Source: Oscillospiraceae bacterium (lineage in GTDB: Bacteria; Bacillota; Clostridia; Oscillospirales; Ruminococcaceae). From it: DNA of 55,513 nucleotides. Below, piece by piece: positions 1 through 55,513 of this stretch. How positions within the stretch are numbered: the stretch's first letter is position 1; each line of letters starts with the position of its first letter. The notes below the pieces were generated by a model, which made no database searches, was not told the origin of the DNA, and was given only the letters and a program-made list of their open reading frames with translations. Location of the stretch: assembly GCA_021203065.1 (NCBI GenBank), contig JAJQBX010000032.1, positions 562,420-617,932 of the forward strand, in the 5' to 3' direction. The position numbers and the translations under genes are program-made.

Positions 1-596
1 GAAATAGTAATACTGCCGGAAAACACGCCACTTCTTCCAGAGCCAATGCCAGCACCTGCTAATGCATTACTGGTTACATTGCCACCAGTAATGGCAATAC
101 TGCCCGAAAATTCTTCATTGTAGCAGCTACCGATTGCAGCCGCAAAACTATTTCCGTCTGCGGTGGCACTCAAAGCATCGCTGGAGCCGCCAGAAATGGT
201 TAAGCTGCCAGAACTTACATGAATGGCAGGGTTATCACTGCTATAAAGTGTATTGCTCCCCGAAAGAGTGATGTTTGCGCTATATACGCCCACATCAATC
301 GAGGCTTTCCCAATTGTTGAGATGTTTACATTTGATAATGTAAAATTAGCTGATGCACTGCCACTTGTCGAGACTGTAATCGTATAAGCTGTTGAGGTTG
401 TGGGAGTGCTATTTGAAATAACGGGATTTGAATCGGATTTAGAGACTGAACCCTGAGTCACCGTTTGACCGCTGTCAGTCGCACTTATGGTTATATCACC
501 ATTTTCCAAATACCAAGTATCAGCCATCGCCATTACAGTCATCACAATAACTGCCATGCACATGGTAAGAATTACTGCTAATAGTCTTTTTGACAT
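1..596 (-). CDS. Secreted beta-repeat surface protein, C-terminus cut by window edge
   Basis: An open frame of 198 codons runs off the left edge, so only the N-terminal part is seen. It starts at an ATG with AGGAGG eight bases upstream. Residues 1-26 form a signal peptide (MSKRLLAVILTM then a hydrophobic stretch ending ADT). The rest is rich in Ser, Thr, Gly and Asn, with repeated short strands such as ITLSGSNTLYS, LTISGGS and IAITGGNVT, spaced like turns of a right-handed beta helix or carbohydrate-binding repeat. That composition is typical of extracellular adhesin or carbohydrate-binding proteins of gut Firmicutes. No anchor or catalytic motif is visible in this portion. Function beyond surface or secreted location is not supported. 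Confidence 0.8.
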   Translation of the reverse strand, partial: MSKRLLAVILTMCMAVIVMTVMAMADTWYLENGDITISATDSGQTVTQGSVSKSDSNPVISNSTPTTSTAYTITVSTSGSASANFTLSNVNISTIGKASIDVGVYSANITLSGSNTLYSSDNPAIHVSSGSLTISGGSSDALSATADGNSFAAAIGSCYNEEFSGSIAITGGNVTSNALAGAGIGSGRSGVFSGSITI

Positions 597-604
597 TAAA
601 ATAA

Positions 605-667
605 CCTCCTTGTTTTGTCAGGAGGCAATTTCTATATGACCTCCTACACTTGGTGTCGGAGGTTTTT
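605..667 (-). promoter_or_regulatory. Leader with four alternating CCTCC/GGAGG segments around the ribosome binding site
   Basis: Reading the minus strand, CCTCC (662-658) is followed by AGGAGG (645-640), CCTCCT (625-620) and AGGAGG (610-605), which is the Shine-Dalgarno of the surface protein gene. Segments 1:2 make a hairpin with ACAC/GTGT inside, and 3:4 make a hairpin that hides the ribosome binding site. Segments 2:3 could pair instead and free it. On the plus strand the first hairpin is followed by TTTTT and could terminate rightward transcripts. The alternative pairing is seen in the sequence; a switching role is inferred. Confidence 0.5.
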
Positions 668-739
668 ATGGGTACATACAAGTTTCGCACGAAGTGCGAG
701 TACCCCCCGCAGATTTTCAGCTTTCCGGAATCAAAAAAG

Positions 740-801
740 TAAGTACGTACTTATTTTAATTCTCTCATCTAATTATAACATAAAATATGGGTGGTTGTCA
801 A
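740..801 (-). promoter_or_regulatory. Promoter with downstream 14-bp palindrome for the surface protein gene
   Basis: The minus strand has TTGACA (801-796), an 18-base spacer and TATAAT (777-772). About 18 bases after the -10 lies the perfect palindrome TAAGTACGTACTTA (740-753), well placed for a repressor or a small hairpin early in the transcript. A second hairpin, TCGCAC-GAA-GTGCGA, lies at about 684-698 in the same leader. Confidence 0.7.
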
Positions 802-828
802 TAGGTTTTCAGGCAAATCTGAAAATTT

Positions 829-1968
829 TCAGTTTTTCAGGAGCCTGAGCTTCGGAAGATTTGTGTCTTCGGCGAAATTCGATGCGTTGTAGAGGATGAG
901 GATGGCGTCGTAATCTCCGAGGTCGCCGATATATGAAGTCGGGTTGGTGAGGTAGCGGAGATCTATTATGTCGATTTCGGAGTAGTTTTCGGCAAGGAAC
1001 GGGATGAAGCAGTTGGCGTAGGAGTCCTTGATGACGAGGAGCTTGCCGCCTGTCGAGTCGGAGACGACTTCGGTGAGGGCAGTGTTCTCGCCAAGATAGC
1101 AGAGATATTTGTCCTTGCGGCTCAGGTAGCTCTCGTCAAAGACGCTGACATAAGAGGTGTTGCCGTCGTCGTCAGTGACCACTTTCGAGACGGTGCGGGT
1201 GTTACTGAGGTAGAACTCGATGGTGTCGGCTTCGATGCCGTCGTAGAGGACGCTTGAGTGGAGAGAGCCGTAGAAGCTGTGGGAGGCATAGCGGACGTCG
1301 AACTTGTCGAGGGTCGAGGCAGTGTAGCCCATGGTGTCGGCGGCAAGGATGTAGGCGAGGTATGCGCCTTTCGAGGTCCAGTGGTGGTCGGTGCGGTAGT
1401 AGATGTACTCCTCCCGGCTTCCGTAAAGGGTGCTGTAGACGTCTATCGTCTGGACGGAGGAGTTTTCGGAGAGATAGGTATAGGCATAGGTGATGAGCTC
1501 CCGCTGGCTGACTTTTTTCTGAGTGTAGGATACCTCGTCGGAGTAGATTTCAGCGGCAGTGGGAACGAGCATGACATAGGTCGGGGTGTCGGTGAGCGAG
1601 CTGAGATATGAAATAGCTTCAAGGGAGCTGTCAACGACGGAATAGTCGATCTCGTCGGTGAGCTCCAAAAGACGGTCGGAGGCGATATAAATGTCGTTGA
1701 CCTCGTTTCTGCCCTGCAAAAGCTCAAGCCTCGTGTGAAGAGAAATCCAGTTGGTTCTCATAGCGAAGTGGTCGTCAAGCCAAGAAGTCAGGTCTTCCGA
1801 ATAGTCTCCCGAAAACCAGTCGGAAATGGAGAAGTCGGGCATTTCGGCAAGATAGCGGTTTTCCGTTTCGGAATAGTCGTCCTCGGGCACAGCCAAAGAA
1901 ACCACGGCTAAAACCATAAGAAAACCGAGGAAAACGGCGATATTAAGAATCTGGATGACTTTTTTCAT
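829..1968 (-). CDS. DHHW-family (AlgJ/AlgX-like) cell-surface O-acyltransferase partner
   Basis: A 379-residue protein with an N-terminal membrane anchor (about residues 7-27) and an extracellular domain. It carries the family signature TDHHWT at 193-198 and a later KDSYANC box at 314-320, which corresponds to the serine-containing block of the SGNH-like AlgX/AlgJ fold. In these systems an MBOAT protein moves an acyl group across the membrane and the DHHW protein passes it to a polysaccharide. The MBOAT gene lies immediately upstream (stop at 1988, 19 bases away), so the two are almost certainly one operon. The acceptor polymer cannot be told from the sequence. Family assignment is firm; acetyl as the donor group is an inference. 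Confidence 0.85.
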   Translation of the reverse strand: MKKVIQILNIAVFLGFLMVLAVVSLAVPEDDYSETENRYLAEMPDFSISDWFSGDYSEDLTSWLDDHFAMRTNWISLHTRLELLQGRNEVNDIYIASDRLLELTDEIDYSVVDSSLEAISYLSSLTDTPTYVMLVPTAAEIYSDEVSYTQKKVSQRELITYAYTYLSENSSVQTIDVYSTLYGSREEYIYYRTDHHWTSKGAYLAYILAADTMGYTASTLDKFDVRYASHSFYGSLHSSVLYDGIEADTIEFYLSNTRTVSKVVTDDDGNTSYVSVFDESYLSRKDKYLCYLGENTALTEVVSDSTGGKLLVIKDSYANCFIPFLAENYSEIDIIDLRYLTNPTSYIGDLGDYDAILILYNASNFAEDTNLPKLRLLKN

Positions 1969-1987
1969 CGGCTTGCCTTGCCTTTCA

Positions 1988-3382
1988 TCAGAAGTTGAAA
2001 TATAAGAACGGGTTGTAGCTTGAGTTGACGAGATATGCGGTGCAGGCTATGAGTAGGGCTGCAGTTGCAACCGGAGTTATCGCCATGACGACCTTCGAGT
2101 CCTTGCCGCCGAGACGGGAGATGTAGTTGCCGGTAGCTCCCGACGAGAAGAAGAGGCAGAGTGCCAGAGGGATTGCCGCTTCTGCCAGAAGTGCGGAGCT
2201 CTGGGAGTTGAGAATCGTCCCTCCTGCGCCGAACATTGCGCCAAGATACTGCACTCCAAGTGCAAGGGAATCGGTCTCAAAGAACACCCAGCCGATTACC
2301 ACGGCGAGCATCGTATAGAGCCATGAAACCGGCTTCGGGAGCTTCTTTAAGACTTTTGAGAAGCCGAGGTGCTCTATAACAATCAGGATGCCAAACCACA
2401 AGCCCCAGAGGACAAAGTTCCAGCTTGCGCCGTGCCAGAGACCGGTTAAAAGCCAGACGACGAGGAGGTTGCGGACGGTTTTCAGAGTCCCTCCCCTGCT
2501 CCCTCCAAGCGGGAAATAGACATACTCCCGAAACCACGAACCAAGGCTTATATGCCACCTGCGCCAGAATTCCGAAACGGACTTTGAGAGATACGGGAGG
2601 TTGAAGTTCTCCATAAAATCGAAGCCAAGCATCTTGCCTAAGCCGATTGCCATGTCCGAATAGCCGGAGAAGTCGAAGTAGATCTGGAACGTGAACGAGA
2701 TTATGCCAATCCACGCAGTCAGGACAGGCATTTCGGAATAGTCCATAGCTTTTATCTCTGTCCAGATGGTGCCGATGTTGTTGGCGAGGAGGACTTTCTT
2801 CGCAAGACCGATGACGAAGATTGTTACGCCTTCGGAGAATTTCGAAAGAGAAACAGTGCGCTGGTTGAGCGATTCCTCGACGTCCTGATACTTGACAATG
2901 GGTCCTGCAACTATCTGCGGGAACATAGCGATATAGGCGAAGAAGTTGACGAAGTTACGCTGAGGCTTGCTCGTGCCACGGTATACATCTATAATGTAGG
3001 ACATGCTCTGGAATGTGAAGAAAGAGATGCCGATTGGAAGAGGCAAGTCGGGGTCTGGTATTGAGATATTGAAGACAGAATTTATAGTCGTGATGGCGAA
3101 TGAAGTGTATTTGAAGATGAAGAGGATTGCGAGGTTGAGTACTATCGAGATTATAAGCACTACCTTTCGCTTTTCGACATATTTCGACATCAGGAGTCCC
3201 GAAACATAGTTGATGATTGCTGTTATAATGAGGACAACGACATATATCGGCTCTCCCCAAGCATAGAAAACGAGCCCTGTCAGTGCCAGCATCGGGTTTT
3301 TGAACTTCATCGGCACGGCACAACAGAGAAGCAGTGCTATCGGCAGAAAGTAAAAGAGAAATTCTACGCTTGAAAAGACCAT
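1988..3382 (-). CDS. MBOAT family membrane-bound O-acyltransferase (AlgI/DltB-like)
   Basis: A 464-residue polytopic protein with around ten hydrophobic segments. It has the conserved blocks RRWHISLGSWFREYVYFPLG from residue 274 on and LWHGASWNFVLWG around 315-327; the His of WHGASW (His317) is the family's catalytic histidine. Together with the DHHW protein downstream it should form a pair that O-acylates a cell-envelope polysaccharide, as AlgI does with AlgJ/AlgX. There is no dltA, dltC or dltD gene nearby, so teichoic-acid D-alanylation is less likely than O-acetylation. The upstream neighbour ends 7 bases before its start, so it is transcribed with the Toprim and holA genes. Confidence 0.88.
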   Translation of the reverse strand: MVFSSVEFLFYFLPIALLLCCAVPMKFKNPMLALTGLVFYAWGEPIYVVVLIITAIINYVSGLLMSKYVEKRKVVLIISIVLNLAILFIFKYTSFAITTINSVFNISIPDPDLPLPIGISFFTFQSMSYIIDVYRGTSKPQRNFVNFFAYIAMFPQIVAGPIVKYQDVEESLNQRTVSLSKFSEGVTIFVIGLAKKVLLANNIGTIWTEIKAMDYSEMPVLTAWIGIISFTFQIYFDFSGYSDMAIGLGKMLGFDFMENFNLPYLSKSVSEFWRRWHISLGSWFREYVYFPLGGSRGGTLKTVRNLLVVWLLTGLWHGASWNFVLWGLWFGILIVIEHLGFSKVLKKLPKPVSWLYTMLAVVIGWVFFETDSLALGVQYLGAMFGAGGTILNSQSSALLAEAAIPLALCLFFSSGATGNYISRLGGKDSKVVMAITPVATAALLIACTAYLVNSSYNPFLYFNF

Positions 3383-3389
3383 ATTTAAG

Positions 3390-3977
3390 TTACTGTCCTT
3401 TGTTTATTTCATCTGCGATTTCGCAGTATTTTTCATAGTCGACTGTCCGGTTGATTGCATCAAGAAGCCCGTTTGTAGAGAGCCTTTCGGGAAGATCAAG
3501 CCTGCGCTTGAGCTCATCACGCCTGCTTGAAGAATCCGCGCGTCCGGTGAAGCCGTCTTCATAGAAATCGGTTCTTGTTACGAGGCGGCTGTCTGACTGC
3601 TCCTGTTCTTCGGAGAACGGTTTCAGTACTTCAAGAAGAACGCTGTCGGGCATTCCCTCTACGCCCAATTTGCCCTCGGCTGAGGGAGAAGCTTTTCTTC
3701 TTTCCTTGCCGTAAATATCGGGGATATAGGCACAACGGACGTTGCCATTTCTGATGATGCCTTTGATGTGTCCCCTGATTCTGAATCCTGCTGAATCGCT
3801 GTCGGTGAGAATAATCAAGCCGCCATTTTCAGAGTAATAACTCAGAAGCCTGACTGTTTCCTCGTCTTTAAAGACTCCGAAGCCGTTTACAACAACTATC
3901 GGGCAGTCAACGAGACGGGAAAGCTTTGCTTTGTCATATTTCCCCTCGACAACTATTGCGCCGCTTATATGGAGCAT
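3390..3977 (-). CDS. Toprim domain protein, ribonuclease M5-like (DUF4093 C-terminus)
   Basis: A 195-residue protein beginning with a Toprim fold: VVEGKYD at 9-15 supplies the catalytic Glu11, and TDSDSAG at 58-64 supplies the DxD acidic pair (Asp59, Asp61). The C-terminal part (LPERLSTNGLLDAINRT) matches the helical domain seen in RNase M5-like proteins. RNase M5 matures 5S rRNA precursors with ribosomal protein L18. In Bacillus rnmV sits next to ksgA; here ksgA is about 50 kb away. That separation and the distinct C-terminus leave open a different nucleic-acid target. It lies 4 bases downstream of holA in the same operon. Confidence 0.75.
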   Translation of the reverse strand: MLHISGAIVVEGKYDKAKLSRLVDCPIVVVNGFGVFKDEETVRLLSYYSENGGLIILTDSDSAGFRIRGHIKGIIRNGNVRCAYIPDIYGKERRKASPSAEGKLGVEGMPDSVLLEVLKPFSEEQEQSDSRLVTRTDFYEDGFTGRADSSSRRDELKRRLDLPERLSTNGLLDAINRTVDYEKYCEIADEINKGQ

Positions 3978-3981
3978 TAAC

Positions 3982-5034
3982 TCACCGCCTGTATGATAAA
4001 ATCTTGCTTATCGCTTCCTCCAAGAGAATCTTCGGGTCTGTGCGCTTTGATTTCATATCTATGTCGCACTGGGAAAGAATTCCTATGCCATAGCGAAGCT
4101 TTTCGAGAGGAATGCTCATGCAGTCACGGAAAGCGTTTTTGACTGCGAATTCCCTGCCACGATAAGCAAAGTCCTTTGTGACATCGCTTTGGGAATAGCC
4201 GCCTATCACTGCGGTTTTGGCACGGTAAAGATCCATAAACGAGCCTGAAATCACTGAAAGAAGAACAATAGGCTCAGCCTGTCTTGAATAAAGCTTGTCA
4301 AGAGTTCTGAAAGCCTCGCCGCCCTTTCCTGAGAGAACTGCCCGGGAGAGCTTATAGGCGTCCGTCTCGAGCTGGTCGGAGACGAGAAGGTCGATCATTT
4401 CCCTTGTTATCTCGCCTGAACCGGCATAGGCGGTCAGCTTGTCAAGCTCGTTGTCGATCATCAGGATGCTACAGTTCTGGAGGCTTGCAAGATACTCAGC
4501 GTTTCTTGGAGACATAAAGCAGCCCGCAGATGTAAGCTTCGACTGAATGTGGTTTACGAGCTCATTCGGCTTTTTCTTGGGGAATTCGGTGACTATTCCG
4601 CCGCACTTTGAAATGTGGTCGCAGAGCTTCTTGTTTTTGGGTGTCAGTGCCTTTTTGCCTTCGGCGAGGTCAACGCCGGTTGCATAGAATATAAATGTAG
4701 TTGTTGTCTGATCGATACCCTCTATGGCTTTGAAAAGTGCGTCCTGTTCGTCTTTTTTTAAGTTGTCGGCGTTGAGGTCGTTGATGAGGGTTACCGTTCT
4801 GTCGGCGAAGACCGGAAGTGCCTCGGCAATATCGGAAAGTTCTGAGGCTGAAAAGTCGGCAGCTGTCATAAAGCGGTAGTTAAGATCTCTCTGGTCTTTC
4901 GGGAGGAGCTTGTCCCGGAGCTTTTTGGCGATGCTCTCAGAAGTTGCGACATCGCTGCCCCAGAAGAAATATACTCCACGTATATCTCCCTTTCTTATTG
5001 ACTTTATAAGCTCAGTATCGGTTAAATAGGGCAT
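3982..5034 (-). CDS. holA: DNA polymerase III delta subunit
   Basis: A 350-residue protein of the clamp-loader delta family. It starts MPYLTDTELI with GGAGG seven bases upstream; an earlier in-frame ATG has no ribosome site. N-terminal AAA-like domain with GVYFFWGSD (where family members have YLLYGEE-type motif), followed by the lid and the helical C-terminal domain (LSVISGSFMDLYRAK, then FAVKNAF), both typical. Delta opens the beta sliding clamp during loading at the replication fork. It is the first gene of an operon with the Toprim protein and the O-acylation pair, transcribed from a good promoter at 5066-5094. Confidence 0.9.
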   Translation of the reverse strand: MPYLTDTELIKSIRKGDIRGVYFFWGSDVATSESIAKKLRDKLLPKDQRDLNYRFMTAADFSASELSDIAEALPVFADRTVTLINDLNADNLKKDEQDALFKAIEGIDQTTTTFIFYATGVDLAEGKKALTPKNKKLCDHISKCGGIVTEFPKKKPNELVNHIQSKLTSAGCFMSPRNAEYLASLQNCSILMIDNELDKLTAYAGSGEITREMIDLLVSDQLETDAYKLSRAVLSGKGGEAFRTLDKLYSRQAEPIVLLSVISGSFMDLYRAKTAVIGGYSQSDVTKDFAYRGREFAVKNAFRDCMSIPLEKLRYGIGILSQCDIDMKSKRTDPKILLEEAISKILSYRR

Positions 5035-5065
5035 GGCGACGCCTCCAATCTGTATATTTGCAACC

Positions 5066-5124
5066 ATTATAATACATAATCTTCGGTTTTGCAAGTTGAC
5101 TTTGCAGCAAAAGCGGATTATAAT
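5066..5124. promoter_or_regulatory. Back-to-back promoters of holA (minus) and a lipoprotein gene (plus)
   Basis: Minus strand: TTGCAA (5094-5089), 17-base spacer, TATAAT (5071-5066) for holA. Plus strand: TTGACT (5096-5101), 17-base spacer, TATAAT (5119-5124) for the lipoprotein at 5167. The two -35 boxes are separated by one base, so RNA polymerase can probably occupy only one direction at a time. Confidence 0.85.
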
Positions 5125-5166
5125 AGTAGAAGCGCAAATTTTTATAGCAAGGACTTGAATGGCATT

Positions 5167-6171
5167 ATGCGAATTAAAAATATAATCATCATGATTACAG
5201 TGGCAGTCTTAGGGCTGTCGCTCTGTGGGTGCTTGATGACAAGCGACCTGAGCACCGACGCAAATATGAATTTTGACCAGTATGGCGAGGATTATCCCCA
5301 GATTGCTGAGGGCGATGACGCCTACTACTACGTCAATGGCACCGATATTTATTCCTGCGACAACTACACCGGCGATGTGGCTGTCTACTGCTCCGGATTC
5401 GGAAGCATCGACTACTTGGGCTACTACGACGGAGGAGTTTATACTGTCAGTGACAATATGCTCTATTCAGTTTCGAATAATATCAAAACAAAGATTTTTG
5501 ATGTTTCCGAGGCGGAAAGTCTCAGTAAAAAGCAGTATGTCATGCATTCAGGATGGCTTATCCTATGCGGGCTTTCGGAGGATGGAAACGCAAAGGTTCT
5601 GACCTATTCCCTCGAAGATGGAGCTTGCGAGACTGTTTATGAAATCACAGATGCCGACTATGTCAGGGTTTGCCCCTATTCGGAGGTTATCTATATTCTT
5701 TCAGGAAATTCTGAAATCACGGAGCTCTGTGGATATGACCTTGATTCCGGAGAAACCAGCTACCTGTATAACTCCGGCGTCTGCGTCTTTACCGACCCGT
5801 TCTTTAGGGCAACCGTCGAAGCGGCTTACATCAGCGAAGGCGGAGCGGTATATGTTTATGATGTCACTTCCGGCGGAATCTACGAATCGTTCGATTTCAA
5901 CTCGGACGATACTACGGCTTATGAAATCGGCGGAATCGTTGAGTACTACGTCTTCGCCGGGTACAGCGATGAAAGCGGGTATCATCTCTACGTCAAGGAC
6001 ATCTATGGCAACGACAAGATTGTCACAGACATTGCCCTTTCAGGCGAGATTGAAGCTGTTATCTGCGGAAATGACAGTCAGAGGGTGTTTATCTGGGTGG
6101 ATACAGGATCAGGAGACAGCTCTGTCATCGCAGTAAACTTCTTAAACGGTGAATTTGAAACTCTGTGGTAA
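5167..6171 (+). CDS. Lipoprotein of unknown function, acidic and tyrosine-rich
   Basis: A 334-residue protein. The start at 5167 is chosen because the hydrophobic signal begins there (MRIKNIIIMITV); upstream codons lie before or within the promoter region. The signal ends in LSLCGC, a lipobox with Cys22 as the likely lipidated residue. The mature part has repeated short strands rich in Tyr, Asp, Gly and Ser with phrases like YYVNGTDIYS and LYVKDIYGND, suggesting a beta-propeller of the DUF5050 or WD-like kind, on the outer face of the membrane. No enzyme motif is visible. AAGGA lies rather far (13 bases) from the ATG, so translation may be weak. Confidence 0.75.
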   Translation: MRIKNIIIMITVAVLGLSLCGCLMTSDLSTDANMNFDQYGEDYPQIAEGDDAYYYVNGTDIYSCDNYTGDVAVYCSGFGSIDYLGYYDGGVYTVSDNMLYSVSNNIKTKIFDVSEAESLSKKQYVMHSGWLILCGLSEDGNAKVLTYSLEDGACETVYEITDADYVRVCPYSEVIYILSGNSEITELCGYDLDSGETSYLYNSGVCVFTDPFFRATVEAAYISEGGAVYVYDVTSGGIYESFDFNSDDTTAYEIGGIVEYYVFAGYSDESGYHLYVKDIYGNDKIVTDIALSGEIEAVICGNDSQRVFIWVDTGSGDSSVIAVNFLNGEFETLW

Positions 6172-6201
6172 CCGCTACGGCGGGAAATGTTCGAATATCC
6201 C

Positions 6202-6230
6202 TTGAAATAAGGGAAGATATATGCTACAAT
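6202..6230 (+). promoter_or_regulatory. Promoter of prfB
   Basis: TTGAAA (6202-6207), 17-base spacer, TACAAT (6225-6230), about 38 bases before the chosen prfB start. Confidence 0.75.
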
Positions 6231-6267
6231 ACCATGCGGACTATTTATTATTACTATGGAGGAAAAT

Positions 6268-7386
6268 ATGCTATTGATAGATGAACTCAGCCGCAGGCTG
6301 AACGAATACCGCCCGAAACTCTCGGAGCTCCACAAGGCTCTCAACATCGATGCGGCAAAGGAAGAAATTGAACAGTTACACAACAAGGCTGCTGAGCCCG
6401 GCTTCTGGGACGACATGGAGAAGTCGCAGAAGATTCTGCAGAGAACCAAGTCGCTTGAAAACGCCGTTGAGAATGACCGCAGGCTCTTCTCTCAGGCGGA
6501 CGACATTGAAACTATGATTGAAATGTACTCAGAGGACGGCGACGAGGAGCTTCTTACTGAAATAGAATCGGAGCTCGATGAATTTTCTGAGAAGATAGAT
6601 CAGCTGACGCTCTCTACCCTGCTTACTGGCGAGTATGACCACTCGAACGCCATTCTCAACTTCCATGCAGGCGCAGGAGGAACTGAGGCGCAGGACTGGA
6701 CGGAGATGCTTCTTCGGATGTACACCCGTTGGGGCGAAGCGCACGGATATAAGGTCTCGGTTCTCGATGTTCTTGACGGAACGGATGCAGGAATCAAGAG
6801 TGCATCGGTCATCATTGAGGGCGAGAACGCCTATGGATACCTCAAGAGTGAGGCAGGCGTTCACCGGCTCGTAAGAATTTCGCCGTTTGATGCGGCAGGG
6901 GCACGGCATACCTCATTCTCGGCAGTCGAAGTCATGCCGGAAATCAACGACGACATGAGTGTTGAGATAAGACCGGAGGACATCAAGATGGACGTCTTCC
7001 GCTCGAGTGGCGCAGGCGGTCAGCACATCAACAAGACAAGCTCCGCAGTCAGACTCACCCACCTTCCCACTGGCATCGTCACCTCCTGCCAGACCCAGAG
7101 AAGTCAGGTGCAGAACCGTGATTATGCGATGAAGATGCTCATTGCGAAGCTAGTTGAGATAAAAGAGCGTGAGCACCTCGCCAAGATTGAGGACATCAAG
7201 GGCGTCCAGAAAGAAATTGCATGGGGCTCACAGATCCGCTCTTATGTCTTCATGCCCTACACCCTCGTCAAAGACCACCGCACCGGCTTCGAAAACGGCA
7301 ACGTTCAGGCGGTTATGGACGGAGAGCTGGATGGGTTCATAAATGCCTATCTCAAGGCACTTTCTAGCGGGACGTTGGAGAAGTAA
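6268..7386 (+). CDS. prfB: Peptide chain release factor 2
   Basis: A 372-residue RF2. The ATG at 6268 is preferred because GGAGG lies five bases before it, whereas that same ribosome site would fall inside the gene if the ATG at 6256 were used. It carries the stop-codon reading tripeptide SPF at 205-207 and the GGQ motif at 250-252, whose Gln triggers peptidyl-tRNA hydrolysis at UGA and UAA. The N-terminal coding region is one continuous frame: the programmed +1 frameshift with an in-frame TGA near codon 25, common in this gene, is absent. It has its own promoter and terminator. Confidence 0.96.
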   Translation: MLLIDELSRRLNEYRPKLSELHKALNIDAAKEEIEQLHNKAAEPGFWDDMEKSQKILQRTKSLENAVENDRRLFSQADDIETMIEMYSEDGDEELLTEIESELDEFSEKIDQLTLSTLLTGEYDHSNAILNFHAGAGGTEAQDWTEMLLRMYTRWGEAHGYKVSVLDVLDGTDAGIKSASVIIEGENAYGYLKSEAGVHRLVRISPFDAAGARHTSFSAVEVMPEINDDMSVEIRPEDIKMDVFRSSGAGGQHINKTSSAVRLTHLPTGIVTSCQTQRSQVQNRDYAMKMLIAKLVEIKEREHLAKIEDIKGVQKEIAWGSQIRSYVFMPYTLVKDHRTGFENGNVQAVMDGELDGFINAYLKALSSGTLEK

Positions 7387-7398
7387 TTGATACAGAAT

Positions 7399-7432
7399 AA
7401 GCACGGCAGAGGTCTTCATGCCGTGCTTTTTT
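7399..7432 (+). terminator. Terminator of prfB
   Basis: Hairpin AAGCACGGCA / TGCCGTGCTT with a ten-base loop, followed by six T. A copy in reverse orientation lies at 8781-8814. Confidence 0.9.
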
Positions 7433-7485
7433 GGTTGCAATTTGATTAAAAATAGTTACAAATCGGAACAGTTTAGCTTAAGCCG

Positions 7486-7513
7486 TTGACTTTATTCTTC
7501 AAAATGGTATAAT
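7486..7513 (+). promoter_or_regulatory. Promoter of the lipoprotein gene at 7586
   Basis: TTGACT (7486-7491), 16-base spacer, TATAAT (7508-7513). Confidence 0.8.
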
Positions 7514-7585
7514 TGTATCAGGAATCAGATATATGAAACGCTGTATCTGGTTTCATCGATTAGAAATTGAAAGGAAGAATGTAAA

Positions 7586-8770
7586 ATGAAAAAGCTTTTG
7601 GCAATTATTATGGCGATTATTATGCTACTCTCACTTGTTTCCTGTGGAGACGTTCCGGTTGAAACAGTGTCTGACGATACTGAAACCACGGAGATGGTCA
7701 CCCCGGACGAGGTCGACAACGTTGAAATTGAAGTGGAAGAGATTTCAAATGAGGTCGTTAATGTCGTTGGATGGACTGACGAATATGACGACATGCCATA
7801 TCCGTTTGGAGCAAGCCACGAGGGTGACCCGGACTATTACTACTACCGGACTACAACTGACAGCTTTGCGGAAGCTGACAACTATTTCAGAAACTATTGT
7901 GGAGGCGAAGAATTCGATGCTTGGCTGAGCGAATACAGAAATTCCGGTTGCGTATATACGGCGATCGACGAATTCGCCAACGTCTACTCCTGCATAAAGT
8001 ATTTCGATATTCCCGAAGATGACGCAAGGGAAATCTTAGAGGGCATAGGAAGCTTTACGGACGATGAAATCGAGCTCATACTCTCTGATGATGCAGAAGC
8101 GGTTGCAAAGTATTTCGCCGCCGACACCGTTTTCAGAAAAGGAAAGAATATCTATTCCCTCTGCTGGATTTATAATCACTCTATCGAGGATTACAAGGAG
8201 TGTGGGCTGACATATAGCGATATGGCTATATCATTTCTGTACCTTGACAATGTGAACTTCACCGACGAGGCGGAGGAAGCTATTGAAGCAAAGGTTCAGA
8301 GATTTCTGAGCAGTGAGCTTGACCGGATGATCTGCAGTGAGGAATTAAAGAATATAGTCTCAGAATATACCACTCTCAGGAAGCTGTTTAGCACCGGATA
8401 TATGTCTTCATCATATGAAATGGTGGAAGTAGATGGGCACGAATATTACCAAGTCACCGATCAGAGATACAACACTTGGGAGGAATGGGAAGCTTACATC
8501 AGATACTGCTTTGCCGATGAATTGGCTGAGGAATACCTTAGTGATGATCTGTTTCTGAACGTGGATGGATATTTATATTGCAGTACAGGTGGTATCGGTT
8601 ATCCTTACACCGACGATTATACATACGAGCTTCTTACAAACGGCGATGGCGTCGCAACAGTCAGTGTGAGCATTCCGTCTGCTTGGGACGATGAAGAGCC
8701 GGATATAAGAACTCTGACACTTGTGCTTGATGAAGAGCACTGGAAGATTTCGGATATAGCTTATGAATAA
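7586..8770 (+). CDS. Lipoprotein, acidic, possibly IseA-like
   Basis: A 394-residue protein with a signal peptide ending LVSC, so Cys20 is the likely lipidated residue. A low-complexity Thr/Glu/Asp linker runs to about residue 60. The C-terminal 130 residues contain YYQVTDQRYNTWEEWEAYI and a following FADELAEEYL, a pattern reminiscent of the IseA (YoeB) DL-endopeptidase inhibitor family, which would place it in control of cell-wall hydrolysis; the middle region (80-260) is not recognised. This likeness is by eye and weak. It is a single-gene unit with its own promoter, and is bracketed by inverted copies of one terminator. Confidence 0.7.
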   Translation: MKKLLAIIMAIIMLLSLVSCGDVPVETVSDDTETTEMVTPDEVDNVEIEVEEISNEVVNVVGWTDEYDDMPYPFGASHEGDPDYYYYRTTTDSFAEADNYFRNYCGGEEFDAWLSEYRNSGCVYTAIDEFANVYSCIKYFDIPEDDAREILEGIGSFTDDEIELILSDDAEAVAKYFAADTVFRKGKNIYSLCWIYNHSIEDYKECGLTYSDMAISFLYLDNVNFTDEAEEAIEAKVQRFLSSELDRMICSEELKNIVSEYTTLRKLFSTGYMSSSYEMVEVDGHEYYQVTDQRYNTWEEWEAYIRYCFADELAEEYLSDDLFLNVDGYLYCSTGGIGYPYTDDYTYELLTNGDGVATVSVSIPSAWDDEEPDIRTLTLVLDEEHWKISDIAYE

Positions 8771-8780
8771 GCACAAATAT

Positions 8781-8814
8781 AAAGCACGGCATGAAGACCT
8801 CTGCCGTGCTTTTT
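8781..8814 (+). terminator. Terminator after the lipoprotein gene, inverted copy of the prfB terminator
   Basis: AAAGCACGGCA / TGCCGTGCTTTTT hairpin. Its reverse complement matches the prfB terminator, loop included, over 31 bases (7399-7429 against 8811-8781). It also lies 10 bases beyond the stop of the convergent serine hydrolase gene. Confidence 0.88.
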
Positions 8815-8823
8815 AATTGTGCA

Positions 8824-10002
8824 TTACAGATCTAAATCGCTTCTTACCGCATTGATAAGCTTTCTCGTCATGCCACAAGTGCCGCAGTCGACTCTTTGCA
8901 TGCCTATGAGGATCGTGAGACCGCTTTCGGGGCTGTTCGAGAAGTATGGTCCGAGCCAGCCGTCCCAGCCGTATTCGCCTTTTTCGGCGAATATAAGTGC
9001 CTGACCGGGGTCGACACAGTTGCGCATGAGGTTGCCGTAGCTGAAGCCCTGAAGCCCTTTCCAGTGCTCGCTGAGGTCTTTCTGCTGCCAAGGCATGAGG
9101 CTTGCTGAGGTCATGTACTTAACTGCAGCTTTTGAGAGGATTCTATGCCCGTTATATTCTCCGCCATTAAGGAGCATGGTAGCGAACTTGGCGTAGTCAT
9201 CGAGGGTGGAGCAAAGTCCTGCTCCGCCAGATTCAAATTCCGGAGGTCTGACCATCGAATATCTGATGCCGAGGTGGTTGCGGTCTTTGTCTTCCTCCTC
9301 GATGCACCATTTTTCGTAGTTGGTTCTGTAAATCTTTGAAAGCCTCGGCTGCTTCTCCGGAGGAACCCAGAAGCCGGTGTCGGTCATGCCGAGAGGTTCG
9401 AAAATCTCTTTCTCAAGGAATTCACCGAAGCGCATGCCGGAGATGAGTTCAACCACTGCGCCGAGAATATCTGCAGATGAGCCGTACATGAACTTCTCGC
9501 CCGGGTCGAAGCTGAGGTCGCACTGGGCAATTCTTCCCGCAAATTCCATAGTGGTCATCGGGTTGTCGCCGGTGAGCCTTTGCCCAAGCTCCCAGAAAAC
9601 CTCCGAAACCTGCTGTTCGGCAATGCCCTCGCCCGGATACGGGATGCCGGAGGTCATATTGAGAAGATCCTTGACCATTATCTCGTTCTGGGTCTTTACC
9701 CGCTTGCCGTCCTTATATGTATAGGCAGGCTTGAAGCCGGGGAAGAACCAGCAGAGGCAGTTTGAGATGTCCAAGAGTCCCCTGTCAGCCAAAATCATCA
9801 CGGCAGCGGCTGTTATCGGCTTAGTCATCGAGTAGAGACGCATTATGGTGTCACGGGAAAACGGGACTTTATTTTCCATATCTCTGTAGCCGAAATCCTC
9901 ATAGATAAGCTCCTTGCCATTTTGCAGGACAAGCATATTCACACCAGCAGTGAAGCGGTTATCCTCGCACTCAGAGCGCATTATTTCTTTATAATTATTC
10001 AT
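8824..10002 (-). CDS. Serine hydrolase, beta-lactamase class C / PBP-like family
   Basis: A 392-residue protein. The start at 10002 follows GGGAGG by six bases. It has the catalytic SxxK tetrad SMTK at 58-61 and the YxS motif YGS at 173-175, the two hallmarks of the family; the third box (HxG-like) would be near GEYGWDGWLG in the C-terminal third. No signal peptide is seen, so it appears cytoplasmic. The family includes esterases, D-aminopeptidases and carboxypeptidases; substrate cannot be assigned, and antibiotic resistance should not be assumed. Single-gene unit with its own promoter. Confidence 0.88.
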   Translation of the reverse strand: MNNYKEIMRSECEDNRFTAGVNMLVLQNGKELIYEDFGYRDMENKVPFSRDTIMRLYSMTKPITAAAVMILADRGLLDISNCLCWFFPGFKPAYTYKDGKRVKTQNEIMVKDLLNMTSGIPYPGEGIAEQQVSEVFWELGQRLTGDNPMTTMEFAGRIAQCDLSFDPGEKFMYGSSADILGAVVELISGMRFGEFLEKEIFEPLGMTDTGFWVPPEKQPRLSKIYRTNYEKWCIEEEDKDRNHLGIRYSMVRPPEFESGGAGLCSTLDDYAKFATMLLNGGEYNGHRILSKAAVKYMTSASLMPWQQKDLSEHWKGLQGFSYGNLMRNCVDPGQALIFAEKGEYGWDGWLGPYFSNSPESGLTILIGMQRVDCGTCGMTRKLINAVRSDLDL

Positions 10003-10034
10003 TTCTGACCTCCCAAAGTATTTAAGCTGGTTCA

Positions 10035-10063
10035 ATTATATACCCGTTCTGACCGTGTGTCAA
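10035..10063 (-). promoter_or_regulatory. Promoter of the serine hydrolase gene
   Basis: Minus strand TTGACA (10063-10058), 17-base spacer, TATAAT (10040-10035). Confidence 0.82.
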
Positions 10064-10082
10064 TGAAATTCTTTCGAAATAC

Positions 10083-10111
10083 TTGAAGTTGGGAGAGATT
10101 TGGTATACAAT
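10083..10111 (+). promoter_or_regulatory. Promoter of rnhA-cysteine desulfurase
   Basis: TTGAAG (10083-10088), 17-base spacer, TACAAT (10106-10111), 23 bases before the rnhA start. Confidence 0.7.
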
Positions 10112-10134
10112 TATCACTATTAGGTGGTGAAGAT

Positions 10135-10590
10135 TTGAAAACTGTTAATATATACACCGACGGGGCTTGCTCGGGAAATCCGGGAGCTGGAGGTTGGGGT
10201 GCTATACTGGAATATAAAGGCTTTAAGAAAGAGCTGAGCGGGGCGGAAGCTTCCACTACGAATAACCGGATGGAGCTTTCGGCGGCGGTTTATGCCCTTG
10301 AGGCATTGAACGAGCCCTGCAAGGTGATTCTGACGACTGATTCGCAATATCTCGTAAACGGGATGACAAAGGGCTGGGCGAAGTCTTGGAAGAAAAATGG
10401 CTGGATCAAGTCGGACAAGAAACCGGCTCTCAACTCCGATTTATGGGAAAGGCTTCTTGAGCTCGATAAGATTCATGATATTGAATTCGTCTGGGTGAAA
10501 GGGCATGCTGGGCATCCGGAAAACGAGAGATGCGACCGTCTGGCGGTCGGGGCATATACCAAGCTGAAAGAGGGACTTAAGAATGAATAA
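10135..10590 (+). CDS. rnhA: Ribonuclease HI
   Basis: A 151-residue RNase H that begins at TTG, with AGGTGG about eight bases upstream. All active-site residues are in place: Asp9 ([11 protein letters not shown]), Glu47 (NNRMEL), Asp69 ([11 protein letters not shown]), His124 and Asp134 ([15 protein letters not shown]). It degrades RNA in RNA-DNA hybrids, removing primers and R-loops. The full E. coli-like length includes the basic loop ([16 protein letters not shown]). It overlaps the next gene by 8 bases, so the two are co-transcribed and perhaps translationally coupled. Confidence 0.96.
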
Positions 10591-11752
10591 GCGTTACATC
10601 TATGCCGACAACGCCGCAACTACCCGGGTTTCGGACAGCGTCCTTAGTGCCATGATGCCATATTTTCAGGAGAACTTTGCAAACCCGTCGGGGCTGTACT
10701 CCCCTGCCACTTCGGCAGCAAGAGCCGTGAGGCAGGCAAGAGCGGACATTGCGAAATGCCTTGGTGCTGAACCGGGAGAGGTGTCCTTCACCTCCTGCGG
10801 GACTGAGGCGGATAACTGGGCGATTAAGTCGGCTGTTGAGCTCACCAGCAAGAAAAGAATTATCACGTCACGGCTCGAGCACCATGCGGTCCTGAAAACC
10901 TGCGAATATCTCAGGGGCAAAGGCTATGAGATTACTTATCTGCCCTGTCCGGAAAACGGCATTATCGAACCAGAAGATTTGAAGAAAGCTATCGGAAACG
11001 ACGTTTCGGTTGTAAGCATTATGCTTGCAAATAACGAAATTGGCACGATTCAGAGGGTTTCCGAAATGGCGGAGATTTGCCACGAATATGGCGTACTCAT
11101 ACATACCGACGCAGTGCAGGCTATCGGGAATATCCCGGTCAATTTCAAGGCTCTGGGCGTCGATATGCTTTCCCTGTCAGGGCACAAGATTCATGCGCCC
11201 AAGGGCATCGGGGCTCTTGTAATTCGAAAAGGCATAAGTTTACCGTCATTCATTCACGGCGGTAAGCAAGAGCTCGGCAAGCGTGCCGGGACGGAGAATG
11301 TCCCCTACATAATGGGGCTTCGGCAAGCAATTTTAGATGCAACTATGGATATTCAGAAGCGTTCGGAATATGTTCTCAGCCTCCGGGAAAGGCTTATCGA
11401 CGGGCTTCTTAAAATTGAGATGACAAGGCTTAACGGCGACCGAGAGAACCGGTTTTCAGGCAATGCGAACATCTCGTTCTATGGGATTGAGGGCGAAAGC
11501 CTTGCCCTGCTTCTTGACATGAAAGGCGTCTGTGTCTCCTCCGGCTCAGCTTGCACCACGGGTGACACCGAACCGTCGCATGTTCTAAAGGCTATCGGGC
11601 TGACGGACGAATGGGCGAAAGGTGCACTGAGGATTACGCTTAATGAGGATAACACCGCCAGCGACGTTGACTATATTGTTGAGATGATTACAGAGATTGT
11701 GGGAAAGTTGAGGGAGTCGAGTACGCTGTGGAAACGAACGGTTGAACAGTAA
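10583..11752 (+). CDS. Cysteine desulfurase (NifS/IscS class I/II type)
   Basis: A 389-residue PLP enzyme that strips sulfur from cysteine for Fe-S clusters, thiamine or tRNA thiolation. The cofactor lysine is Lys202 in [11 protein letters not shown], the PLP-ring aspartate lies in HTDAVQ (Asp176), and the sulfur-accepting Cys324 sits in [10 protein letters not shown]. No iscU or nifU follows, so the sulfur acceptor is unknown; a second paralogue at 16580 is next to thiI. Overlaps rnhA by 8 bases. Its end abuts the convergent gene at 11753 without a spacer. Confidence 0.93.
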
Positions 11753-12307
11753 TCAGAACGCCAGTTCAAACGTCATACTTTCGTCCAAGAATCTCGGGAA
11801 CATGCTGAAAGTTTTGCCGGATATATCATAGGTTGCTTCGACTGTAATCTGAGAATCGATTTCTCCTGTTATCAAAATCTCTGCTTCGAGGCGGTTGCCA
11901 CCGACACAGTTTATGACTGCACCGTTTTCGTTATAGCTGACTGAGGGTACAGAATATTCCTTTCCACTCGAACAGCTTGCCATGCGGCAGACAACGCCAT
12001 CGGGAAGATGAACACTTGCCTGCATGTTCTTAAGTGCATACGAATCGTCCGTCTCGCTCTGGTATAGCGATATTTTCAAGATATAGACATCATCAGAAAG
12101 AGGTTCAAGGCTGTAGCTGCACAAGAGCTCCGTGCTCCTGCCACTTTTCATGACAGTTTCGGAGGACAGAAGATAATCTACACCGTCGACAACCTGCTTT
12201 GGCTCGCCTACCGATTCGATTCTGTCGTATGCGAGAACTGCTATGACCGCTATAAGAACCACCACGAAAGCCACGCCTATGGCTATCAGCTTTTTAACTT
12301 TTAACAT
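11753..12307 (-). CDS. Membrane-anchored protein of unknown function
   Basis: A 184-residue protein with one N-terminal membrane helix (about residues 8-27) and an extracellular beta-rich domain. Two cysteines in CRMASC (about 107-112) and another in NCVGG could form disulfides. No family is recognised. It stands alone, with a promoter at 12340-12367 and a stop codon directly abutting the desulfurase gene on the other strand. Confidence 0.7.
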   Translation of the reverse strand: MLKVKKLIAIGVAFVVVLIAVIAVLAYDRIESVGEPKQVVDGVDYLLSSETVMKSGRSTELLCSYSLEPLSDDVYILKISLYQSETDDSYALKNMQASVHLPDGVVCRMASCSSGKEYSVPSVSYNENGAVINCVGGNRLEAEILITGEIDSQITVEATYDISGKTFSMFPRFLDESMTFELAF

Positions 12308-12339
12308 ACTATCTCCCCTTTAATCAGTCTATAATTGAT

Positions 12340-12367
12340 ATTATACCTGTATAAAACAATTTGTCAA
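12340..12367 (-). promoter_or_regulatory. Promoter of the gene at 11753-12307
   Basis: Minus strand TTGACA (12367-12362), 16-base spacer, TATAAT (12345-12340). Confidence 0.8.
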
Positions 12368-12414
12368 CGGAAGGCGGGAAATCTTAATCAAAAATTAAGA
12401 ATTACGCATTTATA

Positions 12415-12445
12415 AAGCCCCTGCATTTTCATGCAAGGGCTTTTT
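12415..12445. terminator. Terminator hairpin between two minus-strand genes
   Basis: AAGCCCCTGCA / TGCAAGGGCTT hairpin with five T on the plus side and a weaker CTTTATAAA run on the minus side. It lies just past the stop of the ABC transporter gene. Confidence 0.75.
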
Positions 12446-12461
12446 GCTACCGAATTATCAT

Positions 12462-14177
12462 TTATGTATTTGAAAGAGTATACAAAGAGTAAAACAGTCC
12501 GTTTTCCTGCATAAGGGTTGCAAAATCGCCCTGCTCTTCTATCCTGCCCTCTCTTAAGACGAAGATTTCATCGTATAGTTTCAATATGCTTTCTTCAAGC
12601 CTATGGGTTACGGTTACGCTGGTGACGTCGTCAAGATTGAGTATAGACTCATTGACGCTCTTGGCGGTTTCGGCATCGAGGGCGGCGGTGGCTTCATCTA
12701 CAAGAAGAACCGGAGTGCCTTTCAGGAGACACCTTGCAATAGAGATTCTCTGGCGTTCGCCTCCGGAAAGACCGTTGCCGTTTTCGCCACAGATATAGTC
12801 GTAGCCTTTCTCGGAAATAAGCTTGTCAAGACCGGCACGTTCGGCGGCAGTCTTAACCTCATTTTCGGGGAAATCGCCGAACATGGTGATATTGTTTTTG
12901 ATGGTATCGTTGAAGCAGAAGACGTCCTGACCGATAAGGCTCATGACATCATAAAGGCTGTCGGCATTGACATCTCTGAGCTCATGACCGTCAATAGTGA
13001 TGGAACCGGTATAGTCGGAATTTGCACCCATCAGGAGATTAAGAAGCGTAGACTTTCCGCTTCCTGACATGCCGACGATGGCATATCTGCCGCCTTTTTT
13101 GAGATCGAGATTGATGCCATTGAGGATAGTATCCTCGCCATAGCCGAACGATACGTCCTTGAGAGCGATTTCGTTATTAAGCTCACCCTCAATTTTCAAG
13201 CCGTCACTCCTGACATTCTCTTCTGCGACCTCGGACATCTTGACGACGAGAGCCTTGGCGGATTTGATTCCGGCGAAGAGCTGAGGAAGTTCACGTATCG
13301 GGCTGACGAGGTAATTTGCGCCGTTTGCAAATATAAGAACTGTGCCGACGGTAATGTTGCCTCTGAGTGCCAGAAAAGTTGCGACCGCAAAAAGTCCCAA
13401 CTGCATGAAAAGCGATGCGGCTGACGCAGAGACATACATAAGTCTTTGGTACCATCTGCGGGAGAATTTCTTATCTTCAAGCTGTTCGTTTTCGCTTGAA
13501 AAGACGGTTTTTACTCTCGATTCCGCCTTGAAGCTCTTGATGACTGAGAAGCCCCTGAGCAAGTCCTGTAGCGAGCCCACAAACTTCTCATTCTGTTCGC
13601 TGACGGCTTTTTCGTTTACAGCCATCCTGCCGCCCATTGAAATTGCGACTACGAGAGGAAGAATACAGAGAACTATCGAGACGACTGTCAGGACTGGGCT
13701 ATAGTACATCAGCAGGCAAAGCGTCGCAACGAAGAGGAACAGGTCAAAGACTACGTCGAAAATATTCGCAAGGTATTTGTCCTCGATTGCAGTCACGTCG
13801 TTTGTCAGAACTGAGAGGTATCTGCCGGTGTTTTCTTTTGAAAATGCCGAGATTGCCTTGGCGGTAAGCTTGCCATAGCAGAAGTTGCGATAATTTCTGA
13901 CGGCTTTCTGAATGAATCGGGCTTTTAATCTTCCCTCAAGTATTCCAAGCAGGAAGTACGCCGCTATTGTGGCTAAAATCAGAATTGAGACTTTGAGAAG
14001 CTGAGCTTCCGTTCCGTCGGTGATTATATCCAAAAGCTGACCTATCAGCACGGTTATTGAGAGATATGCGGCAGTTAAGAATGGTGTTATCAGCAGAACC
14101 GCTACGAATAATAGCTTGTTCCCCTTGTAGAAAGAGCGGAAGTAGTCTTTGCTCTTTGGGGCTGTTTGATTTTTCAT
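12462..14177 (-). CDS. ABC transporter, fused permease and ATPase (exporter type)
   Basis: A 571-residue half-transporter: six membrane helices in residues 1-310, then a nucleotide-binding domain with Walker A GMSGSGKST, signature LSGGERQRIS, and Walker B VLLVDEATAALD followed by the H-loop VTHRLE. Works as a homodimer, or as a heterodimer with a partner not in this window. Substrate is unknown; drug, peptide or lipid export are all possible. GGGAGG lies eight bases before the start. The promoter overlaps a 16-base palindrome, and an XRE regulator lies directly upstream, which suggests inducible expression. Confidence 0.92.
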   Translation of the reverse strand: MKNQTAPKSKDYFRSFYKGNKLLFVAVLLITPFLTAAYLSITVLIGQLLDIITDGTEAQLLKVSILILATIAAYFLLGILEGRLKARFIQKAVRNYRNFCYGKLTAKAISAFSKENTGRYLSVLTNDVTAIEDKYLANIFDVVFDLFLFVATLCLLMYYSPVLTVVSIVLCILPLVVAISMGGRMAVNEKAVSEQNEKFVGSLQDLLRGFSVIKSFKAESRVKTVFSSENEQLEDKKFSRRWYQRLMYVSASAASLFMQLGLFAVATFLALRGNITVGTVLIFANGANYLVSPIRELPQLFAGIKSAKALVVKMSEVAEENVRSDGLKIEGELNNEIALKDVSFGYGEDTILNGINLDLKKGGRYAIVGMSGSGKSTLLNLLMGANSDYTGSITIDGHELRDVNADSLYDVMSLIGQDVFCFNDTIKNNITMFGDFPENEVKTAAERAGLDKLISEKGYDYICGENGNGLSGGERQRISIARCLLKGTPVLLVDEATAALDAETAKSVNESILNLDDVTSVTVTHRLEESILKLYDEIFVLREGRIEEQGDFATLMQENGLFYSLYTLSNT

Positions 14178-14198
14178 TGTAATTCCTCCCGAGATTTA

Positions 14199-14246
14199 GT
14201 TAGCATATGCTAACCTGTATTATACACTATTTTTTTCTGGTGTCAA
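14199..14246 (-). promoter_or_regulatory. Promoter with palindromic operator upstream of the ABC exporter
   Basis: Minus strand TTGACA (14246-14241), 16-base spacer, TATAAT (14224-14219). The perfect palindrome GTTAGCATATGCTAAC (14199-14214) begins five bases after the -10 and so covers the transcription start, the usual position of a repressor operator (MarR, PadR, TetR or XRE type). Confidence 0.8.
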
Positions 14247-14254
14247 TAGGTGTT

Positions 14255-15121
14255 TTAAATTATTGGCTTTTTGCGGTTGTAGAAGGCGCAGTACATGGCA
14301 CTGTTGCGGAGCGAAACCCATCTGGCAAAGTAGAGAAATGGCACAAGTCCACAGCAATCATTCAGGGAATATGCCCGGATGGTTTTCGATTCGTACTCAA
14401 TGCTCATTGCGTCCAAAAGTCCGGCGGATTCGAGGTCCGAAAGAATTTCTTCAGCTTCGTCCTGAGAAATCCCTAATCCCTGCGAAACGGTTGAGGCATG
14501 GATATAGGTGCCATTAATGTAATCACCCGAAGCGAGCCAGAGAACTACCTTCATAGCATTCATTCTGCCGAGCGCTGCAAAAAGGCGGGTGTATTCCTCT
14601 TCGGTGGCAAGATTATGCTTGTAACCGCACTCAGGCTCCGGCAGAATCAGGGTCATTGGACAATCCTCTGCGAAGATGGAAAGCATGATGCCGCTGTCAT
14701 CTGCTACTAATGTGCGGAGCCACGATATGTCGTCACCGAAGCCCACCTTGGCATAAGCTGACGGACGAATCTGAAAAACGGTTTTGTCGCCTTCTATAAA
14801 GTTCTCCATCGGTTCAAGCCCCGAAAACATTGCCAGAGAGAGCGAAAACAGCTCATAAAGCCGCTTGTCGCCGGGGATGCTCGAAAGATAGTCCTTTATG
14901 GTGTCAGACATGGGCTTTGAATCGTGGGCACTCCTGCCGAAGAGCTCATCTATAGTGACGCCAAGCTTGTCAGCCAGAATCGGCAGGAGCATAACGTCTG
15001 GTGTGCCGCCGTTCTCCCACTTGCTGACCGCCTGAGCCGAAACGCCGACAGCGTCGCCGAGCTGTTCTTGGGTGAGTCCCCTGTTTCGTCTTAAGTCCGA
15101 AATTCTTTCGCCTATTGTCAT
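14255..15121 (-). CDS. XRE-family transcriptional regulator with a large effector domain
   Basis: A 288-residue protein. Residues 5-60 are a Cro/CI-type helix-turn-helix (LTQEQLGDAVGVSAQAVSKW). The next 120 residues look like an unassigned ligand or protein interaction domain. A possible second winged helix follows near 195-240 (GLGISQDEAEEILSDLESAG). Its gene is directly upstream of the ABC exporter but separated from it by that gene's own promoter and operator, so it is a candidate regulator. It carries its own promoter (15178-15206) with the palindrome ATCTCGAGAT between promoter and start. Confidence 0.85.
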   Translation of the reverse strand: MTIGERISDLRRNRGLTQEQLGDAVGVSAQAVSKWENGGTPDVMLLPILADKLGVTIDELFGRSAHDSKPMSDTIKDYLSSIPGDKRLYELFSLSLAMFSGLEPMENFIEGDKTVFQIRPSAYAKVGFGDDISWLRTLVADDSGIMLSIFAEDCPMTLILPEPECGYKHNLATEEEYTRLFAALGRMNAMKVVLWLASGDYINGTYIHASTVSQGLGISQDEAEEILSDLESAGLLDAMSIEYESKTIRAYSLNDCCGLVPFLYFARWVSLRNSAMYCAFYNRKKPII

Positions 15122-15140
15122 GATTGTAGCCGCCTTTCTT

Positions 15141-15206
15141 CCACGCAGTTGTGCGTGTGTTATCTCGAGATGGTTGTATTATAGCACAAACTTGGGTTGA
15201 GTGCAA
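15141..15206 (-). promoter_or_regulatory. Promoter, palindrome and leader hairpin of the XRE gene
   Basis: Minus strand TTGCAC (15206-15201), 17-base spacer, TATAAT (15183-15178). ATCTCGAGAT (15162-15171) follows as a likely operator, and CACGCA-GTTG-TGCGTG (about 15142-15157 on the plus strand) forms a leader hairpin. Confidence 0.7.
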
Positions 15207-15286
15207 CGGAGGGATTTTTGAAAAGATTCAACCGATAGTTGTATCAGTGCAAATAAAAATCCCCGCTTAAGTGGCAGGGACTTATC

Positions 15287-16399
15287 TCACTCGCCTGTTG
15301 CGGCGGAGTAGAGTTCAAAAATAATACTGTTCGACACCAGTGCGCCCTTGTCGGTGAGGGTGATGCGGTTGTCGATGAGGGTCAGAAAACCGGCGTCGGC
15401 ATAGAGAACGGCTTTCTTTACCACAGCTTCGGAATTGCCGCCGAAAGCGGACACTCTTTCCAAAGACAGCCCGTCGCTCAGCCGAAGAGAGAGCATAATG
15501 TATTCTTCAAGCTGGTCGGGAGAGGCGTCTTCGGTCAGCTCCGGCTGGGTTTCGGCTACTATGTAGGCTTTCAGGTCGTTTGGGACATAGAAGCGTTTGC
15601 CATTGAAAAGTGAATGGGCTGACGAGCCGAAGCCGAGGTAGTCCTCACCAGTCCAGTACTTCATGTTGTGGCGGGAGCGAAGACCCGATTTTGCGAAGTT
15701 CGAAATTTCGTATCTTTCATAGCCGACGGTTCTCAGCTCGTCACAGAGGGCGAGATACATATCGCAGACGGTGTCATCATTGGCGACAGACTTGCGGATT
15801 TCTTCTGAATCATAGGGAGTGCCATCCTCAATCTTGAGCATATAGCAGGAAATATGCGGGATTCCGATGCTTGTTAATTGCCAGCAGGATTCAAGGAGGC
15901 TTTCAACTGTCTGAAAAGGCGTTCCTATCATCAGATCGCAGGAGATATTCTCAAATCCGACACTTCTCGCCAAGTCGACAGCATTCAGGGCGGTTCTTGC
16001 GTCGTGAAGCCTGCCAAGAGCCCTGAGCTCGTTGTCGTTAAGAGACTGGACGCCGAATGAGAGGCGGTTTACGCCTGCCCGGTAGTAGCCGGAAAGGCTC
16101 TCGGAAGTGACCGACGAGGGATTTGCTTCCAAAGTTACCTCGCTTGAGGGCGAAAGGTTGAAGCTCTCCCGGACAGCTCCCATAATGTCATTTACATCAC
16201 GGGGAGCAAGAAGCGAGGGCGTTCCTCCTCCAAAATAAACTGTATCGCAAGGAAGCCGCATGTCACGGTATCTTCTGATATTTCGGATCAAAGCTTTGAC
16301 GTAATCGTTCTTAAGGCTTTCTCTGAAACCAATTGAGTAAAAAGCGCAATACGGGCACTTTCTCAGGCAGAACGGGATGTGGATGTATATACCGAGCAT
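15287..16399 (-). CDS. hemW: Radical SAM family heme chaperone HemW
   Basis: A 370-residue protein of the HemN/HemW family. The radical SAM cluster motif is Cys11-x3-Cys15-x2-Cys18 (CLRKCPYC) directly after IYIHIPF, followed by YFGGGTPSLL and LEANP, which are family signatures. The HemN-specific N-terminal extension needed for coproporphyrinogen oxidation is missing, so it is most likely the heme-binding chaperone HemW (formerly annotated HemN). It stands alone with a promoter at 16430-16458. Confidence 0.9.
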   Translation of the reverse strand: MLGIYIHIPFCLRKCPYCAFYSIGFRESLKNDYVKALIRNIRRYRDMRLPCDTVYFGGGTPSLLAPRDVNDIMGAVRESFNLSPSSEVTLEANPSSVTSESLSGYYRAGVNRLSFGVQSLNDNELRALGRLHDARTALNAVDLARSVGFENISCDLMIGTPFQTVESLLESCWQLTSIGIPHISCYMLKIEDGTPYDSEEIRKSVANDDTVCDMYLALCDELRTVGYERYEISNFAKSGLRSRHNMKYWTGEDYLGFGSSAHSLFNGKRFYVPNDLKAYIVAETQPELTEDASPDQLEEYIMLSLRLSDGLSLERVSAFGGNSEAVVKKAVLYADAGFLTLIDNRITLTDKGALVSNSIIFELYSAATGE

Positions 16400-16429
16400 G
16401 GAGGGTCTCCTTTCCTTTATTCTGATTTG

Positions 16430-16458
16430 ATTTTATCACAGAAAAACTGAATAATCAA
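16430..16458 (-). promoter_or_regulatory. Promoter of hemW
   Basis: Minus strand TTGATT (16458-16453), 17-base spacer, TAAAAT (16435-16430). Confidence 0.65.
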
Positions 16459-16498
16459 GCAACAAGACGATGGTTTTGTGAAACTTCGGCTTCAGGAA

Positions 16499-16527
16499 TT
16501 GATTTTTTTCGCAGCATGATGTATAAT
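16499..16527 (+). promoter_or_regulatory. Promoter of the cysteine desulfurase-thiI operon
   Basis: TTGATT (16499-16504), 17-base spacer, TATAAT (16522-16527). The -10 covers an upstream in-frame ATG at 16526, which therefore cannot be the start. Confidence 0.75.
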
Positions 16528-16579
16528 GAAAAAGTGTGTGGATACATGCAATAAATTGGGGGTTCAGATTGTATTAAGT

Positions 16580-17728
16580 ATGAAAGAGTGTATTTATCTT
16601 GACAACGCCGCCACTACCAAAGTAATGGATGAAGTGAGCGATGCGGCTGTATATGCGATGACGGAGGCTTATGGCAATCCGTCAAGCCTTCACCGGCTTG
16701 GAATCGATGCGGAGAGGCTTATCTCATACTCGAAGAAGCAGATAATGGCGGCTCTGGGGGTCTCACAGGATCAGGGAGAAATCATATTCACTTCAGGTGC
16801 GACAGAGGGCAACAATACGGCAATTTTCGGGATTACAGAGACCTACGGCAAGCGCAGAAAGAGAGTAGTTACAACTACTGTCGAACACCCGTCGGTTGAA
16901 AAGGCTTTTCAACGGCTTGAGGAAAAAGGCTTTGAAGTTGTTCGGGTAAGCCCGGATGAGAACGGTGAGATTACTGCTGATGCTCTTGTAAGTGCTGTCG
17001 ACGGGAACACCTGCCTTGTGAGCGCAATGCTTGTCAACAATGAAAACGGCTATATTCTTCCCATCGGGGAGGCTTTCCAGAAGATTAAGAAGCGTTATCC
17101 CGACTGCTTCACCCACTGCGACTGCGTTCAGGGGTTTGAAAAGATTCCGGTTTCGCAGAAGAAGCTTTTCGCCGACATTATCACCCTGAGTGGGCACAAG
17201 ATTCATGCGCCAAAGGGCATCGGGGCGATGTTTATAAAAAAGGGCGTCCGTCTCACACCGCTTATGGTCGGAGGAGGTCAGCAGAAAGGGGTTCGCTCGG
17301 GAACTGAGCCTGTGCCGATGATTTATGCTTTCGGAAAAGCGGTTGAAGTCTTAAGCGGGAATCTCTCTGAAAGATACAGTCATGCTGATGAAATCAACGC
17401 TTATGCAAGAGAAAAGCTTTCCGGGATCGGGGCTGTGATCCTCTCAGAAGAAACGGCAAGCCCGTATATTCTCAGTATAGCCGTTCCGAATATCAGGAGC
17501 GAAACGATGCTCCACTTCTTGGAAGAAAGAAATATCTTCGTGTCGAGCGGGTCTGCCTGCTCAAAAGGGAAAACGAGCGATGTGCCGACTGAGTTCAAGG
17601 TTCCGGAAAAGTATCTTGACAGCATTATAAGGCTGAGTTTTTCTTATGAAACGAGTTTAAACGACATCGACGCACTTGCTGAAGCCGTTTCTGACGGAAT
17701 GAAAAATCTTGCGAAAATAAGGAAGTAA
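16580..17728 (+). CDS. Cysteine desulfurase, likely sulfur donor for ThiI
   Basis: A 382-residue paralogue of the enzyme at 10583. Lys207 in [11 protein letters not shown] binds PLP, and the active-site loop SSGSACSKGK carries the catalytic cysteine. The residue after the PLP-ring aspartate is Cys (CDCVQ) where most have Ala (DAVQ). ThiI follows after only four bases, which indicates that this enzyme supplies persulfide sulfur for 4-thiouridine in tRNA, like NifZ-ThiI in Bacillus. The start is set at 16580 because the earlier ATG overlaps the -10 box; the ribosome site is weak (GGGGG at some distance), so a nearby alternative start is possible. Confidence 0.92.
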   Translation: MKECIYLDNAATTKVMDEVSDAAVYAMTEAYGNPSSLHRLGIDAERLISYSKKQIMAALGVSQDQGEIIFTSGATEGNNTAIFGITETYGKRRKRVVTTTVEHPSVEKAFQRLEEKGFEVVRVSPDENGEITADALVSAVDGNTCLVSAMLVNNENGYILPIGEAFQKIKKRYPDCFTHCDCVQGFEKIPVSQKKLFADIITLSGHKIHAPKGIGAMFIKKGVRLTPLMVGGGQQKGVRSGTEPVPMIYAFGKAVEVLSGNLSERYSHADEINAYAREKLSGIGAVILSEETASPYILSIAVPNIRSETMLHFLEERNIFVSSGSACSKGKTSDVPTEFKVPEKYLDSIIRLSFSYETSLNDIDALAEAVSDGMKNLAKIRK

Positions 17729-17732
17729 AAAC

Positions 17733-18923
17733 ATGCAGAAGATTATACTGTGTAAATATGGCGAGATAGTTCTTAAGGGCTTGAACCGCCAGACATTCGA
17801 GCAAACGCTTATGAGAAACGTTAAGCGGAGGCTTTCGCCACTCGGGGAATTCGAATGTCGGCAGATTCAGTCGACGCTGTTTATCGAGCCGAAAAGCGAT
17901 GATATTGACTTTGACGAAGCTTTCCGGAGAGTCAGTAAGGTATATGGCTTTACGAAGATATGCACTGCGATTCCGGCAGAGAAGAATCTTGACGCCATAT
18001 TTGAAGCTGTTGAAGAGAATCTTTCAGACGAGCTTGAAAGCGTTAGGACATTCAAGGTCGTAGCGAAGCGTTCCGACAAGAGCTTCCCGATGACTTCGAT
18101 GGAGATTATGGCGGAGCTCGGAGGAATGATTTTAGAGAAATTCCCCCACCTCAAGGTTGATGTCAAGCACCCGGAGCTCACGGTTATCTGCGAGATAAGA
18201 GACAGAGCTGCATATATTCATCTTCCGGATGTTGACGCCGCAGGAGGACTGCCGGTCGGAACTTCGGGAAGAGCATTGCTTCTTCTTTCGGGAGGCATCG
18301 ACTCCCCTGTTGCAGGAATCATGATTGCCAAGCGTGGCGTCGTCATCGGAGGAATTCACTTCCAGTCGCCGCCGTACACCTCAGAGCGAGCTCTCATAAA
18401 AGTAAAGAAGCTCGCATGCAAGATGACAGAATACTGCGGGACTATGTCGGTGTTCGTTGTTCCGTTTACGAAGATTCAGGAGGCTATAAGAGACAACTGC
18501 CCCGAGGAGCTCTTCACAATCATAATGCGCAGGCTTATGATGGAGATTTCTCAGCGTATTGCGGAAAAGTACGAGTATCAGGCACTTATCACCGGCGAAA
18601 GCATCGGTCAGGTCGCATCGCAGACTACTGCCGCAATGGTTACAACCGATGCTGTTTGTAGAATTCCGGTATTTCGTCCCTGCATCGGACTTGACAAGCA
18701 GGAAATCATAGATCGGGCTTACAAGGCAGATACCTTTGATATTTCCATCGAGCCGTATGAGGACTGCTGCACAGTATTCACCCCGAAGCATCCGAAAACC
18801 AAGCCTGCTCTTAAGGATGTTGAGACGGCACAGAACGCTTTTGACTTTGAACCGCTTATTCAGGAGGCTGTTGAGGGAGTCACGGTTGAGAGCTTCAAGC
18901 CGTATGTGGAATACGAGTTTTAA
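17733..18923 (+). CDS. thiI: tRNA 4-thiouridine synthetase ThiI
   Basis: A 396-residue protein with NFLD and THUMP domains in residues 1-165 and an adenylating PP-loop SGGIDS at 186-191. It uses ATP to activate U8 of tRNA and receives sulfur from a desulfurase. It ends without the rhodanese domain present in E. coli ThiI, the short Bacillus type, which relies on a dedicated desulfurase; that partner is encoded immediately upstream. Substrate is tRNA; a role in thiamine synthesis is unlikely without the rhodanese domain. Confidence 0.95.
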   Translation: MQKIILCKYGEIVLKGLNRQTFEQTLMRNVKRRLSPLGEFECRQIQSTLFIEPKSDDIDFDEAFRRVSKVYGFTKICTAIPAEKNLDAIFEAVEENLSDELESVRTFKVVAKRSDKSFPMTSMEIMAELGGMILEKFPHLKVDVKHPELTVICEIRDRAAYIHLPDVDAAGGLPVGTSGRALLLLSGGIDSPVAGIMIAKRGVVIGGIHFQSPPYTSERALIKVKKLACKMTEYCGTMSVFVVPFTKIQEAIRDNCPEELFTIIMRRLMMEISQRIAEKYEYQALITGESIGQVASQTTAAMVTTDAVCRIPVFRPCIGLDKQEIIDRAYKADTFDISIEPYEDCCTVFTPKHPKTKPALKDVETAQNAFDFEPLIQEAVEGVTVESFKPYVEYEF

Positions 18924-18935
18924 GGCGGTGTAAGT

Positions 18936-19484
18936 GTGATTTCAGGCGAATTGTGGCGAATTTCCGGACTAAATCCCGCAGAAATCGAGTCGTATATTGA
19001 CAAAGCGACAGGAAATGTAGTACAATATTATATTGCGAACAAGCTTCACATTGCCACGGCTGAGAGCTGCACCGGTGGGATGCTTGCGAGTGCTATCACC
19101 TCCGTTTCAGGGGCTTCTGAAATGTTCGAGTGCGGGCTTGTCACCTACTCCGAAAGAATTAAATCGGAGCTATTGGGGATTCCCTTGGATTTCATAGCCG
19201 AACACGGTGTTGTTTCGAGAGAAGTGTCTCTTGCGATGGCAAGAGGAGCTCTTGAGAAATCAGGTGCTGACACAGGAATCGGGATAACCGGGATAGCTGG
19301 TCCCACCGGAGGCACTAAGAAGCAGCCTGTCGGTACAATCTATGTTTCTGTTGTAACGAAAGACAGAGAAACTACGGAAAATCTTTCTCTTACGGAGCCG
19401 GAGTCCGGAACTGACATAAGACTCAGAAACCGGCTTATGGCGGTGCTATACTCGCTTGAAACGGCTCTTGAAATTGTAAAATAG
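18936..19484 (+). CDS. CinA C-terminal domain protein, nicotinamide-nucleotide amidase type
   Basis: A 182-residue protein starting at GTG, 12 bases after thiI. It contains the PncC/CinA-C domain: TAESCTGGMLASAITSVSG, then VSREVSLAMARG, and GITGIAGPTGG. The family deamidates NMN to nicotinate mononucleotide in pyridine nucleotide recycling. The N-terminal molybdopterin-binding-like domain of full CinA is missing. pncB and nnrD elsewhere in the window also serve NAD metabolism, but there is no operon link with them. Confidence 0.9.
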   Translation: MISGELWRISGLNPAEIESYIDKATGNVVQYYIANKLHIATAESCTGGMLASAITSVSGASEMFECGLVTYSERIKSELLGIPLDFIAEHGVVSREVSLAMARGALEKSGADTGIGITGIAGPTGGTKKQPVGTIYVSVVTKDRETTENLSLTEPESGTDIRLRNRLMAVLYSLETALEIVK

Positions 19485-19546
19485 CAAATCGGTCGGCATT
19501 TTTGCCCTAATTCGGGCATGTCTCTTAAAAGGAGAATCGATTTATA

Positions 19547-20668
19547 ATGTCTATGCTTAACGAGGTTCGCCCTTCCGCAACCGAGGAGCGAGACCGTTCC
19601 TTCAAAGGCAGAGTCAAAGAACTTATTCCTTGGAAAGGCGACAGCATTAAAGAAATAATAAGGAAAATCGTGTACTTAGGCTCTGTATGTGCGCTTATTT
19701 ACTGCGGTTATACTGTTTATGAGTACCAGTTCGGAACTGTCGACATGTATGAGGATCAGCAGTACCTTTCGAACCTGTATCACTCGTCGGACACGTCAGA
19801 AGAAGAGGATGAAGCCGATGATTCCACAGTCTCAGACGTCACCGTCGAAGATGTCACCACTACCGACGATGTGACTGCTGACAGCGAAGCTACAGTTTCC
19901 AAATACCCTGCTGGCATGCTTTCGAGCTTTGAATCGATATACGACATAAATTCGGATGTTATCGGGTGGCTTTCAATTGACACCCTTACCGATGACGACG
20001 GAAACGCCTATATCGACTACCCTGTCATGCAGACCACCGACAACGATTACTATCTCACTCACGATGTTTTCGGGAATGAGACGACTTATGGTGCGCTTTT
20101 TGCGGACTATAACGTGAAAATCACTGCGGACAGCCACCCTCAGAACACTATCATCTATGGTCACAGCATGGCGAGTGGAACTTATTTCAGGCATCTTCTT
20201 GACTACAAGAACAGTGTTTCTACCGTAAGCAACAACAGACTTATTACCTATTCCACTCTTTATGAGGAGAACCAGTATATCATAGTTGCATGCTTCATTA
20301 TCGGAATCTACGACTATCAGGATGATAATCCCCTGTTTGCATACCACACCATCTATGATTTTGACACAATAGAGGATTTCGACTATTGGTATCAGAACAT
20401 TCTCTATCGCAACTACTACACCACAGATATTGAGTGCACGATGGATGACGAGTATATCACCCTGTCCACCTGCTCTTATGAAATTTCCGACCTGCGGTGC
20501 GTTATAGTTGCACGAAAGCTGCGCGACGGCGAAGACCCGAGCGTTTACACATACAAGTCGAATCCCAACGCCAGAAAGCCGGCGGCGTACTATATAGCTT
20601 ACAATATGGACGTTCCGGATGACGGAGGACCGGACTATCAGTATTATAAAGAGGACGAAGACGAATAA
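19547..20668 (+). CDS. Class B sortase, membrane anchored
   Basis: A 373-residue sortase with a cytoplasmic N-terminus, one membrane helix (about 41-56) and an acidic Thr-rich linker (80-120). The catalytic triad is complete: His206 in YGHSM, Cys309 in LSTC and Arg317 in the final strand. Family motif IDYPVMQ lies at 156-162. The class B core carries a short insertion (TLTDDDGNA) before IDYPV that is shared with the next gene. Sortases join surface proteins to the wall or to each other; no clear substrate with a sorting signal is encoded in this window. First of four adjacent genes for exported proteins. Confidence 0.93.
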   Translation: MSMLNEVRPSATEERDRSFKGRVKELIPWKGDSIKEIIRKIVYLGSVCALIYCGYTVYEYQFGTVDMYEDQQYLSNLYHSSDTSEEEDEADDSTVSDVTVEDVTTTDDVTADSEATVSKYPAGMLSSFESIYDINSDVIGWLSIDTLTDDDGNAYIDYPVMQTTDNDYYLTHDVFGNETTYGALFADYNVKITADSHPQNTIIYGHSMASGTYFRHLLDYKNSVSTVSNNRLITYSTLYEENQYIIVACFIIGIYDYQDDNPLFAYHTIYDFDTIEDFDYWYQNILYRNYYTTDIECTMDDEYITLSTCSYEISDLRCVIVARKLRDGEDPSVYTYKSNPNARKPAAYYIAYNMDVPDDGGPDYQYYKEDEDE

Positions 20669-20726
20669 TCTTCACAATCATAAGGACAAGTATGAATATC
20701 TCACCGCCTATAAGGAGTATAATTGA

Positions 20727-21614
20727 ATGAAGCAGGCAAAACCTATCAATAAAACAGCACTTTTTCTCGCATCAGTAATGGCACTGACCATTTTTACCGG
20801 TTGCTCAAAGCAGATTGATGACGAGCCGGAGGTAACCGAGGGCACAACTGTGGCAACAGAAGCTACAACAGCTCCGACTACTACCACGGAAGCTACTACC
20901 GAAGAGCCAGAGCCTGAGCCGGAAATGCTCGAAAAGTATGTGGAATATTATGAGCAGAACAACGACTTTGTTGGCTGGATCTGCATACCGACGCTCACCG
21001 ATTCGAGCGGAGACCCCTACATAGATTATCCCGTAGTTCAGGCGGATGACAATTCGGAATATCTTGAGCTTTCATTTGAGCGTGAAAAGTCCTCGGCAGG
21101 ATGCATTTATGCCGACTACAAGGTTCCGATAACAGCTACAAGTCATGCAGACAACATCACTCTCTATGGTCACAGCATGGCTAACGGCACCTATTTCAGG
21201 CATTTGCTCGACTATAAGGACGGCGTCAGTGTGGTTCAGGAGAATTACGTTATAAACTTTGACACGCTTTGGGAAGAGAACCAATACGTTATAGTCGCCT
21301 GCTTCCTTATCGGAATTTATGAGTGGCAGGACAGCGAGCCGTTATTTGAGTACTACAAGTGCCGCAACTTTGATTCGGAAGAGGATTACGAATACTTCTA
21401 CGAAAACATCATGCTCAGAACCTACTACACCAGCAATATCGAGTGCGAGTATGGTGACGAGTTCCTCACTCTTTCAACCTGCGCTTATGACTTTGACGAT
21501 TCACGCTGGGTCGTTGTTGCAAGAAAGGTTCGTGACGGCGAGGATATTTCCGGCTATACATACGAGAAGAATTCTTCAAGGCACAAGCCGGACAGTGTAA
21601 GCTACAACTATTGA
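20727..21614 (+). CDS. Class B sortase with a lipoprotein signal instead of a transmembrane anchor
   Basis: A 295-residue sortase closely related to its upstream neighbour. Catalytic residues His149 (LYGHSM), Cys252 (LSTC) and Arg260 are present. The N-terminus is a signal sequence (residues 11-25) ending FTGC, so Cys26 would be lipidated and the protein anchored to the outer face by lipid. A linker rich in Thr, Glu and Pro (30-66) separates anchor and enzyme. Sortases normally use an uncleaved helix, so this anchoring is unusual. Phenylalanine at -3 is not the classical lipobox residue, so plain cleavage and secretion is the alternative. SD AAGGAG is nine bases away. Confidence 0.9.
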   Translation: MKQAKPINKTALFLASVMALTIFTGCSKQIDDEPEVTEGTTVATEATTAPTTTTEATTEEPEPEPEMLEKYVEYYEQNNDFVGWICIPTLTDSSGDPYIDYPVVQADDNSEYLELSFEREKSSAGCIYADYKVPITATSHADNITLYGHSMANGTYFRHLLDYKDGVSVVQENYVINFDTLWEENQYVIVACFLIGIYEWQDSEPLFEYYKCRNFDSEEDYEYFYENIMLRTYYTSNIECEYGDEFLTLSTCAYDFDDSRWVVVARKVRDGEDISGYTYEKNSSRHKPDSVSYNY

Positions 21615-21671
21615 TACTGAATAAACACGGAAATAATTGGCAAGAATCTCTGACAGAAAGGAGCTGACGCA

Positions 21672-23072
21672 TTGAAGAAAAGATTTACCTTAAAACGGGT
21701 TATAATTATTCTTAGCTTGGTTTTTGTGTACTCTGCCGCACTCAATTATATAAGAGTCTTGGCTGAGAGCACAGTCCTGAGCGATATTACATTCGACAGC
21801 GATTCCGCTTCGGCACTGTCGGACGAAGCTACCGATGCAGAGGCAGAAAATCTTACAGAAGAGGTCGCAGAGGTCGTCAGGTATTACGACTCACCTATTG
21901 AAAAAGCCGCAATCGACTCGTATGAGATATTTGCACCGGTCACTACCGAGGTTACTGCTGTGACGACTGTATCGGAAACCACGGAGGTTGTCACCACTAC
22001 CGTTTCCCCAGAAACTTCAGCTACAACAGCCGGCACAACCACCACAACTACTGCGGCTACCACGACTGTTACCACTACTACAGAAGCTACTACCACCGAG
22101 GAAGATGTTGAGGTTGACGAGGATGAAGACGTCGACATCGACAAGGATGACGAAGCGGAGGTTGACGAAGAGTCGGAAAGCGATTCGTCTGCTGACCTCT
22201 GGTATACTGTCAGCTCAGGCTCAAGCACAGCCGACACCAATTCTTCTGACAATCTTGATAACGGCAAGAGCTATAAGGACGAAACGCTTACCGTTTATGA
22301 CAGCAGTTCGGGAAGATACGTCACTGACAATGCATTCGATATTGTCTGCCAAGTCACCTACAGCGAGATTGGCACTTCCATGGAGGAGGAGACGATAAAG
22401 GCGCAGGCAGTAGCTGTCTACACCTACATCAAGTATTATGAAGCCAAGGGCGAATATGCTTCCGTCTCCTTGAAGTCGAACGTGCCTGACAAAATTATAG
22501 AATGTGTCGAGGCTGTTGACGGATTGGCTATGTACTACGACGGAGAGTATATTCTTGCAACATATTGTGCCGCCACTGCAGGCGTCACCTGCTCGAGCGA
22601 AAACGTCTGGGGCGGAGACAGGGAGTATCTTCAGTCGGTCGTGAGTGAGTATGACTTCCTTGATACCGACAACTACGGCAGGGTTACGACTTACACAGTT
22701 GAAGAGCTCAAAAAGAAGATTGAATCCAAAACAGATATAACTCTTTCGGACGATTATGAGAACTGGATCAAGATTCTCACCTATACCGACGGCGGATATG
22801 TCGGGAATATCTCTATTGACGGACACACATCAGCCAAGGTATCGGGAACAGAAAGAACTCTTACAGCGTATGTATTCAGAACCTATATCCTGAATATCCG
22901 CTCAACCTGCTTCACCGTAAGCTACTCAAACGGTGTGTTTACATTTGTCACCTACGGCTACGGTCACGGAGTCGGAATGTCTCAGGAAGGAGCAAATCTT
23001 TATGCCATATATGCAGGGTACACCTTCGACCAGATTCTGCACCACTACTATACAGGCATAACCATTGCGTAA
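21672..23072 (+). CDS. SpoIID/LytB domain protein with Thr-rich stalk
   Basis: A 466-residue exported protein with an N-terminal signal or anchor helix (8-30), a stalk made almost only of Thr, Val, Glu and Ala (95-140), an acidic stretch (140-175), and a C-terminal SpoIID domain from about 215. The domain has the conserved glutamate block SEIGTSMEEETIKAQAVAVY and the closing motif YGHGVGMSQEGA. SpoIID is a lytic transglycosylase that removes stem-free glycans; relatives act outside sporulation, as LytB modifiers. The sortase context suggests a vegetative surface role rather than engulfment. Starts at TTG. Confidence 0.9.
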   Translation: MKKRFTLKRVIIILSLVFVYSAALNYIRVLAESTVLSDITFDSDSASALSDEATDAEAENLTEEVAEVVRYYDSPIEKAAIDSYEIFAPVTTEVTAVTTVSETTEVVTTTVSPETSATTAGTTTTTTAATTTVTTTTEATTTEEDVEVDEDEDVDIDKDDEAEVDEESESDSSADLWYTVSSGSSTADTNSSDNLDNGKSYKDETLTVYDSSSGRYVTDNAFDIVCQVTYSEIGTSMEEETIKAQAVAVYTYIKYYEAKGEYASVSLKSNVPDKIIECVEAVDGLAMYYDGEYILATYCAATAGVTCSSENVWGGDREYLQSVVSEYDFLDTDNYGRVTTYTVEELKKKIESKTDITLSDDYENWIKILTYTDGGYVGNISIDGHTSAKVSGTERTLTAYVFRTYILNIRSTCFTVSYSNGVFTFVTYGYGHGVGMSQEGANLYAIYAGYTFDQILHHYYTGITIA

Positions 23073-24006
23073 GGATATGAAAAAACTAACTGCAATACTG
23101 CTTATCTTTGCTGTTTCCATCTCAGTATTCACCTCCTGCGGAGATACGGGTGCATTTTCGGACGTTACCACCAACGTTGCGGAATATACCTACTCTTCTG
23201 ATGATGAGGAAGATTCATCAGAACCCACCGAAGAAGTCGAAGATGACGGGATATACGACAACACAGCGGTTGTCGAGGCTTACAAGTCGGGAGATACGAG
23301 TGCTCTTTCAGAGGATGATTTACTCATCTATCAGGCGGCTCGGGATGCTATAGCACAGTTCTATTCAGCTGGAATGAGCGACTATGAAATCGTCTTGGCT
23401 GCTCACGACTATATCGCCACGCATGTCACCTATGATATGGACGAGTTCAATCTCATTGGCTCGGCAAAGGAAGAGTCGAGTACACCCTATGGTGCTCTTA
23501 TCTATGGCGAAGCTATATGCATGGGTTATACGACCACCTTTCAGCTTATGATGGACATGATTGGCGTTGAGTCAATAATCGTCAATGGTTCATCAGATGG
23601 CGAAGAGCATGCATGGAACATGGTCTTTGTTGACGACAAGTGGTATCACGTCGACTGCACATGGGATGACTATGTGCCGGACTATGAGGGCAGGATGGCG
23701 TTTCACACCTACTTCATGGTGACTGACAGCTCAATGGCGATTGAACATATATGGGATATGGATTCCACTCCCACTGCGGACAGTGAGGACTATGTCTATT
23801 ACTTTAATAACGGCTTGTATGCTGAAACAAATAATGAACTCAAGGCGATTCTTCAGGAAAGTGCCACTGCCGGCGAGCTGAGAGCAGAGGTTGCGATTCC
23901 ACTTGACAACGAAATCAGCATTCCTATTACCACAGGCATGTCTATCTATGCCTACTGGCGGATTGACCTCGATACATATTCTGTTGTTATCTACTATTTT
24001 GAATAG
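23065..24006 (+). CDS. Transglutaminase-like lipoprotein
   Basis: A 313-residue protein with a signal ending FTSC (Cys25 lipidated), an acidic linker, and a transglutaminase-like cysteine protease fold. The catalytic triad is Cys152 (AICMGY), His182 (EEHAWN) and Asp197 (YHVDCTWDD). Bacterial members cleave or crosslink peptides outside the cell. The reading frame opens at a TTG (23065) that overlaps the SpoIID stop; the first ATG is at 23077, only two bases after AAGGA, so the TTG is somewhat more likely. Last of the four-gene exported cluster; terminator follows at 24017. Confidence 0.88.
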   Translation: MRKDMKKLTAILLIFAVSISVFTSCGDTGAFSDVTTNVAEYTYSSDDEEDSSEPTEEVEDDGIYDNTAVVEAYKSGDTSALSEDDLLIYQAARDAIAQFYSAGMSDYEIVLAAHDYIATHVTYDMDEFNLIGSAKEESSTPYGALIYGEAICMGYTTTFQLMMDMIGVESIIVNGSSDGEEHAWNMVFVDDKWYHVDCTWDDYVPDYEGRMAFHTYFMVTDSSMAIEHIWDMDSTPTADSEDYVYYFNNGLYAETNNELKAILQESATAGELRAEVAIPLDNEISIPITTGMSIYAYWRIDLDTYSVVIYYFE

Positions 24007-24016
24007 AAAGTGATTG

Positions 24017-24040
24017 CGGCGCATAGTTTGCGCCGTTTTT
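24017..24040 (+). terminator. Terminator of the sortase cluster
   Basis: CGGCGCA / TGCGCCG hairpin followed by five T. Confidence 0.88.
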
Positions 24041-24045
24041 CATAC

Positions 24046-24074
24046 TTGCAAACTGTGCGTGAATGAGTTATAAT
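24046..24074 (+). promoter_or_regulatory. Promoter of the SDR gene
   Basis: TTGCAA (24046-24051), 17-base spacer, TATAAT (24069-24074). Confidence 0.75.
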
Positions 24075-24109
24075 AGAAAAAAGATTTTGGCATCATGCGA
24101 GGTGATGAG

Positions 24110-24838
24110 ATGAAAGTTGCTCTTGTGACGGGTGGCTCACGTGGAATTGGTGCGGCGGCGGCAGTTGAGCTTGCAAAGCTTGGGTATGCTGTGGCTGTGA
24201 ACTACAAGACCAACCGTGTAGCCGCAGAAAGCGTTTGCCGGGAGATTCAGAGCTTTGACGGCGTTGCCGAAGCGTTTCAGGCGGATATTTCAGATTCCGA
24301 AGCTTTGGATGAGATGTTTTCTGCAATTCATGCCGACTTGGGCGAGATTTCGGTTCTTGTGAACAATGCAGGGGTTTCCTATATCGGGCTTTTACAGGAC
24401 ATGAGCGACGATGAAATCAAGGCTTTGAGCGACGTAAACCTCATGGGCGCAATGCTGACCACAAAGCGAGCCATCCCGGACATGATTAAAAGGCACGACG
24501 GCGTGATTATAAATATCGCCTCGATGTGGGGAGAGGTTGGAGCGAGCTGTGAAGTGGTATATTCAGCCTGCAAGGCAGGAATTATCGGCTTCACCAAGGC
24601 TCTTGCGAAAGAATTGGGTCCTAGCGGTATCAGAGTCAACTGCGTTTCACCCGGAGTTATCGACACCGACATGAACAGCGAGCTCACAGATGAAACGATA
24701 AGCGAGCTTTGCGAGGAGACTCCCCTCTTACGTATCGGAACACCGGCTGATGTCGGAAAGACTATAGCATTTTTAGCAAGCGATAAAGCTTCATTCATCA
24801 CGGGACAGGTTATCTCGGTGAATGGCGGAATTATATAA
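24110..24838 (+). CDS. Short-chain dehydrogenase/reductase, FabG/YmfI-like
   Basis: A 242-residue SDR. Start at 24110 with GAGGTGAT upstream. NAD(P)-binding GGSRGIG near residue 9, NNAG, catalytic Ser of NIASMWG, and YSACK with the Tyr-x3-Lys pair are all present, and SPGVIDTDM follows as in 3-oxoacyl-ACP reductases. FabG in fatty acid synthesis and YmfI, which reduces the 5-aminopentanone on EF-P, both fit. No other fab gene or efp is next to it (acpS is three genes on). Exact substrate is uncertain. Confidence 0.88.
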   Translation: MKVALVTGGSRGIGAAAAVELAKLGYAVAVNYKTNRVAAESVCREIQSFDGVAEAFQADISDSEALDEMFSAIHADLGEISVLVNNAGVSYIGLLQDMSDDEIKALSDVNLMGAMLTTKRAIPDMIKRHDGVIINIASMWGEVGASCEVVYSACKAGIIGFTKALAKELGPSGIRVNCVSPGVIDTDMNSELTDETISELCEETPLLRIGTPADVGKTIAFLASDKASFITGQVISVNGGII

Positions 24839-24839
24839 A

Positions 24840-24874
24840 ATGCGTAATTCGTAATGCGTAATTCGGAATTAATT
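24840..24874. repeat. AT-rich short repeat with two ATGCGTAATTC units
   Basis: Two direct copies of TGCGTAATTCG-type units, followed by GAATTAATT. The reverse-complement phrase AAGAATTACGCAT recurs at 12396-12409. Small dispersed intergenic repeats of this kind are common in gut Firmicutes; no gene is implied. Confidence 0.5.
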
Positions 24875-24894
24875 AAAGCGAAAGGATAGTATAT

Positions 24895-25401
24895 ATGGAA
24901 ACTATAAGAGAGCAGTTGGTAAGAAGACCGTTTACAAAGTCAGACAGAACCAAGCAATATGCAATAACGATACTTTCGTTTATACTAGGGCTTGGCGTTC
25001 TGCTACTTATGATTAACCTGTTCAGCAGTGTGTATTTCCTCTTGGGAGCTACACTTGGAATTCTGTTGGCTGTGGGGATTTTGTATCTTGGATATTATCT
25101 TATTGGCAGGCTTAATGTTGAATACGAATACTGCGTTGCGGGGACTAATATCTCTGTTGACAAGATTATCGACCGCAAAAAAAGAAAATCTCTTTGCAGC
25201 TTTGAGCTGAGGGACGCCGTGGGCTTCTATCATTCAAGAAAAGATCAGGGCGATGCAGTTGCCTATAGCGTTGAGGGCGACGAGGGCGATATATACACAA
25301 TTGAATTCAACGAGCCGCAGAGCGGAAAAGTTTATCTCTACTTCACTCCCGATGAAAAGACTCTTGAAATGATTTCCATCTATCTTCCGAGGCTGTCATG
25401 A
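24895..25401 (+). CDS. Two-helix membrane protein of unknown function
   Basis: A 168-residue protein: a 20-residue basic cytoplasmic N-terminus, two membrane helices (about 24-45 and 47-68) and a soluble C-terminal domain of about 95 residues that resembles the PH-like or DUF6106-type domain in small Firmicutes proteins. It overlaps acpS by four bases (ATGA), so it is translationally coupled with it. Function unknown. Confidence 0.72.
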   Translation: METIREQLVRRPFTKSDRTKQYAITILSFILGLGVLLLMINLFSSVYFLLGATLGILLAVGILYLGYYLIGRLNVEYEYCVAGTNISVDKIIDRKKRKSLCSFELRDAVGFYHSRKDQGDAVAYSVEGDEGDIYTIEFNEPQSGKVYLYFTPDEKTLEMISIYLPRLS

Positions 25402-25748
25402 GAGTTGGGATTGACTGCGTGGACATAGCACGCATTGAGAAAAGTATTGAGATCCCCGGATTTCTTGAGAGGATTTTCTCGGAGAATGAGATTGCGATGT
25501 TTATGAAAAAGAAAATGAATCCTCAGACGATTGCTGCCAATTTCGCCGCAAAGGAAGCTTTCTCGAAGTCTCTTGGAACTGGAATAAGAGGCTTCAAGCT
25601 GAAAGAAGTCTCGGTGCTTCGGGATGAGCTGGGTGCTCCTTACATAGAGCTCACCGGCAAAGCGGCGGAGATTGCGGGAAACTCGCAATTCACCGTCAGC
25701 ATCACTCACACGGAAACCGTTGCTACTGCGATTGTTATCGCCTACTGA
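25398..25748 (+). CDS. acpS: Holo-[acyl-carrier-protein] synthase
   Basis: A 116-residue AcpS that moves the phosphopantetheine arm of CoA to a serine of acyl carrier protein. Metal-binding Asp in VGIDCVDIARIE and Glu in AAKEAFSKSLGTG are visible, and the length is typical of the trimeric AcpS type. It is coupled to the upstream membrane protein by an ATGA overlap and to nnrD three bases downstream; acpS-nnr linkage is widespread in Firmicutes. Confidence 0.94.
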   Translation: MRVGIDCVDIARIEKSIEIPGFLERIFSENEIAMFMKKKMNPQTIAANFAAKEAFSKSLGTGIRGFKLKEVSVLRDELGAPYIELTGKAAEIAGNSQFTVSITHTETVATAIVIAY

Positions 25749-25751
25749 ACT

Positions 25752-26750
25752 ATGAACACTGCTTCTGCTATTTCATGGGAAGCTCTCTACAGAGCGGAGC
25801 TTGCCGCCAAAGAAAATAACGTACACATCTCCACCGTCATTGAACCTGACGGCGGAGATATTAAGGTTGTCGACAGATATGTCGCTGAGTCGCTTATGCG
25901 CAAGAATATCGGGAGTCGACCCGTCAACGGGCACAAGGGCACATTCGGGAGACTTTTGTCTTTGGTCGGGTGCGACAGATATGCAGGTGCGGCGGCTATT
26001 TCGACTATGTCGGCACTGCGTTCTGGTGTCGGGCTTGTCAGTGTCTGTACTACTGAACGCTCTGCTATTTCGCTTTCTGCAAGTGTGAAAGAATGCACAC
26101 TTTTCCACTGCCGCGCTGACGAGGACGGTTTTATCAATCCTACTGAACGCCAGATGGAGGGAATACTGGAACTGATAAAGTCTTGCGATGCAGTTCTGGT
26201 TGGCTGTGGGCTTGGAACATCAGATGGTGCGATTGCTGTCCTTGAAGCTGTCTTAGAAAATGCAAATTGTCCCATAATTATAGACGCCGATGGCATAAAC
26301 CTTGTCTCAAGGAGCATAGAATTGCTTAGAAAAGCAAAGACAGATGTTATTCTGACGCCACACCCGGCGGAGCTTTCGAGGCTGGCAAGCGTTGATGTGA
26401 AAACCGCTGTGGAAAATCGCTTTGAGATTGCTAAGAAGCTTTCTATGGACTTTGGCGTTACTGTTGTCTCGAAATCCTGCTCGACGCTGATTGTGAGCGG
26501 TGATGAAGCTTACGTCACCATGTTCGGAAACGACGGACTTTCAAAGGGTGGGAGCGGAGACATGCTTGCAGGGCTCATAGGCTCTTTCACAGCACAAGGT
26601 AAGCCTCCGGTGACTGCCGCTGTCATGGGAGCATATTCCATGGGAGCTTCCTGCGAAGAGGTCTCAAAGAGGCTTTCAAGAACAGGAATGCTTGCAAGCG
26701 ACATTATTTCCTATCTGCCTGAGCTTTTCAAGAACTTCGAGAGGGCTTGA
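25752..26750 (+). CDS. nnrD: ADP-dependent NAD(P)H-hydrate dehydratase
   Basis: A 332-residue ribokinase-like repair enzyme that returns damaged hydrated NAD(P)H to NAD(P)H. It has GTFGRLLSLVG near the start of the domain, the HPAELSRL block, and NDGLSKGGSGDMLAG with the catalytic Asp. The NnrE epimerase domain, often fused at the N-terminus, is absent; only a short 50-residue N-terminal extension remains, so epimerisation would need another protein or occur spontaneously. Member of the acpS operon. Confidence 0.93.
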   Translation: MNTASAISWEALYRAELAAKENNVHISTVIEPDGGDIKVVDRYVAESLMRKNIGSRPVNGHKGTFGRLLSLVGCDRYAGAAAISTMSALRSGVGLVSVCTTERSAISLSASVKECTLFHCRADEDGFINPTERQMEGILELIKSCDAVLVGCGLGTSDGAIAVLEAVLENANCPIIIDADGINLVSRSIELLRKAKTDVILTPHPAELSRLASVDVKTAVENRFEIAKKLSMDFGVTVVSKSCSTLIVSGDEAYVTMFGNDGLSKGGSGDMLAGLIGSFTAQGKPPVTAAVMGAYSMGASCEEVSKRLSRTGMLASDIISYLPELFKNFERA

Positions 26751-27344
26751 TTGAGTTTGAGGCTAAAACTAACAAAAATAACTGCAATAATTTTATCGGT
26801 AACCATAGTGATAGGTCTGAGCGGGTGCTCGCTGTCAACTGTCACTACAAACGAAAAGTCGCTTCCTGCCGCCTTTACTGCGACTGCGGAGGTCGACTTT
26901 GACGACACCATCTATGAAATGCTCCTCACACGTTGGAGCGACGGCTGGTGGGAAGTGGAGCTCACCTCCCCTGCTGTTGTCAGTGGGCTTATCTTTGAGG
27001 TGGAGGGCGAGGAGACTACGATTTCATTCAAGGGTCTGAATTTCTCCTTTGACAGCTCAAAGTTCCCTGTTGGCTCTGTAGTGGCACTTGTGACGAAATC
27101 GTTCGACAAGCTCGTTCCGCTCACGCTTGACGTCACCGAGGGTGAAGAGTCCGACTACTGCACTGGCGAAGAGGACGGCACTGTCTATTCCCTCACGTTC
27201 AGCAAGACCGGAATCCCGATGATCTTGGAGCTCGGCGATAGCGACGACGAGAACTATATGCGGATTACGTTCGTCGAGTTTGAGCTTATCACTTCGGAAA
27301 GTGAAGAAGAAACCGATTCGGATGAGATTATAATTGAAGAGTAA
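26751..27344 (+). CDS. Small lipoprotein of unknown function
   Basis: A 197-residue protein that starts at TTG directly after the nnrD stop. The signal ends LSGC (Cys26). The mature domain is beta-rich (FEVEGEETTISFKGLNFSFD) and ends in an acidic tail, with features loosely like LolA/LppX-type lipoprotein carriers. That likeness is weak and no function is claimed. Terminator follows. Confidence 0.7.
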   Translation: MSLRLKLTKITAIILSVTIVIGLSGCSLSTVTTNEKSLPAAFTATAEVDFDDTIYEMLLTRWSDGWWEVELTSPAVVSGLIFEVEGEETTISFKGLNFSFDSSKFPVGSVVALVTKSFDKLVPLTLDVTEGEESDYCTGEEDGTVYSLTFSKTGIPMILELGDSDDENYMRITFVEFELITSESEEETDSDEIIIEE

Positions 27345-27349
27345 ATCTG

Positions 27350-27378
27350 AACGCCTTGCAAATTGCAGGGCGTTTTTT
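27350..27378 (+). terminator. Terminator of the acpS-nnrD operon
   Basis: AACGCCTTGCA / TGCAGGGCGTT hairpin followed by T6. Confidence 0.9.
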
Positions 27379-27410
27379 GAAATCTTAATAAAATCTTAAG
27401 AATTGAGCGG

Positions 27411-27439
27411 TTGACTTGAGGCTTATTCTGCATTAAAAT
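27411..27439 (+). promoter_or_regulatory. Promoter of the C39-like peptidase gene
   Basis: TTGACT (27411-27416), 17-base spacer, TAAAAT (27434-27439). Confidence 0.65.
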
Positions 27440-27461
27440 TATATCAATGGAGATGAAACCT

Positions 27462-28166
27462 ATGGCAACAGCTAAAGCTACAAAGAAAAAGCATCCACTA
27501 AGGATTATACTTATAATTATCGTGATTATTGTGGCTGGATTTTACATTTATGACAATACTAAGCCGCAGAATATGATATACCTCAGTGACGTTATAGATT
27601 ACAATCAGAATCCGGATTATCCGACCGGGTGCGAATGTGCCTCGCTCTACATACTTCTTCAATACTATGGCGTTGATGTTACTATGGAAGAGATAGTTGA
27701 AGCCCTGCCGAAAGGTCCGACACCGTATGAAGTTGACGGCGTCTTGTATGGTGCGAACCCTGAAAGGGAGTTTGTCGGCGACCCGAGAGATTCGAATTCC
27801 TATGGAGTTTTCAACGAGCCGATTAGAGAGACTGCCGAGCAGTTCAAATCGGGTGCTATCGCCAAATCTGGCGCAACTCTTGAGGATATAAAAGAGATCA
27901 TCGAAAGCGGCAACCCTGTTGAAGCGTGGTACACAACCAACATCGAGGGCGGCATCCAGTACCGCCGTGAGTGGATAGACTACGAAACCGGCGAAACGGT
28001 CAAGTGGCCTGCCTATGAACACGCCGTCGTAATCTACGGCTTCGACAGCTATAACAACGTCCTCTATAAAGACCCGAACACCGGAAGTTCTCATGCTATG
28101 GGTTGGGATACTTTTAAGGAGGCATTTGAGGAGCTTGGTGGGATGATTGTTTATTATGATGAGTAA
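27462..28166 (+). CDS. C39-like cysteine peptidase, membrane anchored
   Basis: A 234-residue protein. Start at 27462, nine bases after GGAG; earlier ATG codons have no ribosome site. One N-terminal helix (about 13-32) anchors it, and the rest is a peptidase C39-type fold on the outside: Cys in YPTGCECASL near residue 52, and His in YEHAVVIYGF near 190, followed by DP. The Gln normally before Cys is replaced by Gly in PTGCE, which is usual for the C39_2 subgroup. Substrate is unknown; no bacteriocin gene or ABC partner is adjacent. Confidence 0.82.
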   Translation: MATAKATKKKHPLRIILIIIVIIVAGFYIYDNTKPQNMIYLSDVIDYNQNPDYPTGCECASLYILLQYYGVDVTMEEIVEALPKGPTPYEVDGVLYGANPEREFVGDPRDSNSYGVFNEPIRETAEQFKSGAIAKSGATLEDIKEIIESGNPVEAWYTTNIEGGIQYRREWIDYETGETVKWPAYEHAVVIYGFDSYNNVLYKDPNTGSSHAMGWDTFKEAFEELGGMIVYYDE

Positions 28167-28189
28167 TTCAGCGAGATTTAAATTTAGGG

Positions 28190-28218
28190 TTGATAAGTTC
28201 CGAGATTTGTGGTATTAT
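28190..28218 (+). promoter_or_regulatory. Promoter of the PIN-domain gene pair
   Basis: TTGATA (28190-28195), 17-base spacer, TATTAT (28213-28218); SD AGGAG follows at about 28235. Confidence 0.6.
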
Positions 28219-28240
28219 ATGTGTAAGGAGATGAGGAGCA

Positions 28241-28714
28241 ATGAAGATTTATCTGGATTGTTGTTGCTACAACAGACCATTTGATGATCAGACACAGGAG
28301 CGAATATATTTAGAAACGCAGATAATTGAGGGAATACTTCGTGCTTGTCAGTCTGGCATACATGAGCTTATCGGAAGTTCAGCATTGAGTTTCGAAATCA
28401 GTCAAATATGCGACCTCGAAAAAAGACAGCAAGTAATAAGGCTTTATTCCTCAGTTACTTCATATGAAAATGTCGATGATGATATAGAATCAAGAGCAAG
28501 CGAGATTCGCTCACAATCAAATATTCACACTTACGATAGTTACCATATAGCATTAGCAGAAAGAGCGAATGCGGATGTGATGATAACTACTGATGTTAAA
28601 TTAGAGAAGATGGCGTCACGGTTAGATTTAAGAGTAAGAGTAATAAGTCCCGTGGAATTTATGATGGATTATATGTACGGAGGTGCAACCTATGAAACAA
28701 GTGAACTTGAATAA
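28241..28714 (+). CDS. PIN-domain protein, probable toxin-type ribonuclease
   Basis: A 157-residue PIN domain. Acidic residues expected for metal binding are visible: Asp6 in MKIYLDCCCYNRPFDD, Glu in FEISQI, and the aspartates of TYDSYHIALAE and MITTD. The cysteine triplet and NRPF after the first Asp are typical of a recognised PIN subgroup. PIN toxins cut RNA; some act outside toxin-antitoxin pairs. The next gene overlaps it by 23 bases, in the order toxin then partner, which is the reverse of most vapBC operons. Confidence 0.8.
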   Translation: MKIYLDCCCYNRPFDDQTQERIYLETQIIEGILRACQSGIHELIGSSALSFEISQICDLEKRQQVIRLYSSVTSYENVDDDIESRASEIRSQSNIHTYDSYHIALAERANADVMITTDVKLEKMASRLDLRVRVISPVEFMMDYMYGGATYETSELE

Positions 28715-28901
28715 TCCAATAGAAATCAGAACTGTCGGCTATTCTGCTTTGGAAGAGGCTTTGGGACCAGTTGGAACGACTTTATTTATAAAGCAACAGT
28801 TTGATCCCCTTGGACATGGAGATTATACAAAGGAAAAGTACAATAACGGTGACATAAGCATTGAAGAAGCCGGAAAGTTAATGAGGGCTTTCAACAAATA
28901 A
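28692..28901 (+). CDS. Small PIN-associated protein, possible antitoxin
   Basis: A 69-residue protein that starts at 28692, eight bases after GGAGG, within the end of the PIN gene in a different frame. It contains FDPLGHGDYTKEKYNN, a block reminiscent of the GDYTxER-type family encoded beside PIN proteins in Bacteroidetes and Firmicutes. No standard DNA-binding antitoxin fold is seen. Antitoxin or accessory function is inferred from the overlap only. Confidence 0.65.
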   Translation: MKQVNLNNPIEIRTVGYSALEEALGPVGTTLFIKQQFDPLGHGDYTKEKYNNGDISIEEAGKLMRAFNK

Positions 28902-28913
28902 CAGAAAAACAAA

Positions 28914-28950
28914 ACCGACTCGGTGTATTGCACACTGAGCCGGTATTTTT
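28914..28950. terminator. Bidirectional terminator
   Basis: ACCGACTCGGTGT / ACACTGAGCCGGT hairpin with T5 on the plus side and TTTTGTTTTT on the minus side. It serves the PIN pair and the convergent asnB. Confidence 0.82.
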
Positions 28951-28954
28951 AATC

Positions 28955-29007
28955 GTCGGCGAAGCCGACACAATCATTGTACATTGTACATTTTACATTG
29001 TACATTA
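28955..29007. repeat. Intergenic hairpin GTCGGC-GAA-GCCGAC and TACATTGTACATT tandem units
   Basis: A perfect hairpin at 28955-28969 is followed by three partly overlapping TACATTGTACATT-type units ending beside the asnB stop. No gene is present. Such units look like remnants of small dispersed elements. Confidence 0.55.
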
Positions 29008-29009
29008 GG

Positions 29010-30590
29010 TTATTCCCCGCTTGCGCCGTAGTTCGAAAGAACTCGGGCGGAGGGGTCATTGACGTTGCAGCCTTCCCAAGACTTATTCGGCATCCAGAAG
29101 TCTACCACCATTTCGGCGTTGCCGGGGTAGTACTTCTCGAAGATTTCACGGTAGAGTAAAGACTCTTTTGTGAATGGCATTGCAAACGTGTATTTATCGC
29201 AGAGGGAGTCGAACTCTTCATCAGAATAAGTCTCCTCAGCGTATTCTTTCAGATAATCGACCATCGAGTGACCGACGGCGTCGGAGAAAGCGGCTTTTTC
29301 ACGGTAGAGAATATCGTGAGGGAGATAGTCGCCCTCGAAAGCGTGCCTGAGTAGATACTTGCCCTTGCCGTAGGTGTTGAGCTTCATTTCAGGGTCAACC
29401 GCCATGACGTATTTCACAAAATCGAGGTCTCCGAACGGGACTCTTGCCTCGAGAGAGTTTACTGAAATACATCTGTCAGCTCTCAGAACATCATACATAT
29501 GAAGCTCGTGAACTCGCTTCTCGGCTTCTTTCTGGAAAGCCTCAGCGTCGGGAGCGAAATCAGTGTATTTATAGCCGAAGAGCTCGTCCGAAATCTCGCC
29601 GGTTAGAAGAACACGGATGTCGGTGTTCTCGTGAATCCACTTGCACAGAAGATACATGCCCATGCTGGCGCGGATTGTTGTTATATCATAAGTGCCGAGC
29701 ATTTCAATAACGGTCTCAAGAGAGCTTAAGACTATCTCTTTATTGATGATAACCTCCGTGTGGTCGCTATGAATGTAGTCTGCGACCTGCTTGGCATATT
29801 TCAGGTCAATTGCGTCCTCACTCATGCCGATGGCAAAGGTGCGGATAGGTTTGTCTGAGTATCTCTGGGCGACGGCACAGACCAAGGACGAGTCAAGCCC
29901 TCCCGACAGGAGGAAGCCCACTTTTGCATCTGCTACAAGCCTCTTCTTGATCCCCTTTGTTAATTTGTCGTGGATGTTAGAGCAGACCTCATCGAGGCTT
30001 GCCTTTATCACACTCTGAGGCTTGGATATTTCGCAGTAGCTAATGAACTCCCCTGCCTTGTAGTAGCACCCCGGCGGGAAGGGCATGACTCTTTCGCATA
30101 TGGGCACGAGGTTTTTGGGCTCGCTGGCGAACACTATTTCACCGTCACGGTCATAGCCGTAATAGAGCGGTCGGATTCCTATTGGATCTCTTGCGGCGAT
30201 GAACTCTTTGGTCCTGCCGTCGAAGAGAATCATTGCGAACTCGGCATCGAGCATTGAAAACATGTCAGTTCCATACTCGAAATAGAGCGGCAGAATGATC
30301 TCGCAGTCTGAGCCGCTTCTGAACTTGTAGCCTTTCGCAACAAGCTCATCTTTGAGCTTCTCAAAGCCGTAGAGCTCGCCGTTGCAGACAACACTTGAAC
30401 CGTCAAGTTCAAATGGCTGCATGCCCTCGGGCGTCAAGCCCATGATGGCAAGTCTGTGGAAGCCTAAGATACCATAACCGGTATCGATTATTCTTGAATC
30501 GTCCGGTCCACGGGAAATCGTTTTGTCAAAACCTTTCTTGAACTCCGAAAAAGAGACACCGCTTTTACAGTAACCCATTATCGAACACAT
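29010..30590 (-). CDS. asnB: Asparagine synthetase, glutamine-hydrolysing
   Basis: A 526-residue enzyme. The start at 30590 is set because Met removal exposes Cys2 (MCSIMGY), the N-terminal nucleophile of the class II glutaminase domain; an upstream in-frame ATG would bury it. The synthetase half has the PP-loop SGGLDSS at 229-235. It converts aspartate plus glutamine plus ATP to asparagine. It is expressed from behind a T-box with an AAC specifier and lies downstream of amt and glnA, linking amide synthesis to ammonium uptake. Confidence 0.95.
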   Translation of the reverse strand: MCSIMGYCKSGVSFSEFKKGFDKTISRGPDDSRIIDTGYGILGFHRLAIMGLTPEGMQPFELDGSSVVCNGELYGFEKLKDELVAKGYKFRSGSDCEIILPLYFEYGTDMFSMLDAEFAMILFDGRTKEFIAARDPIGIRPLYYGYDRDGEIVFASEPKNLVPICERVMPFPPGCYYKAGEFISYCEISKPQSVIKASLDEVCSNIHDKLTKGIKKRLVADAKVGFLLSGGLDSSLVCAVAQRYSDKPIRTFAIGMSEDAIDLKYAKQVADYIHSDHTEVIINKEIVLSSLETVIEMLGTYDITTIRASMGMYLLCKWIHENTDIRVLLTGEISDELFGYKYTDFAPDAEAFQKEAEKRVHELHMYDVLRADRCISVNSLEARVPFGDLDFVKYVMAVDPEMKLNTYGKGKYLLRHAFEGDYLPHDILYREKAAFSDAVGHSMVDYLKEYAEETYSDEEFDSLCDKYTFAMPFTKESLLYREIFEKYYPGNAEMVVDFWMPNKSWEGCNVNDPSARVLSNYGASGE

Positions 30591-30600
30591 AAGTACATCT

Positions 30601-30885
30601 CTCCTATACAAGATCAGCATTCAATAGGGCAAGTGCTGTTACTCGCGGTGCCACCTATCTTTTCAGTCTACAAACCAAAAGCTTGTATCTTCTTAAGGCT
30701 TCATCCAAAGCCTCTCCCTTTTAACGCAGGGACTACGGCGCACCTACTCGAAAACTATCTTTCAGATTGCAGCTTACCCGGGGTTACCACTGCGGCGCAT
30801 ATCTACGCACTCTCAGCTTTCAGGTTTCTTTGAAACCTCAATGCGACTCTCTTTGAAACTGTGTGCCGCAGGGCATATCCGAGTT
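30601..30885 (-). promoter_or_regulatory. T-box leader of asnB, probable Asn-tRNA sensor with ribosome-site control
   Basis: The conserved T-box core AGGTGGCACCGCG (30656-30644, minus) forms the antiterminator: AUAGG/CCUAU (30658-30654 with 30628-30624), the 7-base bulge UGGCACC, and GCGAGU/ACUUGC with loop AACAGC. Stem I has ACUCGG (30884-30879) paired with CCGGGU (30781-30776) and CUGCGGC with GCCGCAG; the loop between contains AAC (30785-30783), an asparagine specifier. The same CCUAU can pair with the Shine-Dalgarno AUAGG (30607-30603) instead. No terminator hairpin plus T run is present before asnB, so control looks translational. Confidence 0.85.
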
Positions 30886-30900
30886 CAAACGCTTTTAGGA

Positions 30901-30929
30901 ACTATATTTATCAGGGAATTATTACTCAA
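30901..30929 (-). promoter_or_regulatory. Possible promoter for the T-box and asnB
   Basis: Minus strand TTGAGT (30929-30924, across the amt stop), 17-base spacer, TATAGT (30906-30901). Weaker than others nearby, so co-transcription with amt may also occur. Confidence 0.45.
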
Positions 30930-32655
30930 CGTCCTGAAGAGCATCGAAGCCTTCTTCACCGGTTCTTACCTTGACAACATTCTCAACGTCATAGACGAAG
31001 ATCTTGCCGTCGCCGATATGACCGGTGTAGAGAACCTTCTTTGCAGTCTCGATGACGTGACGAACAGGAATCTTGGAAACTACGATGTCAACCTGAACCT
31101 TCGGGAGGAGGTTTGTCTCAACCGCAACGCCTCTGTAGTACTCAGGCTTGCCGCCCTGCTGACCACAGCCCAAGACGTGGGTGACGGTCATACCGGTGAT
31201 ACCTAAGCTCATCATAGCGTGCTTGAGCTCGTCAAACTTCGACTCCTTGCAGATAATCTCGACCTTGGTGAACTTGGGCGACTCGCCGTCTTCAACAAAA
31301 GCAGGTACTTTCTTGACGGGGATAGCCTCCGCAACAGGAACATCTGAGGTTACTGCTACAACACCGTCGGCAGGAGCGTATGAGGAATACTTGCTGACAG
31401 CAGGAACAAAGTCGGGGTATGCACTCGGGAGACCATGCTCGCTGATGTCGAGACCGGCAATTTCGTCCTCGGCAGAAGCTCTCAAGCCGTTAAACTTTTT
31501 AATCAGTGCAAAAGTTATTACCATCATGACAACGGCATAGACAGCGACAGTGACGACACCGAGAAGCTGAATTCCGAACTGCTTGAACGAACCGGTGTAG
31601 AAGAGACCCTCGAGTCCCGCAGGAGCGTTAGGGTTCGCCAAGAGTCCAACAGCCAATGTTCCCCATACGCCGTTTGCCATGTGTACGCCAACGGCACCGA
31701 CGGGATCATCGATGTGAAGCTTGAGATCGAGAACTTCGACTACAACAACAACCAGTATACCGGAAACAATTCCTACGATTGTTGCGCCGAGTGCATCCAA
31801 GGCGTCACATCCAGCCGTGATACCTACGAGTCCAGCCAGAGAGGCATTGAGGCACATCGAGACATCAGGCTTTCCGTTCTTGACCCATGTGAAAATCATG
31901 GTCGTAACAGTCGCAACTGCGGGTGCAATGGTGGTGGTGAGGAAGATGGAGGCAAGTTCGGATGCAGAAGTTGCAGCCGCTCCGTTGAATCCGTACCAGC
32001 CGAGCCAGAGAATGAACACGCCGAGTGCGCCGAGAGTTATTGAATGTCCGGGAATGGCGTTGACCTTGGTCACCTTGCCATCCTTATCCTTGACATACTT
32101 GCCGATACGGGGACCCAAGAAGATTGCGCCAACGAGTGCGGCAATTCCGCCGACCATATGAATAGCGCAGGAGCCAGCATAATCGTGGAAGCCAAGGCTT
32201 GACAGCCAGCCGCCGCCCCAGATCCAGTGTGCCTCGATCGGGTAAACGAGTAAGGATATTACTGCCGAATAGACGCAGTATGCCGAGAACTTGGTTCTCT
32301 CCGCCATAGCACCAGATACGATGGTTGCGGTTGTGGCGCAGAAAACGAGGTTGAATACGAATGTGGATGCTCCGGTGAAGCTTCCATCAGCAGGCGAAGC
32401 GATAAATTCCTTGAAGTTCGCCCACAGGTTCATGTTTGGCATACCGATTAAGCCAAAGAGTGTGTCCTCGCCCATCATAAGCGTGTAGCCTAAGAGCGAG
32501 AATACCACTGTTCCGATGCAGAAGTCCATCAGGTTTTTCATGATGATGTTGCCGGCGTTCTTTGCCCTCGTAAAGCCGGTTTCTACCATCGCAAAGCCTG
32601 CCTGCATCCAGAATACCAAAGCAGCTCCGATCAAATACCAAAATTCTACTGTCAT
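30922..32655 (-). CDS. Ammonium transporter fused to a PII signalling domain
   Basis: A 577-residue fusion. Residues 1-395 are an Amt channel with eleven membrane helices and the twin histidines His166 and His325 of the conduction pore. A linker of about 65 residues, rich in Ala, Val, Ser and Pro, leads to a GlnB/GlnK-type PII domain (461-577). The PII T-loop reads YYRGVAVE where free PII proteins have YRGAEY, so the usual uridylylated tyrosine is missing; the C-terminal IGDGKIFV block is intact. The tethered PII likely plugs the channel in response to ATP/ADP and 2-oxoglutarate. Gene lies between glnA and asnB. Confidence 0.95.
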
Positions 32656-32694
32656 TGTCTTTTCCCCCTTGTTGAATTAGGTTTCGCCCGAGGC

Positions 32695-32731
32695 TTGGGA
32701 GGGTATTCCCAAGACCTGCGGCGTTGCCCTT
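32695..32731 (-). promoter_or_regulatory. Hairpin leader before amt
   Basis: On the minus strand, AAGGGC-AACGCC-GC (near 32730-32717) is followed by a hairpin TTGGGA-ATACCC-TCCCAA (32712-32695). The first hexaloop has A at 1 and G at 4, as in RNA targets of ANTAR antiterminators, and the layout resembles the glnA leader. The second loop lacks the G, and no clear T-run terminator follows. It may be a degenerate copy. Confidence 0.4.
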
Positions 32732-32747
32732 AAAGAAAAGTAATTTA

Positions 32748-34841
32748 TCACACCCCGAACAGAAGATCTCCGTAGGTCGGGAATGGCCAATAGCTCTTGG
32801 CGGTAACAGTTTCCGCCTCGTCACAGGGAGCTCTGAGTGCTTCCATCTTAGGAATTACAGAATCCTTGATGCACATTGCTGCCTCGGTGACGTCACTAAG
32901 CTTCTTATATGCTGCAACTGCCTCTTCAAGCTCTTCTGCTGCGGCATCGATCTGATCTTCGAGAGCTGCGAGCTTACTGATAAGCTTGGTTTCATATCCG
33001 CAAGCGGCATCGGGAGCGGCTTTCTTCTTGGCGTTGAGAGCCTTTGCAAGGTCTGCTTCGTATGCGCTGATTGCGGGCATGATTTCTTTACGAGCCATGT
33101 TGAGCATGGTTTCCGCTTCAATATGTACGGTCTTATGATAATTCTCAAGAAGAATCTCATAGCGGCTCTCGAGCTCGGTCTTGGAGTAAACCTTATGACG
33201 GGTGAGCATATCCACATTCTTCTCGTCAAGAAGCTTGGGCATTGCGTCGGGAGTTGTCTTGAGGTTCGAAAGTCCTCTTACCTCGGTTGCCTCTTCGATC
33301 CATGCATCGTCATAGCCGTTGCCGTTGAAGATGATTCTCTCGTGATCCTTGATGGTCTTCTTGATCATCTCATGGAGCTTGGTCTCGAAGTCCTCAGCTC
33401 CCTCAAGTCTGTCAGCGTAAATCTTCAGAGATTCAGCAACTGCGGAGTTGAGCATGATGTTGGCACAAGCGATACTATTTGAAGAGCCGAGCATTCTGAA
33501 CTCAAACTTATTGCCGGTGAATGCAAACGGTGAAGTTCTGTTACGGTCGGTGGTGTCACGGAAGAACTTGGGAAGTACATGAACGCCAAGCTTCATGATG
33601 GTTTTCTCTGTTCCATTGTAGGGCTTGTCGTTCTCGATAGCGTCGAGGACAGCTGTGAGCTCATCGCCAAGGAACATTGAAATTACTGCCGGAGGAGCTT
33701 CATTTGCGCCGAGTCTGTGGTCGTTTCCGGCGGTTGCTACAGAAAGTCTCAGAAGATCCTGATAATCATCAACAGCCTTGATTACAGCGCAGAGGAAGAG
33801 TAAGAACTGAGCATTCTCATAAGGAGTTTCGCCGGGAGTGAGAAGATTGACTCCTGTGTCGGTTGCAAGCGACCAGTTATTGTGCTTGCCGGAACCATTG
33901 ACGCCTGCGAAAGGCTTCTCATGGAGGAGGCATACAAGACCGTGCCTGTCTGCAACCTTCTGCATTATCTCCATTGTGAGCTGGTTGTTGTCGGTTGCGA
34001 TATTTGTTGTAGAATAAACGGGTGCGAGCTCGTGCTGAGCGGGTGCAACCTCGTTGTGTTCAGTCTTTGCGAGGATTCCAAGCTTCCAGAGCTCCTCATT
34101 GAGGTCTTCCATATATGCGGCGACTCTCGGCTTGATCACTCCGAAGTAGTGGTCGTCAAGCTCCTGACCCTTGGGAGCAGGTGCGCCGAAGAGGGTTCTG
34201 CCGGTGAAGATGAGGTCCTTACGCTTATTGTACATTTCCTTATCGACAAGGAAGTATTCCTGCTCAGGTCCTACAGAGGTCTTTACGCACTTGACATCGG
34301 TATTTCCGAATAGTCTTAAGATCCGAAGTGCCTGCTTGTTGAGAGCCTGCATTGAGCGAAGAAGAGGTGTCTTCTTGTCAAGAGCTTCGCCGCCGTAGGA
34401 GCAGAAAGCAGTAGGAATGCAGAGCGTCTTGCCCTTGATAAAGGCGTATGAAGTCGGATCCCAAGCGGTGTAGCCTCTTGCCTCGAATGTGGCTCTAAGA
34501 CCTCCAGACGGGAACGAAGAAGCATCAGGCTCGCCCTTGATGAGCTCCTTGCCGGAGAATTCCATTAAAACTCCGCCATCCGGTGCGGGAGAAATGAATG
34601 AGTCGTGCTTTTCAGCGGTGATGCCGGTAAGCGGCTGGAACCAGTGGGTGAAGTGGGTTGCGCCGTTCTCGACTGCCCAGTCCTTCATTGCCTGTGCCAC
34701 AGCATCTGCAACCTCAAGATCAAGTCTTGCGCCCTCGACGATGGTCTTGTTGAGGGAATTGTAGACTTTCGACGAAAGCCGGGCTTTCATCTCACGGTCG
34801 TCAAATACCATACATCCAAAATACTCGGGTATCTTTTTCAT
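32748..34841 (-). CDS. glnN: Glutamine synthetase type III
   Basis: A 697-residue GSIII, which is longer than GSI (about 450) and typical of Bacteroidetes, cyanobacteria and ruminal clostridia. The start at 34841 follows AGGAG by eight bases. Family blocks are seen: [42 protein letters not shown], and [11 protein letters not shown]. It forms glutamine from glutamate, ammonia and ATP, in a dodecamer of stacked hexamers. It is followed by amt and asnB. A leader attenuator and a strong promoter lie upstream. The symbol glnN is used for type III; glnA is a common alternative. Confidence 0.95.
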
Positions 34842-34907
34842 GTGAAACGCTCCTTTTAGATATTTTCGGGATACAGTACTGATGGTTGATACGGTGTCCC
34901 GCTTAAC

Positions 34908-35001
34908 AAAAAAGGCGTCCTTGGGAACATCCCAATACGGGGTTCTCAAAGACGTCTTTGCCTTATGCGTTACATTATACTCATAAAAATCTTTTTGTCA
35001 A
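34908..35001 (-). promoter_or_regulatory. glnN promoter and attenuator leader with ANTAR-like hairpin
   Basis: Minus strand TTGACA (35001-34996), 16-base spacer and TATAAT (34979-34974). About ten bases after the -10 comes AAGGC-AAAGAC-GUCUU (34964-34949), a hairpin with a six-base loop having A at 1 and G at 4, then UUGGGA-UGU-UCCCAA (34935-34921), then GGACGCCTTTTTT (34920-34908). The final GCCUU can pair with the AAGGC of the first hairpin to form a terminator, so the two structures exclude each other. This fits antitermination by an ANTAR protein; no such protein gene is in this window. Confidence 0.65.
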
Positions 35002-35084
35002 CGCTTTTTTGAATTTTCGCCCTTTAGACGAAAGAAAACAATATTTGTTAGTCATCCTTGGGGCGATTTGCATAAAAACAGAGT

Positions 35085-35735
35085 TCAGATTTTCACTTGG
35101 TAATCGACATGAGCGTTTTCTGAAATTTCAATACTTTCGGAGTATTCAACTCTCCCAATCTCGCAACCGTCACCTATCGTTACATTAGCACTACGGACAA
35201 CGTCAGCTTTGACAAGCTCAAGACTTATCTCGTCGCCCTCGATGGTGCCGATTTCAGCGGGCTTTACTCTCTTTTTGAAGAACCCGCGTACTTCCTTGGG
35301 AGCTATTTTGATAATTCCGCCACCGATTTCATTGGCTTTTACATCACCGTCAAACGTGATTCTTATTTCTTCGCCGTTAATAAGTCCATTGATATTTGCC
35401 GCACCGACAATGATGACTTTCTCGCCTGAAATATTGCCATCAGCCTTGACTGCACCGGCGAGCTTCAATTCTCCATTGACTTCTACGCTCTTGACTTTTG
35501 CGCCACCGGCAAGATTGCAACTTCCGCATTTTACGTCGCCGTCAACCCGACAGGCACCGGCGATTTTGAACTCACCTGAACATTCTACAGAACCCGCAAT
35601 ATGCACCGAGCCGGAACTCTTAAAGCTCTGACACCTGACATCCGATGTCACCTTGCCTGAACCACTTATGCTTATATTTTCATACTCTCCTCCACCGACA
35701 TTGCCGGAACCACTTATATGTACTGAATCTGCCAT
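35085..35735 (-). CDS. Bactofilin-like polymer-forming protein
   Basis: A 216-residue beta-helix protein made of repeats of about 12-17 residues with alternating Gly, Val and Ile (VHISGSGNV, VHIAGSVEC, FKIAGACRV, VNGELKLAGAV). This is the DUF583 bactofilin pattern. Bactofilins polymerise into filaments at the membrane and shape the cell. A central segment with basic residues (KEVRGFFKKRVKP) interrupts the repeats. In B. subtilis the yhbE and yhbF bactofilins lie after yhbD; the same order with a yhbD-like gene occurs here, four bases upstream. Confidence 0.8.
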   Translation of the reverse strand: MADSVHISGSGNVGGGEYENISISGSGKVTSDVRCQSFKSSGSVHIAGSVECSGEFKIAGACRVDGDVKCGSCNLAGGAKVKSVEVNGELKLAGAVKADGNISGEKVIIVGAANINGLINGEEIRITFDGDVKANEIGGGIIKIAPKEVRGFFKKRVKPAEIGTIEGDEISLELVKADVVRSANVTIGDGCEIGRVEYSESIEISENAHVDYQVKI

Positions 35736-35739
35736 TATA

Positions 35740-36138
35740 CTATTCCTCCTGAGAATTATTTATTACTGTGTTGCCTGAGATAATCTCCGTTATATCCCTC
35801 TCATCGTCGCCAATTTTGACGATGACAGAAACTAAATCGGATATATTTATCTCTTTTGACCAGTGCTTGGAATTTATGATGAGTTTAGCTTCCTGCGAAG
35901 TTTTCCCCTGAAGCTCACGTGCTATCTGTTCAAGCGGGACTTCGTCCTTGCGGGCGATTATCGCCTCGATACGCTCGCAGATTTGCTCCTCATCGAAAAA
36001 TGTCTCCTGCCCTGTGTAAGTGGACTTCTTGACAAGCCAGTCATCCGGGATAAGCCCCATCCGCTTCCAGCGGTATAAGGTGCCGTACGAGATGTTATAC
36101 TTGTTCAATAAGTCCTTCTTTGATATTAGACCGCTCAA
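35740..36138 (-). CDS. YhbD-like MerR-type DNA-binding protein
   Basis: A 132-residue protein with an N-terminal helix-turn-helix (ISKKDLLNKYNISYGTLYRWKRMGLIP, residues 5-31), then a DUF4004-type middle part (FFDEEQICERIEAI) and an acidic C-terminus. In B. subtilis yhbD precedes the bactofilins yhbE and yhbF. Its promoter overlaps an 18-base inverted repeat, which suggests that it represses its own operon. Confidence 0.82.
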   Translation of the reverse strand: MSGLISKKDLLNKYNISYGTLYRWKRMGLIPDDWLVKKSTYTGQETFFDEEQICERIEAIIARKDEVPLEQIARELQGKTSQEAKLIINSKHWSKEINISDLVSVIVKIGDDERDITEIISGNTVINNSQEE

Positions 36139-36163
36139 ATTATCGCTCCTTTCCGTAAGAAAA

Positions 36164-36216
36164 GTAACAATGTTACGTTACATTCTGATTGTAACATAAC
36201 ATTGTTACGATGTCAA
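36164..36216 (-). promoter_or_regulatory. Promoter with 18-base inverted repeat upstream of the yhbD-like gene
   Basis: Minus strand TTGACA (36216-36211), 17-base spacer, TACAAT (36193-36188). GTAACATAACATTGTTAC (36191-36208) fills the spacer, and GTAACAATGTTACGTTAC (36164-36181) lies just downstream of the -10. The two are reverse complements at 17 of 18 positions, nine bases apart. Confidence 0.8.
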
Positions 36217-36266
36217 TAGGCAAATACAGATTTTTTGAAAAAATTTTTCACAGAAAATTGTCTCCG

Positions 36267-36297
36267 CAAAAAAAGACGGGCGGATGGCATCCGCCCC
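36267..36297 (-). terminator. Terminator of metQNI
   Basis: On the minus strand a GGGCGGATG / CATCCGCCC hairpin is followed by GTC and T7. The sequence around it (GTAGGGGCGGATGCCATCC) resembles a repeat common in this bacterial group. Confidence 0.85.
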
Positions 36298-36303
36298 TAC
36301 AAT

Positions 36304-36993
36304 TTAACGCCTATCAAGTTTTGTCGCCAGATGCGTTCCAACAGTCTGGATTATCTGCACAAGAAGAATCAGGAAAACGACCGCTAAAAGCATTACGAGA
36401 TAGCGATAACGGTAGTAGCCGTAGTTGATGGCTATCTTGCCGAGACCGCCGCCGCCGATGATGCCGCTCATGGCGGAGTAGCCCAAGATTGTGGTCATCG
36501 CTGTTGTGAAGTTTGAAATAAGTGACGGGATGCTCTCGGGGATCATTACTTTGACGATAATCTGGAGAGGTTTTGCGCCCATGCTTTGCGCCATTTCGAT
36601 TATATTCGGGTCGAGCTCTCTTAGGCTCGTTTCAACAAGCCTTGCCACAAAAGGAAATGCGGCAATTACAAGAGGGACTATTGAGGCAACTGTTCCTACT
36701 ACAGTTCCGACGATAAGTCTTGTCAATGGGAAGACCATTATCATAAGAATCAGGAACGGGACTGAGCGCAGGAGGTTTATGATAACGTTGAGAACATGGA
36801 GGAAGCCTGAGGGGATTTTCAGAATCTTCTTGTCCCCTGCCACTAAGATTACTCCCAACGGCAAGCCGATAAGAATAGCAAAGAAGGTCGAGATAACTGT
36901 GACATAGACCGTCTCCCAGATTGCTGTCGGGAATTCGCTGACGAATATTTCAAGTGCTTCCTGTACTTTGTCTGAGCTGAATATACTAAGCAT
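36304..36993 (-). CDS. metI: Methionine ABC transporter permease
   Basis: A 229-residue permease with five membrane helices and the EAA-type loop (ARLVETSLRELDPNIIEMAQSMGA in part). Family match is MetI, which forms a channel with MetN and MetQ for methionine uptake. Length and topology are normal. It overlaps metN by eight bases. Followed by the terminator at 36267. Confidence 0.9.
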   Translation of the reverse strand: MLSIFSSDKVQEALEIFVSEFPTAIWETVYVTVISTFFAILIGLPLGVILVAGDKKILKIPSGFLHVLNVIINLLRSVPFLILMIMVFPLTRLIVGTVVGTVASIVPLVIAAFPFVARLVETSLRELDPNIIEMAQSMGAKPLQIIVKVMIPESIPSLISNFTTAMTTILGYSAMSGIIGGGGLGKIAINYGYYRYRYLVMLLAVVFLILLVQIIQTVGTHLATKLDRR

Positions 36994-37996
36994 TGGTCTT
37001 AACCTCCTCTGCGATGATGTCGGGAATTTCTCTTAGGTAGCTGATGGCTTCTTCTGCCAAGCTTTCGTCGCCGGTGACGCTTAAGAGCATGTTGCCGTAG
37101 GCTTTGCCACCGATGCTTCGGGTGGAAGCAGAGCGGATGCTTGCAGCGATATTGCGATCCATCGCCATCTGGGCGATAAGAGGAGTTTTGCTGACCTCTG
37201 CGCCGTTATAAACAACACGGATGAAGTGCTCACCGGGTGCAGGAACGAGCGATTCAGAATAGCCATCCGGGTAGACAAGACGCTTTGCGGCTTCCGACTT
37301 CGGAGCGGAAAAGACCTCGTGCACCGGTCCTTCCTCTGCCACTTCGCCGCCGTTGAGAATCGCTACTCTGCCGCAAATCTCTTCAACAACGCTCATCTGA
37401 TGAGTGATTACTATGACTGTTAAGCCGAGCTTGTCACGGACATCACGGATAAGCGAGAGAATCGAATGGGTGGTCTGCGGGTCGAGGGCACTCGTCGCCT
37501 CGTCGCAAAGAAGAATCTTCGGGTGGGTTGCCAAAGCTCTTGCTATGGCTACTCTTTGCTGCTGACCGCCGGAAAGCTGTGCCGGGTAGTTCTTTGCCTT
37601 GTCGGAGAGACCGACTATTTCAAGGAGCTCCGTTGCTCTCTTGACGGCTTCCGACTTCTTTACGCCCGCTAATTCCAGTGGGAAGCAGACGTTTTTAAGG
37701 CAGTTGCGCTGCATAAGGAGGTTGAAGTCCTGAAAAATCATCGTTATCTTCTGACGCTCCTTGCGGAGCTCAGCTTCCGAAAGGTCATTCATGCTCTTGC
37801 CGTCGATGAGGACGCTTCCCTCTGTCGGGCGTTCAAGCATGTTTATACATCGGACGAGGGTGCTCTTTCCTGCACCGCTCATACCGATGATTCCGTAAAT
37901 CTCGCCGTCGGGAATGGTGAGGGAAATATTTTTAAGTGCCTCGACGTCGCCCGATTTTGCGGTGAATGTCTTTGACAGGTTTTTTAGTTCTATCAT
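36986..37996 (-). CDS. metN: Methionine ABC transporter ATPase with NIL regulatory domain
   Basis: A 336-residue ATPase: Walker A GMSGAGKST near 38-46, signature LSGGQQQRVAIARAL, Walker B LLCDEATSALD. The C-terminal NIL domain (about 260-336) is present, where methionine binds to slow transport (trans-inhibition). Partner of metI and metQ. A hairpin (38014-38044) in the 74-base gap after metQ suggests unequal expression. Confidence 0.92.
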   Translation of the reverse strand: MIELKNLSKTFTAKSGDVEALKNISLTIPDGEIYGIIGMSGAGKSTLVRCINMLERPTEGSVLIDGKSMNDLSEAELRKERQKITMIFQDFNLLMQRNCLKNVCFPLELAGVKKSEAVKRATELLEIVGLSDKAKNYPAQLSGGQQQRVAIARALATHPKILLCDEATSALDPQTTHSILSLIRDVRDKLGLTVIVITHQMSVVEEICGRVAILNGGEVAEEGPVHEVFSAPKSEAAKRLVYPDGYSESLVPAPGEHFIRVVYNGAEVSKTPLIAQMAMDRNIAASIRSASTRSIGGKAYGNMLLSVTGDESLAEEAISYLREIPDIIAEEVKTNA

Positions 37997-38013
37997 TATG
38001 TCTCCAATCCGAA

Positions 38014-38044
38014 AATACGCCGACTATATCTGAATCGGCGTATT
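38014..38044 (-). promoter_or_regulatory. Hairpin between metQ and metN
   Basis: AATACGCCGA / TCGGCGTATT stem with an 11-base loop in the intercistronic gap, followed by TTTTC on the minus strand. It may act as a weak terminator or as an RNA stabiliser that keeps metQ mRNA in excess over metNI. Confidence 0.6.
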
Positions 38045-38070
38045 CTCCGGGGTTTAAGTTAGGGGAAAAA

Positions 38071-38928
38071 TTACTCGGTTATAGCGTCCAAGGATGATTG
38101 CTTGCCGCCGTAAAGACCCATCGGCTCAACATGGATGACGGAAACGGCAACGAGATGAGTTCCGTTCTGCTCGTTGAAATCGTCGAGATAAGGGGTGTGC
38201 TGGAAGTAGTTGGCGTCAACATCGCCGCTCTCAACAACGTTATTAGGAACGATATAATCGGTGTATTCCTGAATGTCGAGAGTGATGTTCTTTTCAGCGA
38301 GGATTTCAGCTGCAACTTCAAGAATCTCAGCATGAGGAGTGGGAGATGCGGCAACGGAAATTGTAGTTCCGGCAAGTGCGTCATAGTCGACTGTCTCGTC
38401 ATAGCCGTCGCCGGGATTGTCAACGGTGCTCACGACTGCGCCGTCGTAGGTGGAGGCGATGTAGTCTGCTACCTGCTGGCTTTCAAGTGCTGCTGTGAGT
38501 GCCTTTATCTTGTCGGTATCCTCGTTGCCCTCTTTTACTACGAGAACATTGCCATAAGCGGAGGAAGAGCCTTCGATAGCGAGGGAATCCTCAACCGGGT
38601 TAAGACCGGCTTCAATAGCGTAGTTCGAGTTGATAATAGCGTAGTCGACGTCCTGCAGAACGTTCGGGATCTGCGCAGCTTCGACTTCGTTGAACTCGAT
38701 GCCATAGGGGTTGTCCTCGATGTCGGCGATGGTTGCAGTGATTCCTGCGTCAGCCTTGAGGGTGATATAGCCAAGCTCTTCGAGGAGTAGGAGTGCTCTT
38801 GCTTCGTTGGTGGTGTCGTTAGGGACTGCGATGGTTATAACGTCATCGGTGTCGCCGCAGGCTGTAAGAAGTGTGAGCGATAATACTGCGCAAATAAGGA
38901 GTGATACAAATCTCTTTAAATTTTTCAT
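38071..38928 (-). CDS. metQ: Methionine-binding lipoprotein, circularly permuted
   Basis: A 285-residue MetQ/NlpA homologue with a signal ending LTAC (Cys24 lipidated). The mature protein begins with the half that is normally C-terminal: TIAVPNDTTNEARALLLLEE (32-51) to about 165. After a linker (166-187) comes the half that is normally N-terminal: TISVAASPTPHAEILEV, the DYIVPN and DANYFQHTPYL blocks, and EPMGLYGGKQSSLD at the end. In standard MetQ the SSLD element is followed at once by the IAIPND element. Length and all blocks are retained, so the fold should form, with new termini at the hinge. It is first in the metQNI operon. Confidence 0.9.
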   Translation of the reverse strand: MKNLKRFVSLLICAVLSLTLLTACGDTDDVITIAVPNDTTNEARALLLLEELGYITLKADAGITATIADIEDNPYGIEFNEVEAAQIPNVLQDVDYAIINSNYAIEAGLNPVEDSLAIEGSSSAYGNVLVVKEGNEDTDKIKALTAALESQQVADYIASTYDGAVVSTVDNPGDGYDETVDYDALAGTTISVAASPTPHAEILEVAAEILAEKNITLDIQEYTDYIVPNNVVESGDVDANYFQHTPYLDDFNEQNGTHLVAVSVIHVEPMGLYGGKQSSLDAITE

Positions 38929-38984
38929 GGTGTGATTTCCTTTCTTGTGAATTGCCCTTTGTCAATTCAGTTTTGATGTTCCCT

Positions 38985-39014
38985 ATTCTACACCTGAAAA
39001 TCTGGTTTGTCCAA
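38985..39014 (-). promoter_or_regulatory. Possible promoter of metQNI
   Basis: Minus strand TTGGAC (39014-39009), 18-base spacer, TAGAAT (38990-38985). No SAM riboswitch or T-box fits in the 57 bases before metQ. The adjacent LysR gene is the natural candidate regulator. Confidence 0.45.
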
Positions 39015-39050
39015 TACGTCGTTTGGATAGCGAGTTATAGGTAAAATCTA

Positions 39051-39974
39051 TTACTCACTGTGTTTTGTGCCCAGATACTTATTCATTTCTTCTATGTACT
39101 GACAGGCGAGTGTGCTTGGCTGCATGTTTTTCTTTGTGATATAGCCTATTTCCATCCTGCTTCCCGACTCGTCTTCCGTTCTGAAAGGGACTGCTACATA
39201 ATCACTGCCGTTTAATTCCTCACAGATGATTCCAGAGCAAAGAGTGTAGCCATTCAAGCCGACCATAAGATTGAGGAGCGTCGCACGGTCGCAGGCTTTG
39301 ATGGTATAGGCATAATCACTGGTGCTGAGAATTTCCTCGGCAAAGTAGAAAGAACTGGTGTCTCCCTGCTCGAAAGAGAGGCAGGGATAGTCTCTGAGTT
39401 CATCAAAGCCTATCGATTCGTTATTAGCAAGAGGATGCCCTTTCCAGAGATAGACATAAGGGTCGCACTCGATGAGATGGTGGAATTCGAGGCTACTACT
39501 GTTTAAAATCTTGGTGATGGCGGCGCGGTTGAAGTCGCATAGGTACAGGATTCCTATCTCGCTTCGCATTGTGCTTACATCGGAAATGACGTCACGGGTT
39601 TTTGTCTCACGGATTGCAAACTCGTATTCTGCGGAGTCATAGTGCTTTACGAGCTCGACGAAGGCTTTCACCGCAAACGAATAATGCTGGGTAGAGACGC
39701 CAAACTTCTTTTTATAGCTCTGGCTGCCGTATTTTTCAACAAGCGATTCATACTGGTTATAGAGCTGCCGGGCATATGGTAGAAACTCTGCGCCGTCGTT
39801 TGTGAGTGTTACTCCCCTGCCACTCCGATAGAATATTGTTATGCCAAGCTCCCGCTCAAGCTCCTGCATTGAGCTTGTCAGAGACGGCTGGGCTATGTAT
39901 AAAACCTCTGCGGCTTTGTTGAAAGAGCCGGTTTCGGCGATTGTAATTGCATACTTAAGCTGTTGGATTGTCAT
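39051..39974 (-). CDS. LysR-family transcriptional regulator
   Basis: A 307-residue protein. N-terminal winged helix (residues 1-60: FNKAAEVLYIAQPSLTSSMQELE), followed by the periplasmic-binding-like effector domain (about 90-300). It lies just upstream of metQNI on the same strand, so it may control methionine transport, and its gene follows the nuclease-like gene by one base. Effector unknown. Confidence 0.9.
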   Translation of the reverse strand: MTIQQLKYAITIAETGSFNKAAEVLYIAQPSLTSSMQELERELGITIFYRSGRGVTLTNDGAEFLPYARQLYNQYESLVEKYGSQSYKKKFGVSTQHYSFAVKAFVELVKHYDSAEYEFAIRETKTRDVISDVSTMRSEIGILYLCDFNRAAITKILNSSSLEFHHLIECDPYVYLWKGHPLANNESIGFDELRDYPCLSFEQGDTSSFYFAEEILSTSDYAYTIKACDRATLLNLMVGLNGYTLCSGIICEELNGSDYVAVPFRTEDESGSRMEIGYITKKNMQPSTLACQYIEEMNKYLGTKHSE

Positions 39975-39975
39975 G

Positions 39976-40725
39976 TTATTGCCCTTTCCTATAGACGTAT
40001 TTTTTGCCGTCCTGACCGATGAATTCTATCAAGCCCATCTCTTCGAGAATTTTTATCGCCCCCGAAAGTGCCAAGCCGTCAAGACGGGTTAATTTGCTGT
40101 AGTCCTTTCGGGTGAACTCCTCCGGCAAGGCTTCCGGCAGAAAGATGAGATAGTCCTCCGGTTCGCTTAAAATTATTTCGTCGTACAGTTCAAGTGGAAT
40201 CCGGTCATTTCTGGTGGCACGGTGCTTTCTTCCTCTGCCGTAGCCGTCTTGGTTTTTGATGTCCCAGACATCGACGAGTTCTAATACCACCTGAGCCTGT
40301 CCACTTGAAAGATAGTCCTTGATGCCGTAGAGCTCATAGATGCTGTCGAATGCTGTTCCCGTTTTAGGGGAGCGGCGTTTCGGGGTTAGTTCGCCCGTTT
40401 CCGGGTCGAGCCACGAAAGCCACTTTTTATGGGGAATCGGATAGACGACAGTAGTGTAGTAGCCTGCCGATATGTAGTACTCGAGCTTTTCACGGAGGCG
40501 TTTCAGTGAACGGGTCTGGATTTCGATTATATCCCTGTCACGACAGATGTCGGCAGTGAAGCGATCGATTCCCACCTCATGATAATCGGGATTCGGCTCA
40601 TAGTAGTATTTGAAAACTGCGTGGAGATACTTCTCTGAAAGTGTTCCCACTCCGGCGGAGATTAAAAGCTCTTCCTTGGGTCTCTCCAAAAGCTCCGAAA
40701 ACCGTTTTTTCTCTGATTCAAGCAC
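39976..40725 (-). CDS. Unknown protein with nuclease-like N-terminus and winged-helix C-terminus
   Basis: A 249-residue protein that I do not recognise as a named family. Residues 25-95 show a PD-(D/E)xK-like pattern: helix with Glu31 and His35 (SEKYLHAVFKYYY), then Asp59 in FTADI, then a strand with Glu68-x-Gln70 in IIEIQTRS, then a basic helix (LKRLREK). The C-terminal 60 residues (FTRKDYSKLTRLDGLALSGA) look like a winged helix. There is no signal or membrane segment. It is co-transcribed with the LysR gene. Function may be DNA or RNA cleavage or binding only. Confidence 0.65.
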   Translation of the reverse strand: MLESEKKRFSELLERPKEELLISAGVGTLSEKYLHAVFKYYYEPNPDYHEVGIDRFTADICRDRDIIEIQTRSLKRLREKLEYYISAGYYTTVVYPIPHKKWLSWLDPETGELTPKRRSPKTGTAFDSIYELYGIKDYLSSGQAQVVLELVDVWDIKNQDGYGRGRKHRATRNDRIPLELYDEIILSEPEDYLIFLPEALPEEFTRKDYSKLTRLDGLALSGAIKILEEMGLIEFIGQDGKKYVYRKGQ

Positions 40726-40809
40726 CCGACTGTCCCCTTTCCTGACTGTAATCAGATATAGTATAGCACAAATCGGCGGAAGTTTCCACTGTAAATTTCG
40801 GGTTGCGGC

Positions 40810-40838
40810 TTGCTTTTAAGCCGGAATAGGTGTATAAT
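40810..40838 (+). promoter_or_regulatory. Promoter of the M16 peptidase gene
   Basis: TTGCTT (40810-40815), 17-base spacer, TATAAT (40833-40838). Confidence 0.75.
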
Positions 40839-40898
40839 CATAATTGGTAAATTTTTAAAGACTGAAAGTCGGTCTTTATGACAATAGGAGGTAAATTA

Positions 40899-43769
40899 AT
40901 GTCAGAATTATTCCATGGCTTTGCTGAAACGAGAGTAAGAGAGCTCTCTGAAATAGACGCAAAGCTCCACGAAATGAAGCACCAGAAGTCGGGCGCACGG
41001 CTCATCTGGATTGAGCGTGAGGACGACAACAAGACCTTTGGCATCGCATTCAAGACTTTGCCTGAGAACGACACAGGAGTTTTCCACATCCTTGAGCACT
41101 CGGTTCTCAATGGTTCAGACCGCTATCCCGTAAAGGAGCCGTTTGTCGAGCTCCTCAAAAATTCGATGAACACATTCCTTAACGCCATGACCTATCCGGA
41201 CAAGACGGTTTATCCTGTTTCGAGCAAGAACAATCAGGATTTCATAAACCTGATGAGGGTATACCTCGATGCTGTTTTCCATCCGCTTATCTACTCGAAG
41301 CCTGAGATTTTCTATCAGGAGGGCTGGCATCATGAGTTTGCCCCCGACGGAACAGTCAGCTACAAGGGTGTAGTTTTCAACGAGATGAAAGGTGCTACAT
41401 CAGATCCTGACGACATTTTGGAAGAAGCAGTTATGCAGGGGCTCTTCCCCGACAACTGCTATAAGCACAATTCGGGCGGAGCACCGGCAAGCATCCCAGA
41501 CCTCAGCTATGACATGTTCATTGCGAACCACAAGAAGTATTACGACCCGTCGAACTCATACATCTTCATCGACGGAAGCGTTGACATCGACACAACCTTG
41601 GGCATCATCGACGACGAGTACTTAAGTCACTATGATGCCGCTCCGGAGATTCCTCCGATAGACATGCAAAAGCCGGTTGACGGCGGAGTTCTCGAGTATG
41701 AGTATGGTCTTTCCCCGTCTGAGGAGCTTGAGGGTCACACAAGGCTTGCCTATGGCAATGTTATCGGCACTTATGATGAGTATGAAAAGCTGATCGCTAT
41801 GAACGTTCTGGCAGAAGTATTGGCTGGAACAAACCACTCGCCTCTGAGCAGAGCTATTCTCTCTGAGGGACTTGCTGAGGACGTTATCTTAAGAATTTCC
41901 GACGGAATCTTACAGCCGTATGCCCTTCTGGAAATAAGAAATCTCAAGGATGAGAATAAGGACAGAGTTGAGAGGACCATCAGAGACACTCTTTCAGGCA
42001 TTGCAGATAGCGGCGTCGACCGTGAACAGCTTGAGTCGTCGATGGCGAATCTCGAATTCAAGCTCCGTGAAAAGGACTATGGTCCTAAAGGTCTTGTTTT
42101 CGGTCTCACAGCTCTTGACACATGGCTCTATGGCGGCGACCCGGCTACAAAGCTCGTTGTCGGCGACATGTTTGAAGACTTGAAGAAGAAAGCTGACGAG
42201 GGCTACTTCGAGCAGCTCATAAAAGATGTTCTTCTTGACAATAAGCACACCTGCAAGGTAATCCTCAAGCCTTCGCATACCTATGCTGAGACTACTGCCG
42301 CAAAGGAGCACGAGAGACTTGCCAAAGAAGAGGCATCATGGACTCCCGAGGAGCGTGAGGCTCTTATCGAAAAGCAAAAGAAGTTGGAGGCTTGGCAGCA
42401 CAGTGAGGATACGCCTGAGAACTTGGCTACGCTCCCGATGCTCAAGCTCAGTGATTTGCCCGATGAGCCGGAGAAGTTCCCGATGGAGGAGACTGAAATC
42501 GGCGGCATGAAGGTGCTTCTGCACAAGCTCAATGCAGGTGGAATTGTCTATACAAACCTCTACTTCGACGCTACTGACCTCAGTGAAAAAGAGCTCTCTG
42601 CGGCTTCGCTTCTCTGCTCGCTCTTAGGTAAGCTCGACACCAAGTCACATTCAGCCGAAAAGCTCCAGACGCTTCTTAACTTCTACTGTGGAAACTTCGG
42701 TGCTAAGATTGTAACTTATCCATCTGCTGACAACTACGATGTAAAGCTCCGTGTATCTTTCTCAGCTCTTGAGACGAAGCTTACGGACGCAGTTGAACTC
42801 GTCTGTGAAATTCTGACTGAGACCAAGCTTGACAATGGGACTTCCATCATGGAAATTCTCAAGCAGGAAAAGACCGGACTCTTCAACGACATCCTTATGA
42901 GTGGAAATACTGCTGCCCTCAGAAGAGTCAATGCTCAGATTTCTTCTGTCGGCGTTGCCGATGACTACACTTCCGGCATCAGCTACTATAAGGCTCTTGG
43001 TGAGTTTGAGAGTGATAGCACAAGCCTTCTTTCTGCTCTTGAGAGTGTCAAGGCTAAGGTTCTTGGCTCTGACAGAGCTATCGTAAGTGTCACCGGAGAA
43101 ATGGAAAGTGCTGCTGAGACGGTTGTTGGTGCAGTTTCTTCTGCTCTTCCTGTTGCAGGAAAGTCAGCTGGCAAGGCAGAGCTCAAGCCTTACGGCATCA
43201 GAAAAGAGGGCATTGCAGTTCCTACAGAAATTGCCTTTGCGGCTATGGGAAGCAGTGTCAGCTCTCTCGGCAAAAATGTCACAGGAGACTACAGCGTTGC
43301 GGCGAGAATTCTCACCTATGGCTATCTCTGGAACGTCATCAGAGTTCAGGGTGGAGCTTACGGCACAGGCTTTGTAGCAAGGGACTCCGGCTACATCACC
43401 TGCCACTCGTTCCGTGACCCGAGTGCTAACCGCTCACTAAGCTACTTCAAGAAGTGCGGAGAGTTCTTAAGAGACTTCCTCAAGACTAATGACGACCTCA
43501 CCGGCTTCATCATCGGCAGTGTTTCGGATATGTTCCGCCTCACCACCCCGAGCACGAAAGGCATCATCTCCGACAACCGTTACTTCTCCGGCATCACGCC
43601 TGAGAACGTCAATGAAAAGTACCACGAGCTCATCGGCGCAACACCTGAGCAGCTTGTAGAGCTTTCCTACAACATTGACAAGGTAATCTGCGATGGCGGC
43701 ATCTGCATCGTCGGCTCAAAGAAACAGCTTGACGAGTGCGAGGAGCTTGATTCAGTAGAAACTCTTTAA
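40899..43769 (+). CDS. M16C insulinase-family zinc peptidase (PreP-like)
   Basis: A 956-residue protein that starts at 40899 after AGGAGG. The inverted zinc motif HILEH (His63, Glu66, His67) is present, with the further metal ligand Glu in the EIFYQEGWHHEF block. The four-domain clamshell architecture is that of presequence peptidases, which degrade peptides of up to about 70 residues in a closed chamber. No signal peptide is present, so it is cytosolic and probably clears leftover peptides. Single gene with its own promoter and terminator. Confidence 0.93.
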   Translation: MSELFHGFAETRVRELSEIDAKLHEMKHQKSGARLIWIEREDDNKTFGIAFKTLPENDTGVFHILEHSVLNGSDRYPVKEPFVELLKNSMNTFLNAMTYPDKTVYPVSSKNNQDFINLMRVYLDAVFHPLIYSKPEIFYQEGWHHEFAPDGTVSYKGVVFNEMKGATSDPDDILEEAVMQGLFPDNCYKHNSGGAPASIPDLSYDMFIANHKKYYDPSNSYIFIDGSVDIDTTLGIIDDEYLSHYDAAPEIPPIDMQKPVDGGVLEYEYGLSPSEELEGHTRLAYGNVIGTYDEYEKLIAMNVLAEVLAGTNHSPLSRAILSEGLAEDVILRISDGILQPYALLEIRNLKDENKDRVERTIRDTLSGIADSGVDREQLESSMANLEFKLREKDYGPKGLVFGLTALDTWLYGGDPATKLVVGDMFEDLKKKADEGYFEQLIKDVLLDNKHTCKVILKPSHTYAETTAAKEHERLAKEEASWTPEEREALIEKQKKLEAWQHSEDTPENLATLPMLKLSDLPDEPEKFPMEETEIGGMKVLLHKLNAGGIVYTNLYFDATDLSEKELSAASLLCSLLGKLDTKSHSAEKLQTLLNFYCGNFGAKIVTYPSADNYDVKLRVSFSALETKLTDAVELVCEILTETKLDNGTSIMEILKQEKTGLFNDILMSGNTAALRRVNAQISSVGVADDYTSGISYYKALGEFESDSTSLLSALESVKAKVLGSDRAIVSVTGEMESAAETVVGAVSSALPVAGKSAGKAELKPYGIRKEGIAVPTEIAFAAMGSSVSSLGKNVTGDYSVAARILTYGYLWNVIRVQGGAYGTGFVARDSGYITCHSFRDPSANRSLSYFKKCGEFLRDFLKTNDDLTGFIIGSVSDMFRLTTPSTKGIISDNRYFSGITPENVNEKYHELIGATPEQLVELSYNIDKVICDGGICIVGSKKQLDECEELDSVETL

Positions 43770-43781
43770 TACCTGTAAAAT

Positions 43782-43813
43782 AAATCAGCCGGTTGGATGC
43801 CGGCTGATTTTTT
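43782..43813 (+). terminator. Terminator of the M16 peptidase gene
   Basis: AAATCAGCCGG / CCGGCTGATTTTTT hairpin, repeated almost identically at 44607-44638 after the toxin gene. Confidence 0.9.
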
Positions 43814-43826
43814 ATGCAATTATTTC

Positions 43827-43875
43827 ACCTGATAGGTTCATTTATATTGACAAAACGCACCTTATAGGTTATAAT
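43827..43875 (+). promoter_or_regulatory. Toxin-antitoxin promoter with two ACCT-N3-AGGT operators
   Basis: TTGACA (43847-43852), 17-base spacer, TATAAT (43870-43875). ACCTGATAGGT (43827-43837) and ACCTTATAGGT (43859-43869) lie 32 bases apart, one upstream of the -35 and one inside the spacer. This is a typical arrangement for autoregulation by a RelB/DinJ-type antitoxin dimer. Confidence 0.85.
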
Positions 43876-43897
43876 ATGAATACAAGGAGGTGTTGAT

Positions 43898-44197
43898 ATG
43901 GCTTTATCAACTTTCAGCGTAAGAATGGACGAGGGCTTGAAGAAGCAGTTTGACGCCCTGTGTGCCGACTTCGGCATGAATGCAACCACTGCATTCAACG
44001 TGTTTGCCCGTGCCGTTGTCCGGGAAAGAAAAATCCCGTTTGAGATTCAGGCTTCCGACGAAATCACAAGGCAAACCGGCATGCAAGCCTTTCTGGCACT
44101 AAGGGCACAAGCCAAGGAAAACGGTGTTCAGGATCTGAGCCTTGACGAAATCAATGAAGAAATCAAACTTGCAAGAAGTGAGAGGGATGCAGGATGA
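43898..44197 (+). CDS. RelB/DinJ-family antitoxin
   Basis: A 99-residue protein. The N-terminal FSVRMDEGLKKQFDALCADFGMNATTAFNVFARA is a ribbon-helix-helix domain of RelB/DinJ type, which binds DNA as a dimer; the C-terminal half (DEINEEIKLARSERDAG) would wrap the toxin. It overlaps the toxin gene by four bases (ATGA). DinJ normally goes with YafQ (RelE fold), but here the partner is a PIN protein. Confidence 0.92.
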   Translation: MALSTFSVRMDEGLKKQFDALCADFGMNATTAFNVFARAVVRERKIPFEIQASDEITRQTGMQAFLALRAQAKENGVQDLSLDEINEEIKLARSERDAG

Positions 44198-44607
44198 TTT
44201 GCTATGCAGTAATCGACACGAACGTACTTGTGTCCGCTCTCCTTTCGAGTCATGAGGATGCCGCAACTGTTCAGGTTGTCGGAAAGCTCTTCTCCGGCGA
44301 AATAATTCCGCTGTTCAGTGAAGAAATTCTCAGCGAATACAATGACGTCCTCAGAAGAAAGAAATTCGGTTTTTCAGAGGAAGTCATCAGTAACATGCTT
44401 CGCACTATTGAAAAGTTCGGCGATTCGGTCACGCCGTCGCCGACCGGAGAAATCCTCCCCGACATGAAAGACCTGCCGTTCTATGAAGTAGTTCTTGAAA
44501 AGCGGGACAGCGATGCATATCTTGTAACCGGGAACATCTGGCATTTCCCTGCCAAACCATTCATTGTAACAGCAAGAGAGCTCTTGAACATTCTTAACCA
44601 GAAATAA
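44194..44607 (+). CDS. PIN-family toxin
   Basis: A 137-residue PIN ribonuclease of the TIGR00305-type group. Asp8 in AVIDTNVLVSALLS, Glu in SEEILSEYNDVL, and Asp in KRDSDAYLVTGN supply metal ligands. It likely cuts RNA when released from the upstream antitoxin. Ribosome site for this gene lies within the end of the antitoxin gene, giving translational coupling. Confidence 0.9.
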   Translation: MICYAVIDTNVLVSALLSSHEDAATVQVVGKLFSGEIIPLFSEEILSEYNDVLRRKKFGFSEEVISNMLRTIEKFGDSVTPSPTGEILPDMKDLPFYEVVLEKRDSDAYLVTGNIWHFPAKPFIVTARELLNILNQK

Positions 44608-44638
44608 AATCAGCCGGTTGAGTACCGGCTGATTTTTT
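44607..44638 (+). terminator. Terminator after the toxin gene
   Basis: Hairpin AAATCAGCCGG / CCGGCTGATTTTTT, direct duplicate of the terminator at 43782. 32 of 35 bases are identical when the following TATG is included. Confidence 0.88.
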
Positions 44639-45164
44639 ATGTTAATTCGTCCATTATTTCTTTGGCGTGCCTCAGTATCGGGAGTTCGCATTGCGCTACT
44701 AATCTTCCAAGCTTAGATTCTTTGGCGTTCTCGTATTCTTGAAGAGCCTCTTCATATGTTAGCTTCACTGTTGACAGGTGAAAATCATTAATCTCATCAG
44801 GATTAAGATGCTTTTCACCGAATGCCGTTATCTTGCAAAGATAGAAATTATTGATATTATGCCTGTGTATCAAGTTGTAGTAATCACTGACAACGCCAAG
44901 TTTGCAGATTACATCAACTGTAACTCCAAGTTCTTCATTCAGTTCTCGTTTAATCGCTTCTTCAGGCTTTTCACCGGGTTCTACTCCTCCGCCTGACGTG
45001 CCGATATAAGAACATCTTCCAAAATTATCGTCCCGGCTCGTCTTTACGAAATAGAACTTACCATCATCGTCAAAGACTATTGCCCGGGCTATCATACGAT
45101 CGTGGTCGGTATAGGTATATTCCCATTCGGTGTCCTGAAGCTCGATATTCAGGGGTTCGTGCAT
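44637..45164 (-). CDS. Nudix hydrolase
   Basis: A 175-residue protein with a Nudix box at 59-80: GGVEPGEKPEEA then REL-NEE-LG, matching Gx5Ex7REUxEExGU. These enzymes cut nucleoside diphosphates linked to another group with Mg ions bound by the REUxEE glutamates. Substrate is not determined. The start at 45164 lies inside the end of the upstream membrane-protein gene. Confidence 0.9.
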   Translation of the reverse strand: MHEPLNIELQDTEWEYTYTDHDRMIARAIVFDDDGKFYFVKTSRDDNFGRCSYIGTSGGGVEPGEKPEEAIKRELNEELGVTVDVICKLGVVSDYYNLIHRHNINNFYLCKITAFGEKHLNPDEINDFHLSTVKLTYEEALQEYENAKESKLGRLVAQCELPILRHAKEIMDELT

Positions 45165-45457
45165 CTCATTCTCTTCTTTCTCAGGAGTATTCTTACCAGC
45201 GTCCCGATTCCGAGACCGGCGAGGGAGATTATAGCACCGATGAGCCACAATGTCAAGTTCGGAAGATTGAAACTGCCGAAAGCAAAGGTATTGGCGAGCT
45301 TGAAGGTGGCATATTCAGCAAGGGTGTACATAATGCCGAAGATGACTGCCGACAGCCATTTGCACCTGCCCCAATAGTCATTTACAGCTATGAGAATCGA
45401 GAGCACAAAAGTGGTGATTGGCAGGACGAAGTAAAATATAAGCAGATTTATTTGCAT
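45149..45457 (-). CDS. Small three-helix membrane protein
   Basis: A 102-residue hydrophobic protein with about three membrane helices (5-24, 33-56, 68-90) and a basic C-terminus. Not recognised. Its end overlaps the Nudix start by 16 bases, and it lies 22 bases downstream of the tRNA terminator, so its promoter is probably within or near that region. Confidence 0.65.
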   Translation of the reverse strand: MQINLLIFYFVLPITTFVLSILIAVNDYWGRCKWLSAVIFGIMYTLAEYATFKLANTFAFGSFNLPNLTLWLIGAIISLAGLGIGTLVRILLRKKRMRCTNP

Positions 45458-45479
45458 TTGTCTATCAAAACAGATAAAG

Positions 45480-45511
45480 AAAACCGTCGGCGTTTGGATG
45501 CCGACGGTTTT
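45480..45511 (-). terminator. Terminator of the tRNA pair
   Basis: AAAACCGTCGGC / GCCGACGGTTTT hairpin downstream of tRNA-Arg on the minus strand. Confidence 0.88.
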
Positions 45512-45513
45512 GT

Positions 45514-45590
45514 TGGCGCGTCCTACAGGATTCGAACCTGTGACCTACGGCTTAGAAGGCAGTTGCTCTATCCAGCTGAGCTAAGGACGC
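45514..45590 (-). tRNA. tRNA-Arg (anticodon TCT)
   Basis: 77 bases with CCA encoded. Acceptor GCGTCCT pairs with AGGACGC; the anticodon loop is CTTCTAA with TCT in the centre; the T arm has GGTTCGAATCC. It reads AGA codons. Confidence 0.96.
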
Positions 45591-45598
45591 ATAAAAAA

Positions 45599-45672
<74 letters not shown>

Positions 45673-45716
45673 AGGTTATTCGTTGCCGGGAAACTCATTT
45701 CTCAGCAACGAACGAT

Positions 45717-45745
45717 ATTATAGCATATGAAAACACAAATGTCAA
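45717..45745 (-). promoter_or_regulatory. Promoter of the tRNA operon
   Basis: Minus strand TTGACA (45745-45740), 17-base spacer, TATAAT (45722-45717). CGTTGC and GGCAACG in the leader can pair and may serve RNase processing. Confidence 0.85.
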
Positions 45746-45771
45746 GAGTTTTCTTTCGGATTTTTTCAAAT

Positions 45772-46476
45772 TCACGGGCTCTCTTTTTTACGCCTGAGCC
45801 TGTCGATTATCTTGTCCTTGAAAAGTATGCCCGTAAGTCCCAGAACAGCCACCACGGCTATCACTACAATCGCTGTAATGAGATTTCCTCCGCTCAGGCT
45901 TGCGCCGAAAACTGTTGAGAGGATTATTGCCGGGGTTCTCGCTATCATCGAGAGGACGAAGAAGCGCATTGGCTTTATCTTTGTCAGGGGGACGATGTAC
46001 GTAAGAGCGTCTTTTGGCATTCCGGGAATCAGGAAGAGAATAAAGACCGTGGCTTCGAGCTTCTTGTCATCGTTCAAAAATTCAAACCGCTTGATGCCCT
46101 TGCTGTCGACGAATGCCTCCACAACTGGCATGCCGAACTTTCTTACGGTCATAAAAACAAGGATAGACCCGAGAAGTATTCCAAGAAAGCATAAAACCAT
46201 TCCCCAGAAGTTTCCGAAAAGAACTCCACCAAGAATCTGGATGACTCCGCCCGGGATGAGGGCGACAACTACCTGAAGCATCTGCAAAAGAAGATAGACA
46301 AGTACGCCCAAGACGATGTTGCGGTCTACAATAGCCTGAATAGCTTCCCTGCCCTCGTCGGTCGAAAGCATTTTTACGAGAGGGATTCCTGCTATCGTCA
46401 GCCCGACCATGACTATGACAAGGATAACGACTGCCGCTATTTTTATTGCCTTTTTGTTTTGGAAGATGTTTTTCAT
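45772..46476 (-). CDS. TVP38/TMEM64 family (VTT domain) membrane protein
   Basis: A 234-residue polytopic protein with the VTT signature: PGGVIQILGGVLFG near residue 75 and FLIPGMPKDALTYIVPL near 150, the two re-entrant loops of DedA/TVP38 proteins. These are believed to move phospholipids or lipid carriers across the membrane. It follows pncB and a membrane-protein gene on the same strand, 8 bases away. Confidence 0.9.
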   Translation of the reverse strand: MKNIFQNKKAIKIAAVVILVIVMVGLTIAGIPLVKMLSTDEGREAIQAIVDRNIVLGVLVYLLLQMLQVVVALIPGGVIQILGGVLFGNFWGMVLCFLGILLGSILVFMTVRKFGMPVVEAFVDSKGIKRFEFLNDDKKLEATVFILFLIPGMPKDALTYIVPLTKIKPMRFFVLSMIARTPAIILSTVFGASLSGGNLITAIVVIAVVAVLGLTGILFKDKIIDRLRRKKESP

Positions 46477-46484
46477 AGAAAATC

Positions 46485-47027
46485 CTACCGCCGTTTTCCA
46501 TGTCCGAAGAGCTTGTGGCGAAGCTTCCTTTCGTAGATGTAAAGAAGCCGGTCAAGAAGCACGTCGAACATTGCGAACACAACATTGCCTGCCAATAGTA
46601 ACAGAATCCAGAACCACGAAAGCTCCCCCATCATATCCGTTTCAGTGATGCCGAAGACGAATATTATTATCACATAGGCTAAAACCATCGAGACGTTGAA
46701 AACGGCAAACTTGAGAAGCGTTTTCATAAGTTTCGGTTTCAGCTTCTGTATGTATACCCTGATAATTGGGTAGTAGCCGAAGAACATCACGAACATCATC
46801 GCCGCTTCCTTGTCGGGGCACATGAAGAGCGACAGAACCGACACCCCGACATAGGCACAAAGGCTCGTTTTCAAGCCGCATTCGGTGTATAAAATATACA
46901 TGAGTATTGAGCATATCATCGGGAAAACATACAGAAATATCGGTAAAATCCCGACTGCAAACTCGAGCACCAGACAGAGTGCCGACACTATCCCACCAAA
47001 TGCGACGTTGAACGCAGATTTTCTCAT
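46485..47027 (-). CDS. Six-helix membrane protein of unknown function
   Basis: A 180-residue hydrophobic protein starting MRKSAFNVAFGG at 47027, overlapping the pncB stop by four bases. About five or six membrane helices with a basic cytoplasmic C-terminus. Size and layout recall the S component of ECF vitamin transporters; the neighbouring nicotinate-using pncB makes a vitamin transport role imaginable, but no family motif is seen, so this is only inference. Confidence 0.65.
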   Translation of the reverse strand: MRKSAFNVAFGGIVSALCLVLEFAVGILPIFLYVFPMICSILMYILYTECGLKTSLCAYVGVSVLSLFMCPDKEAAMMFVMFFGYYPIIRVYIQKLKPKLMKTLLKFAVFNVSMVLAYVIIIFVFGITETDMMGELSWFWILLLLAGNVVFAMFDVLLDRLLYIYERKLRHKLFGHGKRR

Positions 47028-48478
47028 TTTGCGAAGTGGTGCGAATGCTCGTTGAGAAGATTCTGCTTGATGTCCCAAAGCTTCTGCGAAAGGTCGACAT
47101 AGTGAACATGCGGGTTCTCGAAGCGAAGAACTGAATCCCACATCGTCGCAATTTCACGGATACAATGGTTTCTGCTCTCACTCAGGCTCGGGCAATTGTA
47201 GACGCATTCGCCGTTTTTGAATATCGGCACCAAAAGCTCACGAGCAGTGTAATTCTCAAGAGTTCTTCTCTTCCATGTGTAATCAGGATCGAAGATTTCA
47301 AGTGGCTCCATGTCGTTGACGGTTTCATCATGAACGCAGAGGTAATCGGCGATAGCTTTTCCGTTTTCGTTGTCATAGAAGCGATAGAGCTTCTTGAAGT
47401 GGGGCGTTGTTATTTTCTGGACGTTCTCGGAAATCTTTATCTTCGGGATGATGTTGCCATCCTCGTCTTCAAATGCGACAAGCTTATAGACGCCATCCAA
47501 AACCGACGAGGGCTTCGAGGTGATGAGACGCTCTCCAACTCCGAACGAATCGATCTTTGCGCCCTGTAGGAGCATATCTCTTATAAGATATTCATCCAAA
47601 GAGTTGGAAGCGGTTATCTTGCAGTCGGGATAGCCAGCGTCGTCGAGCATCTTTCTCGCTTTCTGAGAAAGATAGGTTATATCTCCGGAATCGATTCTGA
47701 TGCCTTTGGGACGCTTGCCAAGAGGCTTCAATACTTCGTCGAAAGCCTTTATCGCATTCGGAACGCCGCTCTTGAGGACATTATAGGTGTCGACCAAGAG
47801 AGTCGCGTTGTCGGGGTAGACCTCGCAGTATGCCTTGAAAGCTTCATACTCGGTGTCAAACATCTGAACCCACGAATGCGCCATTGTTCCGGTTGCGGGA
47901 ACGCCAAACTCTTCATCTGTGAGTGCGCATGCTGTTGCCGCCGCTCCGCCGATATAGGCGGCTCTTGCGCCTAAGACTGCCGCATCCGGACCGTGTGCAC
48001 GGCGTGAACCGAACTCGGCTATCACTCTTCCCTCGGCGGCACGGACGATTCTGTTCGCCTTGGTTGCGATAAGCGACTGGTGATTGATAGTCAGGAGTAA
48101 AAACGTCTCAAGAAGCTGAGCCTGAATTGCGGGAGCTCGGATGGTCATAATAGGCTCGTTCGGGAAGACCACCGTTCCCTCGGGGACTGCCCATACGTCG
48201 CCGGTGAACTTGAAGCTCTTCAAATACTCCAAAAAGTCCTCAGAGAACTGCTTCTTCGAGCGAAGATACTCGATGTCCTTTTCGTCAAAATGCAGGTTCT
48301 TTATGTAGTCTATTGCCTGCTCAAGTCCTGCCGCAATGACATAGCCGCCGTCGCCGGGGACTCTTCTGTAGAAGAGATCGAAATAGCAGACTCTGTCCAT
48401 CAGCCCTTTTTCAAAATAGCCGTTGCCCATTGTCAGCTCATAGTAGTCAAAAAGCATTGTGTAATTTACGTTGTTCAT
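47024..48478 (-). CDS. pncB: Nicotinate phosphoribosyltransferase
   Basis: A 484-residue enzyme of the long clostridial type that makes nicotinate mononucleotide from nicotinate and PRPP. Conserved blocks are TDYYELT-like FDYYELTMGNGYF at the start, the EFGSRRAHGPDAA motif near 155, GTMAHSWVQ near 197, LLVDTYN, and RIDSGD. It starts a four-base overlap with rluB upstream and with the membrane protein downstream, so the three are coupled. Confidence 0.95.
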   Translation of the reverse strand: MNNVNYTMLFDYYELTMGNGYFEKGLMDRVCYFDLFYRRVPGDGGYVIAAGLEQAIDYIKNLHFDEKDIEYLRSKKQFSEDFLEYLKSFKFTGDVWAVPEGTVVFPNEPIMTIRAPAIQAQLLETFLLLTINHQSLIATKANRIVRAAEGRVIAEFGSRRAHGPDAAVLGARAAYIGGAAATACALTDEEFGVPATGTMAHSWVQMFDTEYEAFKAYCEVYPDNATLLVDTYNVLKSGVPNAIKAFDEVLKPLGKRPKGIRIDSGDITYLSQKARKMLDDAGYPDCKITASNSLDEYLIRDMLLQGAKIDSFGVGERLITSKPSSVLDGVYKLVAFEDEDGNIIPKIKISENVQKITTPHFKKLYRFYDNENGKAIADYLCVHDETVNDMEPLEIFDPDYTWKRRTLENYTARELLVPIFKNGECVYNCPSLSESRNHCIREIATMWDSVLRFENPHVHYVDLSQKLWDIKQNLLNEHSHHFAK

Positions 48479-49248
48479 TTTCTCTTGCCTCTTTGTTTTT
48501 TATTCTGGGAAGACTCGCTTCCCTTTTGCACGGCATTTCTTAAAGCCGTCAGTTCAGCCGGAGTCAACTCCCGATATTCGCCCGGCTTCAGCATTCCAAG
48601 CTTTATAGGTCCTACGGAGGTTCTCTTGAGACGGGCTACCTCCAAGCCAACCGCTTCGCACATACGCCTTATCTGGCGGTTTCTGCCCTCACGGATGGTT
48701 ATCTGGAGAACTACTCTGCCCTCTTCTTTGGTAAGCACCAAGACGGTTGCAGGGAGGGTTTTCTTTCCGTCATCCAATACTACGCCCTCAGAGAGCTTGA
48801 CAAGCTGTTCCTCGGTTATGTCTGGTCTGACTGTTACCCGATATGTCTTTGAGATGTGACAGCTTGGGTGCATGATGGCGTTTGCCATTGAGCCGTCGTT
48901 TGTGAAGAGAAGTAAGCCCTCGGAATTCATGTCGAGCCTGCCGACGGGGTAAACTCGCTCCTCTACTCCCTCCAAAAGCTCAGTGACGCATCTTCTGCCC
49001 CTGTCGTCGCTCATTGTCGTGACGTAGCCACGGGGCTTGTTGAGCATGATATAGACGTTATTTTTCTTCTCGGCTGTCGGAAGATTGATGCCGTCTATAC
49101 TGATTATGTCCTTTCTCGGATCTGCTTTGTCGCCTAATTTGCAGGGTCTGCCATTCAGTTTGACCCTGCCCTCGGAAATCATGGCTTCCGCTTTTCTTCG
49201 GGAGGTAACTCCGCAGTCGGAGATTATTTTCTGTATTCTTTCCGTCAT
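48475..49248 (-). CDS. rluB: 23S rRNA pseudouridine synthase, RsuA/RluB family
   Basis: A 257-residue protein: N-terminal S4 RNA-binding domain (1-60) and a catalytic domain with Asp106 in GRLDMNSEG, then EGRNRQIRRM. By order and length it fits RluB, which modifies 23S rRNA near position 2605; RluE or RsuA are less likely. A basic tail (QNKKQRGKRK) extends it. Overlaps pncB by four bases. Confidence 0.92.
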   Translation of the reverse strand: MTERIQKIISDCGVTSRRKAEAMISEGRVKLNGRPCKLGDKADPRKDIISIDGINLPTAEKKNNVYIMLNKPRGYVTTMSDDRGRRCVTELLEGVEERVYPVGRLDMNSEGLLLFTNDGSMANAIMHPSCHISKTYRVTVRPDITEEQLVKLSEGVVLDDGKKTLPATVLVLTKEEGRVVLQITIREGRNRQIRRMCEAVGLEVARLKRTSVGPIKLGMLKPGEYRELTPAELTALRNAVQKGSESSQNKKQRGKRK

Positions 49249-49266
49249 TATATCACCGTTTTGTTA

Positions 49267-50169
49267 TTATTGATCGGTTTTAAGGGTATACGTTACTGCT
49301 CCTACCATAGAGAAGCAGTAATCGTAAAGATTTGTGTGGTCATACCAGTCGTTCGGGTCGCTTAATGTCACGCAGATGAGGGTTACTCCGTCACGTTCGC
49401 ATGCAGAGACCAAGCATCTACCAGCTTTGTCGGTGAAGCCCGTCTTCACTCCGATGACGCCGTCGCATGAGCTTAAGAGCTTATTCGAATTTGAAAGCCA
49501 GAAGCTTTCGCCGTCGCCGAACTGAAGGCAGATTGAGCTTGTCCCGCATATTTCTCTGAATGTTTCGTCAGAAAGAGCGAGCCTCGTAAGATTTGCCATG
49601 TCGAGAGCGGTTGAATAGTGCTCATCGGTGTAGTCGTCGAGTCCTGATGGTGTGACGAAATGTGTATCCAAAAGCCCGAAGTTTTCGGCTTTTTCGTTCA
49701 TCAGCTCGACAAAGGCTTCGACGCTTCCTGAAACAGCCACTGCGGCGGCATTTGCAGCATCATTGCCGTTTGGGAGCATCATTCCGTAGCATAAAATGCG
49801 CTTGGTGACAACTTTTCCCTCGCTTAAACCCATCGAAGAGCCTTCAACCTTGATGGCTTCGCTGTCGACAGTGAACCATTCGTCGATATTGCCTGATTCA
49901 AGTGTGAGAAGTGTTGTCATTATCTTTGTGGTGCTCGCCATCGGAAGCTTCATAGAGGCGTTTTTCTCATAGAGAACCCTGCCGGTTTCGTATTCAACGA
50001 CCACCGCCGCCCTTGACGCTATCTGGGGCTCAGAGCTGACAGAGGCTGAGAGAACTGACTTGGAGCTCGCTTCCGATGAAGCGTTTCTTGATCTTATGCA
50101 GATGCAGGATGCCATCACAACAAGGCAAATCATGCAGACGGCAACCCGTTTTATTGTATACCTATCCAT
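49267..50169 (-). CDS. D-alanyl-D-alanine carboxypeptidase, DacF/DacB-like
   Basis: A 300-residue low-molecular-weight penicillin-binding protein of the S11 family. Signal or lipobox near MASC (19-22), then STTK at 79-82 (nucleophile Ser79), motif 2 as NGN at 134-136 where SGN is usual, and KTG at 242-244. Trims D-Ala from peptidoglycan stems. The C-terminal membrane-binding domain found in DacA is absent. The weak ribosome site (AAGGA 14 bases from ATG) leaves the start open. Neighbours rluB, scpAB and ytfIJ match Bacillus gene order. Confidence 0.88.
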   Translation of the reverse strand: MDRYTIKRVAVCMICLVVMASCICIRSRNASSEASSKSVLSASVSSEPQIASRAAVVVEYETGRVLYEKNASMKLPMASTTKIMTTLLTLESGNIDEWFTVDSEAIKVEGSSMGLSEGKVVTKRILCYGMMLPNGNDAANAAAVAVSGSVEAFVELMNEKAENFGLLDTHFVTPSGLDDYTDEHYSTALDMANLTRLALSDETFREICGTSSICLQFGDGESFWLSNSNKLLSSCDGVIGVKTGFTDKAGRCLVSACERDGVTLICVTLSDPNDWYDHTNLYDYCFSMVGAVTYTLKTDQ

Positions 50170-50245
50170 AAACTTTTTCGTATTCCTTTCCGGTTGCGAT
50201 AAGCAACTGATTGAATACGATTAGTTTGTGGATTTCATACGGCTT

Positions 50246-50671
50246 TTATTCGTCTATATCTTCGTCCTCGTCATCCTTGTAAACGACTTCAACCTTATTA
50301 TTCTTGTCTAAGAAGCTGACAACCTTGTCGATTACATCGGGGATGGTGGCGAGTGCGGCATTCTCCTTGGGAGCGTTGACTGTGAGCTGCAAAAGCTTGG
50401 TTGAACCATCGGGAGCAATTGTGATGAATGCAAGAGGCGTTACCGTCACTCCTCCGCCCATTCCGCCGCCGAAGAGGTCTTTTTCGCTCTTGGCGGGAAT
50501 ATCGGAGCCGCCAGAGCCGAAGCCGACGGAAACCTTGGAAACAGGGATGATGGTTGTGCCGTTCGGAACGGTTATCGGGCTGCCGACAACGGTATCGACG
50601 TCAACGACTTCCTTGATTTTCTCGATTGCGGTCTGAACGAGACCCTCCAGATTGCTTTTCTTTTCGTTCAT
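50246..50671 (-). CDS. ytfJ: GerW (YtfJ) family spore protein
   Basis: A 141-residue protein of the YtfJ/GerW family: VDTVVGSPITVPNGTTIIPV near the start, VSVGFGSGGSD, and a glycine-rich GGGMGGG segment. In Bacillus it is needed for germination by L-alanine. Found in spore-forming Firmicutes; supports spore ability of the organism but does not prove it. It overlaps the DUF2953 gene by four bases, as ytfI-ytfJ do. Confidence 0.92.
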   Translation of the reverse strand: MNEKKSNLEGLVQTAIEKIKEVVDVDTVVGSPITVPNGTTIIPVSKVSVGFGSGGSDIPAKSEKDLFGGGMGGGVTVTPLAFITIAPDGSTKLLQLTVNAPKENAALATIPDVIDKVVSFLDKNNKVEVVYKDDEDEDIDE

Positions 50672-51432
50672 GTTGATCCTTCTTTCTTTGGATTGCTCCC
50701 GTCCGGCTCGGATTTGTCGAGATTTTCGAGAGCTGATTTTACTTTAAGATAGTTAATAAGTATATACACGGCTAACGCCACGATAGACAGTACTCTTGCT
50801 TTGATGAGGAGGCTTCCCTCGGCATCAAAGACTTTATGCTCGTAGTCGCACTTTATCTCAGTCTTCCTGATTCTGACCGAGAAAAGACACGATAGAAGTG
50901 CCAGAGCATTATAGAAAACAGCGTTTATTCTGCCGAAGTTAATTCCGGCAGTGGCGGCATCCTCGTCGCCGACGGTGAGGTGAAGCTCCAAATCGTCGAT
51001 TTTTATCAGCTTCAGAAGCTTTTTAAGGGCGGTTTTGACCTTTGGAAGATATTGCTTGATTACGTTCCACTTGTTCAAAAGCGAACTGCCAGATTTCTTT
51101 TCTTCTTTCGGTTCTTCCTGCTCACTGACGGGTTCTTCGGGCTCGGGCTCAGGTTCCGGTTTAGGCTCATCTGTAACCTCGGAAATCTCAGATATTTCGA
51201 TTTCCGGCTTCTTTGGATTTGACTCAGGCTGAGGTTTTGATGGCTCAGGCTCTTTCTCGGGCTTGTCCTCTTTCTTATCAGACGTGTCGAGCTTGAAAAC
51301 CTCGAGCCAGAGATACTTTACTGAAAGCCTGACGCTCTTTTTGTCGAAGCTGACATAGACCCGAATTGAGAAAAGCGTAAGAATGAAAATCAAAAGGAGT
51401 AGCGAAAGAAGCACTATACCTATAATTTTCAA
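50668..51432 (-). CDS. ytfI: DUF2953 (YtfI-like) membrane protein
   Basis: A 254-residue protein with an N-terminal helix (4-22), a stretch of almost pure Glu, Pro, Lys and Ser (55-118), then a DUF2953 beta domain (140-235) with a second helix near 217-232. In B. subtilis ytfI lies next to ytfJ. Function unknown. The Pro/Glu-rich segment is an unusually long spacer for the family. Confidence 0.82.
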   Translation of the reverse strand: MKIIGIVLLSLLLLIFILTLFSIRVYVSFDKKSVRLSVKYLWLEVFKLDTSDKKEDKPEKEPEPSKPQPESNPKKPEIEISEISEVTDEPKPEPEPEPEEPVSEQEEPKEEKKSGSSLLNKWNVIKQYLPKVKTALKKLLKLIKIDDLELHLTVGDEDAATAGINFGRINAVFYNALALLSCLFSVRIRKTEIKCDYEHKVFDAEGSLLIKARVLSIVALAVYILINYLKVKSALENLDKSEPDGSNPKKEGST

Positions 51433-51473
51433 TATCGTAAGAAATATTACTATAACGCTACACCTTCCATCTG

Positions 51474-52034
51474 TTATTCTGTCTCTTCGTTTTCTATTTC
51501 GTCAATGCTAATCTGTCCCTCATCGGACGGTAACGGCGGAAGCTCTCCTAAGGACGAGATGCCAAAGCACCTTAGGAAATTCTCTGTGGTTTTGAAGAGC
51601 ATCGGCTTTCCGGGGATGTCGAGGCGTCCTGCCTCTGAGATAAGCTCTTTTTCAAGAAGATTATTGACAACTCCTGAGCTGTCTACTCCTCTGACATCGT
51701 CGATAAAGCTTCTTGTTACCGGCTGGTTGTAGGCGATTATCGTCAGGACTTCGAGCGATGCCTGTGAGAGTGCCCCGCTTCTCTTTGAACGAACTGCCGC
51801 AGAGATATAGGGCGCGAATTCCTTTTTCGTGACCAGCTGCCAAGATTTGTCTAACTTTATAACTTCGAGTGCTGAGCCAGTTTCAGAATACCTGTCGTTG
51901 AGAAGATTTATGAAACTCTCAAGCTCTTCCTGTTCGATTCCTGCGGACTGAGCAAGCTTTTCGTCCTCAACCGGCTCTCCAAGAGCAAAAAGTATCGCTT
52001 CGAGTGCCGAAAGCTTTTCACTGTACTCCATCAT
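51474..52034 (-). CDS. scpB: Segregation and condensation protein B
   Basis: A 186-residue winged-helix protein with family phrases LEAILFALGEPV, LEVLTIIAYNQPVTRS and VDSSGVVNNLLEKELI. It binds ScpA within the SMC complex to compact chromosomes. Overlaps the end of scpA by 17 bases. GGAGG lies just before its start. Confidence 0.95.
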   Translation of the reverse strand: MMEYSEKLSALEAILFALGEPVEDEKLAQSAGIEQEELESFINLLNDRYSETGSALEVIKLDKSWQLVTKKEFAPYISAAVRSKRSGALSQASLEVLTIIAYNQPVTRSFIDDVRGVDSSGVVNNLLEKELISEAGRLDIPGKPMLFKTTENFLRCFGISSLGELPPLPSDEGQISIDEIENEETE

Positions 52035-52773
52035 TCTTCCTCCTGTTAAGGGTTATCTCGGTGTTGTCGTCATTCAGGCTCACTCTTCCCGACTTGGCGA
52101 GCTCCAAAACTGCTAAGAACGCCGCTATCTTTTCCGATTTGCCGTCGATTCCGTCGATGAGAACCGACACCGGGCATGTTCCCGTCCTGTAAAGTCTTCT
52201 CAAGACGGCTACTATTCCCGTTGAAACGGAAACCACACGATGAGATACCAGCGGCTTGAAGACGGAGGCTTCTACCGGTCGCTCACGCATCTTCTTGTCG
52301 AAGATACCGATATATGCGTCAAGAAGTGCCTGAGGGTCGCATCGACCCACATAGGTTTTCGGGAGCTCTGGAAGCGTGGGGCTGCTTGCGTAAACCTTAT
52401 CGCCGACATAGAGCTTTGAAAGCCTTTCAGCCGCCTGCTTGCAGACGGAGTATTGGGTGAGCTTGCCCTCAAGTTCCTGCTTGAGTTCTATTGCTTCCTC
52501 ATGCTTCGGGAGAAGATAGAGAGTTTTTATGAGGATAAGCCTTGCCGCCATCTCGAGGAAATCTCCGGCATATTCGAAGTCGTAATCCTCGATGCCGTCG
52601 ATATAGTCAAGATATTGGTCAAGTAGTGCCGAAATCTCAATATTGGCTATACTCAGCTTGTGTTTTGAAATGAGGAAAAGAAGCAAATCAAGTGGTCCCT
52701 CAAAGCCCTCAAGCCTGTAGACAACATCGCTTCTGCCAAGCGTAACTGCCGATGTACTTTCACGAACACTCAT
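52018..52773 (-). CDS. scpA: Segregation and condensation protein A (kleisin)
   Basis: A 251-residue kleisin that starts MSVRESTSAV at 52773 (frame overlaps the M50 gene by four bases). Family signature FEGPLDLLLFLISKHKL lies near residue 23-40, and the C-terminal winged helix near 200-250. Bridges the two heads of the SMC dimer with ScpB. Co-transcribed with scpB. Confidence 0.94.
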   Translation of the reverse strand: MSVRESTSAVTLGRSDVVYRLEGFEGPLDLLLFLISKHKLSIANIEISALLDQYLDYIDGIEDYDFEYAGDFLEMAARLILIKTLYLLPKHEEAIELKQELEGKLTQYSVCKQAAERLSKLYVGDKVYASSPTLPELPKTYVGRCDPQALLDAYIGIFDKKMRERPVEASVFKPLVSHRVVSVSTGIVAVLRRLYRTGTCPVSVLIDGIDGKSEKIAAFLAVLELAKSGRVSLNDDNTEITLNRRKNDGVQ

Positions 52774-53471
52774 AAGAATATCGCTCTCATAATCGGTTCT
52801 ACCCAGAAGAAGAGGTAGGAAAGTCCGTCGTATGCAAGGTTTATGAGCCAGCTCATCGGGATTGAAAGGACTCCCAAGAAGAGCAAAAGCATGAAGCCGA
52901 TGTAGATATATCTCTGATACCTTGCGAGCCACGCATTGACCTTGTAGGGTGCGAATACACTTAAGATTCTTGAACCGTCGAGCGGAGGAATCGGGATAAG
53001 ATTGAATATTGCAAGGGAAAGATTTACCGTTACGAAATAGTAAATTGCAAGAAATACATAATATAGCGCATTATAGGTTGCCTCGGTCATTGCAATGCAG
53101 ACGGGAATGTAGTTAATGATTCTTAAAACGAACATCCCTATTGCGGCGCAGAGAAGATTTGAAAGCGGTCCTGCGGCGGCTGTTATCGCTGTCCCCTTTT
53201 TGTAGTTGCGGAAGTTTCTCGGGTTTACAGGGACGGGCTTTGCCCAGCCGAAGCCGAACAGTAAGAGGAATATCGCTCCGAAAATATCGAGATGTGCTAT
53301 CGGGTTAAGGGTCATCCTGCCATTCATATATGCAGTTTCGTCGCCCATCTTGTGTGCGGCAAAGGCATGGGCGTATTCGTGGACGGGAAGAATTGTAAAT
53401 ATGATAAGCAGTCTTATTCCAAGGAGGATTATAAGCTGCTGAGGGTCGTTTAGGTAAGAGAGTATCGACAC
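52770..53471 (-). CDS. Site-2 protease family M50 zinc metallopeptidase
   Basis: A 233-residue membrane protein starting at GTG. Zinc motif HEYAH (His31, Glu32, His35) sits in the first helix; the third ligand is in NLIPIPPLDG near 165. Six helices in total, without a PDZ domain, so it resembles YwhC/SpoIVFB-like small members. Substrate unknown; it leads the operon with scpA and scpB, an order conserved in many clostridia. Confidence 0.92.
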   Translation of the reverse strand: MSILSYLNDPQQLIILLGIRLLIIFTILPVHEYAHAFAAHKMGDETAYMNGRMTLNPIAHLDIFGAIFLLLFGFGWAKPVPVNPRNFRNYKKGTAITAAAGPLSNLLCAAIGMFVLRIINYIPVCIAMTEATYNALYYVFLAIYYFVTVNLSLAIFNLIPIPPLDGSRILSVFAPYKVNAWLARYQRYIYIGFMLLLFLGVLSIPMSWLINLAYDGLSYLFFWVEPIMRAIFL

Positions 53472-53523
53472 CGGATCAGATCCTTTTCGTTATTTTTGCG
53501 ATAATCGAAATATACGCAGTCTA

Positions 53524-53552
53524 ATCATACACCATTTATGTGAAAATTTCAA
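53524..53552 (-). promoter_or_regulatory. Promoter of the M50-scpAB operon
   Basis: Minus strand TTGAAA (53552-53547), 17-base spacer, TATGAT (53529-53524). Confidence 0.7.
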
Positions 53553-53664
53553 GTCATCTTTGCCCCAATAAATGCTTTCGGGGTGAAATTTTAAAGATTT
53601 GGACACAGTTTCTTACTTTTTGCAGCCTTTTTTGCGTCTGAGAAAAAAATATTTCAAAAAACAC

Positions 53665-53693
53665 TTGCAATTGTCGCCGAAATTTGATATGAT
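53665..53693 (+). promoter_or_regulatory. Promoter of rpmB
   Basis: TTGCAA (53665-53670), 17-base spacer, TATGAT (53688-53693). The leader to the start codon is about 85 bases and includes TCAAG-TAAG-CTTGA just before the ribosome site, so control by L28 or by translation is possible. Confidence 0.75.
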
Positions 53694-53784
53694 AGATGAC
53701 GTTGAATTATGACTATAACTACGCTGATTGAGTTGGCACGATTTTCTGTCTCTCAAGTAAGCTTGAAGAAGGAGGTGCAGCCCA

Positions 53785-53970
53785 ATGGCAAAGTGTGAAA
53801 TTTGCGGTAAGGGTGTTACTTTCGGAAATAAGGTATCTCACTCTATGAGAAGCACCAACAGAACTTGGAAGCCGAACATCATGAGAGTAAAGGCTATCAA
53901 GAACGGTACTCCCTGCCATATGTATGTCTGCTCGAGGTGCTTAAGATCCGGAAAAGTAACCAGAGCTTAA
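53785..53970 (+). CDS. rpmB: 50S ribosomal protein L28
   Basis: A 61-residue L28 of the zinc-ribbon (C+) type, with CEIC at 4-7 and CSRC at 49-52 as four cysteine ligands. GGAGGTG lies about nine bases before the start. Alone in its unit, with a bidirectional terminator downstream. Confidence 0.95.
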   Translation: MAKCEICGKGVTFGNKVSHSMRSTNRTWKPNIMRVKAIKNGTPCHMYVCSRCLRSGKVTRA

Positions 53971-53995
53971 GGCAATACTTAGCAAAAATAAAATT

Positions 53996-54027
53996 CAGTC
54001 GACCTTTTTGGGGTCGGCTGTTTTTTT
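53996..54027. terminator. Terminator between rpmB and ksgA
   Basis: CAGTCGACC / GGTCGGCTG hairpin followed by T7 on the plus strand; the minus side has a weaker AATTTTATTTTT run, so it may serve both converging genes. Confidence 0.85.
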
Positions 54028-54880
54028 ATCTGTAGAGATTGTCGGAAAGAGCTATCAGCTCATCCATCTTAAGCTGTTCCGGACGTGAATTGAGAGCTAT
54101 TCCCGCTTCGGTCATGGCTTCGCTGACAGTAGCCTTGTCGATGCCGATTGAGCCGCAGATAGCGTTGAGGGTGGTCTTTCTTCTCTGGGTAAACATGCCT
54201 CTGACCATCTTAAAGAAAAACTCCTCGTTTTTGACCTCCGGCAAGGTTTTTCGCATATCGAACCTGACTACACAGCTGTCGACATTAGGGCTCGGCATGA
54301 ATGAGCCTCTTGAAACATTGAAGAGGATTTTTCCCTCGGAATAGTAGCTCGCCGCAACGGTCACCGCTCCCGCTTCACGTGTACCCACCAGCGCACAGAG
54401 CCGGACTCCGGCTTCCTTCTGGACAAGGGCGGTTATCGATTCAATCGGAAGCTTCGATTCGAAAAGCTTCATCAGTATCGGCGAAGTGATATAGTACGGG
54501 AGGTTTGAGCAGACGGCAACTTTAAGTCCCGGGAACTCGTCTTCAATAAGCTTATTCAAGTCGAGCTTCAGAACGTCAGCTTCCACTACTTTTACATTAT
54601 GGCAGTCTGAAAGGGTTTCATTCAGGACTCCGATAAGGCGATGGTCGACTTCGATAGCGACTACTTTATCAGCTCTTCTGGCGAGCTCCACCGTCAGAAC
54701 TCCCATTCCTGCGCCGATTTCGATTATGCCATACCCCTCACGGGCGTTCCCCGCCTCGGCGATCCGGGGGCAGACAGTCGGGTCTATAAGGAAGTTCTGC
54801 CCTAACTTTTTTGAGAATGTGAAGCCGTGGCGAGAAAGGATTTCTTTTATTACAGATGGATTTGAGAGATTTGGGGTCAT
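54026..54880 (-). CDS. ksgA: 16S rRNA dimethyladenosine transferase
   Basis: A 284-residue SAM-dependent enzyme that dimethylates two adjacent adenines near the 16S rRNA 3' end. Blocks: KKLGQNFLIDP near 20, IEIGAGMGVLT, DVLK, SNLPYYITSPIL, and FTQRRKTTLNAICG near the end. The usual Bacillus neighbour rnmV is missing here (see the Toprim gene at 3390). It lies 15 bases downstream of trkH. Confidence 0.96.
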   Translation of the reverse strand: MTPNLSNPSVIKEILSRHGFTFSKKLGQNFLIDPTVCPRIAEAGNAREGYGIIEIGAGMGVLTVELARRADKVVAIEVDHRLIGVLNETLSDCHNVKVVEADVLKLDLNKLIEDEFPGLKVAVCSNLPYYITSPILMKLFESKLPIESITALVQKEAGVRLCALVGTREAGAVTVAASYYSEGKILFNVSRGSFMPSPNVDSCVVRFDMRKTLPEVKNEEFFFKMVRGMFTQRRKTTLNAICGSIGIDKATVSEAMTEAGIALNSRPEQLKMDELIALSDNLYR

Positions 54881-54895
54881 AAGGTCTCCGGTTTA

Positions 54896-55513
54896 TCAGG
54901 CGTTGCTCTTTCTCTTCCAGAGGGATGGCATAAGGATGAAGAGAAGAGGATAGATTTCAAGGCGTCCTAAGAGCATGGTTATAGAAAGAACAATTTTCGA
55001 GAATGCGGAGTAGCTCGCATAGCTGCCCATCGGTCCCACCTCGGCGAAGCCGGGTCCGATGTTGTTGAAGCAGGCGACAACTGAGGAGATTTTTGCCTCA
55101 AAGCTGAGTGGCTCGAACGAAATCGCCAAGAATGCCGCAATCATGATAAAGATATAAAGGGAGAAGTAAGTGCCTATGCCCTTTATCGTGCCGTCGTCAA
55201 GAGTTTTGCCGTCAAGCTTGACCGCACCTACCGAGTGCGGGTGTATCATCCTGTAGAGCTCACGCTTGATGGATTTGAAGAGGGTTACAACTCTCGAAAT
55301 CTTCAAGCCTCCGGCGGTTGAGCCTGCACAGCCTCCGATGAACATGAGAATGAACAGCACCGCTTTCGCAACCGGTGACCACAGGTTGAAGTCGGCAGTA
55401 GCGAAGCCGGTTGTCGAGAGAATCGACATTACTTGGAATGCGGCTGTTCTTATGGTCTCCCCTACTACCTCATCTCTCTTAAAACTTTACAAATCATTTG
55501 CTTTGTGGTATAA
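54896..55513 (-). pseudogene. TrkH-type potassium uptake protein, partial and possibly interrupted
   Basis: The last 200 or so codons of a TrkH/KtrB channel subunit. Blocks TTGFATADFNLW, GGCAGSTAGGLKISR, and FNNIGPGFAEVGPMG are pore loops and filters, and the end GRLEIYPLLFILMP is conserved. The gene should continue past 55513. Upstream of MSILSTTGF the frame is coding-like (EVVGETIRTAAFQV) but meets TAA at 55487-55489, within the region expected to be coding. Either the gene is broken by a nonsense change or this base call is wrong. A frame that begins here would lack the first two pore domains, so a short functional form is unlikely. Confidence 0.65.

Follow-up and report, generated by a model that had tools for sequence, protein, structure and literature searches.

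Circularly permuted methionine-binding lipoproteins MetQ in Oscillospiraceae and evidence for repeated permutation within the MetQ/NlpA family

The window analyzed here, a stretch of 55,513 nucleotides from an Oscillospiraceae bacterium, carries a metQ gene upstream of metN and metI, all on one strand (Table 1). The motif LTAC was assigned as lipobox of the encoded protein by the lipobox rule. A gene for a LysR-type regulator precedes metQ and is, from its position only, a possible regulator of it. No riboswitch was detected upstream of metQ with Rfam at gathering scores, where the whole window yielded two tRNAs only; these are encoded by two neighbouring genes at 45517-45672 on the minus strand.

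Table 1. Features of the metQ locus, in positions of the window
Feature	Position	Strand	Basis
permuted metQ, lipoprotein of 285 amino acids	38071..38928	-	ORF; PF03180 with 266.5 bits, two swapped stretches
signal peptide with lipobox LTAC, Cys24	38857..38928	-	read from the sequence
former C-terminal half (profile columns 99 to end; mostly lobe 2), residues 32-168, now N-terminal	38425..38835	-	profile match, coordinates converted
linker, residues 169-188, VDNPGDGYDETVDYDALAGT, joining the old C- and N-termini	38365..38424	-	conserved columns, low dN, model
former N-terminal half (profile columns 1-95; lobe 1), residues 189-285, now C-terminal	38074..38364	-	profile match
metN, ATPase with NIL domain, downstream of metQ	36986..37996	-	PF00005 and PF09383
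metI, permease	36304..36993	-	PF00528
LysR-type regulator gene, just upstream of metQ	39051..39974	-	PF00126, PF03466

The MetQ protein of the window matches the Pfam family PF03180 with 266.5 bits against a curated cut-off of 27, as two stretches: profile columns 99-234 align with residues 32-167 and are followed by columns 1-95 at residues 190-284. No other Pfam family was found on the protein at E <= 0.001, and metQ is the sole PF03180 locus of the 2.36-Mb genome at this threshold. In the PDB, phmmer retrieved 22 distinct sequences. All of them have the halves in normal order, from which the window protein differs (columns 99-234 before 1-95), and all 22 align with it as two stretches. In the best match, 4ib2_A, residues 188-285 of the query correspond to positions 11-108 of the chain and residues 33-166 to positions 112-249; the first half of the window protein is 54% identical to 4ib2, and the second half was aligned at 111 bits. 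Both the profile and phmmer found each half present once, with no part duplicated or missing. With the NCBIfam model TIGR00363 for MetQ/NlpA lipoproteins the protein scored 162.8, below the curated cut-off of 228.85, which is likely due to the swapped order. The cut falls between columns 96 and 99 of the profile, presumably at the crossover between the two lobes.

A sequence-only reading of the window had described blocks of MetQ, all present once and in an order opposite to that of known MetQ proteins, and had proposed a circular permutation with new termini at the hinge between the lobes. The ORF, PF03180 and phmmer reproduce the blocks and their order as described, profile search and PDB alignment agree on single-copy halves, and in the profile search, which had been suggested, both halves match PF03180, in reverse order. 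The proposed hinge position fits the cut between columns 96 and 99, with the crossover itself presumably located there. A circular permutation, with all parts present once, their order swapped and the old ends joined, is supported by these sequence data.

The distribution of the rearrangement was assessed by which profile piece comes first. Of the 31 genomes in the genus sample, 11, including that of the window, contain the swapped pair, three contain a divergent homologue in normal order and 17 gave no match. Scanning of GTDB species genomes yielded 36 loci, 29 with the order of the window, one with another permutation (L054), four in normal order and two with signal-peptide-only matches. Altogether, 72 distinct sequences of the window's type, designated A1, are available; 15 of them form one clade in a careful tree (100/99), and a quick tree likewise unites 40 of them. 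The isolate Vescimonas fastidiosa MM35 encodes a permuted copy in one piece (70.7% identity over residues 23-285), followed by genes for an ATP-binding cassette protein and a methionine permease. The survey of relatives that had been suggested earlier thus finds the permuted order again in 11 of 31 congeneric genomes, in 72 sequences and in an isolate, and thereby rules out chance and an assembly error. As the MM35 copy is labelled simply as MetQ/NlpA, routine annotation overlooks the rearrangement.

Within the window's own family, PF03180 is present in 129 of 297 genomes, and 23 of these have a swapped pair, nine with the gap of the window and 14 with a shorter gap (type A2); sequences were read for ten of these 14 A2 cases. 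At the level of the order, PF03180 was found in 122 of 394 genomes; 31 genomes match the permuted profile end to end with E under 1e-80 (two of them A2), and a 32nd, G628, matches it weakly and contains another type. For the phylum, 219 of 398 genomes have PF03180 and three the permuted form. The family of G628 has PF03180 in 43 of 146 genomes, with a window-like pair in 19, type C in G628 and G1227, and type D in G623 (types B to D are described below). In the family of the Solobacterium genome that carries L054, which we take to be the Erysipelotrichaceae, PF03180 occurs in 130 of 145 genomes, with six window-like cases, two of type C, five of type B and one partial type-B-like case on a short contig (G1127). 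The permuted form is thus frequent within the window's own order, with scattered occurrences in other groups. Metagenome assembly may be the origin of many of the surveyed genomes.

Several further observations were made in the course of this survey. The permuted metQ of the congeneric genome G010 (L014/L019) carries a stop that interrupts the C-terminal half, and G1227 encodes two permuted proteins, one of type C and one of type A1 (L319, L320). Four records from human faeces filed as Bacteriophage sp. (MT835961.1, MT839148.1, MT838975.1, MT838178.1) contain the permuted protein in one piece with 66-72% identity; they are perhaps bacterial contigs misfiled as phage. Permuted MetQs of Faecalibacterium (L037, L041, L043-L045, L052, L053, L056) have RR-containing signal peptides that end in a lipobox-like Cys and, judged by this motif, look like those of Tat lipoproteins. 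L092 (G303), L093 (G092) and L189 (G904) are lipoproteins of about 550 amino acids with an SBP_bac_3 domain fused to a MetQ domain in normal order, as assigned by Pfam for L092 and L189 and by the position of the MetQ match in a 577-amino-acid frame for L093. A longer profile match of L117, starting at column 69, was discarded as a signal peptide aligned by chance.

Seven methionine-contacting residues are named for Neisseria MetQ in PMC6739813. They were mapped via E. coli MetQ, where the equivalence of N238 and N229 is taken from that paper and the six other offsets were inferred from matching residues. In the window protein they correspond to R44, N100 and N127 in the former C-terminal half and to Y225, F242, H244 and Y247 in the former N-terminal half. 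All seven are kept in 72/72 A1 and 10/10 A2 sequences; the His is replaced by Thr in all five type B sequences, and one Tyr by Phe in two of the four of type C. A metN gene on the same strand is found at 70 of 72 A1 loci, the others being L046, where the contig ends in the gene, and L135, and at all ten A2, five B and four C loci; metI was found at 51 of the 72 A1 loci, many loci ending before metI, and at ten A2, five B and four C loci. Comparison of the mature window protein with seven relatives gave dN/dS values of 0.044-0.061 in all seven pairs, and of 0-0.044 for the linker region. The AlphaFold2 model has a pLDDT of 91.3 and a pTM of 0.84, with blocks of the linker at pLDDT 92-98. Order-bound aligners covered mainly one half of MetQ when the model was compared with MetQ structures; the best matches were MetQs.

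From contact residues, operon and selection we infer that the window protein is a working methionine binder. It would serve as the methionine-binding lipoprotein of a MetNIQ importer, with the permuted halves folding as one two-lobed MetQ; methionine would bind in the cleft, the lobes would close like a flytrap, and the protein would dock on MetI. The lipid anchor, which in normal-order MetQ leads into the first strand of lobe 1, would now be connected by a shorter tether to the crossover strand that precedes lobe 2. The displaced anchor might alter docking, as the earlier reading had supposed. The permutation proposed in that reading is supported by swapped single-copy halves, 72 conserved sequences, a confident predicted fold and purifying selection.

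As to the route of the rearrangement, the linker stretch VDNPGDGYDETVDYDALAGTTI aligns with the leader that precedes lobe 1 in three normal-order MetQs of one genus, g54 (L077, L086, L194), with scores of 63-65, whereas none of 1000 shuffles each exceeded 49. When the linker was scanned against the leaders of 170 of the 181 normal-order sequences, the remainder being without a profile match near column 1, these three scored 71-74 and the next best 28. The linker motif is present in 71 of 72 A1 linkers. The linker therefore resembles a former N-terminal leader, which the joining of two tandem copies would leave behind. In L171, a divergent permuted relative, the linker opens with the tail that forms the C-terminus of the normal-order L282 (score 173, against no more than 63 in shuffles). 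In a tandem duplication, the leader-derived linker would connect the old C- and N-termini, and new ends would open at the inter-lobe crossover. Permutation by duplication is set out as a route in PMC3320104.

Tandem duplication and loss had also been considered in the sequence-only reading; linker-leader homology and the tail in the L171 linker argue for it indirectly; a flanking remnant was not found. In up to 700 bases on each side of the permuted genes (549 translated frames) there was no clear remnant of a second copy: the one clear match, flanking L014, is its own C-terminal half past a stop, and three matches flanking A2 genes (E 0.5-1.2) were taken as chance. In G007/G014, a stop-containing match to profile columns 1-145 behind the stop, at first sight the fossil of a second copy, consisted only of intergenic DNA and the start of metN. 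A fused double-MetQ intermediate was not seen among the surveyed sequences. Two normal-order metQ genes in one reading frame, separated by one stop, are present in G1032 (L190), and L323 and L324 are also tandem normal-order metQ/nlpA genes.

The tether from the lipobox Cys to the first domain residue has a median length of 8 in A1 (67 of 72 measurable), 8 in A2 (10/10), 7.5 in C (four sequences) and 17.5 in B (four of five), as compared to 19 in normal-order proteins (163 of 180) and 22.5 in the 68 of these from the window's own order, with ranges that overlap between permuted and normal forms. Since the sequences are related to one another, a p-value for this difference carries no meaning.

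Two other explanations of the window gene have to be weighed. It might be a degraded or repurposed relic that has lost methionine binding, as the copy broken by a stop in G010 (L014) could suggest. However, a dN/dS of about 0.05, the complete set of contact residues and the position of metQ as sole PF03180 match of its genome, adjoining metN and metI, make this highly improbable. The swap could also have arisen by fission and fusion, in which once-separate half genes were rejoined in the other order. According to PMC3320104 this is an accepted model, the lobes are separable in principle, and six short partial PF03180 matches occur in five genomes (G152, G109 with two, G1127, G1215, G1294). The matches of G152 and G1127, and one of the two in G109, are located at contig ends; none of the six is known to be a gene. 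Moreover, sequence of the old tail or leader is found in the linkers, which is what end-to-end joining would predict, and in-frame tandem metQ pairs exist. Fission and fusion is hence a rather unlikely origin. With a probability of roughly 0.87, we favour a working MetNIQ lipoprotein that was permuted by tandem duplication via a leader-derived linker and has its new ends at the inter-lobe crossover.

Of the 272 distinct MetQ/NlpA sequences, 181 were assigned to the normal order (one of these, L283, is the type D described below), 86 are cut at the hinge (72 A1, ten A2 and four C) and five are cut elsewhere. The latter, type B (L054, L306, L308-L310), start near profile column 138 and end near column 125, so that the cut lies in the middle of lobe 2; in L054 the profile match reaches back to column 112. 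Their sister group is the normal-order pair L239/L240 (100/99, although the bootstrap of this tree had not converged); the pair shares the His-to-Thr change, as do the distant L058/L059. A topology that unites B in one clade with three A1 and two A2 rows is rejected (p-AU 0.008). Type C (L171, L311, L312, L319) belongs to a divergent NlpA subfamily and is likewise cut at the hinge. L171 and the normal-order L282 from the same genus are 84% and 78% identical in the two lobes and pair in the tree (100/99). This pairing, together with the rejection of a single clade of the four type C sequences (p-AU 0.0002), indicates more than one change of order, by permutation or reversal, in the NlpA subfamily. 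Type D (L283, one genome) begins with a segment that is C-terminal in L281 (score 136, against no more than 56 in shuffles), and its end lies at profile column 203-207. Normal, hinge-cut and C-terminal-cut forms thus occur among close relatives in this subfamily. A search with the type-C alignment, which matched 82 of 295 genomes of the order in a sample without G628, found no further type-C permutation among the matches listed, which were ranked by E.

Whether types A1 and A2 share one origin is less clear-cut. The hinge-cut forms of the order might go back to one permutation, with reversion to normal order in some lineages: the cut site is the same, the AU test does not reject A1 and A2 as one clade (p 0.067 and 0.13), and in a quick tree the topology holding them together was 46 log units better (p 0.81). 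This last value, by which the constrained tree beat the free one, marks the early quick trees as too loosely searched. On the other side, A2 groups with the normal-order L203 (100/96 in two trees, 98/87 in a third), its linker differs from that of A1, and A2 genes follow metN and metI, in contrast to A1 and B genes, which precede them. We therefore regard a single origin as doubtful and a separate origin of A2 as probable.

Overall, it appears likely that MetQ/NlpA has been permuted serially, with at least three independent permutations (A1, B and at least one in the NlpA subfamily of L171 and L283), probably more, at three cut sites, and with L282 and L171 as a normal and a permuted form that are still 84%/78% identical per lobe. 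The lipid anchor has been moved in these proteins, and the tether is shorter in A1, A2 and C and not clearly so in B, which maybe makes the family a natural experiment on anchor placement. The permutation first noticed in the window is real and conserved, and in addition it is lineage-wide and belongs to a family permuted several times at three cut sites.

To our knowledge, natural circular permutations have mostly been described as single old events. In MetQ/NlpA, a small and well-studied binding protein has been permuted repeatedly and partly recently, and its old ends can still be recognized inside the linkers. The route, cost and benefit of a permutation thus become directly testable, with the solved MetNIQ structures as reference, and the family lends itself as a natural test of how a protein tolerates the relocation of its ends. 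As already supposed from the sequence, no earlier description of a permuted MetQ was found among the titles and abstract openings searched, in a collection made up mainly of open-access journal papers. The permuted MetQ would therefore be new, whereas a permuted binding protein as such is already known.

The window protein has its parts, ligand residues, lipobox and operon partners in common with MetQ of E. coli and Neisseria (MetNIQ; PF03180) and differs from these in the reversed halves, the new linker and the new position of the anchor. A natural circular permutation is also known from Tp0684 (TpMglB-2) of Treponema pallidum, likewise a binding lipoprotein that serves an ABC importer. PMC4990184 notes that Gram-positive gut bacteria have relatives of it and proposes tethering as a factor that might favour circular permutation. 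However, Tp0684 is there described as a Type I sugar binder of another fold class, in which the moved part comprises the first three N-lobe strands and is 13% identical to its counterpart, as compared to 54% between the first half of the window MetQ and 4ib2. The window MetQ is not a Tp0684-like Type Ic protein, since it contains only PF03180 in Pfam and its best structural matches are MetQs. The circularly permuted GTPases YlqF and cpRAS, as presented in the accessible part of PMC2430557, likewise show more than one cut site within one family, in a fold and function unrelated to MetQ.
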